In this document: positions 1 through 64,000 of the stretch, piece by piece
Numbering within the stretch: position 1 is the first letter of the stretch
Layout: each line of letters begins with the position of its first letter
From: Lysobacter changpingensis
GTDB taxonomy: Bacteria > Pseudomonadota > Gammaproteobacteria > Xanthomonadales > Xanthomonadaceae
Length of the DNA stretch: 64,000 bases
NCBI RefSeq assembly: GCF_017308985.1
Contig: NZ_JADWPE010000001.1
Coordinates: forward strand, 186,001 to 250,000
Direction: 5' to 3'
Notes under the pieces: model-generated
What the model was told of the DNA's origin: nothing
Databases searched by the model: none
Seen by the model: the letters and a program-made list of their open reading frames with translations, nothing else
Made by a program: the position numbers and the translations under genes

Positions 1-2348
1 TGGCCGTGCTGGGCGCCGGTGTCATGGGTGCGCAGATCGCCGCCCACCTGACCAACGCAGGCGTCGACACCGTCCTGTTCGACCTTCCCGCCAAGGAAGG
101 CGACCCCAACGGCGTCGTGGGCAAGGCCATCGCGAACCTGGCCAAGCTCAGCCCCGCCCCGCTCGCCAGCAAGTCGCTCGCCGAACGCATCACGCCGGCC
201 AATTACGAGACCGGCCTGGAGCAGCTGCGCGACTGCGACCTGATCATCGAAGCCATCGCCGAGCGGATGGACTGGAAGCAGGACCTCTACAAGAAGATCG
301 CGCCCTTCGTGTCCGAACACGCGATCCTCGCCAGCAACACCTCGGGCCTGGGCATCAACAAGCTGGCCGAGGTGCTGCCCGAGCAGCTGCGCCACCGCTT
401 CTGCGGCGTGCACTTCTTCAACCCGCCGCGCTACATGCACTTGGCCGAGCTGATCCCGGCCAAGACCACCGACGCCGATGTGCTGACGGCGCTGGAAACC
501 TTCCTCACCACCGCGCTCGGCAAGGGCGTGGTGATCGCCAAGGACACGCCGAACTTCATCGGCAACCGCATCGGCGTGTTCTCGATGCTGGCCGCGATGC
601 ACCACACCGAGCAGTTCGGCCTGGGCTTCGACACGGTCGACGCGCTCACCGGCCCGTCGATCGGTCGTCCGAAGTCGGCGACGTACCGCACCGCGGACGT
701 GGTCGGCCTGGACACGATGGCGCACGTCATCAAGACGATGGCCGACACGCTGCCGGACGATCCGTGGCATCAGTACTTCAAGGCGCCCAAGTGGCTGGCG
801 GCGTTGATCGAGAAGGGCGCGCTCGGCCAGAAGACCGGCGCGGGCGTGTACACCAAGCGTGGCAAGGACATCCTCGTGCTCGACCTGAAGGCGCAGGATT
901 ACCGCGTCTCGGCGGGCGAACTGGACGCCGAGGTCGCCGCGCTGCTGAAGGAACGCGACCCGGCGAAGAAGTTCGCCGCGCTGCGTGCGAGCCAGCATCC
1001 GCAGGCGCAGTTCCTGTGGGCGATCTTCAGGGATTCGTTCCACTACAGCGCGTATCACCTTGAATCCATAGCCGAAACCGCTCGCGACATCGACTTCGCG
1101 ATGCGCTGGGGCTACGGCTGGTCGCTCGGCCCGTTCGAAACCTGGCAGTCGGCCGGCTGGAAGCAGGTCGCCGACTGGATCGCCGAGGACATCGTCGGCG
1201 GCAAGGCGATGAGCAGCGCGCCGCTGCCCGACTGGGTGTTTGACGGCCGCGACGGCGTGCACGACAAGGACGGCAGCTTCAGCCCCGCCCGCAAGGCGCA
1301 GGTGCCCCGCTCGTCCAACCCGGTCTATGCACGCCAGCGTTTCCCCGATCCGCTGCTCGGTGAGAAGTTCTCGCAGGGCCGCACGGTCTTCGAGAACGAC
1401 GGCATCCGCATGTGGGCCGACGAAGGCGACGACATCGCCGTGGTCTCGTTCAAGACCAAGATGCACACGGTCAACGACCACGTGCTCAACGGCCTGCAGG
1501 AAGCCATCACCATCGCCGAGCGCGACTTCGCCGGCCTGGTGATCTGGCAGCCGAAGGAGCCGTTCTCCGCCGGCGCCGACCTGGCCGGCGCGCTCGGCCT
1601 GTTGCAGGCGGGCGACGTGAAGGGCTTCGAGGCGATGGTCGCCAACTTCCAGGCCACCAGTCAGCGCATCAAGTACGCGCTGGTGCCGGTCGTCACGGCC
1701 GTGCGCGGCCTGGCGCTGGGCGGCGGTTGCGAGTTCCAGATGCATTCGGCCAAGGCCGTGTTCGCGCTGGAAAGCTACATCGGCCTGGTCGAAGCGGGCG
1801 TCGGCCTGCTGCCCGCCGGCGGTGGCCTGAAGGAATTCGCGGTGCGCGCCTCCGAAGCCGCTGTCCCGGGCGGCGACGTGTTCGCGCAGCTCAAGACGGC
1901 GTTCGAAAGCGTCGCGATGGGCAAGGTGTCGGCGTCGGCGTTCGAGGCGAAGGAGCTCAAGCTCGCGCGCGAAGGCGATGCGGTCGTCTTCAACGCATTC
2001 GAACTGCTGCATGTGGCCAAGGCGCAGGCACGCGCACTGGCCGAATCCGGCTACCGCCCGCCCCTGCCCGCGCGCCGCATCCAGGTCGCCGGCGACGTCG
2101 GCATCGCGACCTTCAAGATGATGCTGGTCAACATGCTGGAGGGCCGCTTCATCTCGCCGCACGACTACGAGATCGCCACCCGCATCGCCACGGTGATGTG
2201 CGGCGGTGAAGTCGACCGCGGCGCGATCGTCGACGAGGAATGGCTGCTGAGGCTCGAACGCGAACACTTCGTCGCGCTCGCACAGATGCCCAAGACGCAG
2301 GAACGCATCGCGCACATGCTCAAGACCGGCAAGCCGCTGCGTAACTGA
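1..2348 (+). CDS. 3-hydroxyacyl-CoA dehydrogenase / enoyl-CoA hydratase fusion, 5' partial
   Basis: Bifunctional fatty-acid beta-oxidation enzyme that hydrates enoyl-CoA and oxidises 3-hydroxyacyl-CoA with NAD. The reading frame is open to the left edge (frame of base 3), and the first complete motif is the Rossmann loop GAGVMGAQIAAHL, so only about 10-15 residues are missing. The dehydrogenase half comes first (HFFNPPRYMHLAELIP about residues 138-155), and the crotonase half follows (FSAGADLAGAL near 520; oxyanion-hole region LALGGGCEF near 575). This order is the reverse of E. coli FadB and matches the FadN-like family of about 790 residues. The thiolase gene follows after 117 bases on the same strand, so the two probably form a unit. 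Assignment of the family is secure; chain-length preference cannot be read. Confidence 0.93.
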   Translation, partial: AVLGAGVMGAQIAAHLTNAGVDTVLFDLPAKEGDPNGVVGKAIANLAKLSPAPLASKSLAERITPANYETGLEQLRDCDLIIEAIAERMDWKQDLYKKIAPFVSEHAILASNTSGLGINKLAEVLPEQLRHRFCGVHFFNPPRYMHLAELIPAKTTDADVLTALETFLTTALGKGVVIAKDTPNFIGNRIGVFSMLAAMHHTEQFGLGFDTVDALTGPSIGRPKSATYRTADVVGLDTMAHVIKTMADTLPDDPWHQYFKAPKWLAALIEKGALGQKTGAGVYTKRGKDILVLDLKAQDYRVSAGELDAEVAALLKERDPAKKFAALRASQHPQAQFLWAIFRDSFHYSAYHLESIAETARDIDFAMRWGYGWSLGPFETWQSAGWKQVADWIAEDIVGGKAMSSAPLPDWVFDGRDGVHDKDGSFSPARKAQVPRSSNPVYARQRFPDPLLGEKFSQGRTVFENDGIRMWADEGDDIAVVSFKTKMHTVNDHVLNGLQEAITIAERDFAGLVIWQPKEPFSAGADLAGALGLLQAGDVKGFEAMVANFQATSQRIKYALVPVVTAVRGLALGGGCEFQMHSAKAVFALESYIGLVEAGVGLLPAGGGLKEFAVRASEAAVPGGDVFAQLKTAFESVAMGKVSASAFEAKELKLAREGDAVVFNAFELLHVAKAQARALAESGYRPPLPARRIQVAGDVGIATFKMMLVNMLEGRFISPHDYEIATRIATVMCGGEVDRGAIVDEEWLLRLEREHFVALAQMPKTQERIAHMLKTGKPLRN

Positions 2349-2355
2349 AGCGGCC

Positions 2356-2450
2356 GTGATTCGTGATTCGGGATTCGTGATTGGGCAAAGCAACATCGGC
2401 CGTCACGAAGTCCGTTTCCCACGAATCACGAATCACCAATCACGAATCAC
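2356..2450. repeat. Inverted arrays of a GTGATTC-type heptamer
   Basis: Bases 2356-2384 hold degenerate tandem copies of GTGATTC/GTGATTG. Bases 2420-2450 hold the same array in reverse orientation; 26 of 29 positions of the left arm match the complement of the right. The arms can form a long hairpin in the mRNA between the dehydrogenase and thiolase genes. No coding function is seen. Confidence 0.8.
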
Positions 2451-2465
2451 GCTTTGGAAAGAACC

Positions 2466-3674
2466 ATGACCAAGCAAGTTCAAGACGCCTACATCGTCGC
2501 CGCCACCCGCACCCCGGTCGGCAAGGCGCCGCGCGGCGTGTTCCGCAACACCCGTCCCGACGAAATGCTCGCCCACGTGCTCAAGTCCGTGGTCGCGCAG
2601 GCACCGGGCATCGACCTGCGCCGCATCGACGACGCGATCATCGGCTGCGCCATGCCCGAGGGCGAGCAAGGCATGAACGTGGCGCGCATCGGCGCGCTGC
2701 TCGCCGGCCTGCCGAACACCATCGCCGCGCAGACGATCAACCGTTTCTGCTCGTCGGGCCTGCAGGCCGTGGCGATGGCGGCCGACCAGATCCGCCTTGG
2801 CAACGCCGACCTGATGCTCGCCGGCGGCACCGAATCGATGTCGATGGTGCCGATGATGGGCAACAAGGTGGCACTGAGCCCGCAGGTGTTCGCGAAGGAC
2901 GAGAACGTCGCGATCGCCTACGGCATGGGCATCACCGCCGAGAAGGTCGCCGAGGAATGGAAGGTCTCGCGCGAGGAACAGGACGCCTTCGCGCTGGCCT
3001 CGCACCAGAAGGCCATCGCGGCGATCCAGGCCGGCGAGTTCAAGTCGGAGATCACGCCGTATGAAGTGATCTCACGCATTCCGGACCTTGCCGGCAACGC
3101 GGTGCGCGTGAAGAAGTCGATCGTCGAGATCGACGAGGGCCCGCGCCCGGATTCGTCCATCGAAGGCCTCGCCAAGCTCAAGCCGGTGTTCCGCAACGGC
3201 CAGTTCGGCGGCAGCGTCACCGCGGGCAACAGCTCGCAGATGAGCGACGGCGCGGCCGGCGTGCTGCTGGCGTCCGAGCAGGCGATCAAGGACTACGGCC
3301 TGACGCCGCTGGCGCGCTTCGTGAGCTTCTCGGTCGCCGGCGTGCGCCCGGAAGTGATGGGCATCGGCCCGATCGCGGCGATCCCGAAGGCGCTCAAGCA
3401 GGCGGGCCTGACGAAGGACCAGCTGGACTGGATCGAGCTCAATGAAGCCTTCGCCGCGCAGGCGCTGGCCGTCATTCGCGACAGCGGCCTGGATCCGTCG
3501 AAGGTCAATCCGCTCGGCGGCGCGATCGCGCTGGGTCACCCGCTCGGTGCGACCGGTGCGATCCGCACCGCGACCATCGTGCACGGCCTGCGTCGCCGCC
3601 AGCAGAAGTACGGCATGGTGACCATGTGCATCGGCACCGGCATGGGCGCGGCCGGCATTTTCGAAGCCCTCTGA
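2466..3674 (+). CDS. fadA: Acetyl-CoA C-acyltransferase (3-ketoacyl-CoA thiolase)
   Basis: Last step of the beta-oxidation cycle: cleaves 3-ketoacyl-CoA with CoA to acetyl-CoA and a shortened acyl-CoA. The protein has 402 residues, normal for the family. The acyl-accepting cysteine is Cys95 (FCSSGLQA), the catalytic histidine is His358 (ALGHPLGATGA) and the second cysteine is Cys388 (MCIGTGMG). I chose the ATG at 2466 because GGAAAG lies 6 bases upstream and the protein then begins MTKQVQDAYIVAATRTP as thiolases do; a TTG 12 bases earlier is less likely. It is the partner of the upstream hydratase/dehydrogenase and is followed by a strong terminator. Confidence 0.94.
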   Translation: MTKQVQDAYIVAATRTPVGKAPRGVFRNTRPDEMLAHVLKSVVAQAPGIDLRRIDDAIIGCAMPEGEQGMNVARIGALLAGLPNTIAAQTINRFCSSGLQAVAMAADQIRLGNADLMLAGGTESMSMVPMMGNKVALSPQVFAKDENVAIAYGMGITAEKVAEEWKVSREEQDAFALASHQKAIAAIQAGEFKSEITPYEVISRIPDLAGNAVRVKKSIVEIDEGPRPDSSIEGLAKLKPVFRNGQFGGSVTAGNSSQMSDGAAGVLLASEQAIKDYGLTPLARFVSFSVAGVRPEVMGIGPIAAIPKALKQAGLTKDQLDWIELNEAFAAQALAVIRDSGLDPSKVNPLGGAIALGHPLGATGAIRTATIVHGLRRRQQKYGMVTMCIGTGMGAAGIFEAL

Positions 3675-3691
3675 CTCACCCTGCGGACAGC

Positions 3692-3722
3692 AAAAAAGGG
3701 CAGCCTCCGGGCTGCCCTTTTT
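3692..3722 (+). terminator. Rho-independent terminator after fadA
   Basis: Stem GGGCAGCC / GGCTGCCC with loop TCCG, extended by an A-run before and a T-run after, 17 bases past the thiolase stop. Confidence 0.9.
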
Positions 3723-3889
3723 CGTTCGCGGGTCAGGCCGCCTTCTCGCGATTTTCACGTCCCTGTCGCGCAGCTGAGCCCAGCATCGCAGCGCGTCGTC
3801 GTGTTCGCGGCGTCGGCGCGGCGTCGGCACGTCCATTGGATGCGGCGCCCTTGTTCGTTCCGTTCGTCATTTCGACAAGGAGAACGCTC

Positions 3890-4342
3890 ATGTCCCTGCG
3901 CAATCTCGCCGGCCTCACGCTGGCCCTGCTGTTTTCGCTATCGATCGCCGCTTGCCGGACGACCACGCCCGGTTCGATGCAAGGCGCCGTGGAGGTGCGC
4001 TCGGGCGTGATCGAACAGATCACCGACGTGCAGATTTCCAACACCAAGACGCGAGGTCTCGGTGCAGTGGTCGGCGGCGCGCTCGGCCTGGGCGTGGGCA
4101 GCCTGATCGGCGGCGGCACCGGACGCGACGTGGCCATGGTCCTCGGCACCATCGGCGGCGCCGTCACCGGCAGCACGGTGCAGCGGCGCAACCAGGCACC
4201 CGTCCCGGGGCAGGACATCATCGTGCGGCTCACCAATGGCGTGCTCGTGTCGGTCACGCAGGAGCCGACCAACCTGCGCGTCGGGCAGAAGGTCTTCATC
4301 CAGGGAAGCGGCGAAGAAGCCCGCGTGACGCCTGCGAAATAA
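3890..4342 (+). CDS. Glycine-zipper outer-membrane lipoprotein (SlyB/Pcp-like)
   Basis: Predicted lipoprotein of 150 residues. The N-terminus is a signal peptide ending in the lipobox LSIAAC, cleaved before Cys22. A glycine-rich helical hairpin follows (about residues 56-92: AVVGGALGLGVGSLIGGG and a second GT-rich segment), then a small beta-rich C-terminal domain. This layout resembles the SlyB/Pcp family that stabilises the outer membrane. AAGGAGA lies just before the ATG at 3890, which fixes the start; longer in-frame openings upstream run through the thiolase terminator. Precise function is unknown. Confidence 0.8.
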   Translation: MSLRNLAGLTLALLFSLSIAACRTTTPGSMQGAVEVRSGVIEQITDVQISNTKTRGLGAVVGGALGLGVGSLIGGGTGRDVAMVLGTIGGAVTGSTVQRRNQAPVPGQDIIVRLTNGVLVSVTQEPTNLRVGQKVFIQGSGEEARVTPAK

Positions 4343-4364
4343 CGCGCATCCGCATGACGAAAGG

Positions 4365-4382
4365 GGCGGCCGGGTGGCCGCC
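4365..4382. terminator. Hairpin between convergent genes
   Basis: GGCGGCC-GGGT-GGCCGCC lies 22 bases after the lipoprotein stop and 18 bases from the csaA stop. There is no clear T-run, so a terminator role on either strand is only likely. Confidence 0.45.
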
Positions 4383-4400
4383 TCCTTCACGACGCCGCGC

Positions 4401-4736
4401 TCAGGCCAGGCGCGTTCCGTTCGGTACCGGTCGTTCGATCGTGGTGATGACCACGCCCTCCTCCGTCGGAAAGCCCGTCAGCAGGAATTCCGAAATGAAG
4501 GGGCCCACCTGCTTGGGCGGGAAGTTGATCACGCCCACGATCTGCCGGCCGACCAGGTCGTCCGCCGAATACAGGTGCTTCACCTGTGCACTCGTCTTGC
4601 GCACGCCGTGCGGGCCGAAATCGACCCAGAGCTTCCACGCCGGCTTGCGCGCCTCGGGGAACTCCTCCACCCGCTGCACCGTGCCGGCGCAGAGCATCAC
4701 CTTCTCGAAATCCGCCCAGCTGATCGTTCCGCTCAT
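4401..4736 (-). CDS. csaA: CsaA-like tRNA-binding domain protein
   Basis: A 111-residue stand-alone tRNA-binding OB-fold (EMAP-II/CsaA type), with the typical [20 protein letters not shown] segment at about 63-82. In Bacillus, CsaA behaves as a chaperone and binds tRNA; the role in gammaproteobacteria is unclear. Its ATG overlaps the TGA of the upstream flavin oxidoreductase by four bases (4733-4736, ATGA), so the two are co-transcribed and probably translationally coupled. A much longer opening in this frame runs antisense-style through the neighbour and is not real coding. Confidence 0.85.
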
Positions 4737-6034
4737 CCTGCCCTCGCCCGTTCCACCCGGTCCTTCCACTCGTCCTTGAACTCGGCCCACCAGTAACTCA
4801 ACTGCGCGCCGACGAAGCCGACCGGCTTGATCGCCGACACCAGCCCGTAGTCGCTGAGTTCGCGCCAGCGCGGATCGCCGTTCGCGATCGCACTGGCCAG
4901 AAGCTCGCCCGCGAACGTCGTCGGCGCCACGCCGTGGCCACCGAACGCCTGCGCCAGCCACAGCCCGTCGTCGATCGCGCCGATCTGCGGCATCTGGTGG
5001 CGCGCGTAGCTCATCAGGCCCGACCACGCATGATCGATGCGTACGCCGTCCAGCTGCGGGAAGACCTTGAGCATGTCGCGGTACAACACCGCTTCGACCT
5101 CCGCCGGCGAGCGGTCCAGCACCGAGATGCGACCGCCCCACAGCAGGCGCGTGTCGGGCAGCGGGCGATAGTAGTCGAAGGCGAAACGCGTGTCGTACAC
5201 GGCCGCCCGCGTGGTCATGACGTCGTCGAGGCGCGCGCCCAGCGGCTGCGTCACCATCACGTAGGTGGCGATCGGCAATACGCCGGCATCCACCTCCGCG
5301 CGCAATCCGGCGAGGTAGCCGCCGCACGCGAGCACGACCAGGTCGGCTTCCACCACGCCTTCCGGCGTGCGCACGCGCCAGCCGGGGCCGGCACGCTCCA
5401 GCGCGACGGCCGGTGTCTGTTCGTGGATCGCGACGCCCTGCGCCATCGCGGCGCGTGCGATGCCGCGCGCGTATTTCAGCGGATGGAAGTGGAACGCCCG
5501 GGGTTCGAACAGGCCGTCGTGATAGCGCTGCGTGTGCACGAGCGAACGCAGGCGCTCGCGCGGCATCCATTCCCAGTGGACGCCGAATTGCTGTTCCAGC
5601 AGGTGCTGGCGCTCGCGCAGCACCTGCGGGTCGCGGAACCAGTTCGCCCAGAGCACGCCCGCATCGACGCGATCGCAGTCGATGGCGTAGCGATCGGTAC
5701 GCGCGCGGATGAGCTCGACCGCGTCGGTCGTTCCCGAATACAGTAGGCGCGCGCGTTCGGGGCCAAGGTCCTGCAGCAGGCTGTCCTCGCCGCGCGAGAA
5801 ACCGCCGAACACGAAACCGCCGTTGCGCCCGGACGCACCGAACCCGACGCGTTCCGATTCGAGAAGCACCACGTCGCGCACGCCGCGCTCGGCCAGTCCC
5901 AGCGCGGTGTTCAGGCCGGCGAAACCGCCGCCGACGACGCACACGCTGGCGGCGACCGGCCCACGCAACGGTCCGAACCCGAGTTCGCGCTCGGGAACGG
6001 TCGCCAGGTAATAACTGGTGTCCGGGCCGCTCAT
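4733..6034 (-). CDS. FAD-dependent oxidoreductase, DAO family (PuuB/OrdL-like)
   Basis: Flavin amine or amino-acid oxidase of 433 residues. The FAD-binding Rossmann motif [19 protein letters not shown] is at about 33-51, followed by the [10 protein letters not shown] segment typical of the glycine oxidase / gamma-glutamylputrescine oxidase group. The C-terminal [12 protein letters not shown] motif is the second FAD contact. Its closest functional analogue is PuuB/OrdL, which oxidises gamma-glutamylputrescine, but no puuA, puuC or puuD is beside it, so the substrate remains open. The four-base overlap with csaA downstream indicates an operon. There is no signal peptide. Confidence 0.8.
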
Positions 6035-6132
6035 GCCATCGAACCTTGGCGGCGATCGGGACGACGCCGCTTGCTTCCCCGAAGTCTAGCGGCGAAGGCG
6101 CCGAGTGGCGGCGCCCGAAGGTCGCGCGTCGC

Positions 6133-7032
6133 TCAGTTGAGCTCTTCGACGCCGAGTTCGGACAGCGCGTTCGCCATCAGCTGGCGTGCCGAGTCGCTGA
6201 GCTTCTCGTGGTCCAGCGCGTAGCGGATCGTCGCCTCCACCAGGCCGATGTGCGTGCCGCAATCGAAACGCGTGCCTTGGAAACGGTAGGCATTGACCGC
6301 CTCTTCCTCCAGCAGCGCGGCGATGGCGTCGGTCAGCTGGATCTCGCCGCCGGCGCCCGGCGTAGTCGATTCCAGCAACGAGAAGATGCGCGGATTCAGC
6401 ACGTAGCGACCGACCACGGCGAGATTGCTCGGCGCGACTTCGGGCTTGGGCTTCTCGACGATGGCGCGGATCCGGCCCTGGCGCTTCTCGAAATTCTCGG
6501 TGGCGACGATGCCGTAGCTGGCGGTCTGCTCGCGCGGCACGTCCTGCACGGCGATCATGCTCGCACCCGAGGCTTCGGCTGCGTCGGCCATCTGCTTGAG
6601 CGCGCCGGGGCCACGATTCCAGATGAGGTCGTCGGGCAGCAGCACGGCGAACGGTTCGTCGCCGATCACCGACTTGGCGCACAGCACCGCATGCCCAAGG
6701 CCCAGCGCCTCGGCCTGCGTGACGAACACGGCACGCACGCCTTCGGGCAGCACGTTGCGCACCAGTTCCAGCTGTTCGGTCTTGCCGCTGCGCTCGAGCT
6801 TCTGTTCCAGCTCGTAGGCCTTGTCGAAGTAGTCGGCGACGGCGTGCTTGTAACGGTTGGTCACGAACACCAGCGTGTCGCAACCGGCCTCGATGGCTTC
6901 ATCGACCGCGTACTGGATCAGCGGCCGGTCGATGATCGGCAGCATCTCCTTGGGAACGGTCTTGGTGGCGGGAAGAAAGCGGGTGCCGAGGCCGGCGACC
7001 GGGAAAACAGCCTTGCGAATACGTGCGGACAT
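6133..7032 (-). CDS. galU: UTP--glucose-1-phosphate uridylyltransferase
   Basis: Makes UDP-glucose from UTP and glucose-1-phosphate for LPS and exopolysaccharide. It has 299 residues starting [20 protein letters not shown], with the nucleotidyltransferase signature [11 protein letters not shown], the DDLIW metal-binding region and EIQLTDAI near the C-terminus. I use the ATG at 7032: its A is the last base of the TGA of the upstream epimerase/dehydratase (TGATG), so the two genes are tightly coupled. It is the last gene of the long minus-strand operon; a small GC hairpin (6097-6115) without a T-run follows. Confidence 0.95.
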
Positions 7033-8942
7033 CAAACCTTCCTGGCGTTGCGGGCGGGAAAGGCCACCACTGTGGCCGATTCCTGGTAATCCGGATGTGT
7101 ACCGACCGGCTGGAATTCAGGGACGGCCATCCGCAGGAGGTGGTTGAGCTGGTCCAGGTCGTACCGGGCGCTGGCTTCGCGCAGCTGCCCAAGGGCGTTG
7201 TCCAGGTGCGTCGCCGAGACGTCGCGCGGCTCGGCCTGGAGGATCTTCGGGTGCGCGGTCTGACGGTACCGCTCGTCCGCGTGGAAGAGCGTTTCGTGCA
7301 GCTTTTCGCCGGGGCGCAGGCCGGTGTAGACGATGGCGATGTCGCGGCCCGGCAGCTTGCCGGCGAGGCGGATCATCTGTTCGGCGAGCAGCCTGATCGG
7401 CACCGGCTCGCCCATGTCGAGCGTGTAGATGGCTTCGTGCGTGCCCAGCGCGGAGGCCTGCAGAATCAGCTGGCAGGCTTCCGGAATGGTCATGAAGAAG
7501 CGGGTCACTTCCGGATCGGTCACGGTGACCGGACCGCCGGCGCGGATCTGCTCGCGGAACAGCGGCACCACGCTGCCGGCCGAGTCCAGCACGTTGCCGA
7601 AGCGCACGGTGACGAACCGCGTCGCGTGCTGCCCGGCCAGCGCCTGGCAGGCCATCTCGGCCAGGCGCTTGGTCGCACCGAGCACGTTGACCGGATCGAC
7701 CGCCTTGTCGGTGGAGATCAGCACGAAGGTGCCGACGTCGGCTTGGCAACAGGCGCGCGCGACGGTTTCCGTCGCCAGCGAGTTGTTACGCACGGCCTCG
7801 CGCAATTGCAGTTCTAGCAGCGGCACCTGCTTGTAGGCGGCGGCATGGAAGACGGCATCGGGTTCGGCACGTGCGAGCGCGTGGGCGATCACCGCCGGGT
7901 CGCCACAGTCGCCCAGGATGGCGATGTATTCCACGTCGGGGAAATCGCGCTTCAACGCGGCTTCGGTGGTGGTGAGCGCGAGCTCGTCTACTTCGATCAG
8001 CGCGATGCGGCGCGCACCGTGGCGCGCGCACTGCCGGCACAGTTCCGAACCGATCGAACCGCCGGCGCCGGTGACCAGCACCGAACGAGCACCAAGCCAG
8101 CCGCGGATCGCCTTCCAGTCCGGCAGCACCGGCTTGCGACCGAGCAGGTCCTCGATCGCCACTTCCTTCAGTTCGCCGGGCAGCGAACGGCCTTCGAGCA
8201 CGTCCTGCAGCTTCGGCACCATGCGGAACGGAAGACCGGTGCGCTCGCACGAGACGACCACGCGTTGCAGCGCGTTGGCATCGGCCGAGGGCATGGCGAT
8301 CACCAGCAGCTTCGCCGCGGTTTCGCGCGCGATCTCGGCGACGTCCTGCACGCGCCCGAGCACCGGCACGCCCTGCACCTTGCTGCCGCGCAGGCGCACG
8401 GCATCGTCGAGGAAGCCGACCGGCTGGTAGGTACCCGAACGACGCAGGTCGCGCACGAGCGCTTCGCCCGCGTGACCGGCACCGAGGATCAGGATGCGCA
8501 CCGACGACTTGGAAGCCGATTCGACGCGGCTGTCCTTCCACGCGCGGTACAGCAGGCGCGGCGCGCCCAGCATGCCCATGAGGACCAGCGGATACAGCAC
8601 GAGGACCGTCCGCGGCACGGTGCCGAGGCGGTTATAGAGGAACAGGCCGAGGACGATCGCAAACAGCCCGAGCACCGAGGCCTTGAGGATGTTCCACAGA
8701 TCCGGCACGCCGGCGAAGCGCCACAGTCCGCGATACAGGCCGACCTGCCAGAAGACCAGCCCCTGCGCGGCGAGCACCAGCACGATTTCCGCCGACCACA
8801 ACGGAATGGCGGGCGCATTGGTTTCGATACCCCAACGCAGGCGATGCAGCGCCTGCCAGACGACCCACACCATGGCGAGATCGTGCACGACCACCGCGAG
8901 GCGCGGCAGGCCGCTCTTCCACCGATCACGCCATGAGCTCAT
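7032..8942 (-). CDS. wbpM: Nucleoside-diphosphate sugar 4,6-dehydratase/epimerase, membrane-bound (WbpM/CapD family)
   Basis: Predicted UDP-GlcNAc 4,6-dehydratase for O-antigen or capsule sugar synthesis. It has 636 residues: four N-terminal membrane segments within about 15-130, a first Rossmann domain (GAGHAGE, 154-160) and the catalytic short-chain-dehydrogenase domain (GAGGSIGSE, 292-300; STDKAVDPVNVLGATK near 412-428, the modified catalytic region of long WbpM-type enzymes). It lies between a WecA/WbpL-type transferase and galU, the usual order in Pseudomonas and Xanthomonas. GAAGG abuts the ATG at 8942. Confidence 0.9.
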   Translation of the reverse strand: MSSWRDRWKSGLPRLAVVVHDLAMVWVVWQALHRLRWGIETNAPAIPLWSAEIVLVLAAQGLVFWQVGLYRGLWRFAGVPDLWNILKASVLGLFAIVLGLFLYNRLGTVPRTVLVLYPLVLMGMLGAPRLLYRAWKDSRVESASKSSVRILILGAGHAGEALVRDLRRSGTYQPVGFLDDAVRLRGSKVQGVPVLGRVQDVAEIARETAAKLLVIAMPSADANALQRVVVSCERTGLPFRMVPKLQDVLEGRSLPGELKEVAIEDLLGRKPVLPDWKAIRGWLGARSVLVTGAGGSIGSELCRQCARHGARRIALIEVDELALTTTEAALKRDFPDVEYIAILGDCGDPAVIAHALARAEPDAVFHAAAYKQVPLLELQLREAVRNNSLATETVARACCQADVGTFVLISTDKAVDPVNVLGATKRLAEMACQALAGQHATRFVTVRFGNVLDSAGSVVPLFREQIRAGGPVTVTDPEVTRFFMTIPEACQLILQASALGTHEAIYTLDMGEPVPIRLLAEQMIRLAGKLPGRDIAIVYTGLRPGEKLHETLFHADERYRQTAHPKILQAEPRDVSATHLDNALGQLREASARYDLDQLNHLLRMAVPEFQPVGTHPDYQESATVVAFPARNARKV

Positions 8943-8983
8943 CCTTCGCCCCTTTTGTTTGTTTCAGACTGCCAGTTATTCAA

Positions 8984-9952
8984 TCAGGAAGCTGCGCCCG
9001 GAAACTTCTTCTGCAGGACCAGCCAAAAAAAAGCGCAGCACATATACCACGCGATCGTGGTACCGGCGATGAAGAACGCATCACGCGGTACACCCCCCCA
9101 GCTTGCGATTATGACCAGTAGCGAAACGGCCGCATAGCATGCAGTGACCCGGGCGTGACCGGCCGCACGGGACCACCCCTGGTAGGCATGCTGGGTATGC
9201 GGCGTCCACCAGCGTTCGCCCCGCAGGAGACGGCGCAGCAAGGTCAGGCTGGCATCGACGAGAAACACGGAAACCGGCAGCAGGACAAGCGCGAATTTCT
9301 CACCCAGCCGGGCGCCGGCCACGACGCACAGCGCGCCCAGCGCGAACCCGATCGCACCGCTGCCGACGTCGCCCATGAAGATGCGGGCGCGCGGAAAATT
9401 GAACGGCAGGAACCCCGCGCAGGCCGCCGCCAGCGCCAACGCGAGCAGGCCCCATGCGCCGCCGGCCAGCCACGCCAGCCCCACGGCGGCGATCAGCGCC
9501 TGGCTCGCGGCCAGGCCGTTGATTCCGTCCATGAAGTTCCAGACGTTGGTCAGCACCAGCGTGGCGACGAAGGCCGCAAGCGCAAGCCACACCGAGTCGT
9601 ACAGGTCGCCGACGACCAGCGCGAACAGCCCCGACGCGACCACGTGCACGCCGAGGCGGAGCCACGGCGAGAGCGGCCGATGGTCGTCCACCCAGCCGAT
9701 GCCCGCGACCATCAGCAGGCCCACGCCGAAGGCCAGCATCAGCGGCGCCTGCGCCGGCTGTCGCAGGCCGAGCGCGACCGCCGCGACCAGCAAGGCAATG
9801 ACGATCGCGATGCCACCGCCGCGCGGCGTCGCCACGCTGTGGCTGCGCCGTTCGCCCGGCTGGTCGATCAACGATTGCCTGAGGGCATAACGGCGTGCGA
9901 GCCACGTGCCCGCGACGCCGATGCAGAAGTGCACCGCCAGCCATTCGAGCAT
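8984..9952 (-). CDS. wbpL: Glycosyltransferase family 4 (undecaprenyl-phosphate sugar-1-P transferase, WbpL/WecA-like)
   Basis: Integral membrane enzyme that loads the first N-acetylated sugar-1-phosphate onto undecaprenyl phosphate for O-antigen synthesis. It has 322 residues, roughly ten hydrophobic segments and the PNPT family motifs: DQPGERRSHSVATPRGGG near 35-52, WVDDHRPLSPW near 106, NVWNFMDGINGLA near 141 and DVGSGAIGF near 197. The start lies 4 bases after the lapB stop, so it is in the same operon. The closest relative is the polysaccharide WbpL/WbcO group rather than MraY. Confidence 0.88.
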   Translation of the reverse strand: MLEWLAVHFCIGVAGTWLARRYALRQSLIDQPGERRSHSVATPRGGGIAIVIALLVAAVALGLRQPAQAPLMLAFGVGLLMVAGIGWVDDHRPLSPWLRLGVHVVASGLFALVVGDLYDSVWLALAAFVATLVLTNVWNFMDGINGLAASQALIAAVGLAWLAGGAWGLLALALAAACAGFLPFNFPRARIFMGDVGSGAIGFALGALCVVAGARLGEKFALVLLPVSVFLVDASLTLLRRLLRGERWWTPHTQHAYQGWSRAAGHARVTACYAAVSLLVIIASWGGVPRDAFFIAGTTIAWYMCCAFFWLVLQKKFPGAAS

Positions 9953-9956
9953 GCGA

Positions 9957-11135
9957 TCAGACCACTGCGTAATTGAGCAGCGGCTTGATCGTGCCCCACT
10001 CCTTGCAGCTCGGGCACTGCCAGTGATGGCTGCGCGCGCCGAAGCCGCAACGGTTGCAGCGGTAGCTCGGGTTGCGCACCAGCAACTGGTCGGTGATGTG
10101 TTTGAGGTCGTGCAGCGTCGCGGCCGGATCGGCGCCTTCGGCCAGGGTCAGGTCGATCAGCGCCGCTTCGCCACGCACGGAGGGGCGATCCTTCAGCTGG
10201 CGCGCAAGATACGCACGCGCCGCCGGAACGCCCTCCTCGCCTTCGACCATGCGCGTGAGCGCGAGCACCGGCGCGATGCCGCGATAGTGTTCGGTCATCT
10301 CGGCGAGGAACGCACGCGCACCGGTCGCGTCGCCGACGCGCGCGTAGCAGTCCAGCAGAGCCGGCAGGATTTCCGGCAGGTAGTCGGGGTCGACGCGCGC
10401 CACGCGTTCGAAGGCGCGGATCGCGCCGGCGTCGTTACCGGCATCCACTTCCAGGCGGCCTTCGATCATGCCCGCGCGCACGGAGTTCGCGTCGGCCTCG
10501 TACGCGCGCTTGACCGCTTCGCGCGCGGCATCGGTTTCGCCGGCGGCACGGTGGCGGTCGGCGAGCTCGCATTCGAACTGCGCGATGAGCTTGCCCATCG
10601 GCTCGCCGGTGGCTTCCTCGTAGCGACGCGCGTTCTCGATGGCCTTGTCCCAGTCGCGTTCGGACTGGTAGATGCCGATGAGATGGCGCAGCGCGAGCGG
10701 CGCGCGCATGTCGAGTGCGACCAGATCAGAAAACACGGTTTCGGCGCGATCGAGCAGGCCCGAGCGCATGTAGTCCTCGCCCAGCGCGAGCAGCGCCTGC
10801 ACCCGCTGCTGGTCGCTCAGGCCGGGACGCTGCACGAGCGCCTGGTGCAGGCGGATCGCGCGATCCACTTCGCCACGACGGCGGAACAGATGGCCGAGCG
10901 CGACCTGCGTCTCGAAGGTGTCCTTGTCGAGTTCGGCGATGTGCAGGAACAGCTCGATCGCCTTGTCGGGCTGTTCGTTGAGCAGGTAATTCAGGCCACG
11001 GAAGTAGGTCGTCGACAACCGGCTGACCTGCGTGTCGCTGTGTCGCTCGCCGCCACGACGGCCGATGATCCAGCCGCTGACGGCCGCGATGGGCAGCAGG
11101 AGGAAGAACCAGAACCACTCACTGATGAAAGCCAT
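9957..11135 (-). CDS. lapB: Lipopolysaccharide assembly protein B
   Basis: Inner-membrane adaptor that controls LPS amount by steering LpxC to FtsH proteolysis. It has 392 residues: one N-terminal membrane helix (residues 6-23), six or more TPR repeats facing the cytosol, and a C-terminal rubredoxin-like metal site with CNRCG and CPSCKEW, which E. coli LapB needs for function. The start is 3 bases after the lapA stop. The lapA-lapB pair followed by O-antigen genes places LPS control and LPS building in one transcript. Confidence 0.94.
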   Translation of the reverse strand: MAFISEWFWFFLLLPIAAVSGWIIGRRGGERHSDTQVSRLSTTYFRGLNYLLNEQPDKAIELFLHIAELDKDTFETQVALGHLFRRRGEVDRAIRLHQALVQRPGLSDQQRVQALLALGEDYMRSGLLDRAETVFSDLVALDMRAPLALRHLIGIYQSERDWDKAIENARRYEEATGEPMGKLIAQFECELADRHRAAGETDAAREAVKRAYEADANSVRAGMIEGRLEVDAGNDAGAIRAFERVARVDPDYLPEILPALLDCYARVGDATGARAFLAEMTEHYRGIAPVLALTRMVEGEEGVPAARAYLARQLKDRPSVRGEAALIDLTLAEGADPAATLHDLKHITDQLLVRNPSYRCNRCGFGARSHHWQCPSCKEWGTIKPLLNYAVV

Positions 11136-11138
11136 GCA

Positions 11139-11402
11139 TCAACTTCCGGAAGGGGGCGCGATCGTCGCACCCTGGCGTTGCGCGCGCGCCAGCCGACGGC
11201 GCATGGGAAGGACCACGCTGGCGCTGATCGCAAGGCCGCCAATCAGCACGCCCAGCAGCAGCGCGACGAGCAGCGACACGCCGAGGTTGGTCGGCAGCCG
11301 CGAGAATCCAAGATCGACCACGACCGGTGCGCGATTCAACGCGCCGACGATGGCGCCTGCCGCCAGGCACGCGATCGCGATCAGGAAACGGAGCAGGCGC
11401 AT
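11139..11402 (-). CDS. lapA: Lipopolysaccharide assembly protein A domain protein
   Basis: Small inner-membrane protein of 87 residues with two membrane helices (about 2-20 and 41-62) and a basic C-terminal tail, matching the LapA (DUF1049) family that works with LapB. I prefer the ATG at 11402, because GGAGG stands five bases before it; an in-frame ATG four codons earlier (11414) has no ribosome site. It sits between ihfB and lapB in the same direction. Confidence 0.88.
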   Translation of the reverse strand: MRLLRFLIAIACLAAGAIVGALNRAPVVVDLGFSRLPTNLGVSLLVALLLGVLIGGLAISASVVLPMRRRLARAQRQGATIAPPSGS

Positions 11403-11516
11403 GACGGCCTCCATCGGACCGCTGTGGTCTGCTTTAGCTTAACGGACCTCGTTCGCAGGTCCAGAGGTTCAAAGAAGGGACGATGCGGTCGCACGAATCG
11501 CGCGCGCCGCGGGCCG

Positions 11517-11819
11517 TCAATCGGCCTCGTCCATGGGCACCACGCCGCTCACGCGCTCGCGCAGCTCCTTGCCGGGCTTGAAGTGCGGAACGTGCTTGCC
11601 GGGCAGCGCGACGGACTCGCCGGTCTTGGGATTGCGACCCAGGCGCGGCGGACGGTAGTGCAGCGAAAAACTGCCGAAGCCGCGGATCTCGATCCGCTCC
11701 CCGGTGGCGAGCGAGCCGCCCATCATTTCCAGGAGCGCCTTCACCGCCAGATCCACGTCCTCGCCCTTCAGGTGGGCCTGACGCTGGGAGAGGATCTCGA
11801 TAAGTTCGGACTTGGTCAT
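11517..11819 (-). CDS. ihfB: Integration host factor subunit beta
   Basis: DNA-bending nucleoid protein that pairs with IHF-alpha. It has 100 residues, starts [14 protein letters not shown], and carries the HU/IHF DNA-binding arm [30 protein letters not shown] (about 60-90) with the intercalating proline in the RNPKTG turn region. It follows rpsA, as in E. coli (rpsA-ihfB) and the Xanthomonads. A GC hairpin without a T-run separates it from rpsA. Confidence 0.96.
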
Positions 11820-11876
11820 GCACGCTCGGGAGTGAAACGCCGCACGGATGCGGACAGTTGCGAGGCTCTCGCATAT

Positions 11877-11909
11877 CGAAGGCGGTCCGGACGAACCGGA
11901 CCGCCTTCG
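11877..11909. terminator. Perfect 14-bp hairpin between rpsA and ihfB
   Basis: Arms 11877-11890 and 11896-11909 are exact complements (CGAAGGCGGTCCGG) around a 5-base loop. No T-run follows on either strand. It may act as an attenuator or RNA-processing/stability element rather than a full terminator, since ihfB has no obvious promoter of its own. Confidence 0.6.
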
Positions 11910-11930
11910 GGTACAACGCTACAGCGGTTG

Positions 11931-13619
11931 TTACTCGGACTTGTTGCCCAGCTGCTCGCGCAGCAGCGCGCCCAGCTTGGTGGTGCCGCTGGAGGCTTCG
12001 GCCGAAGCACGGTTGTAATCGGCCAGCGCTTCCTGCTGCTCCGCCTCGTCCTTGGCCTTGATCGACAGCTGCATCGAACGGCCCTTGCGGTCCGTGCCGA
12101 TGATCTTGGCTTCGATTTCCTGGCCGACCTTCAGGTACTGCGAAGCGTCCTCGACGCGCTCCTTGGCGATGTCGCGGGCGGCGATGTAGCCCTCCACGCC
12201 ATTGTCCAGTTCGACGGTCGCGCCCTTGGCGTCGACTTCCTTCACCTTGCCGCGGACGATCGAGCCCTTGGCGTTGGACGCCACGTACTGGCCCATCGGG
12301 TCCTGCTCAAGCTGCTTGACGCCCAGGCTGATGCGCTCGCGTTCCGGGTCCACGGCCAGGACGACGGCTTCCAGCGTGTCGCCCTTCTTGAAGTTGCGGA
12401 CCACGTCCTCGCCGGTGGTGTTCCAGCTGAGGTCGGACAGGTGCACCAGGCCATCGATGCCGCCGTCCAGGCCGATGAAGATGCCGAAGTCGGTGATCGA
12501 CTTGATCTGGCCCGACACCTTGTCGCCCTTCTTGTGGATGGCGGCGAAGGTTTCCCACGGATTGCTGGTGACCTGCTTCATGCCCAGCGAGATGCGGCGA
12601 CGCTCCTCGTCGACGTCCAGGACCATGACCTGAACCTCGTCGCCGACCTGCACGATCTTCGACGGGTTGACGTTCTTGTTGGTCCAGTCCATCTCGGACA
12701 CGTGCACCAGGCCTTCCACGCCCGGCTCGATCTCGACGAACGCACCGTAATCGGTGACGTTGGAGACCTTGCCGAACACGCGGGTGTTGGCCGGGTAGCG
12801 ACGGGCGATGTTGTCCCACGGATCCTCGCCCAGCTGCTTCAGGCCGAGGCTGACGCGGTTGCGCTCGCGGTCGTACTTGAGCACGCGGACGTCCAGCTCC
12901 TGGCCGACTTCCACGACTTCGGACGGGTGACGCACGCGCTTCCACGCCATGTCGGTGATGTGCAGCAGGCCGTCGATGCCGCCGAGGTCGACGAACGCAC
13001 CGTAATCGGTGAGGTTCTTGACGACGCCCTTGAGGATCGCGCCTTCCTGCAGCTTCTCGAGCAGCTGCTCGCGCTCGACGCTGTACTCGCTCTCGACCAC
13101 CGCACGGCGGGAGACGACGATGTTGTTGCGCTTGCGATCGAGCTTGATGAGCTTGAACTCGAGTTCCTTGCCTTCGAGGTAGGCCGAGTCGCGCACCGGG
13201 CGCACGTCGACCAGCGAGCCCGGCAGGAAGCCGCGCACGTCCTTGATGTCGACGGTGAAGCCGCCCTTGACCTTGCCGCTGATGCGGCCGGTGATGGTCT
13301 CGTTCTTCTCGAGCGCCTGCTCGAGTTCGTCCCACACCATGGCGCGCTTGGCCTTCTCGCGCGACAGGACGGTCTCGCCGAAGCCGTTCTCGATCGAGTC
13401 GAGCGCGACCTTGACTTCGTCGCCCACGCCCACGTCGATTTCACCGGCGTCGTTCCGGAACTGTTCGATCGGCACGATGCCTTCGGACTTCAGGCCGGCG
13501 TTGATCACCACCACGTCGCCGCGGACTTCCACGACGACGCCGGTGACGATGGCGCCCGGCTTCAGCTTGGCCAGGTTGGTCTGGCTCTGTTCAAACAGTT
13601 CGGCAAATGATTCGGTCAT
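11931..13619 (-). CDS. rpsA: 30S ribosomal protein S1
   Basis: RNA-binding ribosomal protein needed to load most mRNAs on the 30S subunit. It has 562 residues and the usual six S1 repeats: two degenerate N-terminal repeats for ribosome docking, and four RNA-binding repeats with DYGAFV/DFGIFI cores (at about 205, 290, 380 and 465). I chose the ATG at 13619 ([13 protein letters not shown]), the standard S1 start. No Shine-Dalgarno stands before it; instead a U-rich tract (TATTTTTTCC) does. It lies between cmk and ihfB as in E. coli. Confidence 0.97.
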
Positions 13620-13818
13620 TGGAAAAAATACTCGGTTGAACACACGGGCCGCACCGGCTGTCAGGGCCTAACTGAGTTAGAAGGCATCAAGCAGCGCGTG
13701 GTCGACCCACCCGTTGTGTGGCGCGATGCAACTGCGCCATGTGTTGTGGTTGAACCATCACGGGATTGCGATGGCACTTTGATCTGCTACGGTTGAAACA
13801 CTTACGTTTGAAGCACGC
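13620..13818 (-). promoter_or_regulatory. rpsA: rpsA leader, Shine-Dalgarno-free
   Basis: The 199 bases between cmk and rpsA hold no gene. Just before the rpsA ATG the message reads GAGTATTTTTTCCA, with no purine-rich ribosome site. Further up, CTAACTCAGTTAG (13667-13679 region) and GCC/GGC flanks can pair into a small stem. E. coli rpsA also has an SD-less structured leader used for autogenous repression by S1; a similar role is inferred here. Confidence 0.5.
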
Positions 13819-14511
13819 TCAGCGCGCAGGCAACAAGGCCAGCACGCGTTCGACCACGTCATCGATGCCGAGGCCGGTGGTATCGATGCGGACGGCGTCT
13901 TCGGCCGGCCTCAACGGAGCCACCGCGCGGTTGGCGTCGCGCGCGTCGCGGGCGAGGATCTCCCGCAGCAGACCGTCTAAATTAACGGAAACCCCCTTGT
14001 CTTTCAACTGCTTATAGCGCCTTTCCGCTCTTTCCTCGGCACTGGCGGTCAGAAACACCTTGTAGGGGGCGTCCGGGAAGATCACCGTGCCCATGTCGCG
14101 GCCGTCGGCGACCAGGCCTGGCGCCTGGCGGAAGGCACGCTGGCGGTCCTTCAGGGCGGACCGGACTTCGGGGATCGCGGCGATCGCCGAGGCGGCGGCG
14201 CCGGCGGTCTCGGTGCGCAGCTCGTCGGTGGCGTCCATGCCGTTGACCAGGATCCGCAGCTCGCGCGAGACCGGGTCTTCCTCGAATTCGATGCGGGTGT
14301 CGAAGGTGCAGCGGACCAGCGCGGCCGGGTCGGCGAGGTCCAGGTCGGCCCAGCCGGCGGCGACGCCGACGGCGCGGTACAGGGCGCCGGAGTCCAGGTA
14401 ATGCCAGCCCTGGCGGGCGGCGACCAGACGGCTGATGGTGCCCTTGCCGGAGCCGGAAGGGCCGTCGATGGTGAGGACGGGGACGCTGGAGTTCGGGTGT
14501 GGGCTGTTCAT
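13819..14511 (-). CDS. cmk: Cytidylate kinase
   Basis: Phosphorylates CMP and dCMP to the diphosphates. It has 230 residues, with a P-loop GPSGSGKGT at 17-25, the CMP-binding insert region containing [13 protein letters not shown] near 137-149, and the lid region [10 protein letters not shown] near 162. It is the first gene of the minus-strand run leading to rpsA. On the other side a divergent promoter drives the L36 gene. Confidence 0.96.
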
Positions 14512-14592
14512 GGGGGCATTATGCGGGACCCGGTTGCCGCCCCCGCCATTCGGGATGCGTACCCGGGATTAGGCGATGGTCGCCGCAACCAC

Positions 14593-14622
14593 TTGATCGA
14601 CGGGAGATTTACCCGTTAGAAT
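14593..14622 (+). promoter_or_regulatory. rpmJ: Sigma-70 type promoter for the L36 gene
   Basis: TTGATC (14593-14598) and TAGAAT (14617-14622) are separated by 18 bases, and the predicted start lies about 40 bases before the rpmJ ATG. It points away from cmk. Confidence 0.65.
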
Positions 14623-14668
14623 CGCCGGCTTCGTCCGTTAACCCATTTACCTGTAGCCGAGGTCTGTC

Positions 14669-14794
14669 ATGAAGGTCCTGTCCTCCCTGAAGTCGGCGAA
14701 GGCCCGTCACCGCGACTGCAAGGTCGTTCGCCGCCGTGGCAAGGTCTTCGTGATCTGCAAGTCGAACCCGCGTTTCAAGGCGCGTCAGCGCTGA
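14669..14794 (+). CDS. rpmJ: 50S ribosomal protein L36, zinc-free type B (YkgO-like)
   Basis: A 41-residue ribosomal protein, basic throughout, beginning [17 protein letters not shown] and ending [14 protein letters not shown]. It matches the E. coli YkgO (L36-2) form. The zinc ribbon of ordinary L36 needs CxxC, C and H; here the first cysteine and the histidine of that set are absent, leaving Cys17 and Cys30, so it should not hold zinc. It is a single-gene unit with its own promoter and terminator. Confidence 0.93.
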
Positions 14795-14832
14795 TCCATT
14801 CCGTCCGGCGTCCTGCGCCGGGCTGAAACGCG

Positions 14833-14858
14833 AGAAGGCCGCCCTCGGGCGGCCTTCT
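14833..14858 (+). terminator. Hairpin terminator after rpmJ
   Basis: AGAAGGCCGCC / GGCGGCCTTCT around CTCG, 39 bases past the L36 stop. Only a short T-rich end (TTCTGCATT) follows, so strength is moderate. Confidence 0.7.
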
Positions 14859-14999
14859 GCATTGTGGCGTTCCCCGCCTTCGAATTGGCGTTATCGCAGG
14901 CGCAAACCTTCAAAACGTGACGGCCGCGCGCTGCCGGGGCATCAGGGGTTGTGCGTACAATCGCGCACTACCACGAGGGGGCTCGAAGGGGAATCCGCC

Positions 15000-15329
15000 A
15001 TGAAGCATCGCATTGCCGCCGTTCCGCTGTTCGCTGCGCTCGCCCTGTCCGGTGTCGCCTCGGCCGACACCCTGCTGGTCGAGCGCGTCCAGGAAGAAAA
15101 CCAGGCCACCCTGCCCGCGCGTGGCCAGACCATGGCGCAGGTGGAAGCCAGCTACGGCGCACCGTCGCAGAAGCTGGAGGCCGAAGGTGGACAGAAGCGC
15201 CAGTGGCCGACCATCAACCGCTGGGTCTACCCGTCCTTCACCGTCTACTTCGAGAAGAACAAGGTGATCGACGCCGTAGCCAACAAGGCCAGCGCGGAGG
15301 AAGTGGGTCCCAAGCCACCCATCCGCTGA
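15000..15329 (+). CDS. Small exported protein of unknown function
   Basis: 109 residues with a clear signal peptide (MKHRIAAVPLFAALALSGVASA, cleaved near residue 22). The mature part carries RGQTMAQVEASYGAPSQKLE (about 43-62), which resembles the helix-turn segment of BamE/SmpA-fold proteins, and then VYPSFTVYFEKNKVIDAV, a beta-strand-rich end. GAAGGGGA lies about 7 bases before the ATG. It lies 18 bases before aguA on the same strand, so it may share that transcript. I do not recognise a named family; the BamE-like reading is weak. Confidence 0.7.
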   Translation: MKHRIAAVPLFAALALSGVASADTLLVERVQEENQATLPARGQTMAQVEASYGAPSQKLEAEGGQKRQWPTINRWVYPSFTVYFEKNKVIDAVANKASAEEVGPKPPIR

Positions 15330-15347
15330 GCCCCTCTCGATGACGTC

Positions 15348-16385
15348 ATGAACCAGAACGCACACGCACGCTTTCCCGCCGAATGGGAACCCCAGTCGGC
15401 CGTCCTGATCGCCTGGCCTAACGCGGACACCGACTGGGCCGACCGCCTGGGCGAGGTCGAGGAGACCTACATCGCGCTCGTCGCGGCGATCACCCGCTTC
15501 CAGGACGCGATCGTGTGCGTTGCCGACGAGGACGTGGAGGCCTACGCGCGTGCGCGCCTGTCCTCCGCACGCGTGGACATGTCGAAGGTGCGCTTCATCG
15601 AGGCGCCCTACGACGACACCTGGCTGCGCGACTCCGGCCCGATCACCCTGCGCGATGGCGATGGATTCCGGCTGCTCGACTTCCGTTTCACCGGCTGGGG
15701 CGGGAAGTTCGACGCCAGCCAGGACGACCTGCTGGTGGAACGCCTGACGGACGCGGGAATCTTCTCGAAAAGTGAGCGCCAAGCGATTGAGTTTGCTCTG
15801 GAAGGCGGCGCCATCGACACCGACGGCGACGGCACGCTGCTGACCACCTGGCAGTGCCTGCGCGAGCGCCACCCGGATGCCTCCCGCGAGGAACTGACGA
15901 ACAAGCTGGCCGACTGGCTGCAGCAGGACCGCGTGCTGTGGCTCGACCACGGCTACCTGGAAGGCGACGACACCGACGCGCACGTCGACACCCTCGCCCG
16001 CTTCGCGCCGGATGACGCCATCGTCTTCCAGGCCTGCGACGACGAAACCGACTCGCACTATGCCGAACTCAAGGCGATGGGCGACGAGATCGCCGCGCTG
16101 CGCACGAAGGACGGCAAGCCGTACCGCCTGTTCCCGCTGCCGTGGGCAAAGCCCATCCTCGACGACGGCCGTCGCCTCGCCGCGAGCTACGCCAACTTCC
16201 TGATCGTCAACGGCGCCGTGCTGATGCCGGCCTACGGCGACGAGGCCGACGCGAAGGCGCAGGCCGTGCTCGCCGAAGCGTTCCCGGGCCGCGAGATCGT
16301 GCCGGTCCCGTGCCGCCCGCTGATCTGGCAGAACGGCAGCCTGCACTGCATCACGATGCAGTTGCCGCGGGGCGTCGTCGCCTGA
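15348..16385 (+). CDS. aguA: Agmatine deiminase
   Basis: Converts agmatine to N-carbamoylputrescine and ammonia in the arginine decarboxylase route to putrescine. It has 345 residues of the peptidyl-arginine-deiminase fold. Substrate-contact motifs are TWLRDSGPIT (about 89-98), LEGGAIDTDGDGTLL (near 149) and DHGYLEGDDTDAHVDT (near 200). The catalytic Cys334 lies in NGSLHCIT at the C-terminus. aguB follows on the same strand after 112 bases, and the two catalyse successive steps. Confidence 0.95.
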   Translation: MNQNAHARFPAEWEPQSAVLIAWPNADTDWADRLGEVEETYIALVAAITRFQDAIVCVADEDVEAYARARLSSARVDMSKVRFIEAPYDDTWLRDSGPITLRDGDGFRLLDFRFTGWGGKFDASQDDLLVERLTDAGIFSKSERQAIEFALEGGAIDTDGDGTLLTTWQCLRERHPDASREELTNKLADWLQQDRVLWLDHGYLEGDDTDAHVDTLARFAPDDAIVFQACDDETDSHYAELKAMGDEIAALRTKDGKPYRLFPLPWAKPILDDGRRLAASYANFLIVNGAVLMPAYGDEADAKAQAVLAEAFPGREIVPVPCRPLIWQNGSLHCITMQLPRGVVA

Positions 16386-16444
16386 TCCCCACGCAGCGGC
16401 ACCGACCGCTGCATTTCGCCCACGTTTTCGTTCGCGTCATGCGC

Positions 16445-16466
16445 AAGGCCTACAATTACAGGCCTT
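16445..16466 (+). promoter_or_regulatory. aguB: Promoter with operator-like dyad before aguB
   Basis: TACAAT (16451-16456) is a good -10 box, with TTCGTT (16427-16432) as a weak -35 at 18 bases. AAGGCCT (16445-16451) and AGGCCTT (16460-16466) form a perfect 7-bp inverted repeat enclosing the -10, as a repressor site would. Confidence 0.45.
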
Positions 16467-16497
16467 CGCGCGTTGCGCAGCTTTCGATCCGGAACCG

Positions 16498-17385
16498 ATG
16501 AAGAAGACCACCCTCCCCGTCGCGCTGATCCAGGAGCGCAACCACGGCGACGCCGATGCGAACCTGACGGTGATCGAACAGCGCGTGGCCGAGGCCGCCA
16601 ATCGCGGCGCGAAGCTCGTGCTGCTGCAGGAGCTGCACAACGGCCCGTATTTCTGCCAGCACGAGAACGTCTGCGAGTTCGACCTGGCCGAAACCATTCC
16701 CGGCCCGAGCACCGAACGCCTCGCCCCGCTCGCGAAGCAGCACGGCGTGGTGCTGGTGAGCTCGCTGTTCGAGAAGCGCGCGACCGGCCTGTACCACAAC
16801 ACCGCGGTGGTCTTCGAAGCCGACGGCAGCGTCGCCGGCAAGTACCGCAAGATGCACATCCCGGACGATCCGGGCTTCTACGAGAAGTTCTATTTCACGC
16901 CGGGCGACATCGGTTTCGAACCGATCAACACCTCGGTCGGTCGCCTCGGCGTGATGGTGTGCTGGGACCAGTGGTATCCCGAAGGCGCGCGCCTGATGGC
17001 GCTCGCCGGCGCGGAGCTGCTGCTCTACCCCACCGCCATCGGCTGGGATCCGGACGACGTAGAGGCCGAGAAGGATCGCCAGCGCAACGCGTGGATCCTC
17101 AGCCATCGCGGCCATGCCGTCGCCAACGGCCTGCCCGTGCTCAGCTGCAACCGCGTCGGGCACGAGGCTTCGCCGATGGGCGCTTCGGGCATCCAGTTCT
17201 GGGGCAGCAGCCACGTGCTCGGCCCGCAGGGCGAGTTCCTGGCCGAAGCCAACACGGACGAGCCGGAAATCCTGATGGCCGAAGTCGACATGGAACGCAG
17301 CGAACACGTGCGCCGCATCTGGCCGTTCCTGCGCGATCGCCGGATCGACGCGTATGGCGACCTGCTGAAGCGCTATCGCGATTGA
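16498..17385 (+). CDS. aguB: N-carbamoylputrescine amidase
   Basis: Nitrilase-superfamily amidase that hydrolyses N-carbamoylputrescine to putrescine, CO2 and ammonia. It has 295 residues, with the catalytic triad Glu45 (LLQELHN), Lys118 (KYRKMHIPDD) and Cys155 (MVCWDQWYPEGA). The tail VRRIWPFLRDRR is typical of the family. It follows aguA and completes the agmatine-to-putrescine conversion; the arginine decarboxylase itself is not in the window. Confidence 0.96.
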   Translation: MKKTTLPVALIQERNHGDADANLTVIEQRVAEAANRGAKLVLLQELHNGPYFCQHENVCEFDLAETIPGPSTERLAPLAKQHGVVLVSSLFEKRATGLYHNTAVVFEADGSVAGKYRKMHIPDDPGFYEKFYFTPGDIGFEPINTSVGRLGVMVCWDQWYPEGARLMALAGAELLLYPTAIGWDPDDVEAEKDRQRNAWILSHRGHAVANGLPVLSCNRVGHEASPMGASGIQFWGSSHVLGPQGEFLAEANTDEPEILMAEVDMERSEHVRRIWPFLRDRRIDAYGDLLKRYRD

Positions 17386-17393
17386 TCCTGCGG

Positions 17394-17420
17394 TGTCGGT
17401 CCGCGCGCGGCGAACCGACA
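17394..17420 (+). terminator. Hairpin after aguB
   Basis: TGTCGGT (17394-17400) pairs with ACCGACA (17414-17420), 8 bases past the aguB stop. No T-run; possible terminator or 3'-end stabiliser. Confidence 0.4.
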
Positions 17421-17550
17421 TCTCCAGCGAACGATGAGTGCAAGCGCCGGGCAGCGGACGGGCAGAGCGCCGCGGGAAGCCGTCATCCAGGCGCGGGGCC
17501 AGGCCCGTAGCGCCGGAGCACTCCGACCGCAACGCTCCACCTCACCGTCC

Positions 17551-17616
17551 TTCCAGCGAAAGCTGGAATCCATCTCGTTGTTGCTCTTGGCCGAAGGCCG
17601 CGGCCCTTCGGCCAAG
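17551..17616. repeat. Two adjacent perfect palindromes in a 294-base gap
   Basis: The gap 17386-17679 holds no gene that I can support. It contains TTCCAGC-GAAA-GCTGGAA (17551-17568), a 7-bp stem with a GNRA loop, and CTTGGCCGAAGG (17586-17597) facing its exact complement (17605-17616) across CCGCGGC. Both look like dispersed intergenic elements rather than a terminator, as no T-run follows. Confidence 0.6.
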
Positions 17617-17679
17617 ACCTTCGCGTCTCGAAAGCCTGCATGCGGCGACGCGAACCGCTCCGGCAGTTACGCTTGCCGC

Positions 17680-18237
17680 ATGCCCACGCCCACCGCATCC
17701 ACCCTCGCCTCAAGCGCCCTGCATCTGCGCAGCGCCACCACCGCCGACCTCCCCGCCATCACTGCGCTCTACGCGCAGGAAGTTCGCGATCACGTCGCCA
17801 CCTACGAATACGACGAACCCGACGAAGCGGAGATGGCCCGCCGCTGGCAGGCGATCGTCGCGCAGGGGTATCCGTACCTGGTCGCCGAACGCGACGGCCG
17901 CTTCGCCGGCTACGCCTACGCCAGCGCCTACCGCACGCGCGAGGGGTACCGCTGGACGGTCGAGGACACCGTCTACGTGCACCCGGACCACGTCGGCCGC
18001 GGCGTCGGCCGCGCGCTGCTGCAGCGGCTGATCGACGACTGCACCGCGCTCGGCCTGCGGCAGATGGTCGCGGTCGTCGGCGACGTCACCAACGTGGCCT
18101 CGATCGCGCTGCACGAGAAGCTCGGATTCCGCACAGTCGGCGTGTTCCAGGGGCTCGGTCGCAAGCACGGCCGCTGGCTCGACACGGTCCAGATGCAGCG
18201 GAGGCTAGGCCCGGGACACGAAACGGACCCGGTGTGA
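17680..18237 (+). CDS. GNAT N-acetyltransferase, phosphinothricin acetyltransferase-like
   Basis: Acetyl-CoA-dependent acyltransferase of 185 residues. After a short Ser/Thr-rich start, the domain reads LRSATTADLPAITALYAQEV, then VEDTVYVHPDHVGRGVGRALLQRL (about 88-112), which is the acetyl-CoA pyrophosphate loop R/Q-x-x-G-x-G. The C-terminal IALHEKLGFRTVGVF and GRWLDTVQMQR motifs are those of the Pat/Bar group and related methionine sulfone/sulfoximine acetyltransferases. Substrate is not determined. The ATG at 17680 is used; earlier in-frame codons run through palindromic non-coding sequence. Confidence 0.85.
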   Translation: MPTPTASTLASSALHLRSATTADLPAITALYAQEVRDHVATYEYDEPDEAEMARRWQAIVAQGYPYLVAERDGRFAGYAYASAYRTREGYRWTVEDTVYVHPDHVGRGVGRALLQRLIDDCTALGLRQMVAVVGDVTNVASIALHEKLGFRTVGVFQGLGRKHGRWLDTVQMQRRLGPGHETDPV

Positions 18238-18268
18238 CCCCGGCCGACGAGCGGTAGAAATAAAACGA

Positions 18269-18276
18269 ACGGCCGT
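18269..18276. promoter_or_regulatory. Small palindrome before the TetR gene
   Basis: ACGGCCGT, flanked by AACGA and GCTATT, lies 16-23 bases before the TetR start. TetR regulators often bind such dyads at their own promoter; this is a guess from position. Confidence 0.25.
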
Positions 18277-18291
18277 GCTATTTTCCGCCCC

Positions 18292-18900
18292 ATGACCGTT
18301 CTGACCGCCACCAGCAAGGGCGCCGCGACCCGCGAGGCCATCATCGACCGGGCCTACGGCATCGCCTGTGCTGCCGGCCTGGAAGGCCTGTCGATCGGGC
18401 CGCTGGCCCAGGCGGTGGGCATGTCGAAGAGCGGCGTATTCGCGCATTTCGGCTCGCGCGAGGACCTCCAGCTCGCCGTCCTCGACGAGGCCGCCGTGCG
18501 GTTCGTCGATCACGTCCTGCGCCCCGCCCTGTCGAAGCCGCGCGGGCTGGCCCGCGTGCGGGCGATCCTCGAAGCCTGGTACGACTGGGTCCGCCAGACC
18601 GAAGGCAGCTGCCTGCTGCTGAGCGCCGCCAGCGAATACGACGACCGCCCCGGCCCGCTGCGCGACCGGTTGGTCGAACACGAGCGCCGCTGGCGCCAGG
18701 AGGTCGCCCGCGCCGTCACGCTCGCCATCGGCACCGGCGAGCTCGCCGGCGATACCGACCCGGATCAGATGGCGTTCGAACTCGCCAGCCTCGCCCTGAT
18801 CGTCCACCACGACGCCGGCCTGTTCGGCTTCGAATCCGCCGCCGACCGCGGCCGTCGCGCGCTGGAGCGGCTGTTCCGCTCCTACGCCCCCCACGCCTGA
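18292..18900 (+). CDS. TetR family transcriptional regulator
   Basis: 202 residues with the N-terminal TetR helix-turn-helix: REAIIDRAYGIACAAGLEGLSIGPLAQAVGMSKSGVFAHFGS in order (helices about 15-60, recognition helix MSKSGVFAHF). The C-terminal ligand domain resembles the TetR_C_33 type, with WYDWVRQTEGSCLLLSAASEYDDRPGPLRD. An alpha/beta hydrolase starts 22 bases downstream, so the regulator probably controls that gene and itself. The ligand is unknown. Confidence 0.9.
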   Translation: MTVLTATSKGAATREAIIDRAYGIACAAGLEGLSIGPLAQAVGMSKSGVFAHFGSREDLQLAVLDEAAVRFVDHVLRPALSKPRGLARVRAILEAWYDWVRQTEGSCLLLSAASEYDDRPGPLRDRLVEHERRWRQEVARAVTLAIGTGELAGDTDPDQMAFELASLALIVHHDAGLFGFESAADRGRRALERLFRSYAPHA

Positions 18901-18922
18901 CGCACCCACGGAGGGATCGCCC

Positions 18923-19849
18923 ATGTACCCGCTCATCGCCGGAATTAGCACGACCGTTCGTAAGCTCTTCGGCCTGTACGGGCCGCGTGTGTGGTTCGCC
19001 GTCGGCAGTCGCGTCGCGCCGAGGCGCACCGTCGCGCGTGCGGCCCGGATCTTCTGCACGCCGCTGTCCTCCTCGCGCAGTCGCGCACTGGCGGCGCCGA
19101 CGTTCGGCGCACGCGAGGAATCCATCGACGTCGACGGCCACGCGATCACCGCCTACGTCTGGGGCGATCCGCGGCGCCAGCCGTACGTGCTGTTCGCCCA
19201 TGGATGGTCGAGTCACGGCACGCGCGTCGGCGCGTGGCTTCCGCGCCTGCGCGACGCAGGCTATGCGCTGGTCGCCTTCGACCAGCCGGCGCACGGCCGC
19301 AGCCCCGGCGAGATCGCGACCCTGCCCTGCTTCACCCGGCACCTGCTCGCGGTGGGCGAACACTTCGGGCCGGCGGCCGTGGTGATCGGCCATTCGCTCG
19401 GCGGCGCTGCGACGGCGAACGCGCTCGCGCGCGGCCTGAAGGCCGACCGCGCGGTGCTGATCGCGCCCGCCGCCGATCCGATCGCCGCCGCCGAACGCTT
19501 CGCCGACCTGCTGTGGATCGGCGCCAATGTGTGCCGGCGGATGTTCGAGTATTTCGAAAGCCGCATCGGCCTGAGCTTCGACGAGCAGCAGGCGCATCGC
19601 ACCGCGCCGGTGATCGGACGGCCGGCCCTGATCATCCACGATCTGGAGGACCGCGACGTCCCCTGGTCCGAGGGCGAGCGCTACGCGCGCTACTGGCCTG
19701 ATTCGCGCCTGCTGACCACGCGCGGCCTGGGCCATCGGCGGGTACTCGACGACGAGGCGGTGATCGGCTCGGTCATGCGCTTCCTGCACGGCGAAACCGT
19801 CGGCGAGCGCGCGGTGTCCTCCCCCAACCTGCCGTTCGGCGTGGCGTGA
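18923..19849 (+). CDS. Alpha/beta hydrolase
   Basis: 308 residues. The alpha/beta-hydrolase core starts near residue 75 with YVLFAHGWSSHGTRVGAW (oxyanion region HGW), then the nucleophile elbow GHSLGG with Ser158, an acid near LEDRDVPW (about 238) and the histidine in GLGHRRVL (about 268). GGAGGGA stands 7 bases before the ATG. It follows the TetR gene closely and is likely its target. The N-terminal 60 residues are basic with a weak hydrophobic stretch. Substrate is not predictable. Confidence 0.88.
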   Translation: MYPLIAGISTTVRKLFGLYGPRVWFAVGSRVAPRRTVARAARIFCTPLSSSRSRALAAPTFGAREESIDVDGHAITAYVWGDPRRQPYVLFAHGWSSHGTRVGAWLPRLRDAGYALVAFDQPAHGRSPGEIATLPCFTRHLLAVGEHFGPAAVVIGHSLGGAATANALARGLKADRAVLIAPAADPIAAAERFADLLWIGANVCRRMFEYFESRIGLSFDEQQAHRTAPVIGRPALIIHDLEDRDVPWSEGERYARYWPDSRLLTTRGLGHRRVLDDEAVIGSVMRFLHGETVGERAVSSPNLPFGVA

Positions 19850-19910
19850 GACGGGCGTTCATTGCCCCGTTCCGGATCAGGCCCTAAGCTTCCTGCAACC
19901 GATTTCCCAC

Positions 19911-19932
19911 GACGGCGCCTGCGGGCGCCGTC
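19911..19932 (+). terminator. Hairpin after the hydrolase gene
   Basis: GACGGCGCC-TGCG-GGCGCCGTC, a perfect 9-bp stem followed by TTG only. It lies 62 bases past the hydrolase stop and 69 bases before the TraB-family start. Confidence 0.55.
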
Positions 19933-20000
19933 TTGCTGCAGGACCCGCGAATCCATGCCGATCCACACCGCGCCCCACGCTCGCGTCGAAGGGCGCTTCC

Positions 20001-21206
20001 ATGTCTGAGTCGTTGCACGCGCTGCTGGAACGCCAGCCGCACGCCATCGTCGAACGCGACGGCGTGCGCTACACCCTGCTGGGCACCGCGCACGTCTCGC
20101 TGGCGAGCGTGGAAGCGGTACGCGACGCGGTCGGCAGCGGTGCGTTCGACGCGGTCGCGGTCGAGCTGGACCCGCAACGCCTGCAGGCGTTGACCGATCC
20201 GGATGCGATGGCGCGGATGGACCTGGTGCAGGTGATCCGCAACGGCAAGACCGCGCTGTTCGCGGCGAACCTCGCGCTGGCCGCGTACCAGCGCCGCCTC
20301 GCCGAGCAGCTCGGCATCGAGCCCGGCGCCGAACTCAAGCGCGCCGTGCTCGAAGCGCGCCAGCGCGAGCTGCCGGTGCACCTGATCGACCGCGACGTCG
20401 GCCTGACCTTCCGCCGCGCCAGCGCGGGGCTGGGGTTCTGGGGGCGCATCAAGCTCGGTGCCGGCCTGGTCACCGCGCTGTTCGTCGACGAGGAAGTCGG
20501 CGAGGCCGACATCGAGAAGCTCAAGCAGGGCGACATGCTCGAATCGAGCTTCAGCGAATTCGCCAACGACAGCCCCGAACTGTACGAAGCCGTCATCGCC
20601 GAACGCGACCGCTACATGGCCGCGCGTCTGCGTGAAACGCATGGCGACGCGCGCGAAGTGCTGGCGGTGGTCGGCGCCGGCCATCTGCAGGGCCTCGCGC
20701 GCCATCTGCGCGATGAGACACGCGATCCGGACGCGATCCGCACGGAACTCGAAACGGTCGGCAAGAAGAGCAGGACGCCGTGGCTGGGCATCGCGATCGT
20801 CGCGTTCATCGTCGCCGCGATCAGCGTCGGCATCTGGCGCGGCGGTTTCGCGATGGGCGCCGACCTGCTGCTGCAGTGGATCGCCTGCACCGCCGGCTTC
20901 GCCGCGCTGGGCTGCGCGCTGGCGACGGCGCATCCGCTGAGCATCCTCACCGCCGCGCTCTTCGCCCCGCTCAAGCCGTTCCGCCTCGGCGTACCCACCG
21001 GCACGTTCAGTGCGTTGACCGAAGCGCGCATCCGCAAGCCGACGTACGCCGATTTCATGTCCCTGCGCGACGACGTGCAGACGCTGCGCGGCTGGTACCG
21101 CAACCGCGTCGCGCGCGTGCTGCTCACGTTCCTGCTGACCAACCTGGGCTCGATGATCGGCGCCTGGACGGGCCTGTTCCGCATCGGCGGGCGGTTGCTG
21201 CACTGA
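20001..21206 (+). CDS. TraB/PrgY family protein with C-terminal membrane helices
   Basis: 401 residues. The N-terminal TraB fold has the conserved GTAHVS (29-34), VELDPQR (near 54) and the later VVGAGHLQGLARHL (near 225), the residues thought to form a metalloprotease-like site in the TIKI/PrgY family. After about residue 255 there are two or three membrane helices (WLGIAIVAFIVAAISVGIW and others), and a final hydrophobic segment near the end. Enterococcal PrgY/TraB blocks pheromone signalling; in proteobacteria the role is unknown. It is monocistronic, ending at a bidirectional terminator. Confidence 0.83.
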   Translation: MSESLHALLERQPHAIVERDGVRYTLLGTAHVSLASVEAVRDAVGSGAFDAVAVELDPQRLQALTDPDAMARMDLVQVIRNGKTALFAANLALAAYQRRLAEQLGIEPGAELKRAVLEARQRELPVHLIDRDVGLTFRRASAGLGFWGRIKLGAGLVTALFVDEEVGEADIEKLKQGDMLESSFSEFANDSPELYEAVIAERDRYMAARLRETHGDAREVLAVVGAGHLQGLARHLRDETRDPDAIRTELETVGKKSRTPWLGIAIVAFIVAAISVGIWRGGFAMGADLLLQWIACTAGFAALGCALATAHPLSILTAALFAPLKPFRLGVPTGTFSALTEARIRKPTYADFMSLRDDVQTLRGWYRNRVARVLLTFLLTNLGSMIGAWTGLFRIGGRLLH

Positions 21207-21215
21207 TCCAAAGCG

Positions 21216-21308
21216 TTTGTAGCCCGTGTAAGCGAAGCGCACCCGGGTTTCGGACGGCGTGAGGTTGACGTTCCCCGGGTGCAGCCTCTGGCCTTACCCG
21301 GGCTGCCA
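21216..21308. repeat. GTAG-type REP pair
   Basis: Left copy 21216-21247 carries GTAGCCCGTGTAAGCGAAGC and then GCACCCGGG; the right copy (about 21273-21308) is inverted and more diverged. The pair lies between the TraB-family stop and the shared terminator. It is the same element as at 39199, 58360 and 61546. Confidence 0.85.
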
Positions 21309-21344
21309 AAGCTCATCTTCTGCGTGTCGCCAGAACTCGTCGGA

Positions 21345-21385
21345 GAAAAAAGCAAAGGCCGGAGCACGAATGCTCCGGCCTTTTT
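21345..21385. terminator. Bidirectional terminator between TraB-family gene and RND operon
   Basis: AAAGGCCGGAGCA (21354-21366) pairs perfectly with 21371-21383 around CGAA. T-runs follow on both strands (TTTTTC on plus; GCTTTTTTC on minus), as expected for convergent genes. Confidence 0.9.
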
Positions 21386-21412
21386 CATTGCGGCGCCGTC
21401 AGGTCGGGAAAC

Positions 21413-24400
21413 TCAATCGACCTTGATCGCCGTGATCGTCGCGCCGGCGACCGGGCCATCGACCTGCTTCCCGCGAGCCCGGCGAATCATGCGCGAGGTG
21501 CTGTTGCGCAGGTCGTCGAGCATCGCGTAGATCGTCGGCAGGAACAGCAGGCTCACCACGGTGGAGAACGCCAGGCCGCCGGCGATCGCGCGTGCCATCG
21601 GGTAGTACGGCGGGCCGTCGCCGCCGATCTGCGTCTGCGTCAGAGAGATCGGCACCATCGCCAGGATCGCCGTGCCCATCGTCATCAGGATCGGGCGCAG
21701 GCGTTCCTTGCTGCCTTCCACCAAGGCGTCGGTGCGCGACAGGCCACGGCGGCGCAGGTTGTTGATGTGCTCGATCATCACGATCCCGTTGTTCACCACC
21801 ACGCCCATCAGCACCAGGATGCCGATGAAGGCCATGATGTTGAACTCGGTGCCGGTGAGCCAGAACAACCAGAACACGCCGAACACCGAGAACAGCACGC
21901 CGGTCATGATGGCCGAGGGGAACAGCAGCGATTCGAACACCGCCGCCATCACCACGTAGATCATGATCAGCGCGATCAGCAGGTTGAACATCATCTGCTT
22001 GTTCGCTTCGGCTTCGTCCTCGAACGCGCCGGTATCGAAGCTGAAGTTGTAGCCGGCCGGGAACGCGACCGCCTTCAACACTTCCTCCATCGCCTTGCGC
22101 GCTTCCGGCACGGTGATCTTGTCGCCGAGGTTGGCCTGGATCGCCACCGTCGTCTGCCGGTTGGCGCGCTGGATCTGCGTCGCCGACGGCTTCACCGCGA
22201 CGTCGACCATCGCCAGCAGCGGCACGGTGCGGCCGTCCGGCGCACGCACGGTGAAGCTCGCCACGTCCGCCATGCCGAACTGCTCGGCGCCTTCGAAGCG
22301 CGCCCACACCGGCACTTCGGTGTCGCCGCGACGGAACTCGCGCAGCGGCGCGCCGCGCAGCGCGAGGCCGACGAAGCTCGCCACTTCCTGCGCGCTGAAG
22401 CCGAACGACGCCGCGCGTTCGCGATCCACGCGCACCGACAGCTCGCTGTTCTGGTCGCCAATGTCCACGCGCACGTCGCGCAGTTCCTTGCGCTTGGCCA
22501 TGATCGGGACGATGTCGTTGGCCAACTCGACCAGCGTTTCGGTCGAGTCGCCCACCAACTGCACCTGCACGTTCTGGCCCGGGCCGCCGCCACCGCCACC
22601 GCCGCCCTGGTTGCCGATGCCGATGTTGGCGCGCGCCGACTTCGGCAGGTCCTTGCGCAACTGTTCGACGATGCCCTTGGACTCGCTGATCTTGTCGGTA
22701 TCGAAGGTGATGCGCGTGCCGCCCCAGCCCTGCTCGCTGTAGTACGAGTAGATCTGGGTGATGTTGTACTTCTTGCGGTTGGTCTCCAGGAACTTCTCGA
22801 TCCTGAGGATCTCGTCCGACATCTGCTCCTTCGTGTACGCGCCCTTCCACTGGTAGAAGATGTTGGTCTCGGTGCCGTCGTCGCCGCCGAACATGTTCTT
22901 CTTGGTCAGCATGAACGGCACGATGCTCACCGCGATGATCATCAGGATGCCCAGCACGGCCTTGCCGCGATGTTCCAGCGTCCAGCGCAGGAACGTCGCA
23001 TAGCGCTTCTGCATGCGCGGGATCACGCCGCGGTGGGACTTCACGGCCGGCGGCGTCTTCAGCCGGGCGGAGATCATCGGGATCAGGCTCACCGCCACCA
23101 GCCACGAAGCGAGCAGCGAGACGGAGATCGTGATCGCGATCTGCGAGAGATAGATCGAAAGGAAATTGCGCTCGCCGAACAGGTTCGGCAGGAACACGAT
23201 GCAGTGGCACAAGGTGCCGGCCGACAGCGCGATGGCGACGTGCCTGGTACCCAGGATCGACGCCAGCACCGGCTGGTCGGGCATGCGTTCGCGTTCCTGG
23301 TAGATGCTTTCCACCACCACGACCGCGTTGTCCACCAGCATGCCGACCGCCAGCAGCAGGCCCATCATCGACAGGATGTTGAGCGTGACGCCGGCGAAGT
23401 ACATGAAGCCCAGCGTCATCACGAAACAGATCGGGATGGCCAGCGTCACCATCAGCGTCGACGGCCAATGGCGCAGGAAGAAGAACAGCACCGCGATCGA
23501 CAGGATCAGGCCGATCGCGCCGGCTTCGGCGAGTTCGAGCAGCGACTTGGTGACGTTGTCGCCCTGGTTGTCGATGATGATGATGCGGATGTCGGAGAGC
23601 TCCGGCTGCTTGCGGATCGCCTCCACTTCCGCCAGCGCCTTGCTCGACACGTCGACGAGGTTCGCGTTGCGTTCCTTGAAGATGTCCAGGCCGATCGCCG
23701 GACGGCCATCGAGGCGGCGCCCGTAATTCATGCGCTGCGGCTTGAGCCGCACCTGCGCGATGTCGCCCAGCCGCACGCCCGAGTTGTTGATCACCAGATC
23801 GCGCAGCTGCTGCAGGTCGGTGATCTCGCCCACCGGCTGCACGCGAAGACGGCGACCGCCGTCGTCGATCTGCCCGGCGGAAATCGAGAAGTTCACCGCC
23901 TTCAACCGCTCGTTGAGCTCGTTGAGGCTGAGGTTGTGCGCGGTGAGCCGATCGGGATCGATCGCGATCTCCACCTCGTTCGGCGCCGCACCGGTCACGT
24001 CCACGCGCGCCACGCCGGGAATACGCTCGATGCGGCGCTTGAACTCGCGCTCGATCATGTCGTACGAGCCGGTCAGGTCGCTCTTGCTGGCCAGGCGCAC
24101 GCGCAGGACGGGCTCGTCCGTGGTGGAGAACTTGAAGACGTTGTAGCGCTGCAGGTCCTCGGGCAGTTCGTCCCGGATGGCGTCGATGCGCTCGCGCGCC
24201 TCCGACGCCGCGATGGCGACATCGCGGTTCCAGTCGGAGAACTGCATGAAGATCTCGGCGCCGTCGGCACGCGCGTTCGCATCCATGCGCTTGATGCCGG
24301 TCATCGTCGACAGCGCTTCCTCCACCGGACGCAGCAGCGTGCGCTCCACCTCCTCGGGGGTGGAGCCGGTGTAGGGAACCTGCACGAAGATGAAGGGCGG

Positions 24401-24523
24401 CGAGACTTCGGGAAAGGCCTCCAGCGGCAGGCGGATCGCCGCGATCAGGCCGATCACGAACAGCGACACGAAGAACATGATCGCCGTGACCGGCCGCTTG
24501 ATGCTGAGCTCCGCAATGGTCAT
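21413..24523 (-). CDS. RND efflux transporter permease (second of two)
   Basis: Proton-driven inner-membrane drug/solute exporter of the AcrB/MdtC superfamily. It has 1036 residues. The N-terminal helix is MFFVSLFVIGLIAAIRLPLEAFPEVSPP, the paired porter loops follow, and there are two sets of transmembrane helices; helix 4 contains VGMLVDNAVVVVE, with the proton-relay aspartates. A run of eight glycines (residues 640-647) lies in the second periplasmic half. It starts 12 bases after the other permease, so both probably assemble with the one adaptor. No outer-membrane channel gene is in the operon. Confidence 0.92.
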   Translation of the reverse strand: MTIAELSIKRPVTAIMFFVSLFVIGLIAAIRLPLEAFPEVSPPFIFVQVPYTGSTPEEVERTLLRPVEEALSTMTGIKRMDANARADGAEIFMQFSDWNRDVAIAASEARERIDAIRDELPEDLQRYNVFKFSTTDEPVLRVRLASKSDLTGSYDMIEREFKRRIERIPGVARVDVTGAAPNEVEIAIDPDRLTAHNLSLNELNERLKAVNFSISAGQIDDGGRRLRVQPVGEITDLQQLRDLVINNSGVRLGDIAQVRLKPQRMNYGRRLDGRPAIGLDIFKERNANLVDVSSKALAEVEAIRKQPELSDIRIIIIDNQGDNVTKSLLELAEAGAIGLILSIAVLFFFLRHWPSTLMVTLAIPICFVMTLGFMYFAGVTLNILSMMGLLLAVGMLVDNAVVVVESIYQERERMPDQPVLASILGTRHVAIALSAGTLCHCIVFLPNLFGERNFLSIYLSQIAITISVSLLASWLVAVSLIPMISARLKTPPAVKSHRGVIPRMQKRYATFLRWTLEHRGKAVLGILMIIAVSIVPFMLTKKNMFGGDDGTETNIFYQWKGAYTKEQMSDEILRIEKFLETNRKKYNITQIYSYYSEQGWGGTRITFDTDKISESKGIVEQLRKDLPKSARANIGIGNQGGGGGGGGPGQNVQVQLVGDSTETLVELANDIVPIMAKRKELRDVRVDIGDQNSELSVRVDRERAASFGFSAQEVASFVGLALRGAPLREFRRGDTEVPVWARFEGAEQFGMADVASFTVRAPDGRTVPLLAMVDVAVKPSATQIQRANRQTTVAIQANLGDKITVPEARKAMEEVLKAVAFPAGYNFSFDTGAFEDEAEANKQMMFNLLIALIMIYVVMAAVFESLLFPSAIMTGVLFSVFGVFWLFWLTGTEFNIMAFIGILVLMGVVVNNGIVMIEHINNLRRRGLSRTDALVEGSKERLRPILMTMGTAILAMVPISLTQTQIGGDGPPYYPMARAIAGGLAFSTVVSLLFLPTIYAMLDDLRNSTSRMIRRARGKQVDGPVAGATITAIKVD

Positions 24524-24535
24524 CTGGCGCGCTCC

Positions 24536-27500
24536 TCAGACCGGCTCGGCATGGCCGCCGGCGCCTTCGCCCGTCGCCACCGGCGCGTGCGTGCGCTTGG
24601 CGCGATTGACGTAGTACTCGTCGGCGCGGCGATCCAGCAGGTCGTACACCACCGGGATCACCACCAGCGTCAGCAGCGTGGAGACCAGCAGGCCGCCGAT
24701 CACCGTGATCGCCATCGGCGAGCGCACCTCGGCGCCCTCGCCCATCGCCAGCGCGAGCGGGAGGAAGCCGAACAGCGTGCACATCGTGGTCATGATGATC
24801 GGGCGCAGTCGCGAACGCGCGCCTTCGACCAGGGCCTCGCGCTTGGCGACGCCCGCCTCGCGCAGCTGGTTGACCTTGTCGACCAGGATGATCGCGTTCT
24901 TCACCACCAGGCCGACCAGCAGGATCAACCCGATGAACACCACCACCGACACCGGCGAATTGGTGAGCAGCAGCGCGAGCACGGCACCGACCAGCGCCAG
25001 GGGAATGGTGAACAGGATGACGAACGGATGCAGCAGCGATTCGAACTGCGAGGCCATCACCAGGTACACCAGGAACACCGCCAGGCCGAAGGCGAACAGC
25101 AGCGAGGTCACCGATTCGGCAAGCTCCTCGCCCTGGCCGCCGATGTGCATGCTCACGCCGGCGCCGAGCGGTTCCTTCGACACCATCTCCTCGACCTCGC
25201 GCACGGCCGTGCCCAGGTCGATGTCGCGCAGGTTCGCCGAGACGATCGCCACGCGCACCTGGTCGGCGCGGTGGATTTCGCTCGGGCCCGTGGTGGCGAC
25301 GACGTCGGCGACCGAGTCCAGCGTCACCGGACGGCTGCTGTTCGGGTTGACGATCAGGCGGCGGATGCTGTCGACGGACGCGCGGTCGGTTTCGCGTGCG
25401 CGCACCAGCACGTCGATCTTGCGATCGCGGAAGCTGTAGCGCGTGGCGACGTCGCCGCGCACCTTCTTCACCACGACGTCGGCGATCTGGCGAGTGGTCA
25501 GGCCGAGCGCACCGGCGCGATCCTGGTCGAAGCGGATCTGGATTTCAGGGAAACCCTCTTCCACCGTCGACTTCACGTCGGCGTAGTGCGGATTGGCGCG
25601 CAGCAGCTTGGCCATGCGCTGGCCGGCCTGCTGGATGCCTTCCAGGTCCTGCCCGCGCAGTTCGATTTCGAGCGGCGTGGAGAAGCTGAAGAGCTCCGGA
25701 CGGGCGAAGTCGACCTGCGCGCCCGGATGCGCCTGCATCGTCCCGCGCAGGCGCTCCGTCTCGCGCGCTTCCACCGCCTTGCTGCCGCCGTTCTCCATCA
25801 CCACGGTGAGCTTGCCGATGTTCTCGCCGCTCTCGGTGGGATTGGCGTCCAGGCGCGTACCGCTGCCGCTCACGCCGTATAGCGCGCGGATGCCGTCGTC
25901 GTCGGCATGCTTGCGCTGCAGCTCGCGCACCAGCGCGTCGGTGTCGCGCAGCGGCGTGCCGGGCGGGAGCTTCACCGTCATCTCGAAGCGGTCCTGCGCC
26001 AGCTGCGGGATCAGGTCCGCGCCCAGCAGCGGCACCGCCAGCAGCGTCAGCGCGAACGCCACCGCCGCCGAGCCGAGCACCAGCACCGGACGGTTCAACG
26101 CGTTCGGCAGCAGCTTGAGGTAGCTGCGTTCGGCGCGGCCGTACGGCGACATCGCGATGTCGCTGGCCTTGCGCATGATCGGACCGACCACCGCCACCAG
26201 CACGCGCCACAGGCGCACGATCGTCCAGGCGATGCTGAAGAAGAACGTCCGCAGCACCCAGTTGAGCCCGCGCTGGAACCACGACAGCGGCTTGCCCAGT
26301 TTCGTTTTCGGCTCCCAGCGGGGATGCGGCGCTTCCTCCGGGAAGGCCATGGGCGGGCGGCCCTTGAGCGCGCTCAGCATCGGGATCAGCGTCATCGACA
26401 CGATCAGCGAGATGCCGATGGCGAGCGCCACGGTCAGCGCCTGGTCGCGGAACAGCTGGCCCGCGATGCCCTGCACGAACACCAGCGGCAGGAACACCGC
26501 GATCGTCGTCAGCGTGGACGCGACCACGGCCATGCTCACCTCGCGCGTGCCGGCGATGGCGGCTTCGAGTATTCCGAGCCCGCGTTCCCGCGCCTTCGCG
26601 ATGCTTTCCAGCACCACGATGGAGTCGTCCACCACCAGGCCGGTCGCCAGCGCCAGGCCGCCGAGCGACATGACGTTGAGGCTCAGGCCCATCTGGCCCA
26701 TGAAGAAGAACGTCGCGATGATCGACACCGGCAGCGACAGCGCGATGACGAACGTGCTCCAGCCATCGCGCAGGAACAGGAAGATGATCAGCACGGCGAG
26801 CGCGCCGCCGATGACCGCGTCCATCTTGACGTCGGAAATCGCGTGGCGGATGAACTGCGACTGATCGTCGATGGTGGTCAGTTCGACGTCCGGCGGGACC
26901 TGCTCCTTGAGTTCGTCCAGGCGCTTCTGGATCGCGTCGGCGGTGGCGACCGTGTTCGCGTCGCCTTCCTTGTAGATCGCCAGTTCGACCGCTTCCCGGC
27001 CCGCCAGGCGGATGATCGCCTCGCGTTCCTTGAAGCCCTGACGCACCTCGGCGATGTCCTTCAACCGCACCGGCATGCCGCCCGCGACCGACGCACCGCC
27101 GGCGGAGTTGGCGCTCTGCACCGACGCCGCCGCGGCCATCGCCTCGGCCGAACCGGTCTGCGCGGCGATCGCCGCCATCTGCGCTGCCGCCGACGCCGCC
27201 GCGCTGTCGCCGCCGCTCTGCGTGGTGACCAGCATCTCGCGCATTTCCGGCACGCTGGCGAACTGGTTCACCGTGCGCACGAGGTAACGCTGCGAGCCTT
27301 CCTCCAGACGGCCGCCGGAGATGTTGATGTTTTCCTGCTGCAGGCGCTGGATGACGGTGTCGATCGGCAGGTTCAGCTGCGCGATCTTCTGCTGGTCGAT
27401 GTCGACCTGGATCTCGTCTTCCAGGCCGCCGCCGACCTTCACCGCGGCGACGCCTTCGACCGGTTCGAGCTTCTTTTTCAGATCGTCGTCGGCGTAGCGG

Positions 27501-28009
27501 CGCAGCGCGGTGAGCTGGCGCATCGCCTCGGTGTCGCTGGACGCTTCGGTCTTGGGCGACAGTGCGATGCGCAGGATCGGCTCGGTCGACGGATTGAAGC
27601 GCAGCAGCACCGGCGCCTTGGCTTCCAGCGGAAGCTGCAGCACTTCCATCTTGTCGCGGACTTCCAGGCTGGCCTGGTCCATGTCCGTGCCCCAGGCGAA
27701 CTCGAGCACGACGTCGCTCTGGCCCGTTCGCGACACAGACTTCAGCTTGCGCAGCCCCTTCACCACGCCGACGGCTTCCTCCACCGGCTCGCTGATCAGG
27801 GTTTCGATTTCCGACGGCGCCGCGCCGGTGTATTCGGTGCGGACCGTCAGCGTGGGATAGCTCAGATCGGGCAGCAGGTTGACCTTGAGGTCGCCCAGCG
27901 CGATCAGGCCGAACAGGACGAAGGTGAGCGTCACCATGAACACCGTCACCCGACGGCGCGTGGAGAATTCCACCAGGTTGAAACCGGGCGTGTGCGCGGG
28001 TTGCGTCAC
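24536..28009 (-). CDS. RND efflux transporter permease (first of two)
   Basis: 1157 residues, longer than the usual 1020-1050. The start is GTG at 28009 with GGAG 7 bases before it. The N-terminus MTLTFVLFGLIALGDLKVNLLPDLSYP and the helix-4 motif ALATGLVVDDSIVVLE are typical of the RND family. The extra length comes from an Ala/Ser/Gly-rich insertion at 262-311 in the porter domain and a cytosolic stretch near 575-650 between helices. The gene lies 15 bases after the adaptor gene. Being so different from the next permease, the two may form a heteromultimer as MdtB and MdtC do, or act separately. Confidence 0.92.
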   Translation of the reverse strand: MTQPAHTPGFNLVEFSTRRRVTVFMVTLTFVLFGLIALGDLKVNLLPDLSYPTLTVRTEYTGAAPSEIETLISEPVEEAVGVVKGLRKLKSVSRTGQSDVVLEFAWGTDMDQASLEVRDKMEVLQLPLEAKAPVLLRFNPSTEPILRIALSPKTEASSDTEAMRQLTALRRYADDDLKKKLEPVEGVAAVKVGGGLEDEIQVDIDQQKIAQLNLPIDTVIQRLQQENINISGGRLEEGSQRYLVRTVNQFASVPEMREMLVTTQSGGDSAAASAAAQMAAIAAQTGSAEAMAAAASVQSANSAGGASVAGGMPVRLKDIAEVRQGFKEREAIIRLAGREAVELAIYKEGDANTVATADAIQKRLDELKEQVPPDVELTTIDDQSQFIRHAISDVKMDAVIGGALAVLIIFLFLRDGWSTFVIALSLPVSIIATFFFMGQMGLSLNVMSLGGLALATGLVVDDSIVVLESIAKARERGLGILEAAIAGTREVSMAVVASTLTTIAVFLPLVFVQGIAGQLFRDQALTVALAIGISLIVSMTLIPMLSALKGRPPMAFPEEAPHPRWEPKTKLGKPLSWFQRGLNWVLRTFFFSIAWTIVRLWRVLVAVVGPIMRKASDIAMSPYGRAERSYLKLLPNALNRPVLVLGSAAVAFALTLLAVPLLGADLIPQLAQDRFEMTVKLPPGTPLRDTDALVRELQRKHADDDGIRALYGVSGSGTRLDANPTESGENIGKLTVVMENGGSKAVEARETERLRGTMQAHPGAQVDFARPELFSFSTPLEIELRGQDLEGIQQAGQRMAKLLRANPHYADVKSTVEEGFPEIQIRFDQDRAGALGLTTRQIADVVVKKVRGDVATRYSFRDRKIDVLVRARETDRASVDSIRRLIVNPNSSRPVTLDSVADVVATTGPSEIHRADQVRVAIVSANLRDIDLGTAVREVEEMVSKEPLGAGVSMHIGGQGEELAESVTSLLFAFGLAVFLVYLVMASQFESLLHPFVILFTIPLALVGAVLALLLTNSPVSVVVFIGLILLVGLVVKNAIILVDKVNQLREAGVAKREALVEGARSRLRPIIMTTMCTLFGFLPLALAMGEGAEVRSPMAITVIGGLLVSTLLTLVVIPVVYDLLDRRADEYYVNRAKRTHAPVATGEGAGGHAEPV

Positions 28010-28024
28010 GTGGATTCTCCGGGA

Positions 28025-29158
28025 TTACTTCTTGGTTTCGGACTTGGCGACCGAAGCGACTTCCTTCTTCGCCTGCGGCTGGCCCAGGATCTGCACGGCG
28101 GTGCCGTCGCGCAGCGCGGTCTTGCCGGCGACGACGACCTGCTCGCCTTCCTTCACGCCGTCGCGCACTTCGGCCCACGAACCGTCCATGTAGCCCAGCT
28201 TGACCGGCACGCGCTTGGTCTTGTCGCCACTGACCACGAACACCGCCGGATCGCCATCGTCGTCCAGCAGCGCGACGCGCGGGACGACGAGCGCGTCGGC
28301 GCGCTGGTCGTAGTCGATGCGGATGCGGCCGAACATGCCCGGCTGCAGGATGCCGTCGCCCTTGAACGCGCACACCACGCGGAAGGTGCCGCTGCCCGAA
28401 TCCACCACCGGCGAAACGCGGTCCACCATGCCCTGGAAGGTCTTGCCCGGCAGCGCATCGACCACCAGCGCGACCGGCAGGCCGGCCTTGAGCGTCACCA
28501 GCTCGCGCTCGGGCACGTTGAGCGTGGCCTCCAGGCGCGAGGTGTCGACGATGCGGAAGATCGGCGTGTTGATCTGCACGAAGTTGCCGGTCTTGATCGA
28601 GCGCGAGGCGATCACGCCGGAGATCGGCGCTTCGACGTTCGCGTACGACAGTTCGAGGTTCGCCAGGCGGTTGGCGGCGCGGGCGTTCTCCAGGTCGTAG
28701 CGCAGCTGGTCGTTGTCGTTGGCACTGAGCAGCTTCTGCTCGGCCATCTGCTTGGCGCGGCTGTAGTTGGCTTCCAGCTTGCGCATGGCGGCGCCGGTCT
28801 GCGCGGCCTGCAGCTCGGCGCGGGCGGAGTCCAGGCGCACCAGGGTCTGCCCGGCGCGGACCGGCTGGCCTTCCTCGACCATCACGTTCAGCGCCACGCC
28901 CGAGGTCTTGGCGACCACCTGCGATTCGGCCACCGGCTCCAGCGGCGCGGTGCCGGTATAGCTGGCGGCGACGGCGCGGCGGGAGGCCTTGGCGACCTCG
29001 ACCGGCACGGCTTCGGGACCCTTCTTGTCTTCCCCGGCCTTGGCCTGCGCCTCGCCTTCGCCCCCGCCCTTGCAGGCGCTCAGCAACAACAGGCACGGCA
29101 GCAGGACGACAGCGGCGCGGGCAAAACCACGGCTGCGATTTCGGGCGAAGTGACGCAT
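28025..29158 (-). CDS. RND efflux periplasmic adaptor (membrane fusion protein), lipoprotein
   Basis: 377 residues. The signal sequence ends in a lipobox (LLLLSAC, Cys about residue 25), so it is lipid-anchored like AcrA. The biotinyl-lipoyl-like halves occur at VVAKTSGVALNVMVEEGQPVRAG and VEAPISGVIASRSIKTGNFV, flanking a coiled-coil hairpin (about 95-150). Beta-barrel and membrane-proximal domains follow, and the tail is Lys-rich. I chose the ATG at 29158, since the longer frame would precede the signal peptide with 62 unrelated residues. First gene of the efflux operon. Confidence 0.9.
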   Translation of the reverse strand: MRHFARNRSRGFARAAVVLLPCLLLLSACKGGGEGEAQAKAGEDKKGPEAVPVEVAKASRRAVAASYTGTAPLEPVAESQVVAKTSGVALNVMVEEGQPVRAGQTLVRLDSARAELQAAQTGAAMRKLEANYSRAKQMAEQKLLSANDNDQLRYDLENARAANRLANLELSYANVEAPISGVIASRSIKTGNFVQINTPIFRIVDTSRLEATLNVPERELVTLKAGLPVALVVDALPGKTFQGMVDRVSPVVDSGSGTFRVVCAFKGDGILQPGMFGRIRIDYDQRADALVVPRVALLDDDGDPAVFVVSGDKTKRVPVKLGYMDGSWAEVRDGVKEGEQVVVAGKTALRDGTAVQILGQPQAKKEVASVAKSETKK

Positions 29159-29459
29159 GAATTGGACCCCAAGGTGGCTGAGACCGGCGCTTGTACCGGT
29201 GTTGTATATAGGTATATCACCGCCCCAGTCACCCTCCATCCGCCGAAGGTCATGGTGACTGGAGCCACGTCGTCGACCGCCCCTGCCGCAGGCGAAGACG
29301 GTACGCAAGAACCATCGATGCAAAACGGAGCGGCTTCGTTGCAATCCGAACCATGGCTATACTTGCCGACTTGTGCGCGGTCGCCTTGATAAATGGGGAG
29401 GCGCCACGCAGCCAGCACTAAGAACCTTTCGCTAGCCACACGAGATTGCGGACTACGAC
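29159..29459. promoter_or_regulatory. Divergent promoter region, efflux operon / cytochromes
   Basis: No gene is seen in these 301 bases. Toward the efflux operon (minus), GTGACT (29227-29232) and TATATA (29205-29210) are 16 bases apart. Toward the cytochromes (plus), TTCGTT (29335-29340) and TATACT (29358-29363) are 17 bases apart. CCAGTCACC (29225-29233) and GGTGACTGG (29254-29262) make a perfect 9-bp inverted repeat with a 20-base spacer, and its left arm covers the efflux -35, as an operator would. Confidence 0.5.
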
Positions 29460-29855
29460 ATGATGCGACCGCTGATGATCGCCGCCTGCTTCCTCCTGAC
29501 CGCCACCGCGTTCGGTGCGTCGGCCCAGGATGTGCAGGCTCCCGCCGCCCCGGCCGCCGCTGCCGCGCCGACCGCTCCGGCCCCGGCCGCTCCGGTCGCA
29601 CTGAAGGGCGACGCCGCCCGGGGCAAGCAGCTCACCTACACCTGCCAGGGCTGCCACGGCGTCACCGGCTACAAGAACGCCTATCCGAACTACCACGTGC
29701 CGCGCATCGGCGGGCAGTCGGAGGTCTACCTGACCAACGCGTTGACCGAATACAAGAAGGGCACGCGCAAGCACCCGACGATGCAGGCCCAGGCGCAGAG
29801 CTTCTCGGACCAGGACATCGCCGATATCGCCGCCTTCCTTTCGACCGTGAAGTGA
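29460..29855 (+). CDS. Periplasmic class I cytochrome c (monoheme)
   Basis: 131 residues. Signal peptide cleaved near ASAQD (residue 23), an Ala/Pro linker (26-46), then one class-I cytochrome domain with heme-binding CQGCH (62-66) and the likely axial Met in HPTMQAQAQSF. The domain end DIADIAAFLSTVK is typical of the c4/c553 group. A second monoheme cytochrome starts 11 bases downstream, so the pair forms an operon. Likely an electron carrier to a terminal oxidase. Confidence 0.92.
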   Translation: MMRPLMIAACFLLTATAFGASAQDVQAPAAPAAAAAPTAPAPAAPVALKGDAARGKQLTYTCQGCHGVTGYKNAYPNYHVPRIGGQSEVYLTNALTEYKKGTRKHPTMQAQAQSFSDQDIADIAAFLSTVK

Positions 29856-29866
29856 GCAGCAGACCC

Positions 29867-30322
29867 ATGACGAACCCGGCCTTGACCAACAAGTTCCTCG
29901 CCATCGCCCTGCTCGCCTCCATCGCGCTGGTCGGCTGTTCCGGCGGCGACACGCCGGCCGAGCATTCGGCGGCCGACCGCAGCGAAGGCCACACCTCGTC
30001 CTCCGCGGGCCTGCCGGCCGGCCACATCGCCGCGGGCGAGAAGCTGGCGCAGACCAAGGGCAAGGCCACCGGCCAGTCGTGCGTCGACTGCCACGGCGCC
30101 GAAGGCAACGCGCCGATCGACGAGACCTACCCGAAGCTCGCCGGCCAGTACTACGACTACATCGCGCACTCGCTGCAGGCCTACCGCGACGGCGACCGCG
30201 AACATCCGCTGATGTCGAGCCAGGCGAAGGAACTGACCGACCAGCAGATCGCCGACCTCGCCGCCTACTTCGGTTCGCGCAAGGGTTCGCTGCAGGACCT
30301 GCACGGCATGCACCACGACTGA
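29867..30322 (+). CDS. Class I cytochrome c lipoprotein (monoheme)
   Basis: 151 residues. The N-terminus is a lipoprotein signal with lipobox SIALVGC (Cys24), a Ser/Gly/His-rich spacer, then heme motif CVDCH (72-76) and axial Met in HPLMSSQAKEL. The domain closely parallels that of the upstream cytochrome (PKLAGQYYDYIAHSLQAYRDG versus PRIGGQSEVYLTNALTEYKKG), so the pair looks like a split form of diheme cytochrome c4. The ATG at 29867 is 11 bases after the upstream stop. Confidence 0.9.
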   Translation: MTNPALTNKFLAIALLASIALVGCSGGDTPAEHSAADRSEGHTSSSAGLPAGHIAAGEKLAQTKGKATGQSCVDCHGAEGNAPIDETYPKLAGQYYDYIAHSLQAYRDGDREHPLMSSQAKELTDQQIADLAAYFGSRKGSLQDLHGMHHD

Positions 30323-30348
30323 TCGCGCCTGTCGCGACGGTAACGAAC

Positions 30349-30372
30349 AGGCCCGCGCACGCGGGCCTTTTC
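30349..30372 (+). terminator. Rho-independent terminator after the cytochromes
   Basis: AGGCCCGC-GCAC-GCGGGCCT followed by TTTTCGTTT, 26 bases past the stop. Confidence 0.8.
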
Positions 30373-30399
30373 GTTTGCGCCGGACAGCCCGGTTCCGGG

Positions 30400-31101
30400 C
30401 TACACGGAAGCGTCGGCGGGCTCGCTTCGGAACGCGTCGCCGGATTCGATGCGCGCGAGCGTCCGCAACAGCACCGGTGACAGGAAGTCGTCGATGACCT
30501 CGTCCGCGCCCGCGTCGCACAACGCGTCGTCCGACAAGGCGCCGCGCAGACCGAAGGTGCGGATGCCGGCGGCGCGCGCGGACCGGATGCCGGACAGCGA
30601 ATCCTCGAACGCAAGCGCGCAGCGTGCGGTGCCGCCGAGACGTTCGAGACCCGTGAGATACGGCAACGGATCGGGCTTGCCCCGCGCGAGTTCCTCGCCG
30701 ATCACCAGCGCGTCGATCCGGTCGAGGACGCCGATGCCACCGAGCATCAGCTCCGCATTCGCGCGCGGCGCATTCGTCACCACGCCGACGCGCACGTCGT
30801 GGCGGCGCGCCCAGTCGAGCAGTTCGATCGCGCCGCGCGTGGGTTCCAGCGTCGTCACCGCCGAACGGAACAGCGCCTCCTTGCGATCGGCCAGGCGTGC
30901 GTGCGCCTCGATCGGTTGGTCGGGGAACAGCTCGCGCATGATCGCCTCGTTCGATGCGCCCATGATCCGCGAGCGGTACGTCTCCATCGTGAGCGTGCGG
31001 TCGAAATCCGCGAGCAGCGTCTGGAACGCGGCGAAGTGGAGCTCGTCGGTGTTGACGAGCGTGCCGTCCAGGTCGAAGAGCAGTACGAAATCGTGTGGCA
31101 T
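30400..31101 (-). CDS. HAD-superfamily sugar-phosphatase-like hydrolase
   Basis: 233 residues, cytosolic. Motif I is LFDLDGTLV with nucleophile Asp10 and acid Asp12; motif II is VVTNAPR (about 107-113); the lysine is in RGKPDPLPY (near 142) and motif IV is LAFEDSLSG (near 165). The alpha-helical cap lies between motif I and II, as in beta-phosphoglucomutase, phosphoglycolate phosphatase and 2-deoxyglucose-6-phosphatase. The substrate is open. The ATG at 31101 is used; the same frame runs further upstream antisense to nothing real. Confidence 0.85.
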   Translation of the reverse strand: MPHDFVLLFDLDGTLVNTDELHFAAFQTLLADFDRTLTMETYRSRIMGASNEAIMRELFPDQPIEAHARLADRKEALFRSAVTTLEPTRGAIELLDWARRHDVRVGVVTNAPRANAELMLGGIGVLDRIDALVIGEELARGKPDPLPYLTGLERLGGTARCALAFEDSLSGIRSARAAGIRTFGLRGALSDDALCDAGADEVIDDFLSPVLLRTLARIESGDAFRSEPADASV

Positions 31102-31121
31102 GAAGGTCCTGCTGCCAAATG

Positions 31122-31147
31122 GAACGGGCCGCAGACGCGGCCCGTTC
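31122..31147. terminator. Hairpin between OmpA-like and HAD genes
   Basis: GAACGGGCCGC-AGAC-GCGGCCCGTTC, perfect 11-bp stem, 23 bases past the OmpA-like stop on the minus strand. No long T-run. Confidence 0.6.
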
Positions 31148-31169
31148 TTCGTGCGATGCGATGCGGCGA

Positions 31170-31883
31170 TCAGGACTCGATCGGCACCAGCGTGATCTCC
31201 ACGCGGCGGTTCTGCGCGCGGCCTGCTTCGGTGTCGTTGCTGGCGATCGGGCGGGATTCGCCGGCACCGACGACGATGAAGCGTTCGCGGTTCAGGCCAC
31301 GGCCCTGCAGGTAGCTGGAGACCGCATTGGCGCGCTGCTCGGACAGCTTCTGGTTGTACGCATCGCTGCCGACGCTGTCGGTGTGGCCGGCCACTTCGAT
31401 CACCGTCTGGTTGTACTCCTGCAGCGTGCGGGCAACGTTGTCGAGCACCGGGTAGAACTCGGGCTTCAGGTTCGACTTGTCGAAGTCGAAGGTGATGCCG
31501 CTGGGCATGTTGAGCGTGATGTTGTTGCCCTGGCGCACGACATCGACGCCGGTGCCGGCGGTCTGCTGGCGCAGCGCGGCTTCCTGGCGATCCTGGTAGT
31601 TGCCGATGGCCGCACCGGCGAGGCCGCCGACGCCAGCGCCCACCAGCGCGCGCTGGCGGCGCTCGGTCGCGTCGTCGCCGCTGAGCAGGCCCGCCGCAAC
31701 GCCGGCCAGCGCGCCGATGATCGCGCCCTTGCTGGTCTTGCTCATACCCTGCTGCTGGCCCTGCTGCGGCGGTTGCTGCTGCGGATAGGGCTGGCCGTAG
31801 TAACCGCCGCCGCTGGTGGCGCAACCGGCGAGCAGCGCGGTGGTGACGACGGCCACACACGCGGCCTTGACGAAATTCTTCAT
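31170..31883 (-). CDS. OmpA-family lipoprotein with glycine zipper (YiaD-like)
   Basis: 237 residues. Lipobox LLAGC (Cys21), a Gln/Pro-rich linker (30-48), a glycine-zipper segment (GAIIGALAGVAAGLLSG and GAGVGGLAGAAIG, about 55-95), then an OmpA-like peptidoglycan-binding domain with GHTDSVGSDAYNQKLSEQRA and the NRRVEI end. It anchors the outer membrane to peptidoglycan and resembles E. coli YiaD. The ATG at 31883 is used because the signal peptide starts there; 15 further in-frame residues upstream are unlikely. Confidence 0.9.
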   Translation of the reverse strand: MKNFVKAACVAVVTTALLAGCATSGGGYYGQPYPQQQPPQQGQQQGMSKTSKGAIIGALAGVAAGLLSGDDATERRQRALVGAGVGGLAGAAIGNYQDRQEAALRQQTAGTGVDVVRQGNNITLNMPSGITFDFDKSNLKPEFYPVLDNVARTLQEYNQTVIEVAGHTDSVGSDAYNQKLSEQRANAVSSYLQGRGLNRERFIVVGAGESRPIASNDTEAGRAQNRRVEITLVPIES

Positions 31884-31976
31884 GAGCGGGGTCCTTGCGT
31901 GGAAGACGGAATGGAACTGAACGCGCACAAGCTAACCGCGTTCACGTCTGGCGCAAGTGATCGCGACGTTCCGTGT

Positions 31977-33395
31977 TCAGTCGGCGGCAGGAATCAGCGC
32001 AGCCGCCGCATCCCCATCGAGGCGCGCGTCCCAGTTTCCCATCAACGCCAGGTACAGCAGCTTGTCGAACTCCGCGCCGAAGCGGCGGATCACCGCATCG
32101 GGATCGGGAATGAGCCGGCCATCGGCGATCAGCCCGAAGTGCACGCGCCCGTTGTAGCTGAGGATGGAGATGCCGATGCCGATCGAACCGGTCTGCGGCA
32201 CCCAGAACATCATTTCGCGCAGCATGCAGCCGGCGAGGTACAGCGGCTGCTGCGGACCGGGCACGTTGGTGGCGACCGCCGTGGCCTTGCGGCTGAACAG
32301 TTCCAGCGCCAGCCCCTGCACCGGCGACGGCGCCATGCCGAGCGCCGCGAGCAGTCCGTACGCGACGATCGCCTGCCGCGAGCGCTTGAGGTCCTCCATG
32401 CAGCGCGCGACGTGTTCGACGCGCCGGATCGGATTGCCCTCGCCCACCGGCAGCTCGAGGAACACCAGGCCGAAGTGGTTGCCGAGCTTGCGTGCGTGTT
32501 CCAGCGGACGCAGGTTCACCGGCACCGTCGCACGCAACGTCAGACCGTCGACGTGATCGCCGCGTTCGATCATGTAGCTGCGCAGCGCGCCGGCGGCGGT
32601 GGCCATCAGCACGTCGTTGACGGTGCAGTCGCAGGCGCGGCCGACGGCTTTGACTTCTTCCAGGTCGAGCGGTTCGGCCCAGGCGACGCGCTTGCTCACG
32701 CCCAGCCGGCCGCGCAGCAGCGACGGGGGATCGTCCGGCAAAGCGAGCGCGTGCAGCAGCTCGCGCGCGATCTCGCCGCCCTCCTTCGCCAGCACCGCGG
32801 CGAGCGTGGGATCGCGGTACATCTCCAGTCCTTTCTCCACGACCTTGCTGCCCAGCTGCACGTAGCGATCGACCGCGCCCACGCGACGCGCGACGCCCGC
32901 GTGCTGCTGCTTGAGCCACGTGCGCGGCAGTTCGCTGCCGTCGGCCGCGTCGGGTTCGGTATCGGTGAGCGAGAGCAGCACCTGCACCAGCGCGATGCCG
33001 TCGGCGTAGCTGTGATGGATGCGCGCCACCAGCGCCGAACCGCCGCCGTCGAAACGTTCGACCAGATGGAACTGCCACAGCGGGCGATCGTGGTTGAGCG
33101 GCGAGGACGCGAGCTGGCTGACGAAGCGCTCCAGCGCGCGCTTGTCGCCGCGACCGGGCAGCGCGGCGTGCTGCACGTGCCAGTCGAGGTTGAAGTTCAG
33201 GTCGTTTTCCCAGTGCGCGCCGGCCGGCGTGACCACGGCCTTCTGGCGGAACCGTCCGTACGAGAGGAAGCGCTGCTTCACCACGCGCTTGAGGCGCTCC
33301 AACGACATCGGTTCGGCGAACATCAGCACGCCGGTGATCATCATCGGGTTGGTCGGCCGCTCCATGCGCAGCCAGGCGGTGTCGACCCGCGACAT
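31977..33395 (-). CDS. Wax ester synthase / diacylglycerol acyltransferase (WS/DGAT) family
   Basis: Predicted acyltransferase that joins acyl-CoA to long-chain alcohols or diacylglycerol. It has 472 residues from the ATG at 33395 (GGGAA just upstream), the usual family length. It carries the catalytic motif HHSYADG (127-133, form HHxxxDG), the RPLWQFHLVE motif (104-113), NDVLMATAAGALR and a C-terminal SYNGRVHFGLIADG segment. Two longer in-frame starts at 33482 and 33443 would add a basic Arg-rich extension and are less likely. The photolyase gene lies 117 bases upstream on the same strand. Confidence 0.9.
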   Translation of the reverse strand: MSRVDTAWLRMERPTNPMMITGVLMFAEPMSLERLKRVVKQRFLSYGRFRQKAVVTPAGAHWENDLNFNLDWHVQHAALPGRGDKRALERFVSQLASSPLNHDRPLWQFHLVERFDGGGSALVARIHHSYADGIALVQVLLSLTDTEPDAADGSELPRTWLKQQHAGVARRVGAVDRYVQLGSKVVEKGLEMYRDPTLAAVLAKEGGEIARELLHALALPDDPPSLLRGRLGVSKRVAWAEPLDLEEVKAVGRACDCTVNDVLMATAAGALRSYMIERGDHVDGLTLRATVPVNLRPLEHARKLGNHFGLVFLELPVGEGNPIRRVEHVARCMEDLKRSRQAIVAYGLLAALGMAPSPVQGLALELFSRKATAVATNVPGPQQPLYLAGCMLREMMFWVPQTGSIGIGISILSYNGRVHFGLIADGRLIPDPDAVIRRFGAEFDKLLYLALMGNWDARLDGDAAAALIPAAD

Positions 33396-33512
33396 CGGTT
33401 CCCGGCGACCACGCCGGCGTGCCCCAGTCCGCGTCCGCGCCATGGCCCTGGCTCCCGTGCGTGTGCCGGCCGAGTGAATCACGCCCTCGCGAGCAGCGTC
33501 AACGCGGCTCCA

Positions 33513-34949
33513 TCAGCCGCGCAGCTTGCGATACGCGGCCAGCGCCGAATCGCGGCCCGCGCCCATCTCCACCAGCGGCTGCGGCGGGTAATCCGGCGCG
33601 CCCCGGCGCAGCGCCGGCGGGTCCTGCCAGGGCGCGAAGCGCAGCGGCACCGGCAGGCCGGCCAGCTCCGGCACCCAGCGTGCGATGTAGCTGCCGTCCG
33701 GATCGAACTTCGCAGCCTGCAGCACCGGGTTGAACACACGGAAGTACGGCGCCGCGTCCGCGCCGGTGCCGGCGACCCACTGCCAGCCGAGCGTGTTGTT
33801 CGCCAGGTCCGCATCCACCAGCGTGTCCCAGAACCAGCGCGCGCCGTGCCGCCAGTGGTAACGCAGGTGCTTGGTCAGGAAACTCGCGACGATCATCCGC
33901 ACGCGGTTGTGCATCCAGCCGGTGTGCCACAGCTCGCGCATGCCCGCATCGACGATCGGCACGCCGGTGCGGCCCTGCTGCCAGTCGGCCATGCGCGCGG
34001 GCGACACGTTCGACCACGCGAAATCGTTGAAACGCGCGTCGAAGTCGCGGTCCGGCGTTTCGGGGAAGTGGTGCAGCAGGTGGTGGGCGAACTCGCGCCA
34101 GCCGAGCTCGCGCAGGAAGCCGTCGATATCGCCGCCGTTGCCTGCCGTGCGCTCGCGTTCGAGCATCGACGCCACGCGCCACGGAGCGATCTCGCCGAAA
34201 TGCAGGTGCGGCGAAAGACGCGACGTGCCGATGCGGTCCGGGCGGTCGCGCTGTTCGCGATATCCACGCAGCGCGCCTTCCACGAAGGCTTCCAGCGCCG
34301 CGTGCGCCCCCGTTTCGCCGGGCGTCCATTCGTTCCAGAAGGCGCGGTCCCAGCCATGTCGCGGCGCGAGTCCCAGCGCGTCGAGCGGCACGCCGGCCGG
34401 GCCTTCGACGCTGCTGCGTATATGCCCGGGCGCATCGATGCACAGGCCGAGCTGCCACTGCGCCAGCAGTGTCTTCCAATACGGCGTGAACACCTTGAAC
34501 GGCAGCCCCTGCCGGTTCCGCACCGTCCACGGCTCGAACAGCAGCGCCGCGTTGAAGCTCTCCACGCGCATGCCCTGCTGGCGCAGCGTGGTCTTGATGT
34601 TCGCGTCGCGGCGCTCGTGCGCGGGTTCGTAGCGGCGGTTCCAGAACACCGCCTCGGCACCGGTGGTCGCGATCAGCGATTGCAGCGTCGTCAGGCTCGG
34701 GCCGAAGAAATGGCGCAGGTGCGAGCCGCGCCGTCGCAGCGCCGCATCGAGTGCGGCCAGCGAACGGTGGCGCCAGGCATTGGACGCCGCACCCGGCGCC
34801 CAGTCGCCGGCTTCGTCCGGCGCGTGGATGTAGACCGGGATCGGCACGTAGCCGTTGTCGAGCGCCGCCTGCAGCGCCGGGTTGTCGTCCAGGCGCAGGT
34901 CGTTGCGGAACCACACCAGCGCCAGCGCGTTGGATTCGCCTGCGGACAT
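33513..34949 (-). CDS. phrB: Deoxyribodipyrimidine photolyase
   Basis: Light-driven repair of cyclobutane pyrimidine dimers. It has 478 residues, with an N-terminal antenna-binding domain (LVWFRNDLRLDDNPAL at about 11-26) and a C-terminal FAD domain. The latter has LSPHLHFGEI (near 246), GMRELWHTGWMHNRVRM (near 335) and NNTLGWQWVAGTG (near 383), followed by YFRVFNP. All class I signature regions are present. The ATG at 34949 matches the family start. Probably transcribed with the WS/DGAT gene downstream. Confidence 0.95.
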   Translation of the reverse strand: MSAGESNALALVWFRNDLRLDDNPALQAALDNGYVPIPVYIHAPDEAGDWAPGAASNAWRHRSLAALDAALRRRGSHLRHFFGPSLTTLQSLIATTGAEAVFWNRRYEPAHERRDANIKTTLRQQGMRVESFNAALLFEPWTVRNRQGLPFKVFTPYWKTLLAQWQLGLCIDAPGHIRSSVEGPAGVPLDALGLAPRHGWDRAFWNEWTPGETGAHAALEAFVEGALRGYREQRDRPDRIGTSRLSPHLHFGEIAPWRVASMLERERTAGNGGDIDGFLRELGWREFAHHLLHHFPETPDRDFDARFNDFAWSNVSPARMADWQQGRTGVPIVDAGMRELWHTGWMHNRVRMIVASFLTKHLRYHWRHGARWFWDTLVDADLANNTLGWQWVAGTGADAAPYFRVFNPVLQAAKFDPDGSYIARWVPELAGLPVPLRFAPWQDPPALRRGAPDYPPQPLVEMGAGRDSALAAYRKLRG

Positions 34950-35019
34950 CGGGCCCCCGGCCTCGGACGGACTCGTCGCCGCCAGTATGCCCAAGCCCGC
35001 GTCCGCCGCGCGGGGGCCG

Positions 35020-36144
35020 TCAGCCGCCGCGGTATTCGCGCGGGATGCGGTCGTTGAGGCCGACCAGGATCTCGTACGGAATCGTCCCGGCGAGCGCGGC
35101 GACGTCCTCGGCGCCGATCGCCTCGTCGCCCTGCGCACCGATCAGCACGACCTCGTCCTCGTTGAATGCGCTGTCGCCGCCGATGTCGACCATGAACTGG
35201 TCCATGCACACGCGCCCGACGATGGGATAGCGATGCCCGCGGATCAGCACCTCGCCACGCGAGGACAGCGCGCGCGGGAAGCCGTCGCCGTAGCCGATCG
35301 GCACGGTCACCACGCGCGTGTCGTGGTCGCTTCGCCACGTCGCGCCGTAGCTCACCGGATTGCCCGCCTTCACCACCTTGAAGTACACGACCTGCGAACG
35401 CAGCGACATCGCCGGCTTCACGTCGATGGTGCGTTGCGACGCGGGATCGGGCAGCACGCCGTAGAGCACGATGCCGGGCCGCACCAGGTCCAGCCACGTC
35501 TGCGGGAAATGCAGCACGCCGCCGGAATTGGCGAGGTGGCGCACCGGCATCGGCGCACCGAGGCGTTCGATGTGCGCGCAGGCGTCGTGGAAGCGTTCGA
35601 CCTGCTGCAGCGTCATCGGCGAAGCCGGGTCGTCCGAACACGCCAGGTGCGAATAGATGCCCTTCAGCACGCACCACTTCGACGCCACCGCCGCTTCCAC
35701 GAACGGCCGCGACGAATAGCTGTGCACGCCGACGCGTTCCATGCCGGTGTCGATCTTCAGGTGGATCACCGCACGCCGGCCCATCGCCTCGGCCGCGGCT
35801 TCGACCTGGCGCAGCTTGTCCAGCGAGGACACGGTGATCTCCAGGTCGTGCGCGATGAACTGCGACACCTGCGGACCGAAAATGCCGCCCAGCACCAGCA
35901 CCGGCGCGGTCACGCCGGCACGGCGCAGCGCGATGCCCTCCTCCACGAACGCCACGCCCAGCTGATCCACGCCCTGCGCCTGCAGGTGCAGCGCGACCGG
36001 CACCAGCCCGTGGCCGTACGCGTTCGCCTTGACGATGCCCATGACGGGCACGCCCACGTGCGCGCGGATCGCACGCAGGTTGTGGGACAGATGGTCGAGA
36101 TCGACCGTGATGCGAGTCGGACGCTCGCTGACGGCGGGAGGCAT
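35020..36144 (-). CDS. alr: Alanine racemase
   Basis: PLP enzyme making D-alanine for peptidoglycan. From the ATG at 36144 it has 374 residues, near the family norm of about 360. The PLP lysine is Lys39 in GIVKANAYGHG. The second catalytic tyrosine is in NPVSYGATWRSD (near 268), and VGRVCMDQFMVD is the usual C-domain motif. An ATG at 36195 would add 17 residues; neither start has a clear ribosome site, so I chose the one giving RITVDLDHL near the start, as in relatives. Confidence 0.93.
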   Translation of the reverse strand: MPPAVSERPTRITVDLDHLSHNLRAIRAHVGVPVMGIVKANAYGHGLVPVALHLQAQGVDQLGVAFVEEGIALRRAGVTAPVLVLGGIFGPQVSQFIAHDLEITVSSLDKLRQVEAAAEAMGRRAVIHLKIDTGMERVGVHSYSSRPFVEAAVASKWCVLKGIYSHLACSDDPASPMTLQQVERFHDACAHIERLGAPMPVRHLANSGGVLHFPQTWLDLVRPGIVLYGVLPDPASQRTIDVKPAMSLRSQVVYFKVVKAGNPVSYGATWRSDHDTRVVTVPIGYGDGFPRALSSRGEVLIRGHRYPIVGRVCMDQFMVDIGGDSAFNEDEVVLIGAQGDEAIGAEDVAALAGTIPYEILVGLNDRIPREYRGG

Positions 36145-36422
36145 GCCAGGCGTGGGGTGCACTGCGTGTCCGGTGCGGAGGGCTCGAACGCGCATTCTAG
36201 CGAGCGGTGGGGTTGGTCGATGGGTGAGGCTGGCCCCGCTCACTTCCGCGACCGGCGGGACAGAGTCGAGAGGGGTTGGGGTCAGGAGTTGGGACGTGCG
36301 GTGCAACCGCATTCAGTGCACAGCTGTTCCGCGCTGTGGGCTTCACCCCTCCCCAACCCTCCCCTGCTTGCAGCGGGAGGTTGGGAGGTGCGAGTCGCGC
36401 GAGCGCCGGGATTCGAAGCGGC

Positions 36423-36755
36423 TCAATCGCAGCGCCGCTCGATCACCGTCTCCGTCTTGTTCTGCTGGTTTTCCTGGATTTTCCGGCCGGCGAACGCGCC
36501 GCCGACCGCGCCGGCCGCGGTCGCGAGCTTCTTGCCGCTGCCGCCGCCGACCTGGTTGCCGAGCAGCCCGCCGACCACGCCGCCGGCGACGGTGCCGGTG
36601 ATCTTGTGTTCGTCCTTCACTTCCTTGGGCTTCTGCACTTCGACGTCGTAGCAGCGCTTGCCCTGGGTGGAGGAACCGCTCGACTGCGCCATCGCCGGGC
36701 CGGCGAGCGCGCACATGGCGATCGAGGCGATGAGGATGTCGGGGATGCGGCGCAT
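36423..36755 (-). CDS. Glycine-zipper 2TM domain protein, exported
   Basis: 110 residues. Signal peptide ending ALAGPAMA (cleaved near residue 23), a short charged segment with CYDVEVQKPKEVKDEHK, then a glycine zipper (GTVAGGVVGGLLGNQVGGGSGKK, split into two short helices about 53-92) and the tail VIERRCD. The cysteines at about 35 and 109 could form a disulfide. AGGAG lies 6 bases before the ATG at 36755. Similar in design to the lipoprotein at 3.9 kb but without a lipobox. Confidence 0.8.
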   Translation of the reverse strand: MRRIPDILIASIAMCALAGPAMAQSSGSSTQGKRCYDVEVQKPKEVKDEHKITGTVAGGVVGGLLGNQVGGGSGKKLATAAGAVGGAFAGRKIQENQQNKTETVIERRCD

Positions 36756-36801
36756 GACTGCACTCCTTTGGCGGGTTCGATTCACGCTGCGCCGGACCTC
36801 G

Positions 36802-37074
36802 TTAGGAACGCGTCAATCCACGCCCTTTCCGCGCCCTGCGCGTTCGCCGCGCTTCATCTTCGTCCAGGTGCCGGTAGTCGAATCCGGCGTTGCGGATGTG
36901 CTCCGCGAAGTACTGTCCATGCGAGTCCGCGCCCATGAGCCCCACGTACAGGTAGCGCGGCACGTCGAAGTACAGGTAGATCCCGCCGCTGGTGAACTCG
37001 ATCTCGAGCACGCGCCCCGCCTCGTCGTAGCCGACGCCCGCAATGGCTTCCGATTCCACGTGCTCGCGTTCCAT
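36802..37074 (-). CDS. KTSC domain protein
   Basis: 90 residues matching the small KTSC family: SEAIAGVGYDEAGRVLEIEF then SGGIYLYFDVPRYLYVGLMG and a HIRNAGFDYRHL end. The basic tail is RRTRRARKGRG. KTSC domains are often fused to RNA/tRNA-modifying enzymes such as lysyl-tRNA synthetase-like proteins, or stand alone as here. The function is unknown. It lies 46 bases upstream of the glycine-zipper gene on the same strand and 53 bases from the dnaB stop. Confidence 0.82.
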   Translation of the reverse strand: MEREHVESEAIAGVGYDEAGRVLEIEFTSGGIYLYFDVPRYLYVGLMGADSHGQYFAEHIRNAGFDYRHLDEDEARRTRRARKGRGLTRS

Positions 37075-37127
37075 CGGCAGCGGACTCTAGCGCTGCCGCC
37101 GTTACTCCGCCGTCGAGGCGCGGACGC

Positions 37128-38540
37128 CTATTCGAAGCTTCCCACCGAATCGTGCGACAGGTTGTCGAAACGGGTGTACTCGCCGAAGAACTTGAGCTTC
37201 ACCGAGCCGGTCGGGCCCGAACGCTGCTTGCCGATGATGACTTCGGCCAGTCCCTTGTCCGGCGAGTTCTCCTTGTTGTAGTAGTCGTCTCGATAGATGA
37301 AGACGATCATGTCCGCGTCCTGCTCGATGGCGCCGGATTCGCGAAGGTCGGCCATCACCGGTCGCTTGTCGGTTCGCGTTTCCAGCGAGCGGTTGAGCTG
37401 CGACAGCGCGATCACCGGCACCTGCAGTTCCTTCGCCAGGCCCTTGAGCGAACGCGAGATCTCGGAGATTTCCGTCGCGCGGTTCTCGCTGTTGCCGGGG
37501 ACCGACATCAGCTGCAGGTAGTCGATGACGATCAGGCCCAGGCCGTGTTCGCGCTTGAGGCGGCGTGCCTTCGCGGACAGCTTCACCGGCGACAGGCCGG
37601 GCTCGTCGTCGATGAAGATCTTCACCTCGCGCAACTGGCGGATCGCGCTGGTGACGCGGCTCCAGTCCTCGTCTTCCAGCTGACCGGTACGCAGGCGCTG
37701 CGCGTTGACGCGGCCGACCGAGGAAATCAGTCGCATCGCCAGCTGGCTGGCCGACATTTCCATCGAGAACACCGCCACCGGCAGCTTGCTGCGGAAGGCG
37801 GCGTATTCGGCCATGTTCAGCGCGAGCGTGGTCTTGCCCATCGCCGGACGCGCGGCCAGGATGATCAGGTCGGTCTTCTGCAGACCGGCCGTCATCATGT
37901 CGAATTCGGTGTAGCCGGTCGGCAGGCCGGTGACGCCGCCGCCGTTCTGGTAACGCGTCTGCAGCGTGTCGAACGCTTCCGACAACGCCTTGGTGACCGG
38001 CGTGAAGTCGGTCTTGCCGGAGGTGTTGGCCTGGGCGATCGCCAGTACCTGGCGCTCGGCTTCTTCCAGGATCTCGGCCGAATCGCGCCCGTCCGGCTGG
38101 AAACCGTCGTTGACGATCGTGGTGCCCACGTCGATCAGCTGCCGCAGGATCGCCTTGTCGCGGACGATCTCGGCGTAGGCGGTGATGTTCGCCGCCGACG
38201 GCGTGTTGGTGGCCAGTTCGATCAGGTAGGCGCCGCCGGCGACTTCCTCGCTCAGGCCCTGCGATTCGAACCATTCGCCGAGGGTGACCGCGTCGAACGG
38301 CCGGTTCTTCTCGGCCAGCTCGCGGATCGCCCGGTAGATCAGCTGGTGATCGCGGCGGTAGAAGTCGCTGTCGGTGAGCTGGTCGGCGATGCGGTCCCAG
38401 GAATCGGGCGCCAGCATGAGGCCGCCGAGCACCGCCTGCTCCGCCTCGATCGACTGGGGCGGCACGCGCAGCTGGTCGATGCGCTGTTCGTTGCGCGTCT
38501 CGAACCGCTTCTCCCTGCGGAAACCAGGTCGTGCGCTCAT
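37128..38540 (-). CDS. dnaB: Replicative DNA helicase DnaB
   Basis: Hexameric helicase that unwinds DNA at the replication fork. From the ATG at 38540 (GAGGG 3 bases upstream) it has 470 residues, nearly equal to E. coli DnaB. The N-terminal primase-interaction domain begins VPPQSIEAEQAVLGGLML. The RecA-like domain has Walker A ARPAMGKTTLALN with Lys236, and Walker B VIDYLQLMS. The ESGAIEQDADMIVFIYR motif follows. Upstream in-frame residues (to 38681) are not like the family. Confidence 0.96.
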   Translation of the reverse strand: MSARPGFRREKRFETRNEQRIDQLRVPPQSIEAEQAVLGGLMLAPDSWDRIADQLTDSDFYRRDHQLIYRAIRELAEKNRPFDAVTLGEWFESQGLSEEVAGGAYLIELATNTPSAANITAYAEIVRDKAILRQLIDVGTTIVNDGFQPDGRDSAEILEEAERQVLAIAQANTSGKTDFTPVTKALSEAFDTLQTRYQNGGGVTGLPTGYTEFDMMTAGLQKTDLIILAARPAMGKTTLALNMAEYAAFRSKLPVAVFSMEMSASQLAMRLISSVGRVNAQRLRTGQLEDEDWSRVTSAIRQLREVKIFIDDEPGLSPVKLSAKARRLKREHGLGLIVIDYLQLMSVPGNSENRATEISEISRSLKGLAKELQVPVIALSQLNRSLETRTDKRPVMADLRESGAIEQDADMIVFIYRDDYYNKENSPDKGLAEVIIGKQRSGPTGSVKLKFFGEYTRFDNLSHDSVGSFE

Positions 38541-38757
38541 GCCCTCAGTCACCCTTTCCCTGCACCGTCGTGGCGGCGCGTGTCGTTGTCGCGGGTCGGG
38601 CATCGTAGACGCGGAATGCCCCGGGGCGTTGCAGATAAGTCTGTGGATATCGCGTGGATACTCATGTCGGCATGGGGCCACGCCACCGTCGCACTGGCTG
38701 CGACACCCCGTCCCGCGATGGACGGTCGAACGCCAGCCGGTGAGCCCTGCGTCGGAC

Positions 38758-39060
38758 TCAACCGGCGATGCCGGCGCGGGCGCGCATCCCCGGCGAGATG
38801 ACCGACAGCAGCTCGTCCAGCGCTTCGTCGCGCCAGCGGCCCACGCGGCGCGGCTGCAGGGCGCCGGCGATGTGCTGGTCGATCAGGCGCGCGATGATCG
38901 GGAACACGGTGTCGCCATCGGCCTCGCAGGCTTCGCGCAGGCTGGCGGCGATCAGGTCGGCGAAGGAGAGCGGCGCCGACGGCAGCGAGCAGGCGGTCAG
39001 CGAATGCAGGGTCAGCTCGAGCGACGGGTCGAGCGCGGGAAGGTCGAGGCGCTGGTCCAT
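38758..39060 (-). CDS. Conserved small protein of unknown function
   Basis: 100 residues, soluble, mostly helical: LTLHSLTACSLPSAPLSFAD then LIAASLREACEADGDTVFP, IIARLIDQHIAGALQPRRVG and RWRDEALDELLSVISPG. No known motif is visible. It lies alone between dnaB and the rplI operon on the same strand, with 217 and 261 base flanks. Codon usage is like the neighbours, so it is likely real; I do not recognise the family. Confidence 0.6.
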   Translation of the reverse strand: MDQRLDLPALDPSLELTLHSLTACSLPSAPLSFADLIAASLREACEADGDTVFPIIARLIDQHIAGALQPRRVGRWRDEALDELLSVISPGMRARAGIAG

Positions 39061-39198
39061 GGCGGCGGCGGTATCGGATTAAGTGTCGCGACTTTGTCAC
39101 GCACCATTCCGGCGCCCTATCGGAAAAATCCGAAAAGGTTTGCCGGTCCTCTGACATGGGATTGGCGCAACGCCTGCGTCCGGCGCGCCGTCCGGGGT

Positions 39199-39230
39199 CC
39201 CCGGGTGCGCTTCGCTTACCCGGGCTACAT
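39199..39230. repeat. Single GTAG-type REP
   Basis: CCCGGGTGCGCTTCGCTTAC followed by CCGGGCTAC is one arm of the element found as pairs at 21.2, 58.4 and 61.6 kb. No inverted partner is beside it. Confidence 0.85.
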
Positions 39231-39263
39231 AGGCTGACGGGTCGAGTGCCTTCGACTGACTCG

Positions 39264-39296
39264 CGCAAAAAGAAAGGGCGCCCGGAGGCGCCCTTG
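39264..39296 (-). terminator. Rho-independent terminator of the rpsF-rpsR-rplI operon
   Basis: AAGGGCGCC (39274-39282) and GGCGCCCTT (39287-39295) form a 9-bp stem; on the minus strand the stem is followed by TCTTTTTG. Confidence 0.88.
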
Positions 39297-39321
39297 CTTC
39301 AAGCTCGTGCGGTAACCGCGA

Positions 39322-39774
39322 TCAGGCGACTTCGCCGACCACGATGACCTTGACGGTGGCTTCGATGTCGGCGTGCAGGTGCACGACGATCTCGTACTCG
39401 CCGGTGCGACGCAGCGGGCCTTCGCCCAGCACGACTTCCGACTTCTCGACCTTGTGGCCGTGCTTGGTCAGCGCATCGGCGATGTCGCGCGGCGTGATCG
39501 AGCCGTACAGCTTGCCTTCGGTCGACGCGTTCGCGGTGATGGTCACCTCGACGCCGTCCAGCGCGGCCTTGCGGCCTTCGGCGCCTTCCAGCGCGGCCTT
39601 GGCCTTGGCTTCGTACTCGGCGCGGCGGGCCTCGAACTCGGCCAGGTTGGCCTCGGTCGCCGGCGCGGCCTTGCCGTACGGGATCAGGTAGTTGCGGCCG
39701 AAGCCCGGCTTGACGTTGACCTTGTCGCCGAGCTTGCCGAGGTTCTGCACGTTCTGCAGGAGGATCAGTTGCAT
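39322..39774 (-). CDS. rplI: 50S ribosomal protein L9
   Basis: 150 residues. The N-terminal RNA-binding domain begins [19 protein letters not shown] and contains the signature [13 protein letters not shown]. The long connecting helix is [20 protein letters not shown], and the C-terminal domain contains [13 protein letters not shown]. Last gene of the rpsF-rpsR-rplI unit, after a 154-base gap with a hairpin. Confidence 0.97.
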
Positions 39775-39883
39775 GGTGTTGCTCCGTATTCGTTAGCGAG
39801 CCGGGGGCCCGCAGCGGTGGCTGTCCGAATGACGTCTCTCAGGCGCTCATTGCAAAGCGCCAAATCGAAGTCCGGTTTTCGTG

Positions 39884-39913
39884 AGGAGTCCGCACATGGA
39901 CGTGCGGGCTCCT
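39884..39913 (-). other. Intercistronic hairpin between rpsR and rplI
   Basis: AGGAGTCCGCAC (39884-39895) pairs with GTGCGGGCTCCT (39902-39913) with one G-T pair and a 6-base loop, 16 bases past the rpsR stop. No T-run follows on the minus strand, so it may set RNA processing or partial readthrough. Confidence 0.5.
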
Positions 39914-39928
39914 GCGGAGGGATCCGCG

Positions 39929-40159
39929 TTACGCGTTGTGGTTGTCGGTGTACGGAATCAGGGCCAGGTAACGGGCGCGCTTGACGGCCGTGGCCAGCTG
40001 GCGCTGGTACTTCGACTTGGTACCGGTCACGCGGCTCGGCACGATCTTGCCGGTCTCGGTGAGGTACTGGCGCAGGGTGTTGAGATCCTTGTAGTCGATC
40101 TCCTTCACACCCTCGGCGGTGAACTTGCAGAACTTGCGGCGACGGAAGAACTTGGACAT
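39929..40159 (-). CDS. rpsR: 30S ribosomal protein S18
   Basis: 76 residues, with the S18 signature [20 protein letters not shown] and the basic end [20 protein letters not shown]. Binds next to S6 on 16S rRNA. The start is 23 bases after the rpsF stop. Confidence 0.97.
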
Positions 40160-40182
40160 GAGTGTGCGCTCCTAGGGCGGGA

Positions 40183-40605
40183 TCAGGCGGCTTCGGCGTT
40201 GTCGTCCGAGGACTCGTCGGTCGAACCGACGCCTTCCTCGTCACGGCGGCGACGCTCGCCACGCTCGGGCTTGTCGCCCTTCTCGTCCTTGTACTTCATG
40301 ATCAGCGACTGCTCGGTGTCCGGGCCGTCGCGCTTGATCACCAGGTGGCGCAGGACGGCGTCGTTGAAACGGAAACCGTCGACCAGCTCGTTCAGGACGT
40401 TCTGGGTGCACTCGATGTTGAGCAGGACGTAGTGGGCCTTGACCAGGTTCTCGATCGGGTAGGCCAGCTGACGGCGGCCCCAGTCCTCGAGACGGTGGAT
40501 CTTGCCTTCGCCGCCTTCGATCAGGCCCTTGTAGCGCTCGATCATGGCCGGCACCTGCTCGCTCTGGTCCGGATGGACCAGGAACACGACTTCGTAATGA
40601 CGCAT
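40183..40605 (-). CDS. rpsF: 30S ribosomal protein S6
   Basis: 140 residues, beginning [19 protein letters not shown]. The core ends near residue 100; the remainder is a charged, then acidic tail ([20 protein letters not shown]), the region that RimK extends with glutamates in E. coli. AAGGA precedes the ATG by 7 bases. First gene of the operon. Confidence 0.97.
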
Positions 40606-40753
40606 GTGTGATTCCTTGTGGATGATGGGCGCGGGCTTCGCCGCGTCCGGATCAGCCCCCCGACGTCCCGGAATGGACGCGGTGGAGCAAGGTCTCCCGC
40701 CGGCCGGAGCCGTGGGAGCCAGAAATTATGGCCGATTCAATGGGTTGAAACAA
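40606..40753 (-). promoter_or_regulatory. rpsF: rpsF promoter and long leader
   Basis: On the minus strand TTGTTT (40748-40753) and CATAAT (40725-40730) are spaced exactly 17 bases, a good sigma-70 promoter. The leader of about 110 bases contains GCGTCC and GGACGC, which can close a stem around a CCGGGACG/CGTCGG region. Many bacteria carry an S6:S18-binding leader with a CCG bulge here; whether this one fits has to be tested with the covariance model. Confidence 0.6.
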
Positions 40754-40791
40754 CCTGGCGTGGGCACTCGGGCCCCTGCCCGCCGCGCGGT

Positions 40792-42609
40792 TCAGCTTCT
40801 CGCCGGCCCCGCCGCCCGCCGGCTCTCGATCCAGGCGTCGATATGCGCCTCCAGCGCCTCCAGCGGCACCGAGCCGGTCGCCAGCACGGCGTCGTTGAAC
40901 TCGCGCAGGTCGAAGTCCGGGCCGAGCTGCCTGGCCGCCTTCTCACGCAGCTCGGAGATCTTCAGCTGGCCGATCTTGTACGCCAGCGCCTGGCCGGGCC
41001 AGCCGATGTAGCGGTCGATCTCGTTGACCACGTCCTGGCGGGTCTTGGGCGAGTTGTCCATGAAGAAGGCGATGGCCTTGTCGCGGCTCCAGCCCTTGCT
41101 GTGCATGCCGGTGTCCACGACCAGGCGCACCGCACGCCACATGTCGTACGCCAGTTGGCCCATGCGGTCGTACGGGTCGTCGTACAGGCCCATGTCGTAG
41201 CCCAGGCGTTCGGCGTACAGGCCCCAGCCCTCGCCGTAGGCGACGAAGTAACCCACGCGGCGGAACATCGGCACGTCCGGCAGTTCCATGCCGCGCGCGA
41301 ACTGGAAGTGGTGCCCCGGTACCGCCTCGTGCAGCGAGAGCGCCATCATCTCCCACTTCGGTCGCACGTCCGGCTTGTACAGGTTCACGTAGTAGAAGCC
41401 CGCGCGCGTGCCGTCCACGGCGCCGGGCTGGTAGTACGCGGTGGTGGTGTCGGGCGCGATGTTGTCCGGGATCGGCCGCACGCCGTACGGCAGGCGCGGG
41501 ATGGTCTTGGAGATCTTCACCAGCTCCGGATCGATGCGCTTGGCGATCGCCTGGTAGGCGGTGAACAGTTCCTGCGGCGTCCTGTAGAAGAACTTCGGAT
41601 CGGTGCGCAGGTGTTCGAAGAACTCCGCCAGCGTGCCCTTGAACCCCACCTCCGCCTTCACCTTCTCCATCTCGGCGCGGATGCGCGCGACTTCCTTCAG
41701 GCCGATCTGGTGGATCTGGTCGGCCGACAGGTCCGTGGTGGTGAAGTAGCGCGCCACGAAGTCGTAGTACGCCTTGCCATCGGGCAGATCGGTCGCGGCG
41801 ATCGAGGTGCGCGTCTTCGGCAGGTAGTCGTTCTTGAAGAACGTCGCGAACTCGCGATACGCCGGCACGATGGTCTGCGCGATGACCCGCTTCGCCTCGG
41901 CCTGCAAGGCGGCGCGATCGGCCTCGCCGATGGCGTCCGGGAATTTCGTGAACGGCTTGTAGAACGGGCTCTTCGCGGGATCGTCCACCAGTTGCGCCTG
42001 GATCTGCGCCGGCACGCGCTCCATCAGCACGCGCGGCGGCGTGTTGCCGGTGGCGGCGCCTTCGCGCAGCAGCGCCTGGTTTTGTCCGATCAGCGCCGGC
42101 AGCGCGCGCATGCGCGCCAGCCAGTCGCGGTAATCCTTCACCGTGGCGAACGGCAGCACCTCGGCGATGCCGTCGGCGGTCTGCACGCCGCCGCTGAGGC
42201 CGATCGGCTGCAGGTATTCGCGGTACTTCTGGCGCTCGACGGCCTTTTCCATCTCCCACGCGAAGACGTCGTAACTGAGGCGGTCCGCTTCGCCCAGCGC
42301 ATTGCGGTCGATGGCCTTCAGCCGCGCCAGTGCCTGGCGGTCGCCGTCCAGGCGACGCTCGATCGCGGCCATGCCCAGGTCGTTCCAGGCATCGTTGTAG
42401 CGCTTGTCGCCGCGCCAGCTCGCCTCCTCGGGGTTCTCGCGCATGTCGCGCTCCCACTCGTCGGCGAACAGCGCGTGCAGCGCCGTTGCGGCGGGATTGT
42501 CGGCGGTGACGGTCGCGGTGGCGCGCGTCGTGGACGGCGCCTGCGCGAAGGCGGCCGGCGCGGACAGGCAGGCGGCGACGGCCGCGGCAAGCAGTGCGTG
42601 TCGAAGCAT
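40792..42609 (-). CDS. DUF885 family exported protein, putative metallopeptidase
   Basis: 605 residues from the ATG at 42609; GGGGGA is 6-7 bases before it and directly abuts an alternative ATG at 42615. Signal peptide ends PAAFAQ (residue about 23). The body is the DUF885 family, mostly helical, with the zinc-like motif HEAVPGHH at 427-434 and a downstream YGEGWGLYAERLG segment that may supply the third ligand. This resembles gluzincin metallopeptidases, though activity is little studied. Expected in the periplasm. Confidence 0.85.
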   Translation of the reverse strand: MLRHALLAAAVAACLSAPAAFAQAPSTTRATATVTADNPAATALHALFADEWERDMRENPEEASWRGDKRYNDAWNDLGMAAIERRLDGDRQALARLKAIDRNALGEADRLSYDVFAWEMEKAVERQKYREYLQPIGLSGGVQTADGIAEVLPFATVKDYRDWLARMRALPALIGQNQALLREGAATGNTPPRVLMERVPAQIQAQLVDDPAKSPFYKPFTKFPDAIGEADRAALQAEAKRVIAQTIVPAYREFATFFKNDYLPKTRTSIAATDLPDGKAYYDFVARYFTTTDLSADQIHQIGLKEVARIRAEMEKVKAEVGFKGTLAEFFEHLRTDPKFFYRTPQELFTAYQAIAKRIDPELVKISKTIPRLPYGVRPIPDNIAPDTTTAYYQPGAVDGTRAGFYYVNLYKPDVRPKWEMMALSLHEAVPGHHFQFARGMELPDVPMFRRVGYFVAYGEGWGLYAERLGYDMGLYDDPYDRMGQLAYDMWRAVRLVVDTGMHSKGWSRDKAIAFFMDNSPKTRQDVVNEIDRYIGWPGQALAYKIGQLKISELREKAARQLGPDFDLREFNDAVLATGSVPLEALEAHIDAWIESRRAAGPARS

Positions 42610-42757
42610 GGGCATTCCCCCGGAAGATCGTGGGCCGAGTCTAGCCGCCCTCGCCTGTCGCCGGCTTGATCGGGACTGCCGGATCGCAGCGGCCGAACCG
42701 CGCCTTCACGACGCCCCGGCTAGCGTGCGGCGAAGCCCACCGAGGACGGCATCGCGC

Positions 42758-43669
42758 GTGAAGATCGCCACGTTCAACATCAACGGCGTCAACACGCGCC
42801 TGCCGGCGCTGCTCGAATGGCTGCGCCGGGAACAGCCCGACGTCGCCTGCCTGCAGGAGCTGAAGGCGCCCGAGGACGCCTTCCCCGCGCAGGCCGTCAT
42901 GGAGGCCGGCTACGGCGCGATCTGGCACGGGCAGAAATCCTGGAACGGCGTGGCGATCCTCGCGCGCGACGCCGAGCCGGTGGAAATCGGCCGCGGCCTG
43001 CCGGGCGATCCCGACTACGTGCAGAGCCGCTACATCGAAGCGGCCGTCGGCGGCATTGTGGTGATCTGCCTGTACCTGCCCAACGGCAATCCGCAGCCGG
43101 GACCGAAGTTCGATTACAAGCTCGCGTGGATGGAGCGCCTGCACCAGCGCGCGCAGCACTGGGTCGACAGCGGCCAGCCGGTGGTGATGGCCGGCGACTA
43201 CAACGTCGTGCCCACCGACGAGGACATCTACAACCCGAAATCCTGGCGCAAGGACGCGCTGCTGCAGCCGGAAAGCCGCGAACGCTACCAGCGCCTGCTC
43301 GACCAGGGCTGGCTGGACGCGGTCCGGCACGTGTTCGGCGAGGAACGCGTGTACACGTTCTGGGACTACTTCCGCCAGCACTGGGAGCGCGACGCCGGAT
43401 TGCGCATCGACCACCTCCTGCTGAATGCCGCGCTCGCCCCGCGCCTGCGCGCGGCCGGCGTGGACCGCTGGGTGCGCGGCCAGACCAAGCCGAGCGACCA
43501 TGCGCCGACGTGGATCGAACTCGCGCCGGCGAAGGCCCGACGTCCGGCGGCGAAGAAGACGGCAGTGAAGAAGACCACCGCCCGGAAGACCGCGGCGAAG
43601 AAAGCCGCGAAGAAGGCCGCATCGACCACCGACGCGCCGAAGAAGCGGACGCGACGCACGACACAATGA
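42758..43669 (+). CDS. xthA: Exodeoxyribonuclease III with histone-H1-like tail
   Basis: AP endonuclease / 3'-5' exonuclease of base-excision repair. From a GTG at 42758 it has 303 residues. The catalytic core (1-258) has the family motifs NINGVNTR, CLQELKAPE, GDYNVVPTDEDI, RIDHLLLN and SDHAPTWIEL. A 45-residue tail follows (259-303), with 18 Lys or Arg and many Ala-Lys-Lys repeats, like bacterial H1 proteins. E. coli XthA ends near residue 268 without such a tail. It probably adds non-specific DNA binding. Monocistronic. Confidence 0.94.
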   Translation: MKIATFNINGVNTRLPALLEWLRREQPDVACLQELKAPEDAFPAQAVMEAGYGAIWHGQKSWNGVAILARDAEPVEIGRGLPGDPDYVQSRYIEAAVGGIVVICLYLPNGNPQPGPKFDYKLAWMERLHQRAQHWVDSGQPVVMAGDYNVVPTDEDIYNPKSWRKDALLQPESRERYQRLLDQGWLDAVRHVFGEERVYTFWDYFRQHWERDAGLRIDHLLLNAALAPRLRAAGVDRWVRGQTKPSDHAPTWIELAPAKARRPAAKKTAVKKTTARKTAAKKAAKKAASTTDAPKKRTRRTTQ

Positions 43670-43750
43670 AACGAAGCGATCACGACCCGTTGCCGTCGCG
43701 CTAACCGCCGTCTTCGCAGCATGCCCGCATCCACTACGACAGGAGCGGGC

Positions 43751-44332
43751 ATGGCCAGGCATCCGGACGACGATCATCGCCACGAGCTCTACCGCGGCAT
43801 GCCCTCGGTGACCAATCGCAGCTGGGGCACGCCGAAGCAGGACGACGGCTTCGGGTACGGGGGCCAGGGCGGCTACGGCGAATCGCGCGGCGATCCGTCC
43901 GGACGCGGCGCAAGCGAGCGTGCCGGCGGTCATCGCGGGCGCGGACCGCGCAACATCCTGCGTTCGGACGAGCGCATCGCCGACGATCTGATCGAACGCC
44001 TGACGCGAAACGAGGATATCGACGCGAGCGAGATCCTGGTCGCGGTCGATGCCGGGAACGTCACCCTCACCGGCGAAGTGCCCGAGCGGCGCATGAAGCA
44101 TCTGGCGGAGGATCTCGCCGCCGCCGTGCAGGGCGTGCGCGACGTGCAGAACCGGTTGCAGGTCGACAGGGGCTCGGCGTCGTTCGGACCGCCGGGTCGC
44201 GCCGTGCGCAGCGGCCTGGACCAGCAGGGCAGCGGGTTTTCCAGTTCCTCGTTCGATCAGCGCGACGACATCGACGACGATGAGCACGACGAGAACCGTC
44301 GCCGGCCAATGCGGCGCGCGCGGGAGCATTGA
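43751..44332 (+). CDS. BON domain protein
   Basis: 193 residues. The first 70 are Gly/Arg/Asp-rich and disordered (GFGYGGQGGYGESRG and similar, with histidines). A BON domain follows at about 72-140 (ERIADDLIERLTRNEDIDAS, VTLTGEVPERRMKHLAED, GVRDVQNRLQV), then an acidic/serine-rich tail. BON domains bind phospholipid or act in the envelope (OsmY); no signal peptide is seen here. AGGAG stands 5 bases before the ATG at 43751, which fixes the start against one ten codons earlier. Confidence 0.87.
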   Translation: MARHPDDDHRHELYRGMPSVTNRSWGTPKQDDGFGYGGQGGYGESRGDPSGRGASERAGGHRGRGPRNILRSDERIADDLIERLTRNEDIDASEILVAVDAGNVTLTGEVPERRMKHLAEDLAAAVQGVRDVQNRLQVDRGSASFGPPGRAVRSGLDQQGSGFSSSSFDQRDDIDDDEHDENRRRPMRRAREH

Positions 44333-44415
44333 CGCTCGTCCCGACACGCGCCGGACGCGGGTGACGGCAATCGGGGAATGACGGCGACGGCCGCGCACAG
44401 GGCACAATCGGCCGC

Positions 44416-46281
44416 ATGAGCGATCACGCCGCGGCCGTACCCGCTTCCCGCCCTTCCCTTCGCGAGCGCTTCGACGCCCTGCGCAACCTGCCGCCGTTCC
44501 TCCGGCAGATCTGGTCCACCAGCCCCGCGCTCACGCTGGCGACCATCGGCCTGCGCATCGTGCGCGCCTTCCTGCCGGTGGCGACACTCTACGTCGGCAA
44601 GCTGATCATCGACGAGGCCGTGCGCCTGGTCGCCGCCGGCAACGGTTTCGACACCCTGGGCGACGCCTGGCGCAGCGGGCAGCTGGACACGCTGCTGGCG
44701 CTGCTCGGGCTGGAGTTCGCGCTGGCGATCGGTTCCGACCTGCTCGGCCGTCTCGTCAGCTATGGCGACGCGCTGCTCTCGGAGCTGTTCACCAACGCCA
44801 CCAGCGTGCGCCTGATGGAACACGCGGCGACGCTCGACCTGGAGGATTTCGAAGACCCCGACCTGCAGGACAAGCTCGACCGTGCGCGCCGCCAGACGAT
44901 GGGCCGCATGAACCTGATGAGCCAGCTGTTCGGCCAGGTGCAGGACGCGATCACCGTGGTGAGCTTCGCCGCCGGCCTGCTGGTGTACGCGCCGTGGCTG
45001 ATCGTGCTGCTGGCCATCGCGCTGGTGCCGGCGTTCGTCGGCGAGGCGCATTTCAACGCGCTGGGCTATTCGTTGAATTTCGCGTGGACGCCCGAGCGCC
45101 GCCAACTCGAATACGTGCGGCAGATGGGCGCGAGCGTGGAAACGGCGAAGGAGGTGAAGATCTTCAACCTCCACCGCTTCCTGATCGCGCGTTACCGCCA
45201 GCTCGCCGAGGCCTTCTTCCGCGCCAACCGCGCGCTCGCGCGGCGTCGCGCGTTCTGGGGCGCGGTGCTCGCCGGCCTGGGGACGCTGGGCTATTACGTC
45301 GCCTACGGCTACATCGCCTGGCGCACGGTGCGCGGCGATTTCAGCATCGGCGACCTGACCTTCCTCGCCGGCAGCTTCCTGCGCTTGCGGCAACTGCTGG
45401 AAGGCTTGCTGGTGGGCTTCTCGCAGGTCGCCGGGCAGGCACTGTACCTGGACGACCTGTTCTCGTTCTTCGCGATCAGGCCGGAGATCGTCTCGCCCGC
45501 CAACGCGCTGCCGGTGCCGCGCCCGATCACGCGCGGCTTCGCGTTCGAGAACGTCGGCTTCCGTTATCCCGATGCGCAGAAATGGGCGCTGCGCGGCCTC
45601 GACTTCGAACTGCGCGCCGGCGAAGTGCTGGCGCTGGTCGGCGAGAACGGCGCCGGCAAGACCACGCTGGTGAAACTGCTCGCGCGCCTGTACGACCCGG
45701 ACGAAGGCCGCATCCTGCTCGACGGCCGAGACCTGCGCGACTACGACCTGGACGACCTGCGCGGCAACGTCGGCGTGATCTTCCAGGACTTCGTGCGCTA
45801 CCACCTCACCGCCGGCGAGAACATCGGCGTGGGCCGCATCGACGCGATGGACGACGCCGCGCGCATCCGCGACGCCGCGCGCCGCGCGATGGCCGACGAG
45901 ATGATCGACCACCTGCCCAACGGCTACGACCAGCTCATCGGCCGCCGCTTCAAGACCGGCGTGGACCTGTCCGGCGGGCAATGGCAGAAGCTCGCCATCG
46001 CGCGCGCCTACATGCGCGATGCGCAGGTGATGATCCTCGACGAACCCACCGCCGCGCTCGACGCGCGCGCCGAATTCGAGGTTTTCCAGCGCTTCAAGGA
46101 CCTCTCGCGCGGCAAGACCGCGGTGCTGATCTCGCACCGCTTCAGCAGCGTGCGGATGGCGGACCGCATCCTGGTCCTGGCCGACGGCCGCCTGGAGGCC
46201 AGCGGCACGCACGAGGAACTGTTGGCGCAGGGCGGTCGCTACGCCGAATTGTTCGAGTTGCAGGCGGCCGGTTATCGTTGA
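44416..46281 (+). CDS. ABC transporter, fused permease/ATPase (exporter type)
   Basis: 621 residues. Six-helix membrane domain (about 40-335), then an ATPase domain with Walker A GENGAGKTTL (409-418), signature LSGGQWQK (518-525) and Walker B VMILDEPTAALDA. An unusual EFALAIGSDLLGRLVSYGDA segment extends the second helix pair. Half-size exporter, acting as a dimer on lipids, peptides or drugs; the substrate cannot be inferred. The neighbours (BON protein upstream, sugar dehydrogenase downstream) do not narrow it. No clear Shine-Dalgarno precedes the ATG. Confidence 0.92.
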   Translation: MSDHAAAVPASRPSLRERFDALRNLPPFLRQIWSTSPALTLATIGLRIVRAFLPVATLYVGKLIIDEAVRLVAAGNGFDTLGDAWRSGQLDTLLALLGLEFALAIGSDLLGRLVSYGDALLSELFTNATSVRLMEHAATLDLEDFEDPDLQDKLDRARRQTMGRMNLMSQLFGQVQDAITVVSFAAGLLVYAPWLIVLLAIALVPAFVGEAHFNALGYSLNFAWTPERRQLEYVRQMGASVETAKEVKIFNLHRFLIARYRQLAEAFFRANRALARRRAFWGAVLAGLGTLGYYVAYGYIAWRTVRGDFSIGDLTFLAGSFLRLRQLLEGLLVGFSQVAGQALYLDDLFSFFAIRPEIVSPANALPVPRPITRGFAFENVGFRYPDAQKWALRGLDFELRAGEVLALVGENGAGKTTLVKLLARLYDPDEGRILLDGRDLRDYDLDDLRGNVGVIFQDFVRYHLTAGENIGVGRIDAMDDAARIRDAARRAMADEMIDHLPNGYDQLIGRRFKTGVDLSGGQWQKLAIARAYMRDAQVMILDEPTAALDARAEFEVFQRFKDLSRGKTAVLISHRFSSVRMADRILVLADGRLEASGTHEELLAQGGRYAELFELQAAGYR

Positions 46282-46352
46282 GCCAATCGCGCCCGGTCCC
46301 CGGCCGCGTCACGCACACATCCCACGCACGAACGGACAGGAGCCCTGCCCCC

Positions 46353-47552
46353 ATGCGCCATGCCCTGCATTGCACCACGCTTGCGATCGCCCTCTCGTTG
46401 ACCCTCGTCGCCTGCCAGGCGCGCCAGGACGAAGGCGACGCGGCCCCGGCGAAGGCCGCCACCGCCGCACCGAAGGCGCTGCCGACGCAGACGGTCGCCA
46501 GCCAGAACGGTTCGGTGACCGTCACCACGATCGCTTCTGGACTGGAACACCCCTGGAGCGTCGCCCTGCTGCCCGACGGCGGATTCCTCGTCACCGAACG
46601 CCCGGGGCGTTTGCGTCATGTGTCGGCCGACGGTGCGGTTTCCGCTCCGATCACCGGCGTGCCCGAAGTCTGGGCGCAGGGCCAAGGCGGCCTGCTCGAC
46701 GTCGTGCTCGCGCCGGACTTCGCCGCCAGCCGGAAGATCTTCCTGAGCTATTCGGAAGCCGGCGCCGACGGCAGCGCCGGCACCGCGGTGTCGACGGCGA
46801 CCCTCGGCGACGGCGCGCTGACGGACGTGAAGCTGTTCTACCGGCAGGAACCCAAGCTGGTCGGCCCGAACCATTTCGGCTCGCGCATCGTGTTCGACGG
46901 CAAGGGCCACGTCTTCATCAGCCAGGGCGAACGCAACGACCGCCCGACCTCGCAGAAGCTCGACATGCTGCAGGGCAAGCTGGTGCGCCTGAACCTCGAC
47001 GGCAGCGTGCCGGCCGACAACCCGTTCGTGGGCCGCAACGACGCGCGCCCGGAGATCTGGAGCTACGGCCATCGCAACATGCAGTCGCTGGCGCTCGATC
47101 CGCGCACCGGGAAGGTGTGGGAAGCCGAGCACGGCCCGAAGGGCGGCGACGAGATCAACCTGCCCGAGCCGGGCAAGAACTACGGCTGGCCGATCATCAC
47201 GCACGGCATCAACTACTCGGGCCTGAAGATCCCCGAGGCCGTCGGCACCTCCGCGCCCGGCATGGAGCAGCCCTACCACGTGTGGGAGAAGTCGCCGGGC
47301 CTGTCGGGCATGGCCTTCCTCACCGGCCAGGCGGGTTCGAAGTGGAACGACAGCCTGTTCCTCGGCGCGCTCGCCGACGGCAGCCTGATCCGCCTCTCGC
47401 TGGACGGCGACAGGATCACCGGCGAGGAGCGCCTGCTGAAGGAAATCGGCGCCCGCGTCCGCGACGTGCGCGTGGGCCCCGACGGCGCGGTGTACGTGCT
47501 CACCGACGAGACCGACGGCAAGCTGCTGCGGCTGGACGCGCCGAAGGCGTAA
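46353..47552 (+). CDS. PQQ-dependent sugar dehydrogenase (soluble aldose dehydrogenase, Yli-type), lipoprotein
   Basis: 399 residues from the ATG at 46353 with AGGAG about 9 bases before it. Lipobox LTLVAC (Cys21), a short Ala/Lys linker, then a six-bladed beta-propeller of the GDH-B/YliI family: LEHPWSVALLPDGGFLVTER, GQGGLLDVVLAPDF, NHFGSRIVFDGKG, YGHRNMQSLALDP, EAEHGPKGGDEIN and GMEQPYHVWEKSPG. These carry the PQQ- and calcium-contacting positions. Oxidises aldose sugars in the periplasm and passes electrons on, if PQQ is made or taken up. Codons upstream in this frame overlap the ABC gene and are not coding. Confidence 0.9.
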   Translation: MRHALHCTTLAIALSLTLVACQARQDEGDAAPAKAATAAPKALPTQTVASQNGSVTVTTIASGLEHPWSVALLPDGGFLVTERPGRLRHVSADGAVSAPITGVPEVWAQGQGGLLDVVLAPDFAASRKIFLSYSEAGADGSAGTAVSTATLGDGALTDVKLFYRQEPKLVGPNHFGSRIVFDGKGHVFISQGERNDRPTSQKLDMLQGKLVRLNLDGSVPADNPFVGRNDARPEIWSYGHRNMQSLALDPRTGKVWEAEHGPKGGDEINLPEPGKNYGWPIITHGINYSGLKIPEAVGTSAPGMEQPYHVWEKSPGLSGMAFLTGQAGSKWNDSLFLGALADGSLIRLSLDGDRITGEERLLKEIGARVRDVRVGPDGAVYVLTDETDGKLLRLDAPKA

Positions 47553-47635
47553 GGCTGCGCCGGGCTGGCGCACGGCAGTCGTGCGTGCGCCGACTCGACA
47601 GGCCGGCTCGATAGAGTTGCCTCGATAGAAGCGTC

Positions 47636-47722
47636 ATCCCGGCGAAGGCCGGGATCCAGCCCGTAACTCCCGGGCACTCCCCACGTCAACGACATCCCCT
47701 CATTCCCGTCCACGCGGGAATG
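47636..47722. repeat. Two intergenic palindromes (ATCCCGGC-type and CATTCCCG-type)
   Basis: ATCCCGGC-GAAG-GCCGGGAT (47636-47655) and CATTCCCG-TCCACG-CGGGAATG (47701-47722) lie in the 219-base gap before the DUF4440 gene. A related element is at 51101-51130. Such units are common in proteobacterial intergenic DNA. Confidence 0.7.
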
Positions 47723-47771
47723 GCGAGTCGCCGCACAGGCCATCCAACCGAACCACCCAGAAGGGCAAAAC

Positions 47772-48206
47772 ATGATCCGGACGATCCTCCTCACCCTCGC
47801 CCTGCTCGTCTCCTTCCCCGCCTTCGCGTCCGAAACCGACGCCGAACTGCTCGCGATGGACGCGAACTGGAACGAGCTGCGCATGAAACCCGACGTCGCC
47901 GGGCTGGAACGCATCCTCGCCGACGACTGGATGCTCACGCATTCCGACGGCCGCGTGCAGTACAAGACCGATTACCTCGACGAACTGCGCACGAGCACGC
48001 GCCGCAATTCCGGCATCGGCAACGAGGACGTGCGCGTGCGTCGCTACGACGACACGGTCGTCGTCACCGGCACCAGCGTGCAGTCGGGCATCAGCAACGG
48101 CGTGCCGTGGAACGGCCGCTTCCGCTTCACGCGCGTGTGGGTGCAGCGCGATGGCGCGTGGAAGATGATCGCCTCGCACTCCTCGCGCGTCGCCGAGGCG
48201 AAGTAG
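47772..48206 (+). CDS. DUF4440 / SnoaL-like protein, exported
   Basis: 144 residues. Signal peptide MIRTILLTLALLVSFPAFA, then a nuclear-transport-factor-2-like (cone) domain: LLAMDANWNELRMKPDVAGLER, DDWMLTHSDGRVQYKTDYLD and FRFTRVWVQRDGAWKMIASH. These domains bind small ligands or form the base of isomerases; the function here is unknown. It lies convergent with the DUF488 gene, whose stop is 4 bases away. Confidence 0.85.
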   Translation: MIRTILLTLALLVSFPAFASETDAELLAMDANWNELRMKPDVAGLERILADDWMLTHSDGRVQYKTDYLDELRTSTRRNSGIGNEDVRVRRYDDTVVVTGTSVQSGISNGVPWNGRFRFTRVWVQRDGAWKMIASHSSRVAEAK

Positions 48207-48209
48207 CCT

Positions 48210-48758
48210 TCAGAACAGGTCGCCCTGCGGCGCGGTTTCCACGACCGCGCCGTAATCCAGCCGGCCGTCGACGATCCGCGCCGCCTTCGTGTACGGATGT
48301 TCCTCGGTGCGGCCGGGCGAGATCAGATGCACCACCGTCCACCCGCGCGATTTCAGATCGTCGCTGATCAGGCTGCGATGGCACTGCGTCCAGTACGCCT
48401 CGGCGCACATCACGGCGGTGCGGCGCGTCGACGCGATCGCCTCCAGCCGGTCGCGCGCCTGCCGGTACTCGGCGCTCGCCATGTAGTCGGCGTAGCCGCG
48501 GAAGGACGCGTTGCGCCAGGCGGTGTTCGGCGAATCCTTGCGGGGATTGCGGCGCCCGCCCAGGTCGACCATTGGCAGGTACTCGATTCCCGCTTCCGCC
48601 AGCCCCGCGGCGATGTTCGCCGCGGCGAACTGCGGGTGCCGGCGCGAGCCGGGATAGCGCCGCACGTCCGCCACGGCCTCGATGCCCGCCTGCATCAGCA
48701 GGCTGAGGAATTGCGTCCATTCGCGCGTGGAATGGCCCACGGTCCAGATCGTTCGCAT
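48210..48758 (-). CDS. DUF488 family protein
   Basis: 182 residues, starting MRTIWTVGHSTREWTQFL. Conserved DUF488 segments are ADVRRYPGSRRHPQF (near 30), ADYMASAEY (near 91) and the Cys-containing MCAEAYWTQCHRSLISD (about 116-132), which resembles a nucleotide or metal site. Family function is not established. Divergent from the ferredoxin-NADP reductase gene, with a Fur-box-like sequence between them. Confidence 0.85.
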   Translation of the reverse strand: MRTIWTVGHSTREWTQFLSLLMQAGIEAVADVRRYPGSRRHPQFAAANIAAGLAEAGIEYLPMVDLGGRRNPRKDSPNTAWRNASFRGYADYMASAEYRQARDRLEAIASTRRTAVMCAEAYWTQCHRSLISDDLKSRGWTVVHLISPGRTEEHPYTKAARIVDGRLDYGAVVETAPQGDLF

Positions 48759-48792
48759 GCCCCGAGCATAGTCGGAGGCGTGTCGCCCAGAT

Positions 48793-48805
48793 GAGAATCA
48801 ATATC
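48793..48805. promoter_or_regulatory. Fur-box-like site between DUF488 and fpr
   Basis: GAGAATCAATATC matches 11 of 13 positions of the Fur half-box GATAATCATTATC. It lies about 58-70 bases before the fpr start, upstream of a TACAAT -10 box (48824-48829), and 35 bases from the DUF488 start. Confidence 0.4.
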
Positions 48806-48862
48806 AAGTGAAGCCGGCTGGGCTACAATGGCCGCGCTTCCCCCACTCGCCCCAGACACCCG

Positions 48863-49672
48863 ATGTCCTCCGCCTTTGGCACCGAGACGGTGCTGGATGT
48901 CCGTCACTGGACGGACGATTACTTCAGCTTCACCACCACCCGCGACGACGGCTTCCGCTTCGAGAACGGCCAGTTCGTGATGATCGGCCTGCAGGTCGAA
49001 CAGCCCGACGGCTCGCACAAGCCGCTGCTGCGCGCGTACTCCATCGCCAGTGCGAACTGGGAGGAGCAGCTGGAGTTCTTCAGCATCAAGGTGCCGAACG
49101 GGCCGCTGACCTCGCGGCTGAAGTCGATCCGCCCGGGCGATCAGGTGCTGATCGGCCGCAAGCCCACCGGCACGCTGCTGATCCACGACCTGCATCCGGG
49201 CCGCAACCTGTACCTGCTGGGCACCGGCACGGGTCTCGCGCCGTGGCTGGCGGTGATCAAGGACCCGGAAACCTACGAGCGTTTCGACAACGTGATCCTG
49301 ACGCACGGCGTGCGCAGCGCGACGGACCTCGCCTATCGCGACTACTTCGTCAACGAACTGCCGCGCCACGAGTTCCTCGGCGAGCAGATCGCCGCGAAGC
49401 TGAAGTACTACCCGGCGGTGACGCGCGAGGCATTCCAGGTCGATGGCCGCGACCAGCGTGGCCGCCTCACCGGGCTGTTCGACAGCGGCCGGATGATGGA
49501 GCACCTCGGCCTGCCCGCGCTGGACCCGGAACACGACCGCGCGATGATCTGCGGCAGCCCGCAGATGCTCGCCGATTTCCGCGACATCCTCGATCGGCGC
49601 GGCTTCACCGCCGCTCCGCGCATCGGCACGCCGGGGCAGTACGTGTTCGAGCGCGCGTTCGTCGAGAAGTAA
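48863..49672 (+). CDS. fpr: Ferredoxin--NADP+ reductase
   Basis: 269 residues. The FAD-binding barrel has LLRAYSIASANWEEQLEFFS (about 55-74), with the RxYS FAD motif, and the GPLTSRL turn. The NADP domain has LLGTGTGLAPWLAVIKD (about 115-131) and CGSPQMLADF (about 229-238). The C-terminal aromatic residue region is VFERAFVEK. It reduces ferredoxin or flavodoxin, or works in reverse, and in many bacteria protects against oxidative stress. No ribosome site is obvious; TACAAT at 48824-48829 may be its -10. Confidence 0.93.
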   Translation: MSSAFGTETVLDVRHWTDDYFSFTTTRDDGFRFENGQFVMIGLQVEQPDGSHKPLLRAYSIASANWEEQLEFFSIKVPNGPLTSRLKSIRPGDQVLIGRKPTGTLLIHDLHPGRNLYLLGTGTGLAPWLAVIKDPETYERFDNVILTHGVRSATDLAYRDYFVNELPRHEFLGEQIAAKLKYYPAVTREAFQVDGRDQRGRLTGLFDSGRMMEHLGLPALDPEHDRAMICGSPQMLADFRDILDRRGFTAAPRIGTPGQYVFERAFVEK

Positions 49673-49759
49673 TCGCCAGACCCGCGCGCCCGCGAGGGCG
49701 TCGCCAGGCTCGTCGCCCGGCAGGAATAGACTGGCTCCTCCCCCGGATGGAGCAGCGCG

Positions 49760-50500
49760 ATGAGATTCCAGGACAAGGTCGTGATCGTCACCGGCGGCGC
49801 CAGCGGCATCGGCGAGACCACCGCGCGGCAGTTCGCCGACGAAGGCGCGCACGTGGTGATCGCCGATTTCTCGGAACGCGGCCAGGCCGTCGCCGACGCG
49901 ATCGCCCAGGACGGCCCGCGCACGCTCTTCGTCAGGACCGACGTGGCCGACAGCGCCAGCGTGCGGAACATGGTCCAGCGCACCGTCGAGGCCTTCGGCC
50001 GCATCGACGTGCTGTTCGCCAACGCCGGCATCGCACACGACGCGCCGATCGACCAGCTCGACGAAGCCGCGTGGACGCGCACGCTGGACGTCAATCTCAC
50101 CGGCGTCTATCTGTGCGACAGATACGTCATCGAGCAGATGCTCGCGCAGGGGGGCGGCGTCATCGTCAATTGCGGCTCGATCCACAGCCACGTCGGCAAG
50201 GCCGGCGTCACCGCGTACGCCGCGGCCAAGGGCGGCGTGAAACTGCTCACGCAGACGCTGGCGATCGACTACGGCGCGCGCGGCATCCGCGTGAACGCGG
50301 TCTGCCCCGGCTACATCGACACGCCGCTGCTGAAGGAGATTCCTGCCGAAGCCAAGGCGGAGCTGGCCAGCCTGCACCCGATGGGACGCCTGGGCCGCCC
50401 CGAGGAAGTGGCCCGCACGGTACTGTTCCTCGCCAGCGACGATGCGTCCTTCGTCACGGGCGCCTCGCTGCTGGTGGATGGTGGGTATACCGCGCAGTGA
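49760..50500 (+). CDS. Short-chain dehydrogenase/reductase (SDR)
   Basis: 246 residues, classical SDR. Cofactor motif TGGASGIGE (11-19), NAG (88-90), and catalytic Ser140, Tyr153 and Lys157. Asp35 after the second strand (IADFSERG) favours NAD(H). Closest to glucose/3-oxoacyl-type dehydrogenases with the usual ends YIDTPLLKEIP and DDASFVTGASLLVDGG. Substrate not predictable. GGAG lies about 10 bases before the ATG; it is 87 bases after fpr and not obviously linked to it. Confidence 0.9.
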   Translation: MRFQDKVVIVTGGASGIGETTARQFADEGAHVVIADFSERGQAVADAIAQDGPRTLFVRTDVADSASVRNMVQRTVEAFGRIDVLFANAGIAHDAPIDQLDEAAWTRTLDVNLTGVYLCDRYVIEQMLAQGGGVIVNCGSIHSHVGKAGVTAYAAAKGGVKLLTQTLAIDYGARGIRVNAVCPGYIDTPLLKEIPAEAKAELASLHPMGRLGRPEEVARTVLFLASDDASFVTGASLLVDGGYTAQ

Positions 50501-50542
50501 TCCGTCCTGGCGCCCGCGTTTCGTGCGCGGGCGCCGGCACGC

Positions 50543-51025
50543 TTACGCCAGCGCCGCCTCGATGTCCTTGACGATCGACTCCGGCTTCTCGTTCGGCGCG
50601 TAGCGCTTGAGCACGCGGCCGTCGCGGCCGATCAGGAACTTGGTGAAGTTCCACTTGATCGCGTCGATGCCGAGGAAGCCGCCCTTCTCGTCCTTCAGCC
50701 ACTTCCACAGCGGATGCGCCGCGTCGCCGTTGACGTCGATCTTGGCGAACATCGGGAAGGTCACGTCGTAGGTGAGCGAGCAGAAATTCCTGATCTCGGC
50801 TTCGTCGCCCGGCTCCTGATGGCCGAACTGGTCGCACGGGAAACCCAGCACCGCGAAGCCGCGCCCGGCGTAATCGCGCTGGAGTTTTTCGAGGCCCGTG
50901 TACTGCGGAGTGAAGCCGCACTTGGAGGCGACGTTGACGATCAGCAGCGCCTTGCCTTCGAACTCGCGCAACGCGCGCGGCTGGCCGTCGATGTCGGTGG
51001 CGGTGAAGTCGTAGGCGGTGGGCAT
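50543..51025 (-). CDS. Glutathione peroxidase
   Basis: 160 residues, cytosolic, reducing peroxides with thioredoxin or glutathione. The catalytic set is Cys36 (ASKCGFTPQ), Gln66 (GFPCDQF), Trp125 and Asn126 (KWNFTKFLI). The resolving cysteine is probably Cys64 or Cys82. The usual GFPCNQFG motif has Asp in place of Asn at 65, a minor change. E. coli BtuE is a homologue. Convergent with the SDR gene. Confidence 0.93.
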   Translation of the reverse strand: MPTAYDFTATDIDGQPRALREFEGKALLIVNVASKCGFTPQYTGLEKLQRDYAGRGFAVLGFPCDQFGHQEPGDEAEIRNFCSLTYDVTFPMFAKIDVNGDAAHPLWKWLKDEKGGFLGIDAIKWNFTKFLIGRDGRVLKRYAPNEKPESIVKDIEAALA

Positions 51026-51100
51026 GGGGGTGGTCCGGGTGGAGGGTGCTCCAAGGATAACGCCGCCCGGTCACGCCACGTCGCGCCTCCTGCCCTCTCA

Positions 51101-51130
51101 CCGTCGTCCGGGCGAAGGCCGGGATGACGG
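51101..51130. repeat. Palindromic element between gpx and TonB receptor
   Basis: CCGTCGTCC / GGGATGACGG arms around GGGCGAAGGCC; a diverged relative of the ATCCCGGC-GAAG-GCCGGGAT unit at 47.6 kb. Confidence 0.6.
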
Positions 51131-51178
51131 AAAGAGGACCCGCGACGAGCGCGAAACCGACGCACTCCAGAAACAACA

Positions 51179-51199
51179 ACGCCGGGACAAGCCCGGCGT
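51179..51199 (-). terminator. Terminator after the TonB receptor
   Basis: CGCCGGG-ACAAG-CCCGGCG; on the minus strand it is followed by TTGTTGTTTC, 32 bases past the stop. Confidence 0.7.
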
Positions 51200-51230
51200 C
51201 GTCGTCACCACTCGCATCAGGCAACCACCA

Positions 51231-53567
51231 TCAGAACGAAGCGCGGAACTCCGCACCGAACGTGCGCGGCTCGTTGATCATGCCGGTGAGGTTGTTGAAG
51301 TCGATCGCGCCCACCACCTGCACCTCGTCGGTGATGTTGCGGCCGAACAGCGCCAGGTCGTACTTGCCGTAGTTCCAGCTGTAGCCCACGCGCAGGCCGC
51401 CTTCCACCAGCGACTTGCCGGTGAACTCGATCGAGTCGTACAGGAAGAAGTTGACCTCGCTGCGGTACATCCAGTCGGTGTAGACGTAGAACTCGTTGCC
51501 GTTGTCCATCGGCAAACCCCAGCGCGCGGTGAGGTTGTGCGTCCACTTCGGCGCCTGCGGCAGCACGTTGCCGTCGATGTAGTAGCTGCCGGTCGGCAGG
51601 CCCGTGACCGGATCGAGCACCGGCTCGTTGGTCACCGTGCACGCCACGCAGCCGGCGACGTTGAGATCGCTGTCCTTGATCTCCGTGTCGTTGTAGCTGC
51701 TGCCCAGCGTGACCAGCAGGTTGTCGGTCAGGTAGGCCTGGAAGTCCATTTCGAAGCCCTGGCCCACCGAACGATCGGCGTTGAGCAGGATGTTGGCGTT
51801 CGCCGCGCCGCCCACGGCGGTGAGCTGCTGGTCCTCGACCTCGTAGTAGAAGACGCCCGCGTTGAGGCGCGCGCGGTTGTTCCACAGGTCGGCCTTGACG
51901 CCCGCCTCGTACGAGGTCGAGGTCTCCGGACCGGCGACCGACATGCGGTTGAACGCGCCGGCGGCCTGGATCGAGCTGCCGCGATAACCGGTCGCGACGC
52001 GCGCGTAGAGGTTCACGTCGTCGTTGATCTCGTACGTCGCCGACAGGTCCCAGCTGAACTTCTTGTCTTCCGGCGCGGCCGACAGCGTGCCGCCCGGGCC
52101 TTCGGCGGCCAGCAGGTCGTCGATGGTGCACAGCACCGGGCCGGGGATGATGCCCAGCGTCGGGCCGATGCACGGGGCGAAGCCGGTGTTCCAGTACTCC
52201 AGGACGTTCAGTTCCTTCTCGTCCCAGGTGTAGCGCGCACCGGCGCGCAGCTCGAGCGCGTCGGTGGCCTGCCAGGTCGCGGCGGCGAACACCGCCCACG
52301 AATCGTTGGTCTGGCGCACGCGCTCGTAGCCGTCCGGCGCACCGTTGTTGAGCGAGTCGTAGCTGAAGCTCTCGACGTCGTAGTCCTCGTTGAAATAGAA
52401 CACGCCGCCCTGCCAGTTCCACGGCGTGCCGGTGTTCGATTCGATGCGGAATTCCTGCGTCCACTGCGCGTGGCGCGGGATGCCGTCGGCGGTTTCGGAC
52501 TGGAACGGAATCACGCCCGGGCCGTCCGGCGTGCCGCCGTCGATGTCGCCGCGGCTGTAGGTTTCCACCGACTCGTAGCCGGTGATCGCGTACAGCGTGT
52601 AGGTGTCGCTCAGGTTCCAGCTCAGGCGCGCGCTGGCGCCCTTGCTGTCGAGTTCGGAATGGTTGAGGCCGTTGAGCGAGACGCTGTCCTCGTCGAAGCC
52701 GGCGACCAGCTCGTTCGTGCCCGGCTCGATGATGTTGGCGCGGAACAGGCGCGCGGTGCCGTTGAGGTGGCGCGCGTGCGCGTTGAGCAGCAGGTCCCAG
52801 TCGCCGCCTTCGTACAGGAACTGCACGCGGCCGGCGGATTCGTCATAGCCTTCGAAGCCGTCGTTCGGGCCCGGATAGGTGTTGTCGACCCAGTCGTCGC
52901 GACGCTGGAACAGCACCGAGGCGCGCGCCGAGAGGTTCTCGGTCAGGCCGCCGCCGACGGCGCCCTCGAAGTTCACCATGTTGTCGGTGCCCACGCCGAG
53001 CTTGCCGTAGCCGCCGAATTCCTGCGACGGACGCGCCGATTCGAACTTCACCACGCCGGCCGGGCTGTTGCGGCCGAACAGCGAACCCTGCGGGCCGCGC
53101 AGCACTTCCACGCGGTCCAGGTCGAACACCGGGAAGCCCTTGAGGATCGGGTTTTCCTGCACGACGTCGTCATAGACCAGCGACACCGGCTGCGAGGTGT
53201 TGAGGCGGAAGTCGGTGTTGCCGTAGCCGCGGATGTAGAAGCGCGGGAAGGCGCGGCCGAAGGACGATTCGATGTTCAGGCTCGGCACGCGGCCGGACAT
53301 GAAGCGCACGTCGGTGCCGCCGGAGCTGAGCACGTCCAGCGCCTGCGCGTCGATCGTGCTGACCGAGACCGGCACGTCCTGCAGGTTCTCGACCTTGCGC
53401 TGCGCGGTCACCTGCACGGCGTCCAGCGTCGTGGCGGACGGCGTGGTGTCCGGTGCCTGCGTGGTCTGCGCATCCTGCGCGAAGGCGGCCTGCGCCGGCA
53501 GCATCAGCGCGATGGCGACGGTCAGGGCGTGGCGGGGAAACTTGCGGGAAGCGCGCGTGGCGGACAT
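51231..53567 (-). CDS. TonB-dependent outer-membrane receptor
   Basis: 778 residues from the ATG at 53567. Signal peptide ends ALMLPAQAAFA. Plug domain: LDAVQVTAQRKVENLQDVPV (TonB-box region), GGTDVRFMSGRVPSLNIESS, VLRGPQGSLFGRNSPAGVV. The 22-strand barrel ends in the aromatic EFRASF. FGRAFPRFYIRGYGNTDF and sequence style place it with the Xanthomonad receptors that import sugars, xenobiotics or siderophores. The ligand is unknown. There are no adjacent regulator or anti-sigma genes. Confidence 0.92.
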   Translation of the reverse strand: MSATRASRKFPRHALTVAIALMLPAQAAFAQDAQTTQAPDTTPSATTLDAVQVTAQRKVENLQDVPVSVSTIDAQALDVLSSGGTDVRFMSGRVPSLNIESSFGRAFPRFYIRGYGNTDFRLNTSQPVSLVYDDVVQENPILKGFPVFDLDRVEVLRGPQGSLFGRNSPAGVVKFESARPSQEFGGYGKLGVGTDNMVNFEGAVGGGLTENLSARASVLFQRRDDWVDNTYPGPNDGFEGYDESAGRVQFLYEGGDWDLLLNAHARHLNGTARLFRANIIEPGTNELVAGFDEDSVSLNGLNHSELDSKGASARLSWNLSDTYTLYAITGYESVETYSRGDIDGGTPDGPGVIPFQSETADGIPRHAQWTQEFRIESNTGTPWNWQGGVFYFNEDYDVESFSYDSLNNGAPDGYERVRQTNDSWAVFAAATWQATDALELRAGARYTWDEKELNVLEYWNTGFAPCIGPTLGIIPGPVLCTIDDLLAAEGPGGTLSAAPEDKKFSWDLSATYEINDDVNLYARVATGYRGSSIQAAGAFNRMSVAGPETSTSYEAGVKADLWNNRARLNAGVFYYEVEDQQLTAVGGAANANILLNADRSVGQGFEMDFQAYLTDNLLVTLGSSYNDTEIKDSDLNVAGCVACTVTNEPVLDPVTGLPTGSYYIDGNVLPQAPKWTHNLTARWGLPMDNGNEFYVYTDWMYRSEVNFFLYDSIEFTGKSLVEGGLRVGYSWNYGKYDLALFGRNITDEVQVVGAIDFNNLTGMINEPRTFGAEFRASF

Positions 53568-53869
53568 GGGGCGGTCTCGATAAGCGGCGCCGAAGGATGG
53601 AGGCGCCAAGGGTTCGAAGGCCGACGCATCGATGCTCTCTCCGGCATGCGATGCGGCGATGCGATGAGCGGATGGATCAACTCGGGGACCGTCCCTTGAC
53701 GGCCTGGCGCGGACCCGGTCCCGCGCCCTGGCTGCTCGACATGACGCGGGAATGTTACCAGAGTGTTAAAGGGCCGTACCGGCGCGTATCGGGGCCGGCG
53801 AGAGCCCTGCCGCCTTCGCTCCCCGCCCTGCTTGCAACCTCCCCCCGCGAGCAGGGGGAGGAGACGCCA
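53568..53869. other. Intergenic region upstream of the TonB receptor
   Basis: 302 bases between two minus-strand genes, without a supported gene. It contains CCTCCCCC (53838-53845) and its complement (53854-53861), a hairpin 8 bases past the amidohydrolase stop without T-run. It also has an AT-richer stretch around 53749-53768 (GTTACCAGAGTGTTAAAG) that may hold the receptor promoter; no hexamer pair is convincing. Confidence 0.4.
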
Positions 53870-55930
53870 TCAGCGGCTGTTGAGCACCCGAACCGCCGGC
53901 GCGAACGGCTTGATCCCCAGCGCCTCGTGGATTTCCTCCGGGTAGTACGCGGTGTCGCCCTTGAGCACCAGCGCCACTTTCCGGATGTCGGCGATGTCCT
54001 TCGTCGGGTCGCCGTCGATCAGCACCAGGTCCGAACGCTTGCCCGGCGTCACCGAACCGCGTTCGGCCAGCGTGCGGCTGTACTTCGCGCCGTTCCAGGT
54101 CGCCACCTGCAGCGCCTGCGACGGGGTCAGGCCGGCCTGCACGTACAGTTCGAGCTCGCGTTGCAGGGTGAAACCGACCATCTCGTCGGTGCCGGCCACC
54201 ATCGGCACGCCCGCCTTGTAGGCGCGGCCGACGAAGTCCACCAGCTTGGCGAACGAACGGTTGTACTTCGCCGCGGTCGCATCGTCGGGGATGTTCATCT
54301 CCGCCGCGCGCCGGCCGCGCTGCACGTCCGGCGGCAGGTGGTCGGCGACGTCGGCCACGATCGGCGACATCTCGCCTTCGCGCTGGTGCAGGAACTCGAA
54401 CGTCGCCAGCGTCGGATCGATCACCACCTGCTTTTCCGCCAGCGTGTGGATGAAGTCCTGCACCGGCCTGCTGTCGAGGTCGAGCCCGTCGGCCCTGTCG
54501 GCGACGAGGTAGAAGCGCGCCAGCGTGCGCGTGTCGGTCTTCTCGTCAACGAAGAAGTTCAGCATCAGCTGGTTGATGTGCTGGATCTCGTCGAAGCCGT
54601 CGTCCACCACGTCCTGCGCGCGCAGGAACGCCGGCACGTGACCGCTCACGCGCAGCCCCTTGGCATGCGCGTAGGCGACCGTTTCCTTGAGGATGTCCTT
54701 CGGGAAGGAGTTGTAGATCTTGATCTGCGGGTACTTGTGCTGCGCGTACCAGTCCACCGCCTTCTTCGCGTCGTCCAGGTTCTTCACCACGAAGCCGTTG
54801 CGCGCGGAGAACTTGCTCTCGCCCTCGATGAAACCGGCCGGCACCACGTCCGGCGACATCAGCGTGCCGCCGGCGATCTCGCCCATCATCTGCTGGAGCG
54901 TGGCGTTGTCGTTGCCCATATCGCGCACGGTGGTGACGCCGGCGGCGAGATTCAGCCCGCCGTCCCAGCGGCCGACGTGCGTGTGCATGTCGAACAGGCC
55001 GGGCAGCAGCACCTTTGCGTCGGCGTTAATGACGTGGTCGGCGGCGGACGTGTCCTTCGACGCGGGCGAGACCGACACGATCTTTCCGTCCATCACCCGC
55101 ACGTCGCTGGCCGCGCCCAGCGTCGCCTTCTCGCTGTCGAACACGCGCGCGTTGCGGATCAGCGTCGTGCCGGCGAGCGGATGGCCCAGACGTTTGGCCA
55201 GATCGACCAGCGCATCGCCTTCGGCCTGCTTCTGGCGGGTTTCCAGGTCCGCGGCGGCGGCCTGGCAGCCGTCCTCGATCAGCTGCAGGAACCCGGGATA
55301 GATGTAGGCGAACAGGCGCGGATTGGCGTCGGTCGTCGCCCACACGAAGGTCGGCACCAAGCCCACGCCGGTCATCGCGACGAGTTGCACGTCGCGCGTC
55401 TGCGCGCCGCATTGCGCCTGCGCTTGCGCGACCCTGCGCGAGGTGAGCGTGCCGCTCGGGATCAGCGGCAGCTTGCCGTCGCTGCGCTGCGAGAGCGCGT
55501 TGAACGCCACCGAGAACGCCGCTGGCGAGCCGCCCAACGGCTGGTACAGCGCGGTGCCCCGCACCGTCTGGCGGCCTTCGTCGGAGGTGGATTTCCACTG
55601 CGCCTCATCGCCCTCGCGGCGGAAGCTCTCGTCGATCCTCGCCCCGAACGTGGACGTGCCCTGCACCTGATAGGTGCGGTACGTGCCGTCCGGCGCGAGG
55701 GTGAATTCCTCCTTCAGTTCCGGGCCGCGGCCGTTGTCCTTGAAGATGAATTCGACCTTCGTCGTGCCGTCGTCGCCGCGGGTCACGACCTGCTGTCCCG
55801 CCTGCTTGCCGCCGTCCACCAGGGCCACGTAGCGGAGGGTTTCCGCCGCCAGCGCCTGCGGGGCCAGCGCCAGCAGCCCGAGGGCGAGCGTGCCGGCCAG
55901 CGCCGCGCGAGTTCTCGTGTTCATGTCCAT
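53870..55930 (-). CDS. Exported amidohydrolase-family protein
   Basis: 686 residues from the ATG at 55930 (a second ATG two codons on is possible). Signal peptide ends APQALAA. The first 300 residues are a beta-rich domain of unknown role; the second part is a metal-dependent amidohydrolase: LPGLFDMHTHVGRWDGG (His-x-His site), VSGHVPAF, FDEIQHINQL and VAGTDEMVG, the usual ligand positions of imidazolonepropionase/prolidase-type enzymes. The C-terminal GKRSDLVLIDGDPTKDI is family-typical. Periplasmic. Adjacent to a peptidyl-dipeptidase gene on the other strand. Confidence 0.87.
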   Translation of the reverse strand: MDMNTRTRAALAGTLALGLLALAPQALAAETLRYVALVDGGKQAGQQVVTRGDDGTTKVEFIFKDNGRGPELKEEFTLAPDGTYRTYQVQGTSTFGARIDESFRREGDEAQWKSTSDEGRQTVRGTALYQPLGGSPAAFSVAFNALSQRSDGKLPLIPSGTLTSRRVAQAQAQCGAQTRDVQLVAMTGVGLVPTFVWATTDANPRLFAYIYPGFLQLIEDGCQAAAADLETRQKQAEGDALVDLAKRLGHPLAGTTLIRNARVFDSEKATLGAASDVRVMDGKIVSVSPASKDTSAADHVINADAKVLLPGLFDMHTHVGRWDGGLNLAAGVTTVRDMGNDNATLQQMMGEIAGGTLMSPDVVPAGFIEGESKFSARNGFVVKNLDDAKKAVDWYAQHKYPQIKIYNSFPKDILKETVAYAHAKGLRVSGHVPAFLRAQDVVDDGFDEIQHINQLMLNFFVDEKTDTRTLARFYLVADRADGLDLDSRPVQDFIHTLAEKQVVIDPTLATFEFLHQREGEMSPIVADVADHLPPDVQRGRRAAEMNIPDDATAAKYNRSFAKLVDFVGRAYKAGVPMVAGTDEMVGFTLQRELELYVQAGLTPSQALQVATWNGAKYSRTLAERGSVTPGKRSDLVLIDGDPTKDIADIRKVALVLKGDTAYYPEEIHEALGIKPFAPAVRVLNSR

Positions 55931-56091
55931 GCGTGTCCCGCTGATGTGCCCGGACCGGCGGCCCGGTTGTCCCCGGAGTGTAGCCAGCCTGTGCCCGTGC
56001 GGTCGGTTGATGAAGGCATGCCTTTCGTCATGGGTCGCACCCTGGCCCATCGGGTAGGCTTCGGGCTCCCTTTGACGAGGTTTCCGAGCCC

Positions 56092-58299
56092 ATGAAGCAC
56101 CCTCTCGCGCTGGCGCTGGCCGTGGCAATCGCCGCGACCGCCCCCACTTACGCCAAGACCCCCAAGCAAGGTACCGCCGTGAGTGCGCAAGCCGACGCCG
56201 CCAAAGGCACCAATCCGTTCTTCGCCGACAGCCCGCTGCCGCTGCACTACCCGCAGTTCGACCAGATCAAGGACAGCGATTTCGGCCCCGCCTTCGATGC
56301 CGGCATGGCCCAGCAGCTGAAGGAAATCGACGCGATCGCCAACAACGCGGAAAAGCCGACCTTCCAGAACACCATCATCGCGATGGAGAACTCGGGCCGC
56401 ACGCTGGCCCGGGCCACGACCGTGTTCTTCAACCTGGTCGGCACCGATACCAACCCGGCGCGCGAGAAGCTGCAGGGCGACTACGCGCCGAAGTTCGCCG
56501 CGCACCGCGACGCGATCAACCTCAACGGCAAGCTGTTCGAGCGCGTGAAGGCGCTGTACGACACCCGCGATTCGCTGGGCCTGGACGCGCAGGGCGTGCG
56601 CCTGGTGGAGCGCTACTACACCGATTTCGTCCGCGCCGGCGCCAACCTGTCCGAGGCCGACAAGGCCAAGCTGAAGCAGATCAACGCGCAGCTGGCCGCG
56701 CTGGGCACCAAGTTCAGCCAGAACGTGCTGGCCGAAGTGAACGCCTCGGCCGTCGTGGTCGACACGAAGGAAGAACTCGACGGGCTGTCCGACGAGCAGA
56801 TCGCCGCCGCCGCCGAAGCCGCGAAGACCCGCAACCTGCCGGGCAAGTACGTCATCGCGCTGCTCAACACCACCGGCCAGCCGCCGGAAGCGCAGCTGAC
56901 CAACCGCGCCCTGCGCGAGCGCCTGCACAAGGCGTCCGTCGCGCGCGGCAGCCGCGGCAACGAGTTCGACAACACCGGCATCGTCGCCCAGGTCACCAAG
57001 CTGCGCGCCGAACGCGCCGAGCTGATGGGCTACCCGAACTACGCCGCCTACGTGCTGGAAGACGAAACCGCCAAGACGCCGCAGGCCGTCAACGCGATGC
57101 TCGGGCAGCTCGCCCCGGCCGCCGTCGCCAACGCCAAGCGCGAAGCCGCCGACCTGCAGGCGATGATCGACGCCGAGCAGAAGGCCAAGGGCCAGCCGAC
57201 GTTCAAGCTGGAGCCGTGGGACTGGGCCTACTACAGCGAGAAGGTGCGCCAGGCGAAGTACAGCTTCGACGAGTCGCAGCTCAAGCCGTACTTCGAGATG
57301 CAGAACGTGCTGGAAAACGGCGTGTTCTACGCCGCCGGCCAGCTGTACGGCCTGAAGTTCAAGCAGCGCACCGACCTGCCGAAGTATCACCCGGACACCT
57401 GGGTGTACGACGTGTTCAACGAGGACGGCTCGCAGCTGGCGATCTTCATCTGGGACCCGTACGCGCGCTCGTCCAAGCGCGGCGGTGCGTGGATGAACTC
57501 CTACGTCGACCAGTCCGAGCTGAGCGGCTTCAAGCCGGTTGTCGCCAACCACCTCAACATCCCCAAGCCGAGCGAAGGCAAGCCGACGCTGCTGACCTGG
57601 GATGAGGTCACCACCGCGTTCCACGAGTTCGGCCATGCGCTGCACGGCATGTTCTCGGACGTGAAGTACCCGTACTTCAGCGGCACCAGCGTCCCGCGCG
57701 ACTTCGTCGAGTACCCCTCGCAGGTCAACGAGATGTGGGCCGACTGGCCGTCGATCCTGGCCAACTACGCCAAGCACTACCAGACCGGCGCGCCGATGCC
57801 GAAGGAATTGCTGGACAAGGTCATCGCCGCTTCGAAGTTCAACCAGGGCTTCGCGACGACCGAGTACCTGGGCGCGGCGATGCTCGACCAGAACTGGCAC
57901 CAGGCCACCGGAGGCCAGCTGCCGGCGGCCAGCGGCGTGATGGCCTTCGAAGCCAACGCGCTGAAGAAGGACGGCGTGGACTTCTACGCGGTGCCGCCGC
58001 GTTACAAGACCCCGTACTTCAGCCACATCATGGGCGGCTACGCGGCCGGCTACTACGCCTACATCTGGTCGGAAGTGCTCGACGCCAACTCGGTGCAGTG
58101 GTTCAAGCAGAACGGCGGCCTGAGCCGCAAGAACGGCGACCACTTCCGCCAGACCCTGCTCTCGCAGGGCGGCAGCACCGACGCGCTGCAGCTGTTCCGC
58201 AACTTCGCCGGGCACGATCCGAAGATCGAGCCGCTGCTGGAGAAGCGTGGCCTGACCACCGCGCCGTCGCAGCCGACGACGAAGGCGTCGAAGAAGTAA
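56092..58299 (+). CDS. dcp: M3 family metallopeptidase, exported (peptidyl-dipeptidase Dcp-like)
   Basis: 735 residues. Signal peptide MKHPLALALAVAIAATAPTYA. The thermolysin-like zinc site is HEFGHALH, with His511, Glu512, His515 and the third ligand Glu547 or nearby in NEMWADW. Other M3 features are GFKPVVANHLNIPKP upstream and PYFSHIMGGYAAGYYAYIWSE downstream. Cleaves dipeptides from peptide C-termini. Exported forms are common in Xanthomonads. Expression is divergent from the amidohydrolase; a strong terminator follows. Confidence 0.93.
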   Translation: MKHPLALALAVAIAATAPTYAKTPKQGTAVSAQADAAKGTNPFFADSPLPLHYPQFDQIKDSDFGPAFDAGMAQQLKEIDAIANNAEKPTFQNTIIAMENSGRTLARATTVFFNLVGTDTNPAREKLQGDYAPKFAAHRDAINLNGKLFERVKALYDTRDSLGLDAQGVRLVERYYTDFVRAGANLSEADKAKLKQINAQLAALGTKFSQNVLAEVNASAVVVDTKEELDGLSDEQIAAAAEAAKTRNLPGKYVIALLNTTGQPPEAQLTNRALRERLHKASVARGSRGNEFDNTGIVAQVTKLRAERAELMGYPNYAAYVLEDETAKTPQAVNAMLGQLAPAAVANAKREAADLQAMIDAEQKAKGQPTFKLEPWDWAYYSEKVRQAKYSFDESQLKPYFEMQNVLENGVFYAAGQLYGLKFKQRTDLPKYHPDTWVYDVFNEDGSQLAIFIWDPYARSSKRGGAWMNSYVDQSELSGFKPVVANHLNIPKPSEGKPTLLTWDEVTTAFHEFGHALHGMFSDVKYPYFSGTSVPRDFVEYPSQVNEMWADWPSILANYAKHYQTGAPMPKELLDKVIAASKFNQGFATTEYLGAAMLDQNWHQATGGQLPAASGVMAFEANALKKDGVDFYAVPPRYKTPYFSHIMGGYAAGYYAYIWSEVLDANSVQWFKQNGGLSRKNGDHFRQTLLSQGGSTDALQLFRNFAGHDPKIEPLLEKRGLTTAPSQPTTKASKK

Positions 58300-58328
58300 G
58301 TCGCTTCGTCGCGACGTGACACGAAAGG

Positions 58329-58356
58329 CCGCCCGGGAAACCGGGCGGTTTTTTTT
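58329..58356 (+). terminator. Rho-independent terminator after dcp
   Basis: CCGCCCGG-GAAA-CCGGGCGG followed by eight T, 29 bases past the stop. Very strong form. Confidence 0.95.
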
Positions 58357-58359
58357 GCC

Positions 58360-58457
58360 TTTGTAGCCCGGGTAAGCGAAGCGCACCCGGGGCTTTCGCG
58401 TGACGCGACGGGAAGGCTTCCCCGGGTGCGGCCTTCCGGCCTTGCCCGGACTACAAG
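58360..58457. repeat. GTAG-type REP pair
   Basis: Left arm 58360-58391 carries GTAGCCCGGGTAAGCGAAGC then GCACCCGGG; the right arm (58420-58457) is inverted but diverged in its middle. It lies just past the dcp terminator. Confidence 0.9.
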
Positions 58458-58480
58458 AGCCCGCCCGACCACGCCGCGGG

Positions 58481-59788
58481 TTATCGCCCCCGCAGCCGGT
58501 TCACTTCAAGAAAGATCTCCCGCGCCAGCACGCCCTGGTCCGGCTGGTCGATGAAGAACCCCTGCACGCCCAGCCCGTACAGCTGCAGCGCTTCGGCGAC
58601 CACCGACTGCGGCACACCGCCCGGCGTCCGCGCCAGATACGTCTCCTCCGCGCGCAACGTGTACGGATGCACCTGCAATCCCGCCTTCAACGCCCACGCG
58701 AGCATCGGATGCACGATGCCGGTGTTCTGCGCGGCGAGTTCCGCCTTGCCGTCGCCGTCGGCATCGACCGGCGTTTCCAGCGTCGTGCGCGGCAGCAGGC
58801 TGCCCTTCCACGGGCCGACGCCGCTGGCGTAGTTCGCGCGTATCCACGTCAACGCCGGTTCGGTGGCGAATGCGCCATAGCGCGTGTCCGCATCCATTCC
58901 GCCCACCGCCTGCACGAGGCCACCGTAGATGGCGGCGAGATTCGACCCATGCGCGACGTTGTACGCGACGTCGTACGGCGCAGCGCCGTGGAAGTCGTCG
59001 TACAGCTGCACCAGCGGCAGGTCGATGCCGGCGGCCGGCATCAGCGACTTCTTCAGTTCGATCAGGTTCTCGAACTCGAAGCTCTGGATGTAGATGCGAC
59101 GCGGGTCGGTGAAGCCTTCGGCGACCAGCGTTTCGATCAGCTTCGCGCCCAGCGAGGTGTTGATGGGCGTCCCGTCGATGCGCCGCCCCTCACGCGCGAA
59201 ATACGTCGGATGCTTGGTTTCCGGATAGATGCCAATGCGACGCCCGTTGCGGCTTTCCCGTTCCACCAGCGCGATCACCTCGGCCAGCGTCGGGATCGGA
59301 TACATCCCATCGAAGCGCGTGTTGTTCGGGCGGATCGCGGGAATGCGTTCCTTCGCACGCAGCGTCTTCAGCTCTGCGAGCGTGAAATCCTCGGTGAACC
59401 AGCCGGTCATCGTCACGCCGTCGATGGTCTTGGTCGCGCGGCGACCGGCGAATTCCGGATGCGAGGCGACATCCGTCGTGCCGGAAATCTCGTTCTCGTG
59501 GCGCGCGACGAGCACGCCGTCCTTCGTGGCGACCAGGTCCGGTTCGATGAAATCCGCGCCCTGGCGGATCGCGAGGCGATACGACTCCAGCGTGTGTTCG
59601 GGCCGGTAACCGCTGGCGCCGCGATGGGCGATGACGACCAGGCCCTGGCGGCCGGGCGGATCGGATGGACGATGGCGGTCGGCGGCGGTCACGGCCGCAT
59701 CATCGGCGAAAGCGGCGGGCGTGGCGATGCCGAAGGCAAGCAGTGTCGTGGCGGCGAAGCGGAACATCCGGTAGATGGCAACAAACAT
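58481..59788 (-). CDS. glpQ: Glycerophosphodiester phosphodiesterase, periplasmic
   Basis: 435 residues from the ATG at 59788; AAGGAG is 7 bases upstream and a later ATG at 59767 is less likely. Signal peptide ends TPAAFAD. The TIM-barrel family motifs are VIAHRGASGYRPEHTLESY (about 52-70, with the catalytic His), FIEPDLVATKDGVLVARHE (near 80), RIGIYPETKHP and FFIDQPDQG. Hydrolyses glycerophosphodiesters to glycerol-3-phosphate. It lies alone between REP elements; a REP pair is 24 bases past its stop. Confidence 0.94.
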   Translation of the reverse strand: MFVAIYRMFRFAATTLLAFGIATPAAFADDAAVTAADRHRPSDPPGRQGLVVIAHRGASGYRPEHTLESYRLAIRQGADFIEPDLVATKDGVLVARHENEISGTTDVASHPEFAGRRATKTIDGVTMTGWFTEDFTLAELKTLRAKERIPAIRPNNTRFDGMYPIPTLAEVIALVERESRNGRRIGIYPETKHPTYFAREGRRIDGTPINTSLGAKLIETLVAEGFTDPRRIYIQSFEFENLIELKKSLMPAAGIDLPLVQLYDDFHGAAPYDVAYNVAHGSNLAAIYGGLVQAVGGMDADTRYGAFATEPALTWIRANYASGVGPWKGSLLPRTTLETPVDADGDGKAELAAQNTGIVHPMLAWALKAGLQVHPYTLRAEETYLARTPGGVPQSVVAEALQLYGLGVQGFFIDQPDQGVLAREIFLEVNRLRGR

Positions 59789-59885
59789 TGGTTCGCTCCT
59801 TGCGGACAGGGGACGCCGGCTCCCCCGTGCAACCGGCCGCGCCCATCCTCCGGGCCGAACATTGCGCGCCGTTGACCGTGGCGCG

Positions 59886-60767
59886 TCAGCCGCCGAGCCG
59901 CTTCATCAACCCGCGCGCATCGAACGGCGCGCGGACCTTCGCATCGTTGTCGAAATAGCAGTAGACATCGCGCGGCCGTCGCGCCGGCCGCGTGCGTTCG
60001 ATCCGCGGCACGTCGTTCGGCACGCCGCCGGTGCGCCAGGTCCGGATGCGCCGCGCCCAGGTGTCCAGCGCTTCATCGCCGTAGCCGCTGGCGTACAGTT
60101 CCTCGTCGCCGTGCAGGCGGATGTAGACGAAGTCCGCCGTGACGTCGCCGACGAACGGAAACTTCCGCGCGGTGTCCGCCACCACCAGCGCGATGTTGAA
60201 CTCGCGCAGCAGCGCGGTGCATTCGGGCACGAGGAAGCTTTCGTGCCGCACTTCCAGCGCATGCCTCAGCGCGTGTTCGCCCTTCGCCTTCAGCACGCTG
60301 CGGCCTTTCATCAGTGTCACTTCGCGTCGTCGCGCGAGCTTCTCCGCCTGCGTCGTATCCGTGGGAAGCAGCTCGAAGAATCCGCGCAGGCGCTGCGCAT
60401 CGAAACGGAAATTCGGCGGCAGCTGCCACAGGATCGGCCCGAGCTTCGGCCCCAGCGCCAGCAATCCCTGCGCGCAGAACGAGGCGAGCGGCGTCTCCAC
60501 GTCCTTCAGGCGCTTGAGGTGCGTGAGGAAGCGGCTGCCTTTCACGGCGAAGACGAATTCGTCCGGCGTTTCGTCGCGCCACAGGCGGAAGCTTTCGGGG
60601 CGCTGCAGCGAATAGAACGTGCCGTTGATCTCGATGCTGTGGAAGCAGCGCGAGGCGTATTCCAGTTCACGCCGCTGCGCCAATCCTTCGGGATAGAACA
60701 CGCCGCGCCACGGCGCGTAACGCCAGCCGGAAATCCCGATGCGTACCCTGCCCCGCGGCGTCGTCAT
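59886..60767 (-). CDS. DUF72 domain protein (YecE-like)
   Basis: 293 residues of the TIM-barrel-like DUF72 family. Conserved segments: GISGWRYAPWRGVFYP, FHSIEINGTFYSLQRPES, FAVKGSRFLTHLKRLKD, ILWQLPPNFRFDAQRL, ALEVRHESF and DFVYIRLHGDEELYASGYGD. E. coli YecE is a member; activity is unknown, though DUF72 genes often lie by DNA-repair genes. Its ATG overlaps the TGA of the UdgX-type glycosylase by four bases (60764-60767), so it is likely translated with it. Confidence 0.88.
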   Translation of the reverse strand: MTTPRGRVRIGISGWRYAPWRGVFYPEGLAQRRELEYASRCFHSIEINGTFYSLQRPESFRLWRDETPDEFVFAVKGSRFLTHLKRLKDVETPLASFCAQGLLALGPKLGPILWQLPPNFRFDAQRLRGFFELLPTDTTQAEKLARRREVTLMKGRSVLKAKGEHALRHALEVRHESFLVPECTALLREFNIALVVADTARKFPFVGDVTADFVYIRLHGDEELYASGYGDEALDTWARRIRTWRTGGVPNDVPRIERTRPARRPRDVYCYFDNDAKVRAPFDARGLMKRLGG

Positions 60768-61462
60768 CGAGGGCGTCCCGCGCGCTGGAGCAGCGACAGA
60801 TCGGCGACGAACTGCGCGTAGGCGGCATGGCGATCCTCGTCGCCACGCTGGCGCAGCACGAACGAGGGATGCACCGTCGCGAGCACGCGCGTGCCGTCGG
60901 CAAGCGTCTGCCAGGCGCCACGTTGCGCCATCAGCCGGAATTTGCTGCCGAGCACCGAACGCGCGGCGATCGCACCGAGACAGACGATGACGTCGGGTTG
61001 CACGGCCGCGAGTTCGCGCTCCAGCCAGATGCGGCAGGCGGCGCGCTCGGACGCGTCGGGACTCTTGTGCAGCCGCACCTTGCCGCGGCGTTCGAACTTG
61101 AAGTGCTTCACCGCGTTGGTGACGTAGAACTTCGCGCGATCCAGGCCGAGTTCCGCCAGCGCGCGATCGAACAGCTTGCCCGCCGGCCCGACGAAGGGCT
61201 GTCCGCTGAGGTCTTCCGCATCGCCGGGCTGTTCGCCGATGAACAGCACGCGCGCGTCTTCAGGCCCTTCGCCGAACACGGTCTGCGTCGCGGGCTTCCA
61301 CAGGGGGCAGCGCTTGCAGCCTTTCGCCGCCTCGCGCATCGCGGCGAGGCTGTCGTCCACCGGCTCCGGCGCCTGCCCGTCGCGCACAGCGACGCGCCTG
61401 CGTACGCGCTTCGCGGGCGTTTTCGGGGGTGAGGGTTTCGACGGCGACTTACGCGTGGCCAA
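60764..61462 (-). CDS. udgX: Uracil-DNA glycosylase, UdgX type
   Basis: 232 residues. Motif GEQPGDAED (76-84) and the loop RRGKVRLHK (125-133) with His132 fit UdgX, which uses this histidine to stay covalently bound to abasic DNA after removing uracil. Iron-sulfur cysteines are probably Cys49, Cys52, Cys143 and Cys161. HPS at 198-200 is the final motif. The first 28 residues are Ser/Thr-Pro-Lys rich (KSPSKPSPPKTPAK), an H1-like tail. It heads a two-gene unit with DUF72. A UDG family 4/5 reading is the alternative, but the RxxH loop argues for UdgX. Confidence 0.85.
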   Translation of the reverse strand: MATRKSPSKPSPPKTPAKRVRRRVAVRDGQAPEPVDDSLAAMREAAKGCKRCPLWKPATQTVFGEGPEDARVLFIGEQPGDAEDLSGQPFVGPAGKLFDRALAELGLDRAKFYVTNAVKHFKFERRGKVRLHKSPDASERAACRIWLERELAAVQPDVIVCLGAIAARSVLGSKFRLMAQRGAWQTLADGTRVLATVHPSFVLRQRGDEDRHAAYAQFVADLSLLQRAGRPR

Positions 61463-61545
61463 TGTGACGTCCGTGACCGAGACAGACGCATCTTCGAATC
61501 GGGCCGGTCAAGGCTGTCTGAAGAAATGAACGGGAAGACGGGGGG

Positions 61546-61632
61546 CTTTTGTAGCCCGGGTAAGCGAAGCGCACCCGGGATGCGTCACGCTTCGTTCCCC
61601 CGGGTGCGCTTCGCTTACCCGGGCTACAAAAG
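61546..61632. repeat. Perfect 34-bp inverted GTAG-type REP pair
   Basis: Left arm 61546-61579 and right arm 61599-61632 are exact reverse complements over all 34 bases, with a 19-base spacer. It is the most intact copy of the element in the window, and lies 10 bases past the lhr stop. Confidence 0.95.
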
Positions 61633-61642
61633 TCTGGGCGCG

Positions 61643-64000
61643 TCAATGCGTCGTGCGCACCACCGGGGCCAGCGACGGCACCGAAATCGGCGCGGCGAAC
61701 CCCGCGATCGAACGCTCCGGCTCGCGCAGCAGGATGCGGCGAGCCTTCGCTTCCTCATCGTGCGGCAGCTCGACGAGCAGATTCACCTCGCCCGACACCA
61801 GCGTCGCCAAGGGCACGCCATCGCGATACAGGATGCGCGAGCCCGCCAGGCGCGGCACCTTCTCGCCGCTGACGATGGTGCCGACGAGATTGAGCGGGTC
61901 GACCGCCGACACGCACACCATCGCGCCGTCCTGCGGACGCTGGCGGATCTGGCGCATCAGGCCGATCGCTTCGGGCAGCGCGAACTGCTCGCCCGACAGG
62001 CCCGAAATGAAGCGACCGCCGCGGATCTCGCCGCGCGCTTCCAGGCGATGGTAGACGCGCACGAGTTCGCGCCACGGTGGCAGCCACTGCGCTTCGCGTT
62101 CGAGCAGGCGCCAGCACACCACACCGTAGCGACGCAGCAGCGTGCGCGCGACGTGTTCGACGTCCTCCGGCGTGCGCGCCTGTTCCGCCGACGCGTTGCG
62201 GCGGATCAGCGCCCAGCGGCCCGCATCCTCGATGCCGAACAACGCGGCACGACGACGACGGCCGTGGTTCGTGGCGCTCGGCCGCTTCGATGCGGGCACC
62301 AGCAAGGCGCGCAGGCCGGCGTAGCTGTCGCAATGCACGCGTCCGCGCGCGACGAGTTCGGCAAGCGCGTCTTCGAGTTCGGTGCGCAGCAGATGCGCGC
62401 CGCCGACGAGTTCGTCGAAGAACGACGCGCCGTTCTCGCCGAGGTAGTCGACGACCTTCTGCGCGCGCGACGACAGCGCTTCGTCGGCTGCGGGCGGCGG
62501 CGCGAGTCGCGTCCACACGGCGGCATCGCGACGCGGCAGCAGCACGACAGGCGTGGCGCGCACGGGCGTGCTGCCCTTCGCGGCGCCCGTGTCGGCCGGG
62601 CCCGCGCGCAGGCGCGTCCACAGCGTGCGGCCGGCGGTGCACAGGTCGTCGAGCCACGAGATCGAATAGTCGTTGACGCGCGTGGGCAGCAGTTCGCTTT
62701 CCCATGCGGCGGCGGGCGCTTCGAAACCTTCCAGCTGCGCGAGCACGCCGGCGAGGGCTTCGGGCCCGTTCACGCGCGCGCTCGGCGCGACGCGCTGCCA
62801 GTCGAACAGGAAGCGCATGAAATCGCGCGGCGCGACCGGTTCGATCTCACGGCGCAGCCGCTTGAGCGTGTAGCGGTGTATGCGCGCGAGCAGATGACGT
62901 TCGCACCACTCGTCCACGCCGGCGCCCGGCGTGAAGCGACCCTGCATGACGTAGCCTTCGTTCTGCAGGCGCAGCAGCGCGAGGTCGACATCGCTGCGTG
63001 GCAGCGAAAGATCGTCCGCGATGACCGACGACGGTGTCGGCCCAAGACCTGTCAGGCGCGAGCGCAGCAGTTCGACCAGCGCGTCCTCGCGATCCCACGC
63101 TTGCGCGGCGTATTCGGCCGGCGCGTCGATCGGGGTTTGCATCGGCACGTCGGCGAAGATCGCCTGCAACTGCGGCAGGCGTTCGGCGGCGACCCACAGG
63201 CCGTTGCCGTCGCTGCCGCGCTGGCTTACGGGCTTGTCGGGCGCGGGCGGCATCAGCTTCGTCGCGCGATGCGCCTTGACCAGGCGCGACAGCCAGTCGG
63301 CCCAGCCGTTCTCGCGCACTTCGCGCTCGGTGACGACGCCCAGCCCCATCAGCGCCTCGTGCATTTCGTCGGCGTTGCGGACCTGCGGCCAGCATTCCTC
63401 GCGCACGGCGTCGATGGCGTCGGCGTCGAGGCGGCCGAGATCGTCCGCGCTTTGCGCATCGGTGTAGCGACGCGTCTGCACGGCCTGCGTGCGGCGCTCT
63501 TCCAGCGGCGCGTCGTCGAGGAACGCGTACGGACGCGCGTTGAGGATTTCCGCGGCGAATGGCGAAGGCGCGCTCAGGTCGCGTGCAACGACCTGCACCT
63601 CCCCCGCTTCCATCGCGCGCAGCACATCGAGCCAGCCGTCGATGTCCATCGCTTCGTGCAGGCAATCGTGCAGTGTCTGCGCGACCAGCGGATGGTCGGG
63701 CACCTCGCGCTCGCCGACGAGGTTTTCCGCGCACGCGACCTGGTCGGGGAAAACCGTCGCGAGCAGGTCCTCGGACTTCATGCGCTGCAATTGCGGCGGC
63801 ACCTTCTTGCCGCCGACGAAACGCGGCAACGCGAGCGCCGTGGTCGCGACCCAGCGCCAGCGTACGCCGAACAGTGGCGCGTCGAGCAGCGCCTGGATCA
63901 GCACGTGCTCGGCGGACGCCGAATGCAGGTAGCTGGCGACTTCGATCAGCGGGAAGCTGTGGCTGGTGGACAGCGAGAGGATGATCGCGTCCTCGGTCGC
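61643..64000 (-). CDS. lhr: Lhr-family large DNA helicase, C-terminal part (5' partial)
   Basis: The reading frame runs without a stop to the right edge (base 64000 is the first base of a codon), so only the last 785 residues are seen. The helicase motifs are therefore outside the window. The visible part is the Lhr C-terminal region after the RecA folds: WVATTALALPRFVGGKKVPP, a winged-helix stretch and the later LVARGRVHCDSYAGLRALL, YGVVCWRLLEREAQWLPPWR, RGGRFISGLSGEQFALPEA and VSAVDPLNLVGTIVSGEKVP segments typical of long bacterial Lhr (about 1400-1550 residues). Lhr acts in DNA repair and crosslink resistance. It ends at a REP pair. Confidence 0.88.
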   Translation of the reverse strand, partial: ATEDAIILSLSTSHSFPLIEVASYLHSASAEHVLIQALLDAPLFGVRWRWVATTALALPRFVGGKKVPPQLQRMKSEDLLATVFPDQVACAENLVGEREVPDHPLVAQTLHDCLHEAMDIDGWLDVLRAMEAGEVQVVARDLSAPSPFAAEILNARPYAFLDDAPLEERRTQAVQTRRYTDAQSADDLGRLDADAIDAVREECWPQVRNADEMHEALMGLGVVTEREVRENGWADWLSRLVKAHRATKLMPPAPDKPVSQRGSDGNGLWVAAERLPQLQAIFADVPMQTPIDAPAEYAAQAWDREDALVELLRSRLTGLGPTPSSVIADDLSLPRSDVDLALLRLQNEGYVMQGRFTPGAGVDEWCERHLLARIHRYTLKRLRREIEPVAPRDFMRFLFDWQRVAPSARVNGPEALAGVLAQLEGFEAPAAAWESELLPTRVNDYSISWLDDLCTAGRTLWTRLRAGPADTGAAKGSTPVRATPVVLLPRRDAAVWTRLAPPPAADEALSSRAQKVVDYLGENGASFFDELVGGAHLLRTELEDALAELVARGRVHCDSYAGLRALLVPASKRPSATNHGRRRRAALFGIEDAGRWALIRRNASAEQARTPEDVEHVARTLLRRYGVVCWRLLEREAQWLPPWRELVRVYHRLEARGEIRGGRFISGLSGEQFALPEAIGLMRQIRQRPQDGAMVCVSAVDPLNLVGTIVSGEKVPRLAGSRILYRDGVPLATLVSGEVNLLVELPHDEEAKARRILLREPERSIAGFAAPISVPSLAPVVRTTH

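Follow-up and report, generated by a model that had tools for sequence, protein, structure and literature searches.

The perfect inverted repeat between the lhr-like and udgX-like genes of Lysobacter changpingensis is probably a doublet of the REPIN/BIME type, belonging to a GTAG family like that of E. coli and spread in trans by the RAYT of the same genome, which entered this site before the split from its relative G001 and one of whose arms may have been copied from the other in place. Perfection at this locus evidently does not mean youth; the pair looks like an old insertion that has been kept or renewed in perfect shape. The window, by which we mean the whole analysed stretch of 64,000 nucleotides, contains at 61546-61632 two inverted 34-nt arms, 100% complementary and separated by 19 nt, so that the first-pass annotation was right to describe a perfect 34-bp inverted pair beside lhr, unmutated over 68 bases. 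It had also counted four loci of this GTAG type, three facing pairs and one single, and the same four are found here, at 21219, 58363 and 61551 for the pairs and 39200 for the single. With the 29-nt core as reference the pair at 61551 has 0 and 0 mismatches.

Table 1. Features of the window discussed in the text.
Feature	Position	Strand	Remarks
Left arm	61546..61579	+	Leader CTTTT followed by 29-nt REP, GTAG outermost
Spacer, 19 nt	61580..61598	.	Matches the G001 spacer of this locus in inverted orientation only
Right arm	61599..61632	-	100% complementary to left arm
lhr-like helicase gene, 3' part	61643..64000	-	ORF ends 10 nt from the repeat; continues past the end of the window
udgX-like gene	60764..61462	-	TIGR03914, 291.5 bits (cut-off 189.95); TTG start in the ORF list
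Facing pair	21219..21306	.	Arms with 1 and 4 mismatches, both changed; site also occupied in G001; L. arvi matches weakly, L. soli not at all
Single consensus arm	39200..39228	-	Absent from G001, L. soli and L. arvi
Facing pair, short-loop and long-loop arm	58363..58454	.	0 and 2 mismatches, second arm long-loop; absent from G001, L. soli and L. arvi

The core of each arm is GTAG followed by a 25-nt imperfect palindrome, 29 nt in all. A leader GC(T/C)NTT ahead of GTAG is frequent in the REP family and present in most consensus copies; among arms of consensus sequence, with A or C allowed in the loop, G occupies position -6 in 96% of 56 arms of the L. changpingensis genome and 98% of 61 in G001, and C position -5 in 86 and 92%, respectively. 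Since the leader is common in the family, the extra 5 nt on each side need no special event. Folded as single-stranded DNA, a short-loop arm leaves GTAG unpaired ahead of a 7-bp stem with an AA bulge, while a long-loop arm has an AA/GC internal loop. Arms of 29, 31 and 33 nt occur, with inner stems of several lengths, and they also combine in mixed pairs.

The two genes that enclose the pair are read from the same strand, with the udgX-like gene downstream of the repeat. The lhr-like gene matches NF007284 over part of the model, with a score under the cut-off. Folded as RNA on the lhr strand the pair reaches -76.7 kcal/mol (z -11.5), which none of 200 shuffles equalled, and it lies 10 nt past the lhr ORF between co-oriented neighbours. 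The hairpin might thus have been retained for a role in an lhr–udgX transcript, in 3' end protection or attenuation. Any perfect pair would give such a fold, however, L. soli and G009 keep lhr and udgX together without the pair, and the copy in L. arvi has decayed, and we regard this explanation as improbable. A search of the window against Rfam gave no match.

How common is the element in the genome? Allowing up to three mismatches, the 29-nt core is present in 399 copies and the reversed pattern in none, so that the copies are not due to chance, and the reading of the element as a GTAG-type REP in a facing pair is upheld. If a perfect 24-nt core and a spacing of 2–30 nt between the arms are required, 40 facing pairs are found (each listed on both strands). 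At the same spacing there are 45 stem-perfect pairs, of which 33 have both arms identical to the 29-nt consensus. Over 800 kb sampled from each genome, arms number 115 here and 100 in G001, and facing pairs 36 and 33, respectively. Inverted doublets prevail in a plain count over 1.6 Mb, where 138 of 215 arms lie within facing pairs no more than 45 nt apart. More elaborate arrangements occur in the L. changpingensis genome (G000). At G000:C1:34710-35171 there are four tandem long-loop/short-loop pairs ∼122 nt apart, in a BIME-like array. At G000:C1:385727-386203 four direct arms ∼150 nt apart, three of them consensus, are interspersed with another repeat, GTCATTCCAGCGAAAGCTGGA / CCCGGCGAAGGCCGGGAT, of a type present in several gaps.

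The transposase was expected to lie outside the window, and this is the case. The only match in the genome at E ≤ 0.01 is on contig C2, at G000:C2:977018-977524, so the window has none at that threshold, and the gene that the first-pass annotation had proposed to seek is thereby found. The gene is 80% identical to the RAYT of G001; an initial reading of the repeats as orphan REPs was dropped once the G001 query had revealed it. It has no stops and encodes about 167 amino acids, with the HxH motif MPDHLHA and a late tyrosine in DYVHFNPVKHG, whose roles are familiar from the family. The protein scores 157.7 bits against NF047646 (cut-off 80) and matches the TnpArep structure PDB 4er8, the only solved chain found, with E = 4e-45. 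The Pfam model Y1_Tnp (PF01797) gave no match in the genome at E ≤ 0.001, with two candidates scored, and the G001 protein reaches 21.7 bits with it, just under the cut-off of 23. A Pfam search alone would therefore have labelled the L. changpingensis genome RAYT-less.

The RAYT gene is located between pairs of the same REPs, and the same repeats flank it on both sides in all seven loci compared (L. changpingensis, G001, G003, G005, G007, G009 and G032). The two nearest arms are inverted in five of these (G003, G005, G007, G009 and G032). In L. changpingensis and G001 they point in the same direction, the opposite arm being the next one out; in L. changpingensis they lie at 4977 and 5618 of locus L189, both on the minus strand. 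In G032 (L127:1872-2548) the first 24 codons of the RAYT are present a second time, apart from the intact gene, and a REP pair separates the two, as if the start of the gene had been duplicated together with the repeat.

Within the genus, copy number is associated with a close RAYT. In six of 12 genomes the RAYT reaches at least 65% identity with that of G001, and these hold 399, 302, 220, 88, 83 and 62 copies of the REP; the other six hold 74, 16, 11, 11, 1 and 0. Among the latter, the RAYT of G002 is 49% identical, G004 and G008 contain fragments, and no match is found in G006, G010 or G011. The association gives an exact Mann–Whitney P of 0.004 over the 12 genomes, kinship being ignored, and the copies in the relatives were counted with the L. 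changpingensis consensus, which undercounts any divergent families in them. Beyond the genus the association is a loose one: copies turn up in 12 of 47 genomes, just 4 of the 12 encode a RAYT that reaches 65% identity, and in G014 there are 18 copies but no RAYT match at all. Taken together, the REP copies of L. changpingensis were very probably spread by its own RAYT.

G005 and G011, which are nearly identical at lhr, are close relatives with and without the transposase and so provide a natural test of RAYT loss. G005, where the RAYT is present, has 83 copies against the 74 of G011, which has no RAYT match. Of the 5501 bases of the G005 RAYT region, G011 has a 99% match to the final 692 alone; its 73 other matches to the region are short and repeat-like.

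The history of the sites can be followed by comparison with relatives. L. changpingensis, G001, L. soli and L. arvi are 90–91% identical over 74 kb, and, judged by the lhr protein, the closest named loci belong to L. soli and L. arvi (94%). In a tree of lhr L. changpingensis groups with G001 (support 0.925), whereas over the 74 kb it groups with MMG2 (support 1.000) and G001 is next; since the trees disagree we treat G001 as a close relative and not an established sister. We took the 25 clusters of the 400-kb L. changpingensis contig and placed them in 400 kb of each relative (285 kb for L. soli), calling a site empty when the placed interval held no arm within nine substitutions. In G001 16 sites could be placed (9 unplaced), being 9 occupied, 2 weak and 5 empty. 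All 11 placed in L. soli (14 unplaced) are empty, with none occupied, while the 17 placed in L. arvi (8 unplaced) comprise 1 occupied, 1 weak and 15 empty. At 10% divergence too few of the empty sites were clean enough for the target sequence to be read. The first-pass annotation had reasoned that the absence of a RAYT together with identical positions in all relatives would indicate an old, fixed repeat; a RAYT is present, and the occupied fractions of 9/16, 0/11 and 1/17 show that positions differ between relatives.

At lhr itself the site is occupied in G001, with the core 21 nt from the lhr stop, compared with 15 nt in L. changpingensis, and L. arvi has a degenerate pair with arms 5 and 7 mismatches from the core. 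The gap 3' to lhr holds no arm in L. soli, G005, G009 or G011; G005 and G011 have no udgX beside lhr, and in L. soli and G009 the lhr–udgX gaps, of 109 and 130 nt, lack the pair. In the G001 gap (L160) a truncated extra arm adjoins the pair, perhaps through partial duplication.

At lhr the site is shared with G001 and, in degenerate form, with L. arvi, and the loci at 39199 and 58360 in the original numbering are missing from all three relatives; the site of the perfect pair is therefore probably older than those two. The suggestion that an unmutated copy may be recent is thus not supported. The loci absent from all three relatives are a single arm (39199) and a pair with one changed arm (58360), and the perfect pair is at a site shared with G001. 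We conclude that the doublet probably entered the lhr site before the L. changpingensis and G001 genomes separated. The contrary reading, in which a consensus pair inserted recently and independently into the L. changpingensis gap and the pairs of G001 and L. arvi are separate events, draws on the consensus arms, on a loop type and spacer length that differ from those of G001, on the four relatives with an armless gap, and on the two window loci missing from G001, L. soli and L. arvi, which indicate that gain here or loss there happens. Yet it would have to accommodate cores that lie 15 and 21 nt from the lhr stop, a spacer resembling the inverse of that in G001 (see below), and the 9 of 16 placed sites shared by the two genomes, and consensus arms are common everywhere. 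We consider a recent insertion rather unlikely.

Is perfection in itself special? Pairs with both arms perfect number 8 in 800 kb of L. changpingensis, where 6.7 would be expected if arms were independent, and 6 in 800 kb of G001, with 5.5 expected. As these counts are close to independence, and as 33 of the 45 stem-perfect pairs consist of two consensus arms, a perfect pair is ordinary in this genome. Nor are singles significantly less perfect than pairs in either genome when isolated arms are compared; perfect sequences make up 28/56 for pairs and 8/22 for singles in L. changpingensis (P = 0.32), and 30/54 and 8/17 in G001 (P = 0.59). Partner remnants were sought beside consensus singles, leaving out those too near the end of a stretch, and 4 of 15 exceed the 95th percentile of random segments.

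The two arms of a pair do tend to have the same loop. In L. changpingensis 37 of 45 stem-perfect pairs share the loop type, against 30.1 expected (P = 0.0003). Outside this genome the loop test was applied to G001 only, on all 47 pairs and with rare loops kept apart, and there the sharing is weak (30 pairs, 26.1 expected, P about 0.07). Such sharing would also arise if pairs spread as units. Changes outside the loop position are common to both arms in none of 20 pairs of 29-nt arms, so that a general correction within pairs is not found outside the loop position.

The lhr locus nevertheless has features that point to copying between its arms. In G001 both arms carry the same 1-nt insertion, reading GTAAGCGTAAGCGCA in place of the consensus GTAAGCGAAGCGCA, and among the 12 genomes of the genus this exact variant is found in those two arms only; three variants with a single mismatch to it exist. 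The first-pass annotation was right to offer conversion as the alternative to recency. We judge the chances about even that copying from one arm to its partner has happened at least once at this site. The donor could in principle have been some other copy in the genome, of which there are hundreds; 48 of the 115 arms in 800 kb of L. changpingensis equal the consensus, and spacer types recur between loci, a recurrence that the spread of pairs as units also explains. For the G001 variant, however, the 12 genomes contain no other exact copy that could have been the donor, and conversion from other copies seems to us unlikely as the source of the perfection.

The spacers point the same way. The L. 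changpingensis and G001 pairs at lhr differ in loop type and in spacer length, and their spacers align with a score of 21.2 when one is inverted and 8.5 when direct. The match was spotted by eye before it was tested, and involves 19 nt with one long gap; its score is not attained in any of 134 further comparisons (67 spacers in both orientations), and 1 of 5000 shuffles reaches it. The inverted L. changpingensis and L. arvi spacers score 16.0, which 5 of the 134 comparisons and 32 of 5000 shuffles reach, and those of G001 and L. arvi score 12.0 in either orientation.

The shared insertion and the inverted spacer would both fit template switching between the arms during replication, at this one locus and not as a general process. 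In the preferred reading, a RAYT acting in trans on REP doublets across the Lysobacter genome would bind one folded single-stranded arm, through the GTAG, the 7-bp stem and the AA bulge, and would cut at the CT beside it, by analogy with the biochemistry of E. coli TnpAREP. Once the doublet was in place, switching of the replication template across the hairpin would be the simplest route by which one arm is copied from the other, and it could also flip the spacer, in either L. changpingensis or G001. Homogenised arms and inverted spacers are named as outcomes of template switching between inverted repeats in the abstract of PMC8604942, although the cases described there and in PMC8794818 are yeast genes and RNA hairpins rather than REPs. 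A literature search under wording that joined REPs and quasipalindromes found nothing. A wider proposal would be that REP doublets in general are palindromes of long standing whose perfection is preserved in place by template switching between their arms, so that old ones can pass for new, the RAYT seeding them and the polymerase then maintaining them and flipping their spacers; we put this forward as a speculation that is more doubtful than not. If copying between arms were common, ages and transposition rates based on REPIN identity would need correction. As it stands, lhr is one case where perfection evidently does not equal youth.

Stenotrophomonas and Lysobacter are related bacteria, and the REPs of the former are an obvious point of comparison. 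Like the Lysobacter family, the Stenotrophomonas REPs and RAYTs (PMC2817692; GTAG-6 to -9 in PMC3733652) combine a GTAG or GTGG head, association with a RAYT and many copies. The palindromes described in PMC2817692 are perfectly complementary and interrupted only in the middle, whereas the Lysobacter stem has an AA bulge, and the REP sequences listed in these two papers differ from that of Lysobacter. Perfect palindromes are assigned to group 3, a Stenotrophomonas example included, in PMC8266576. The REPINs of Pseudomonas fluorescens SBW25 (PMC3116915) resemble the Lysobacter elements in being inverted doublets with a short spacer, present in many copies and served by a RAYT in trans. There the doublets are significantly more conserved than singlets, while the difference in Lysobacter is not significant.

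The closest likeness is to the REPtron Ec of E. coli, with its group 2 TnpAREP and its y, z1 and z2 REPs, as set out in PMC8266576 (a further source is PMC8049555). Group 2 REPs of E. coli have an AA–GC mismatch and are cleaved at CT. The Lysobacter REPs share the GTAG, the AA/GC irregularity in the stem, the several lengths of inner stem and the mixed pairs, together with one close RAYT that matches PDB 4er8; many copies carry C and T at positions -5 and -4 ahead of GTAG, which would suit cleavage at CT. No prior report of a REP-associated tyrosine transposase in Lysobacter was found under that wording. The differences lie in the stem, which is CCCGGGT/ACCCGGG in Lysobacter, and in the host (PMC8266576). 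On anatomy the Lysobacter family is of the E. coli type, and its RAYT, with its similarity to 4er8 and NF047646, resembles that of group 2; these data document in Lysobacter a REPtron of the E. coli type that numbers hundreds of copies.
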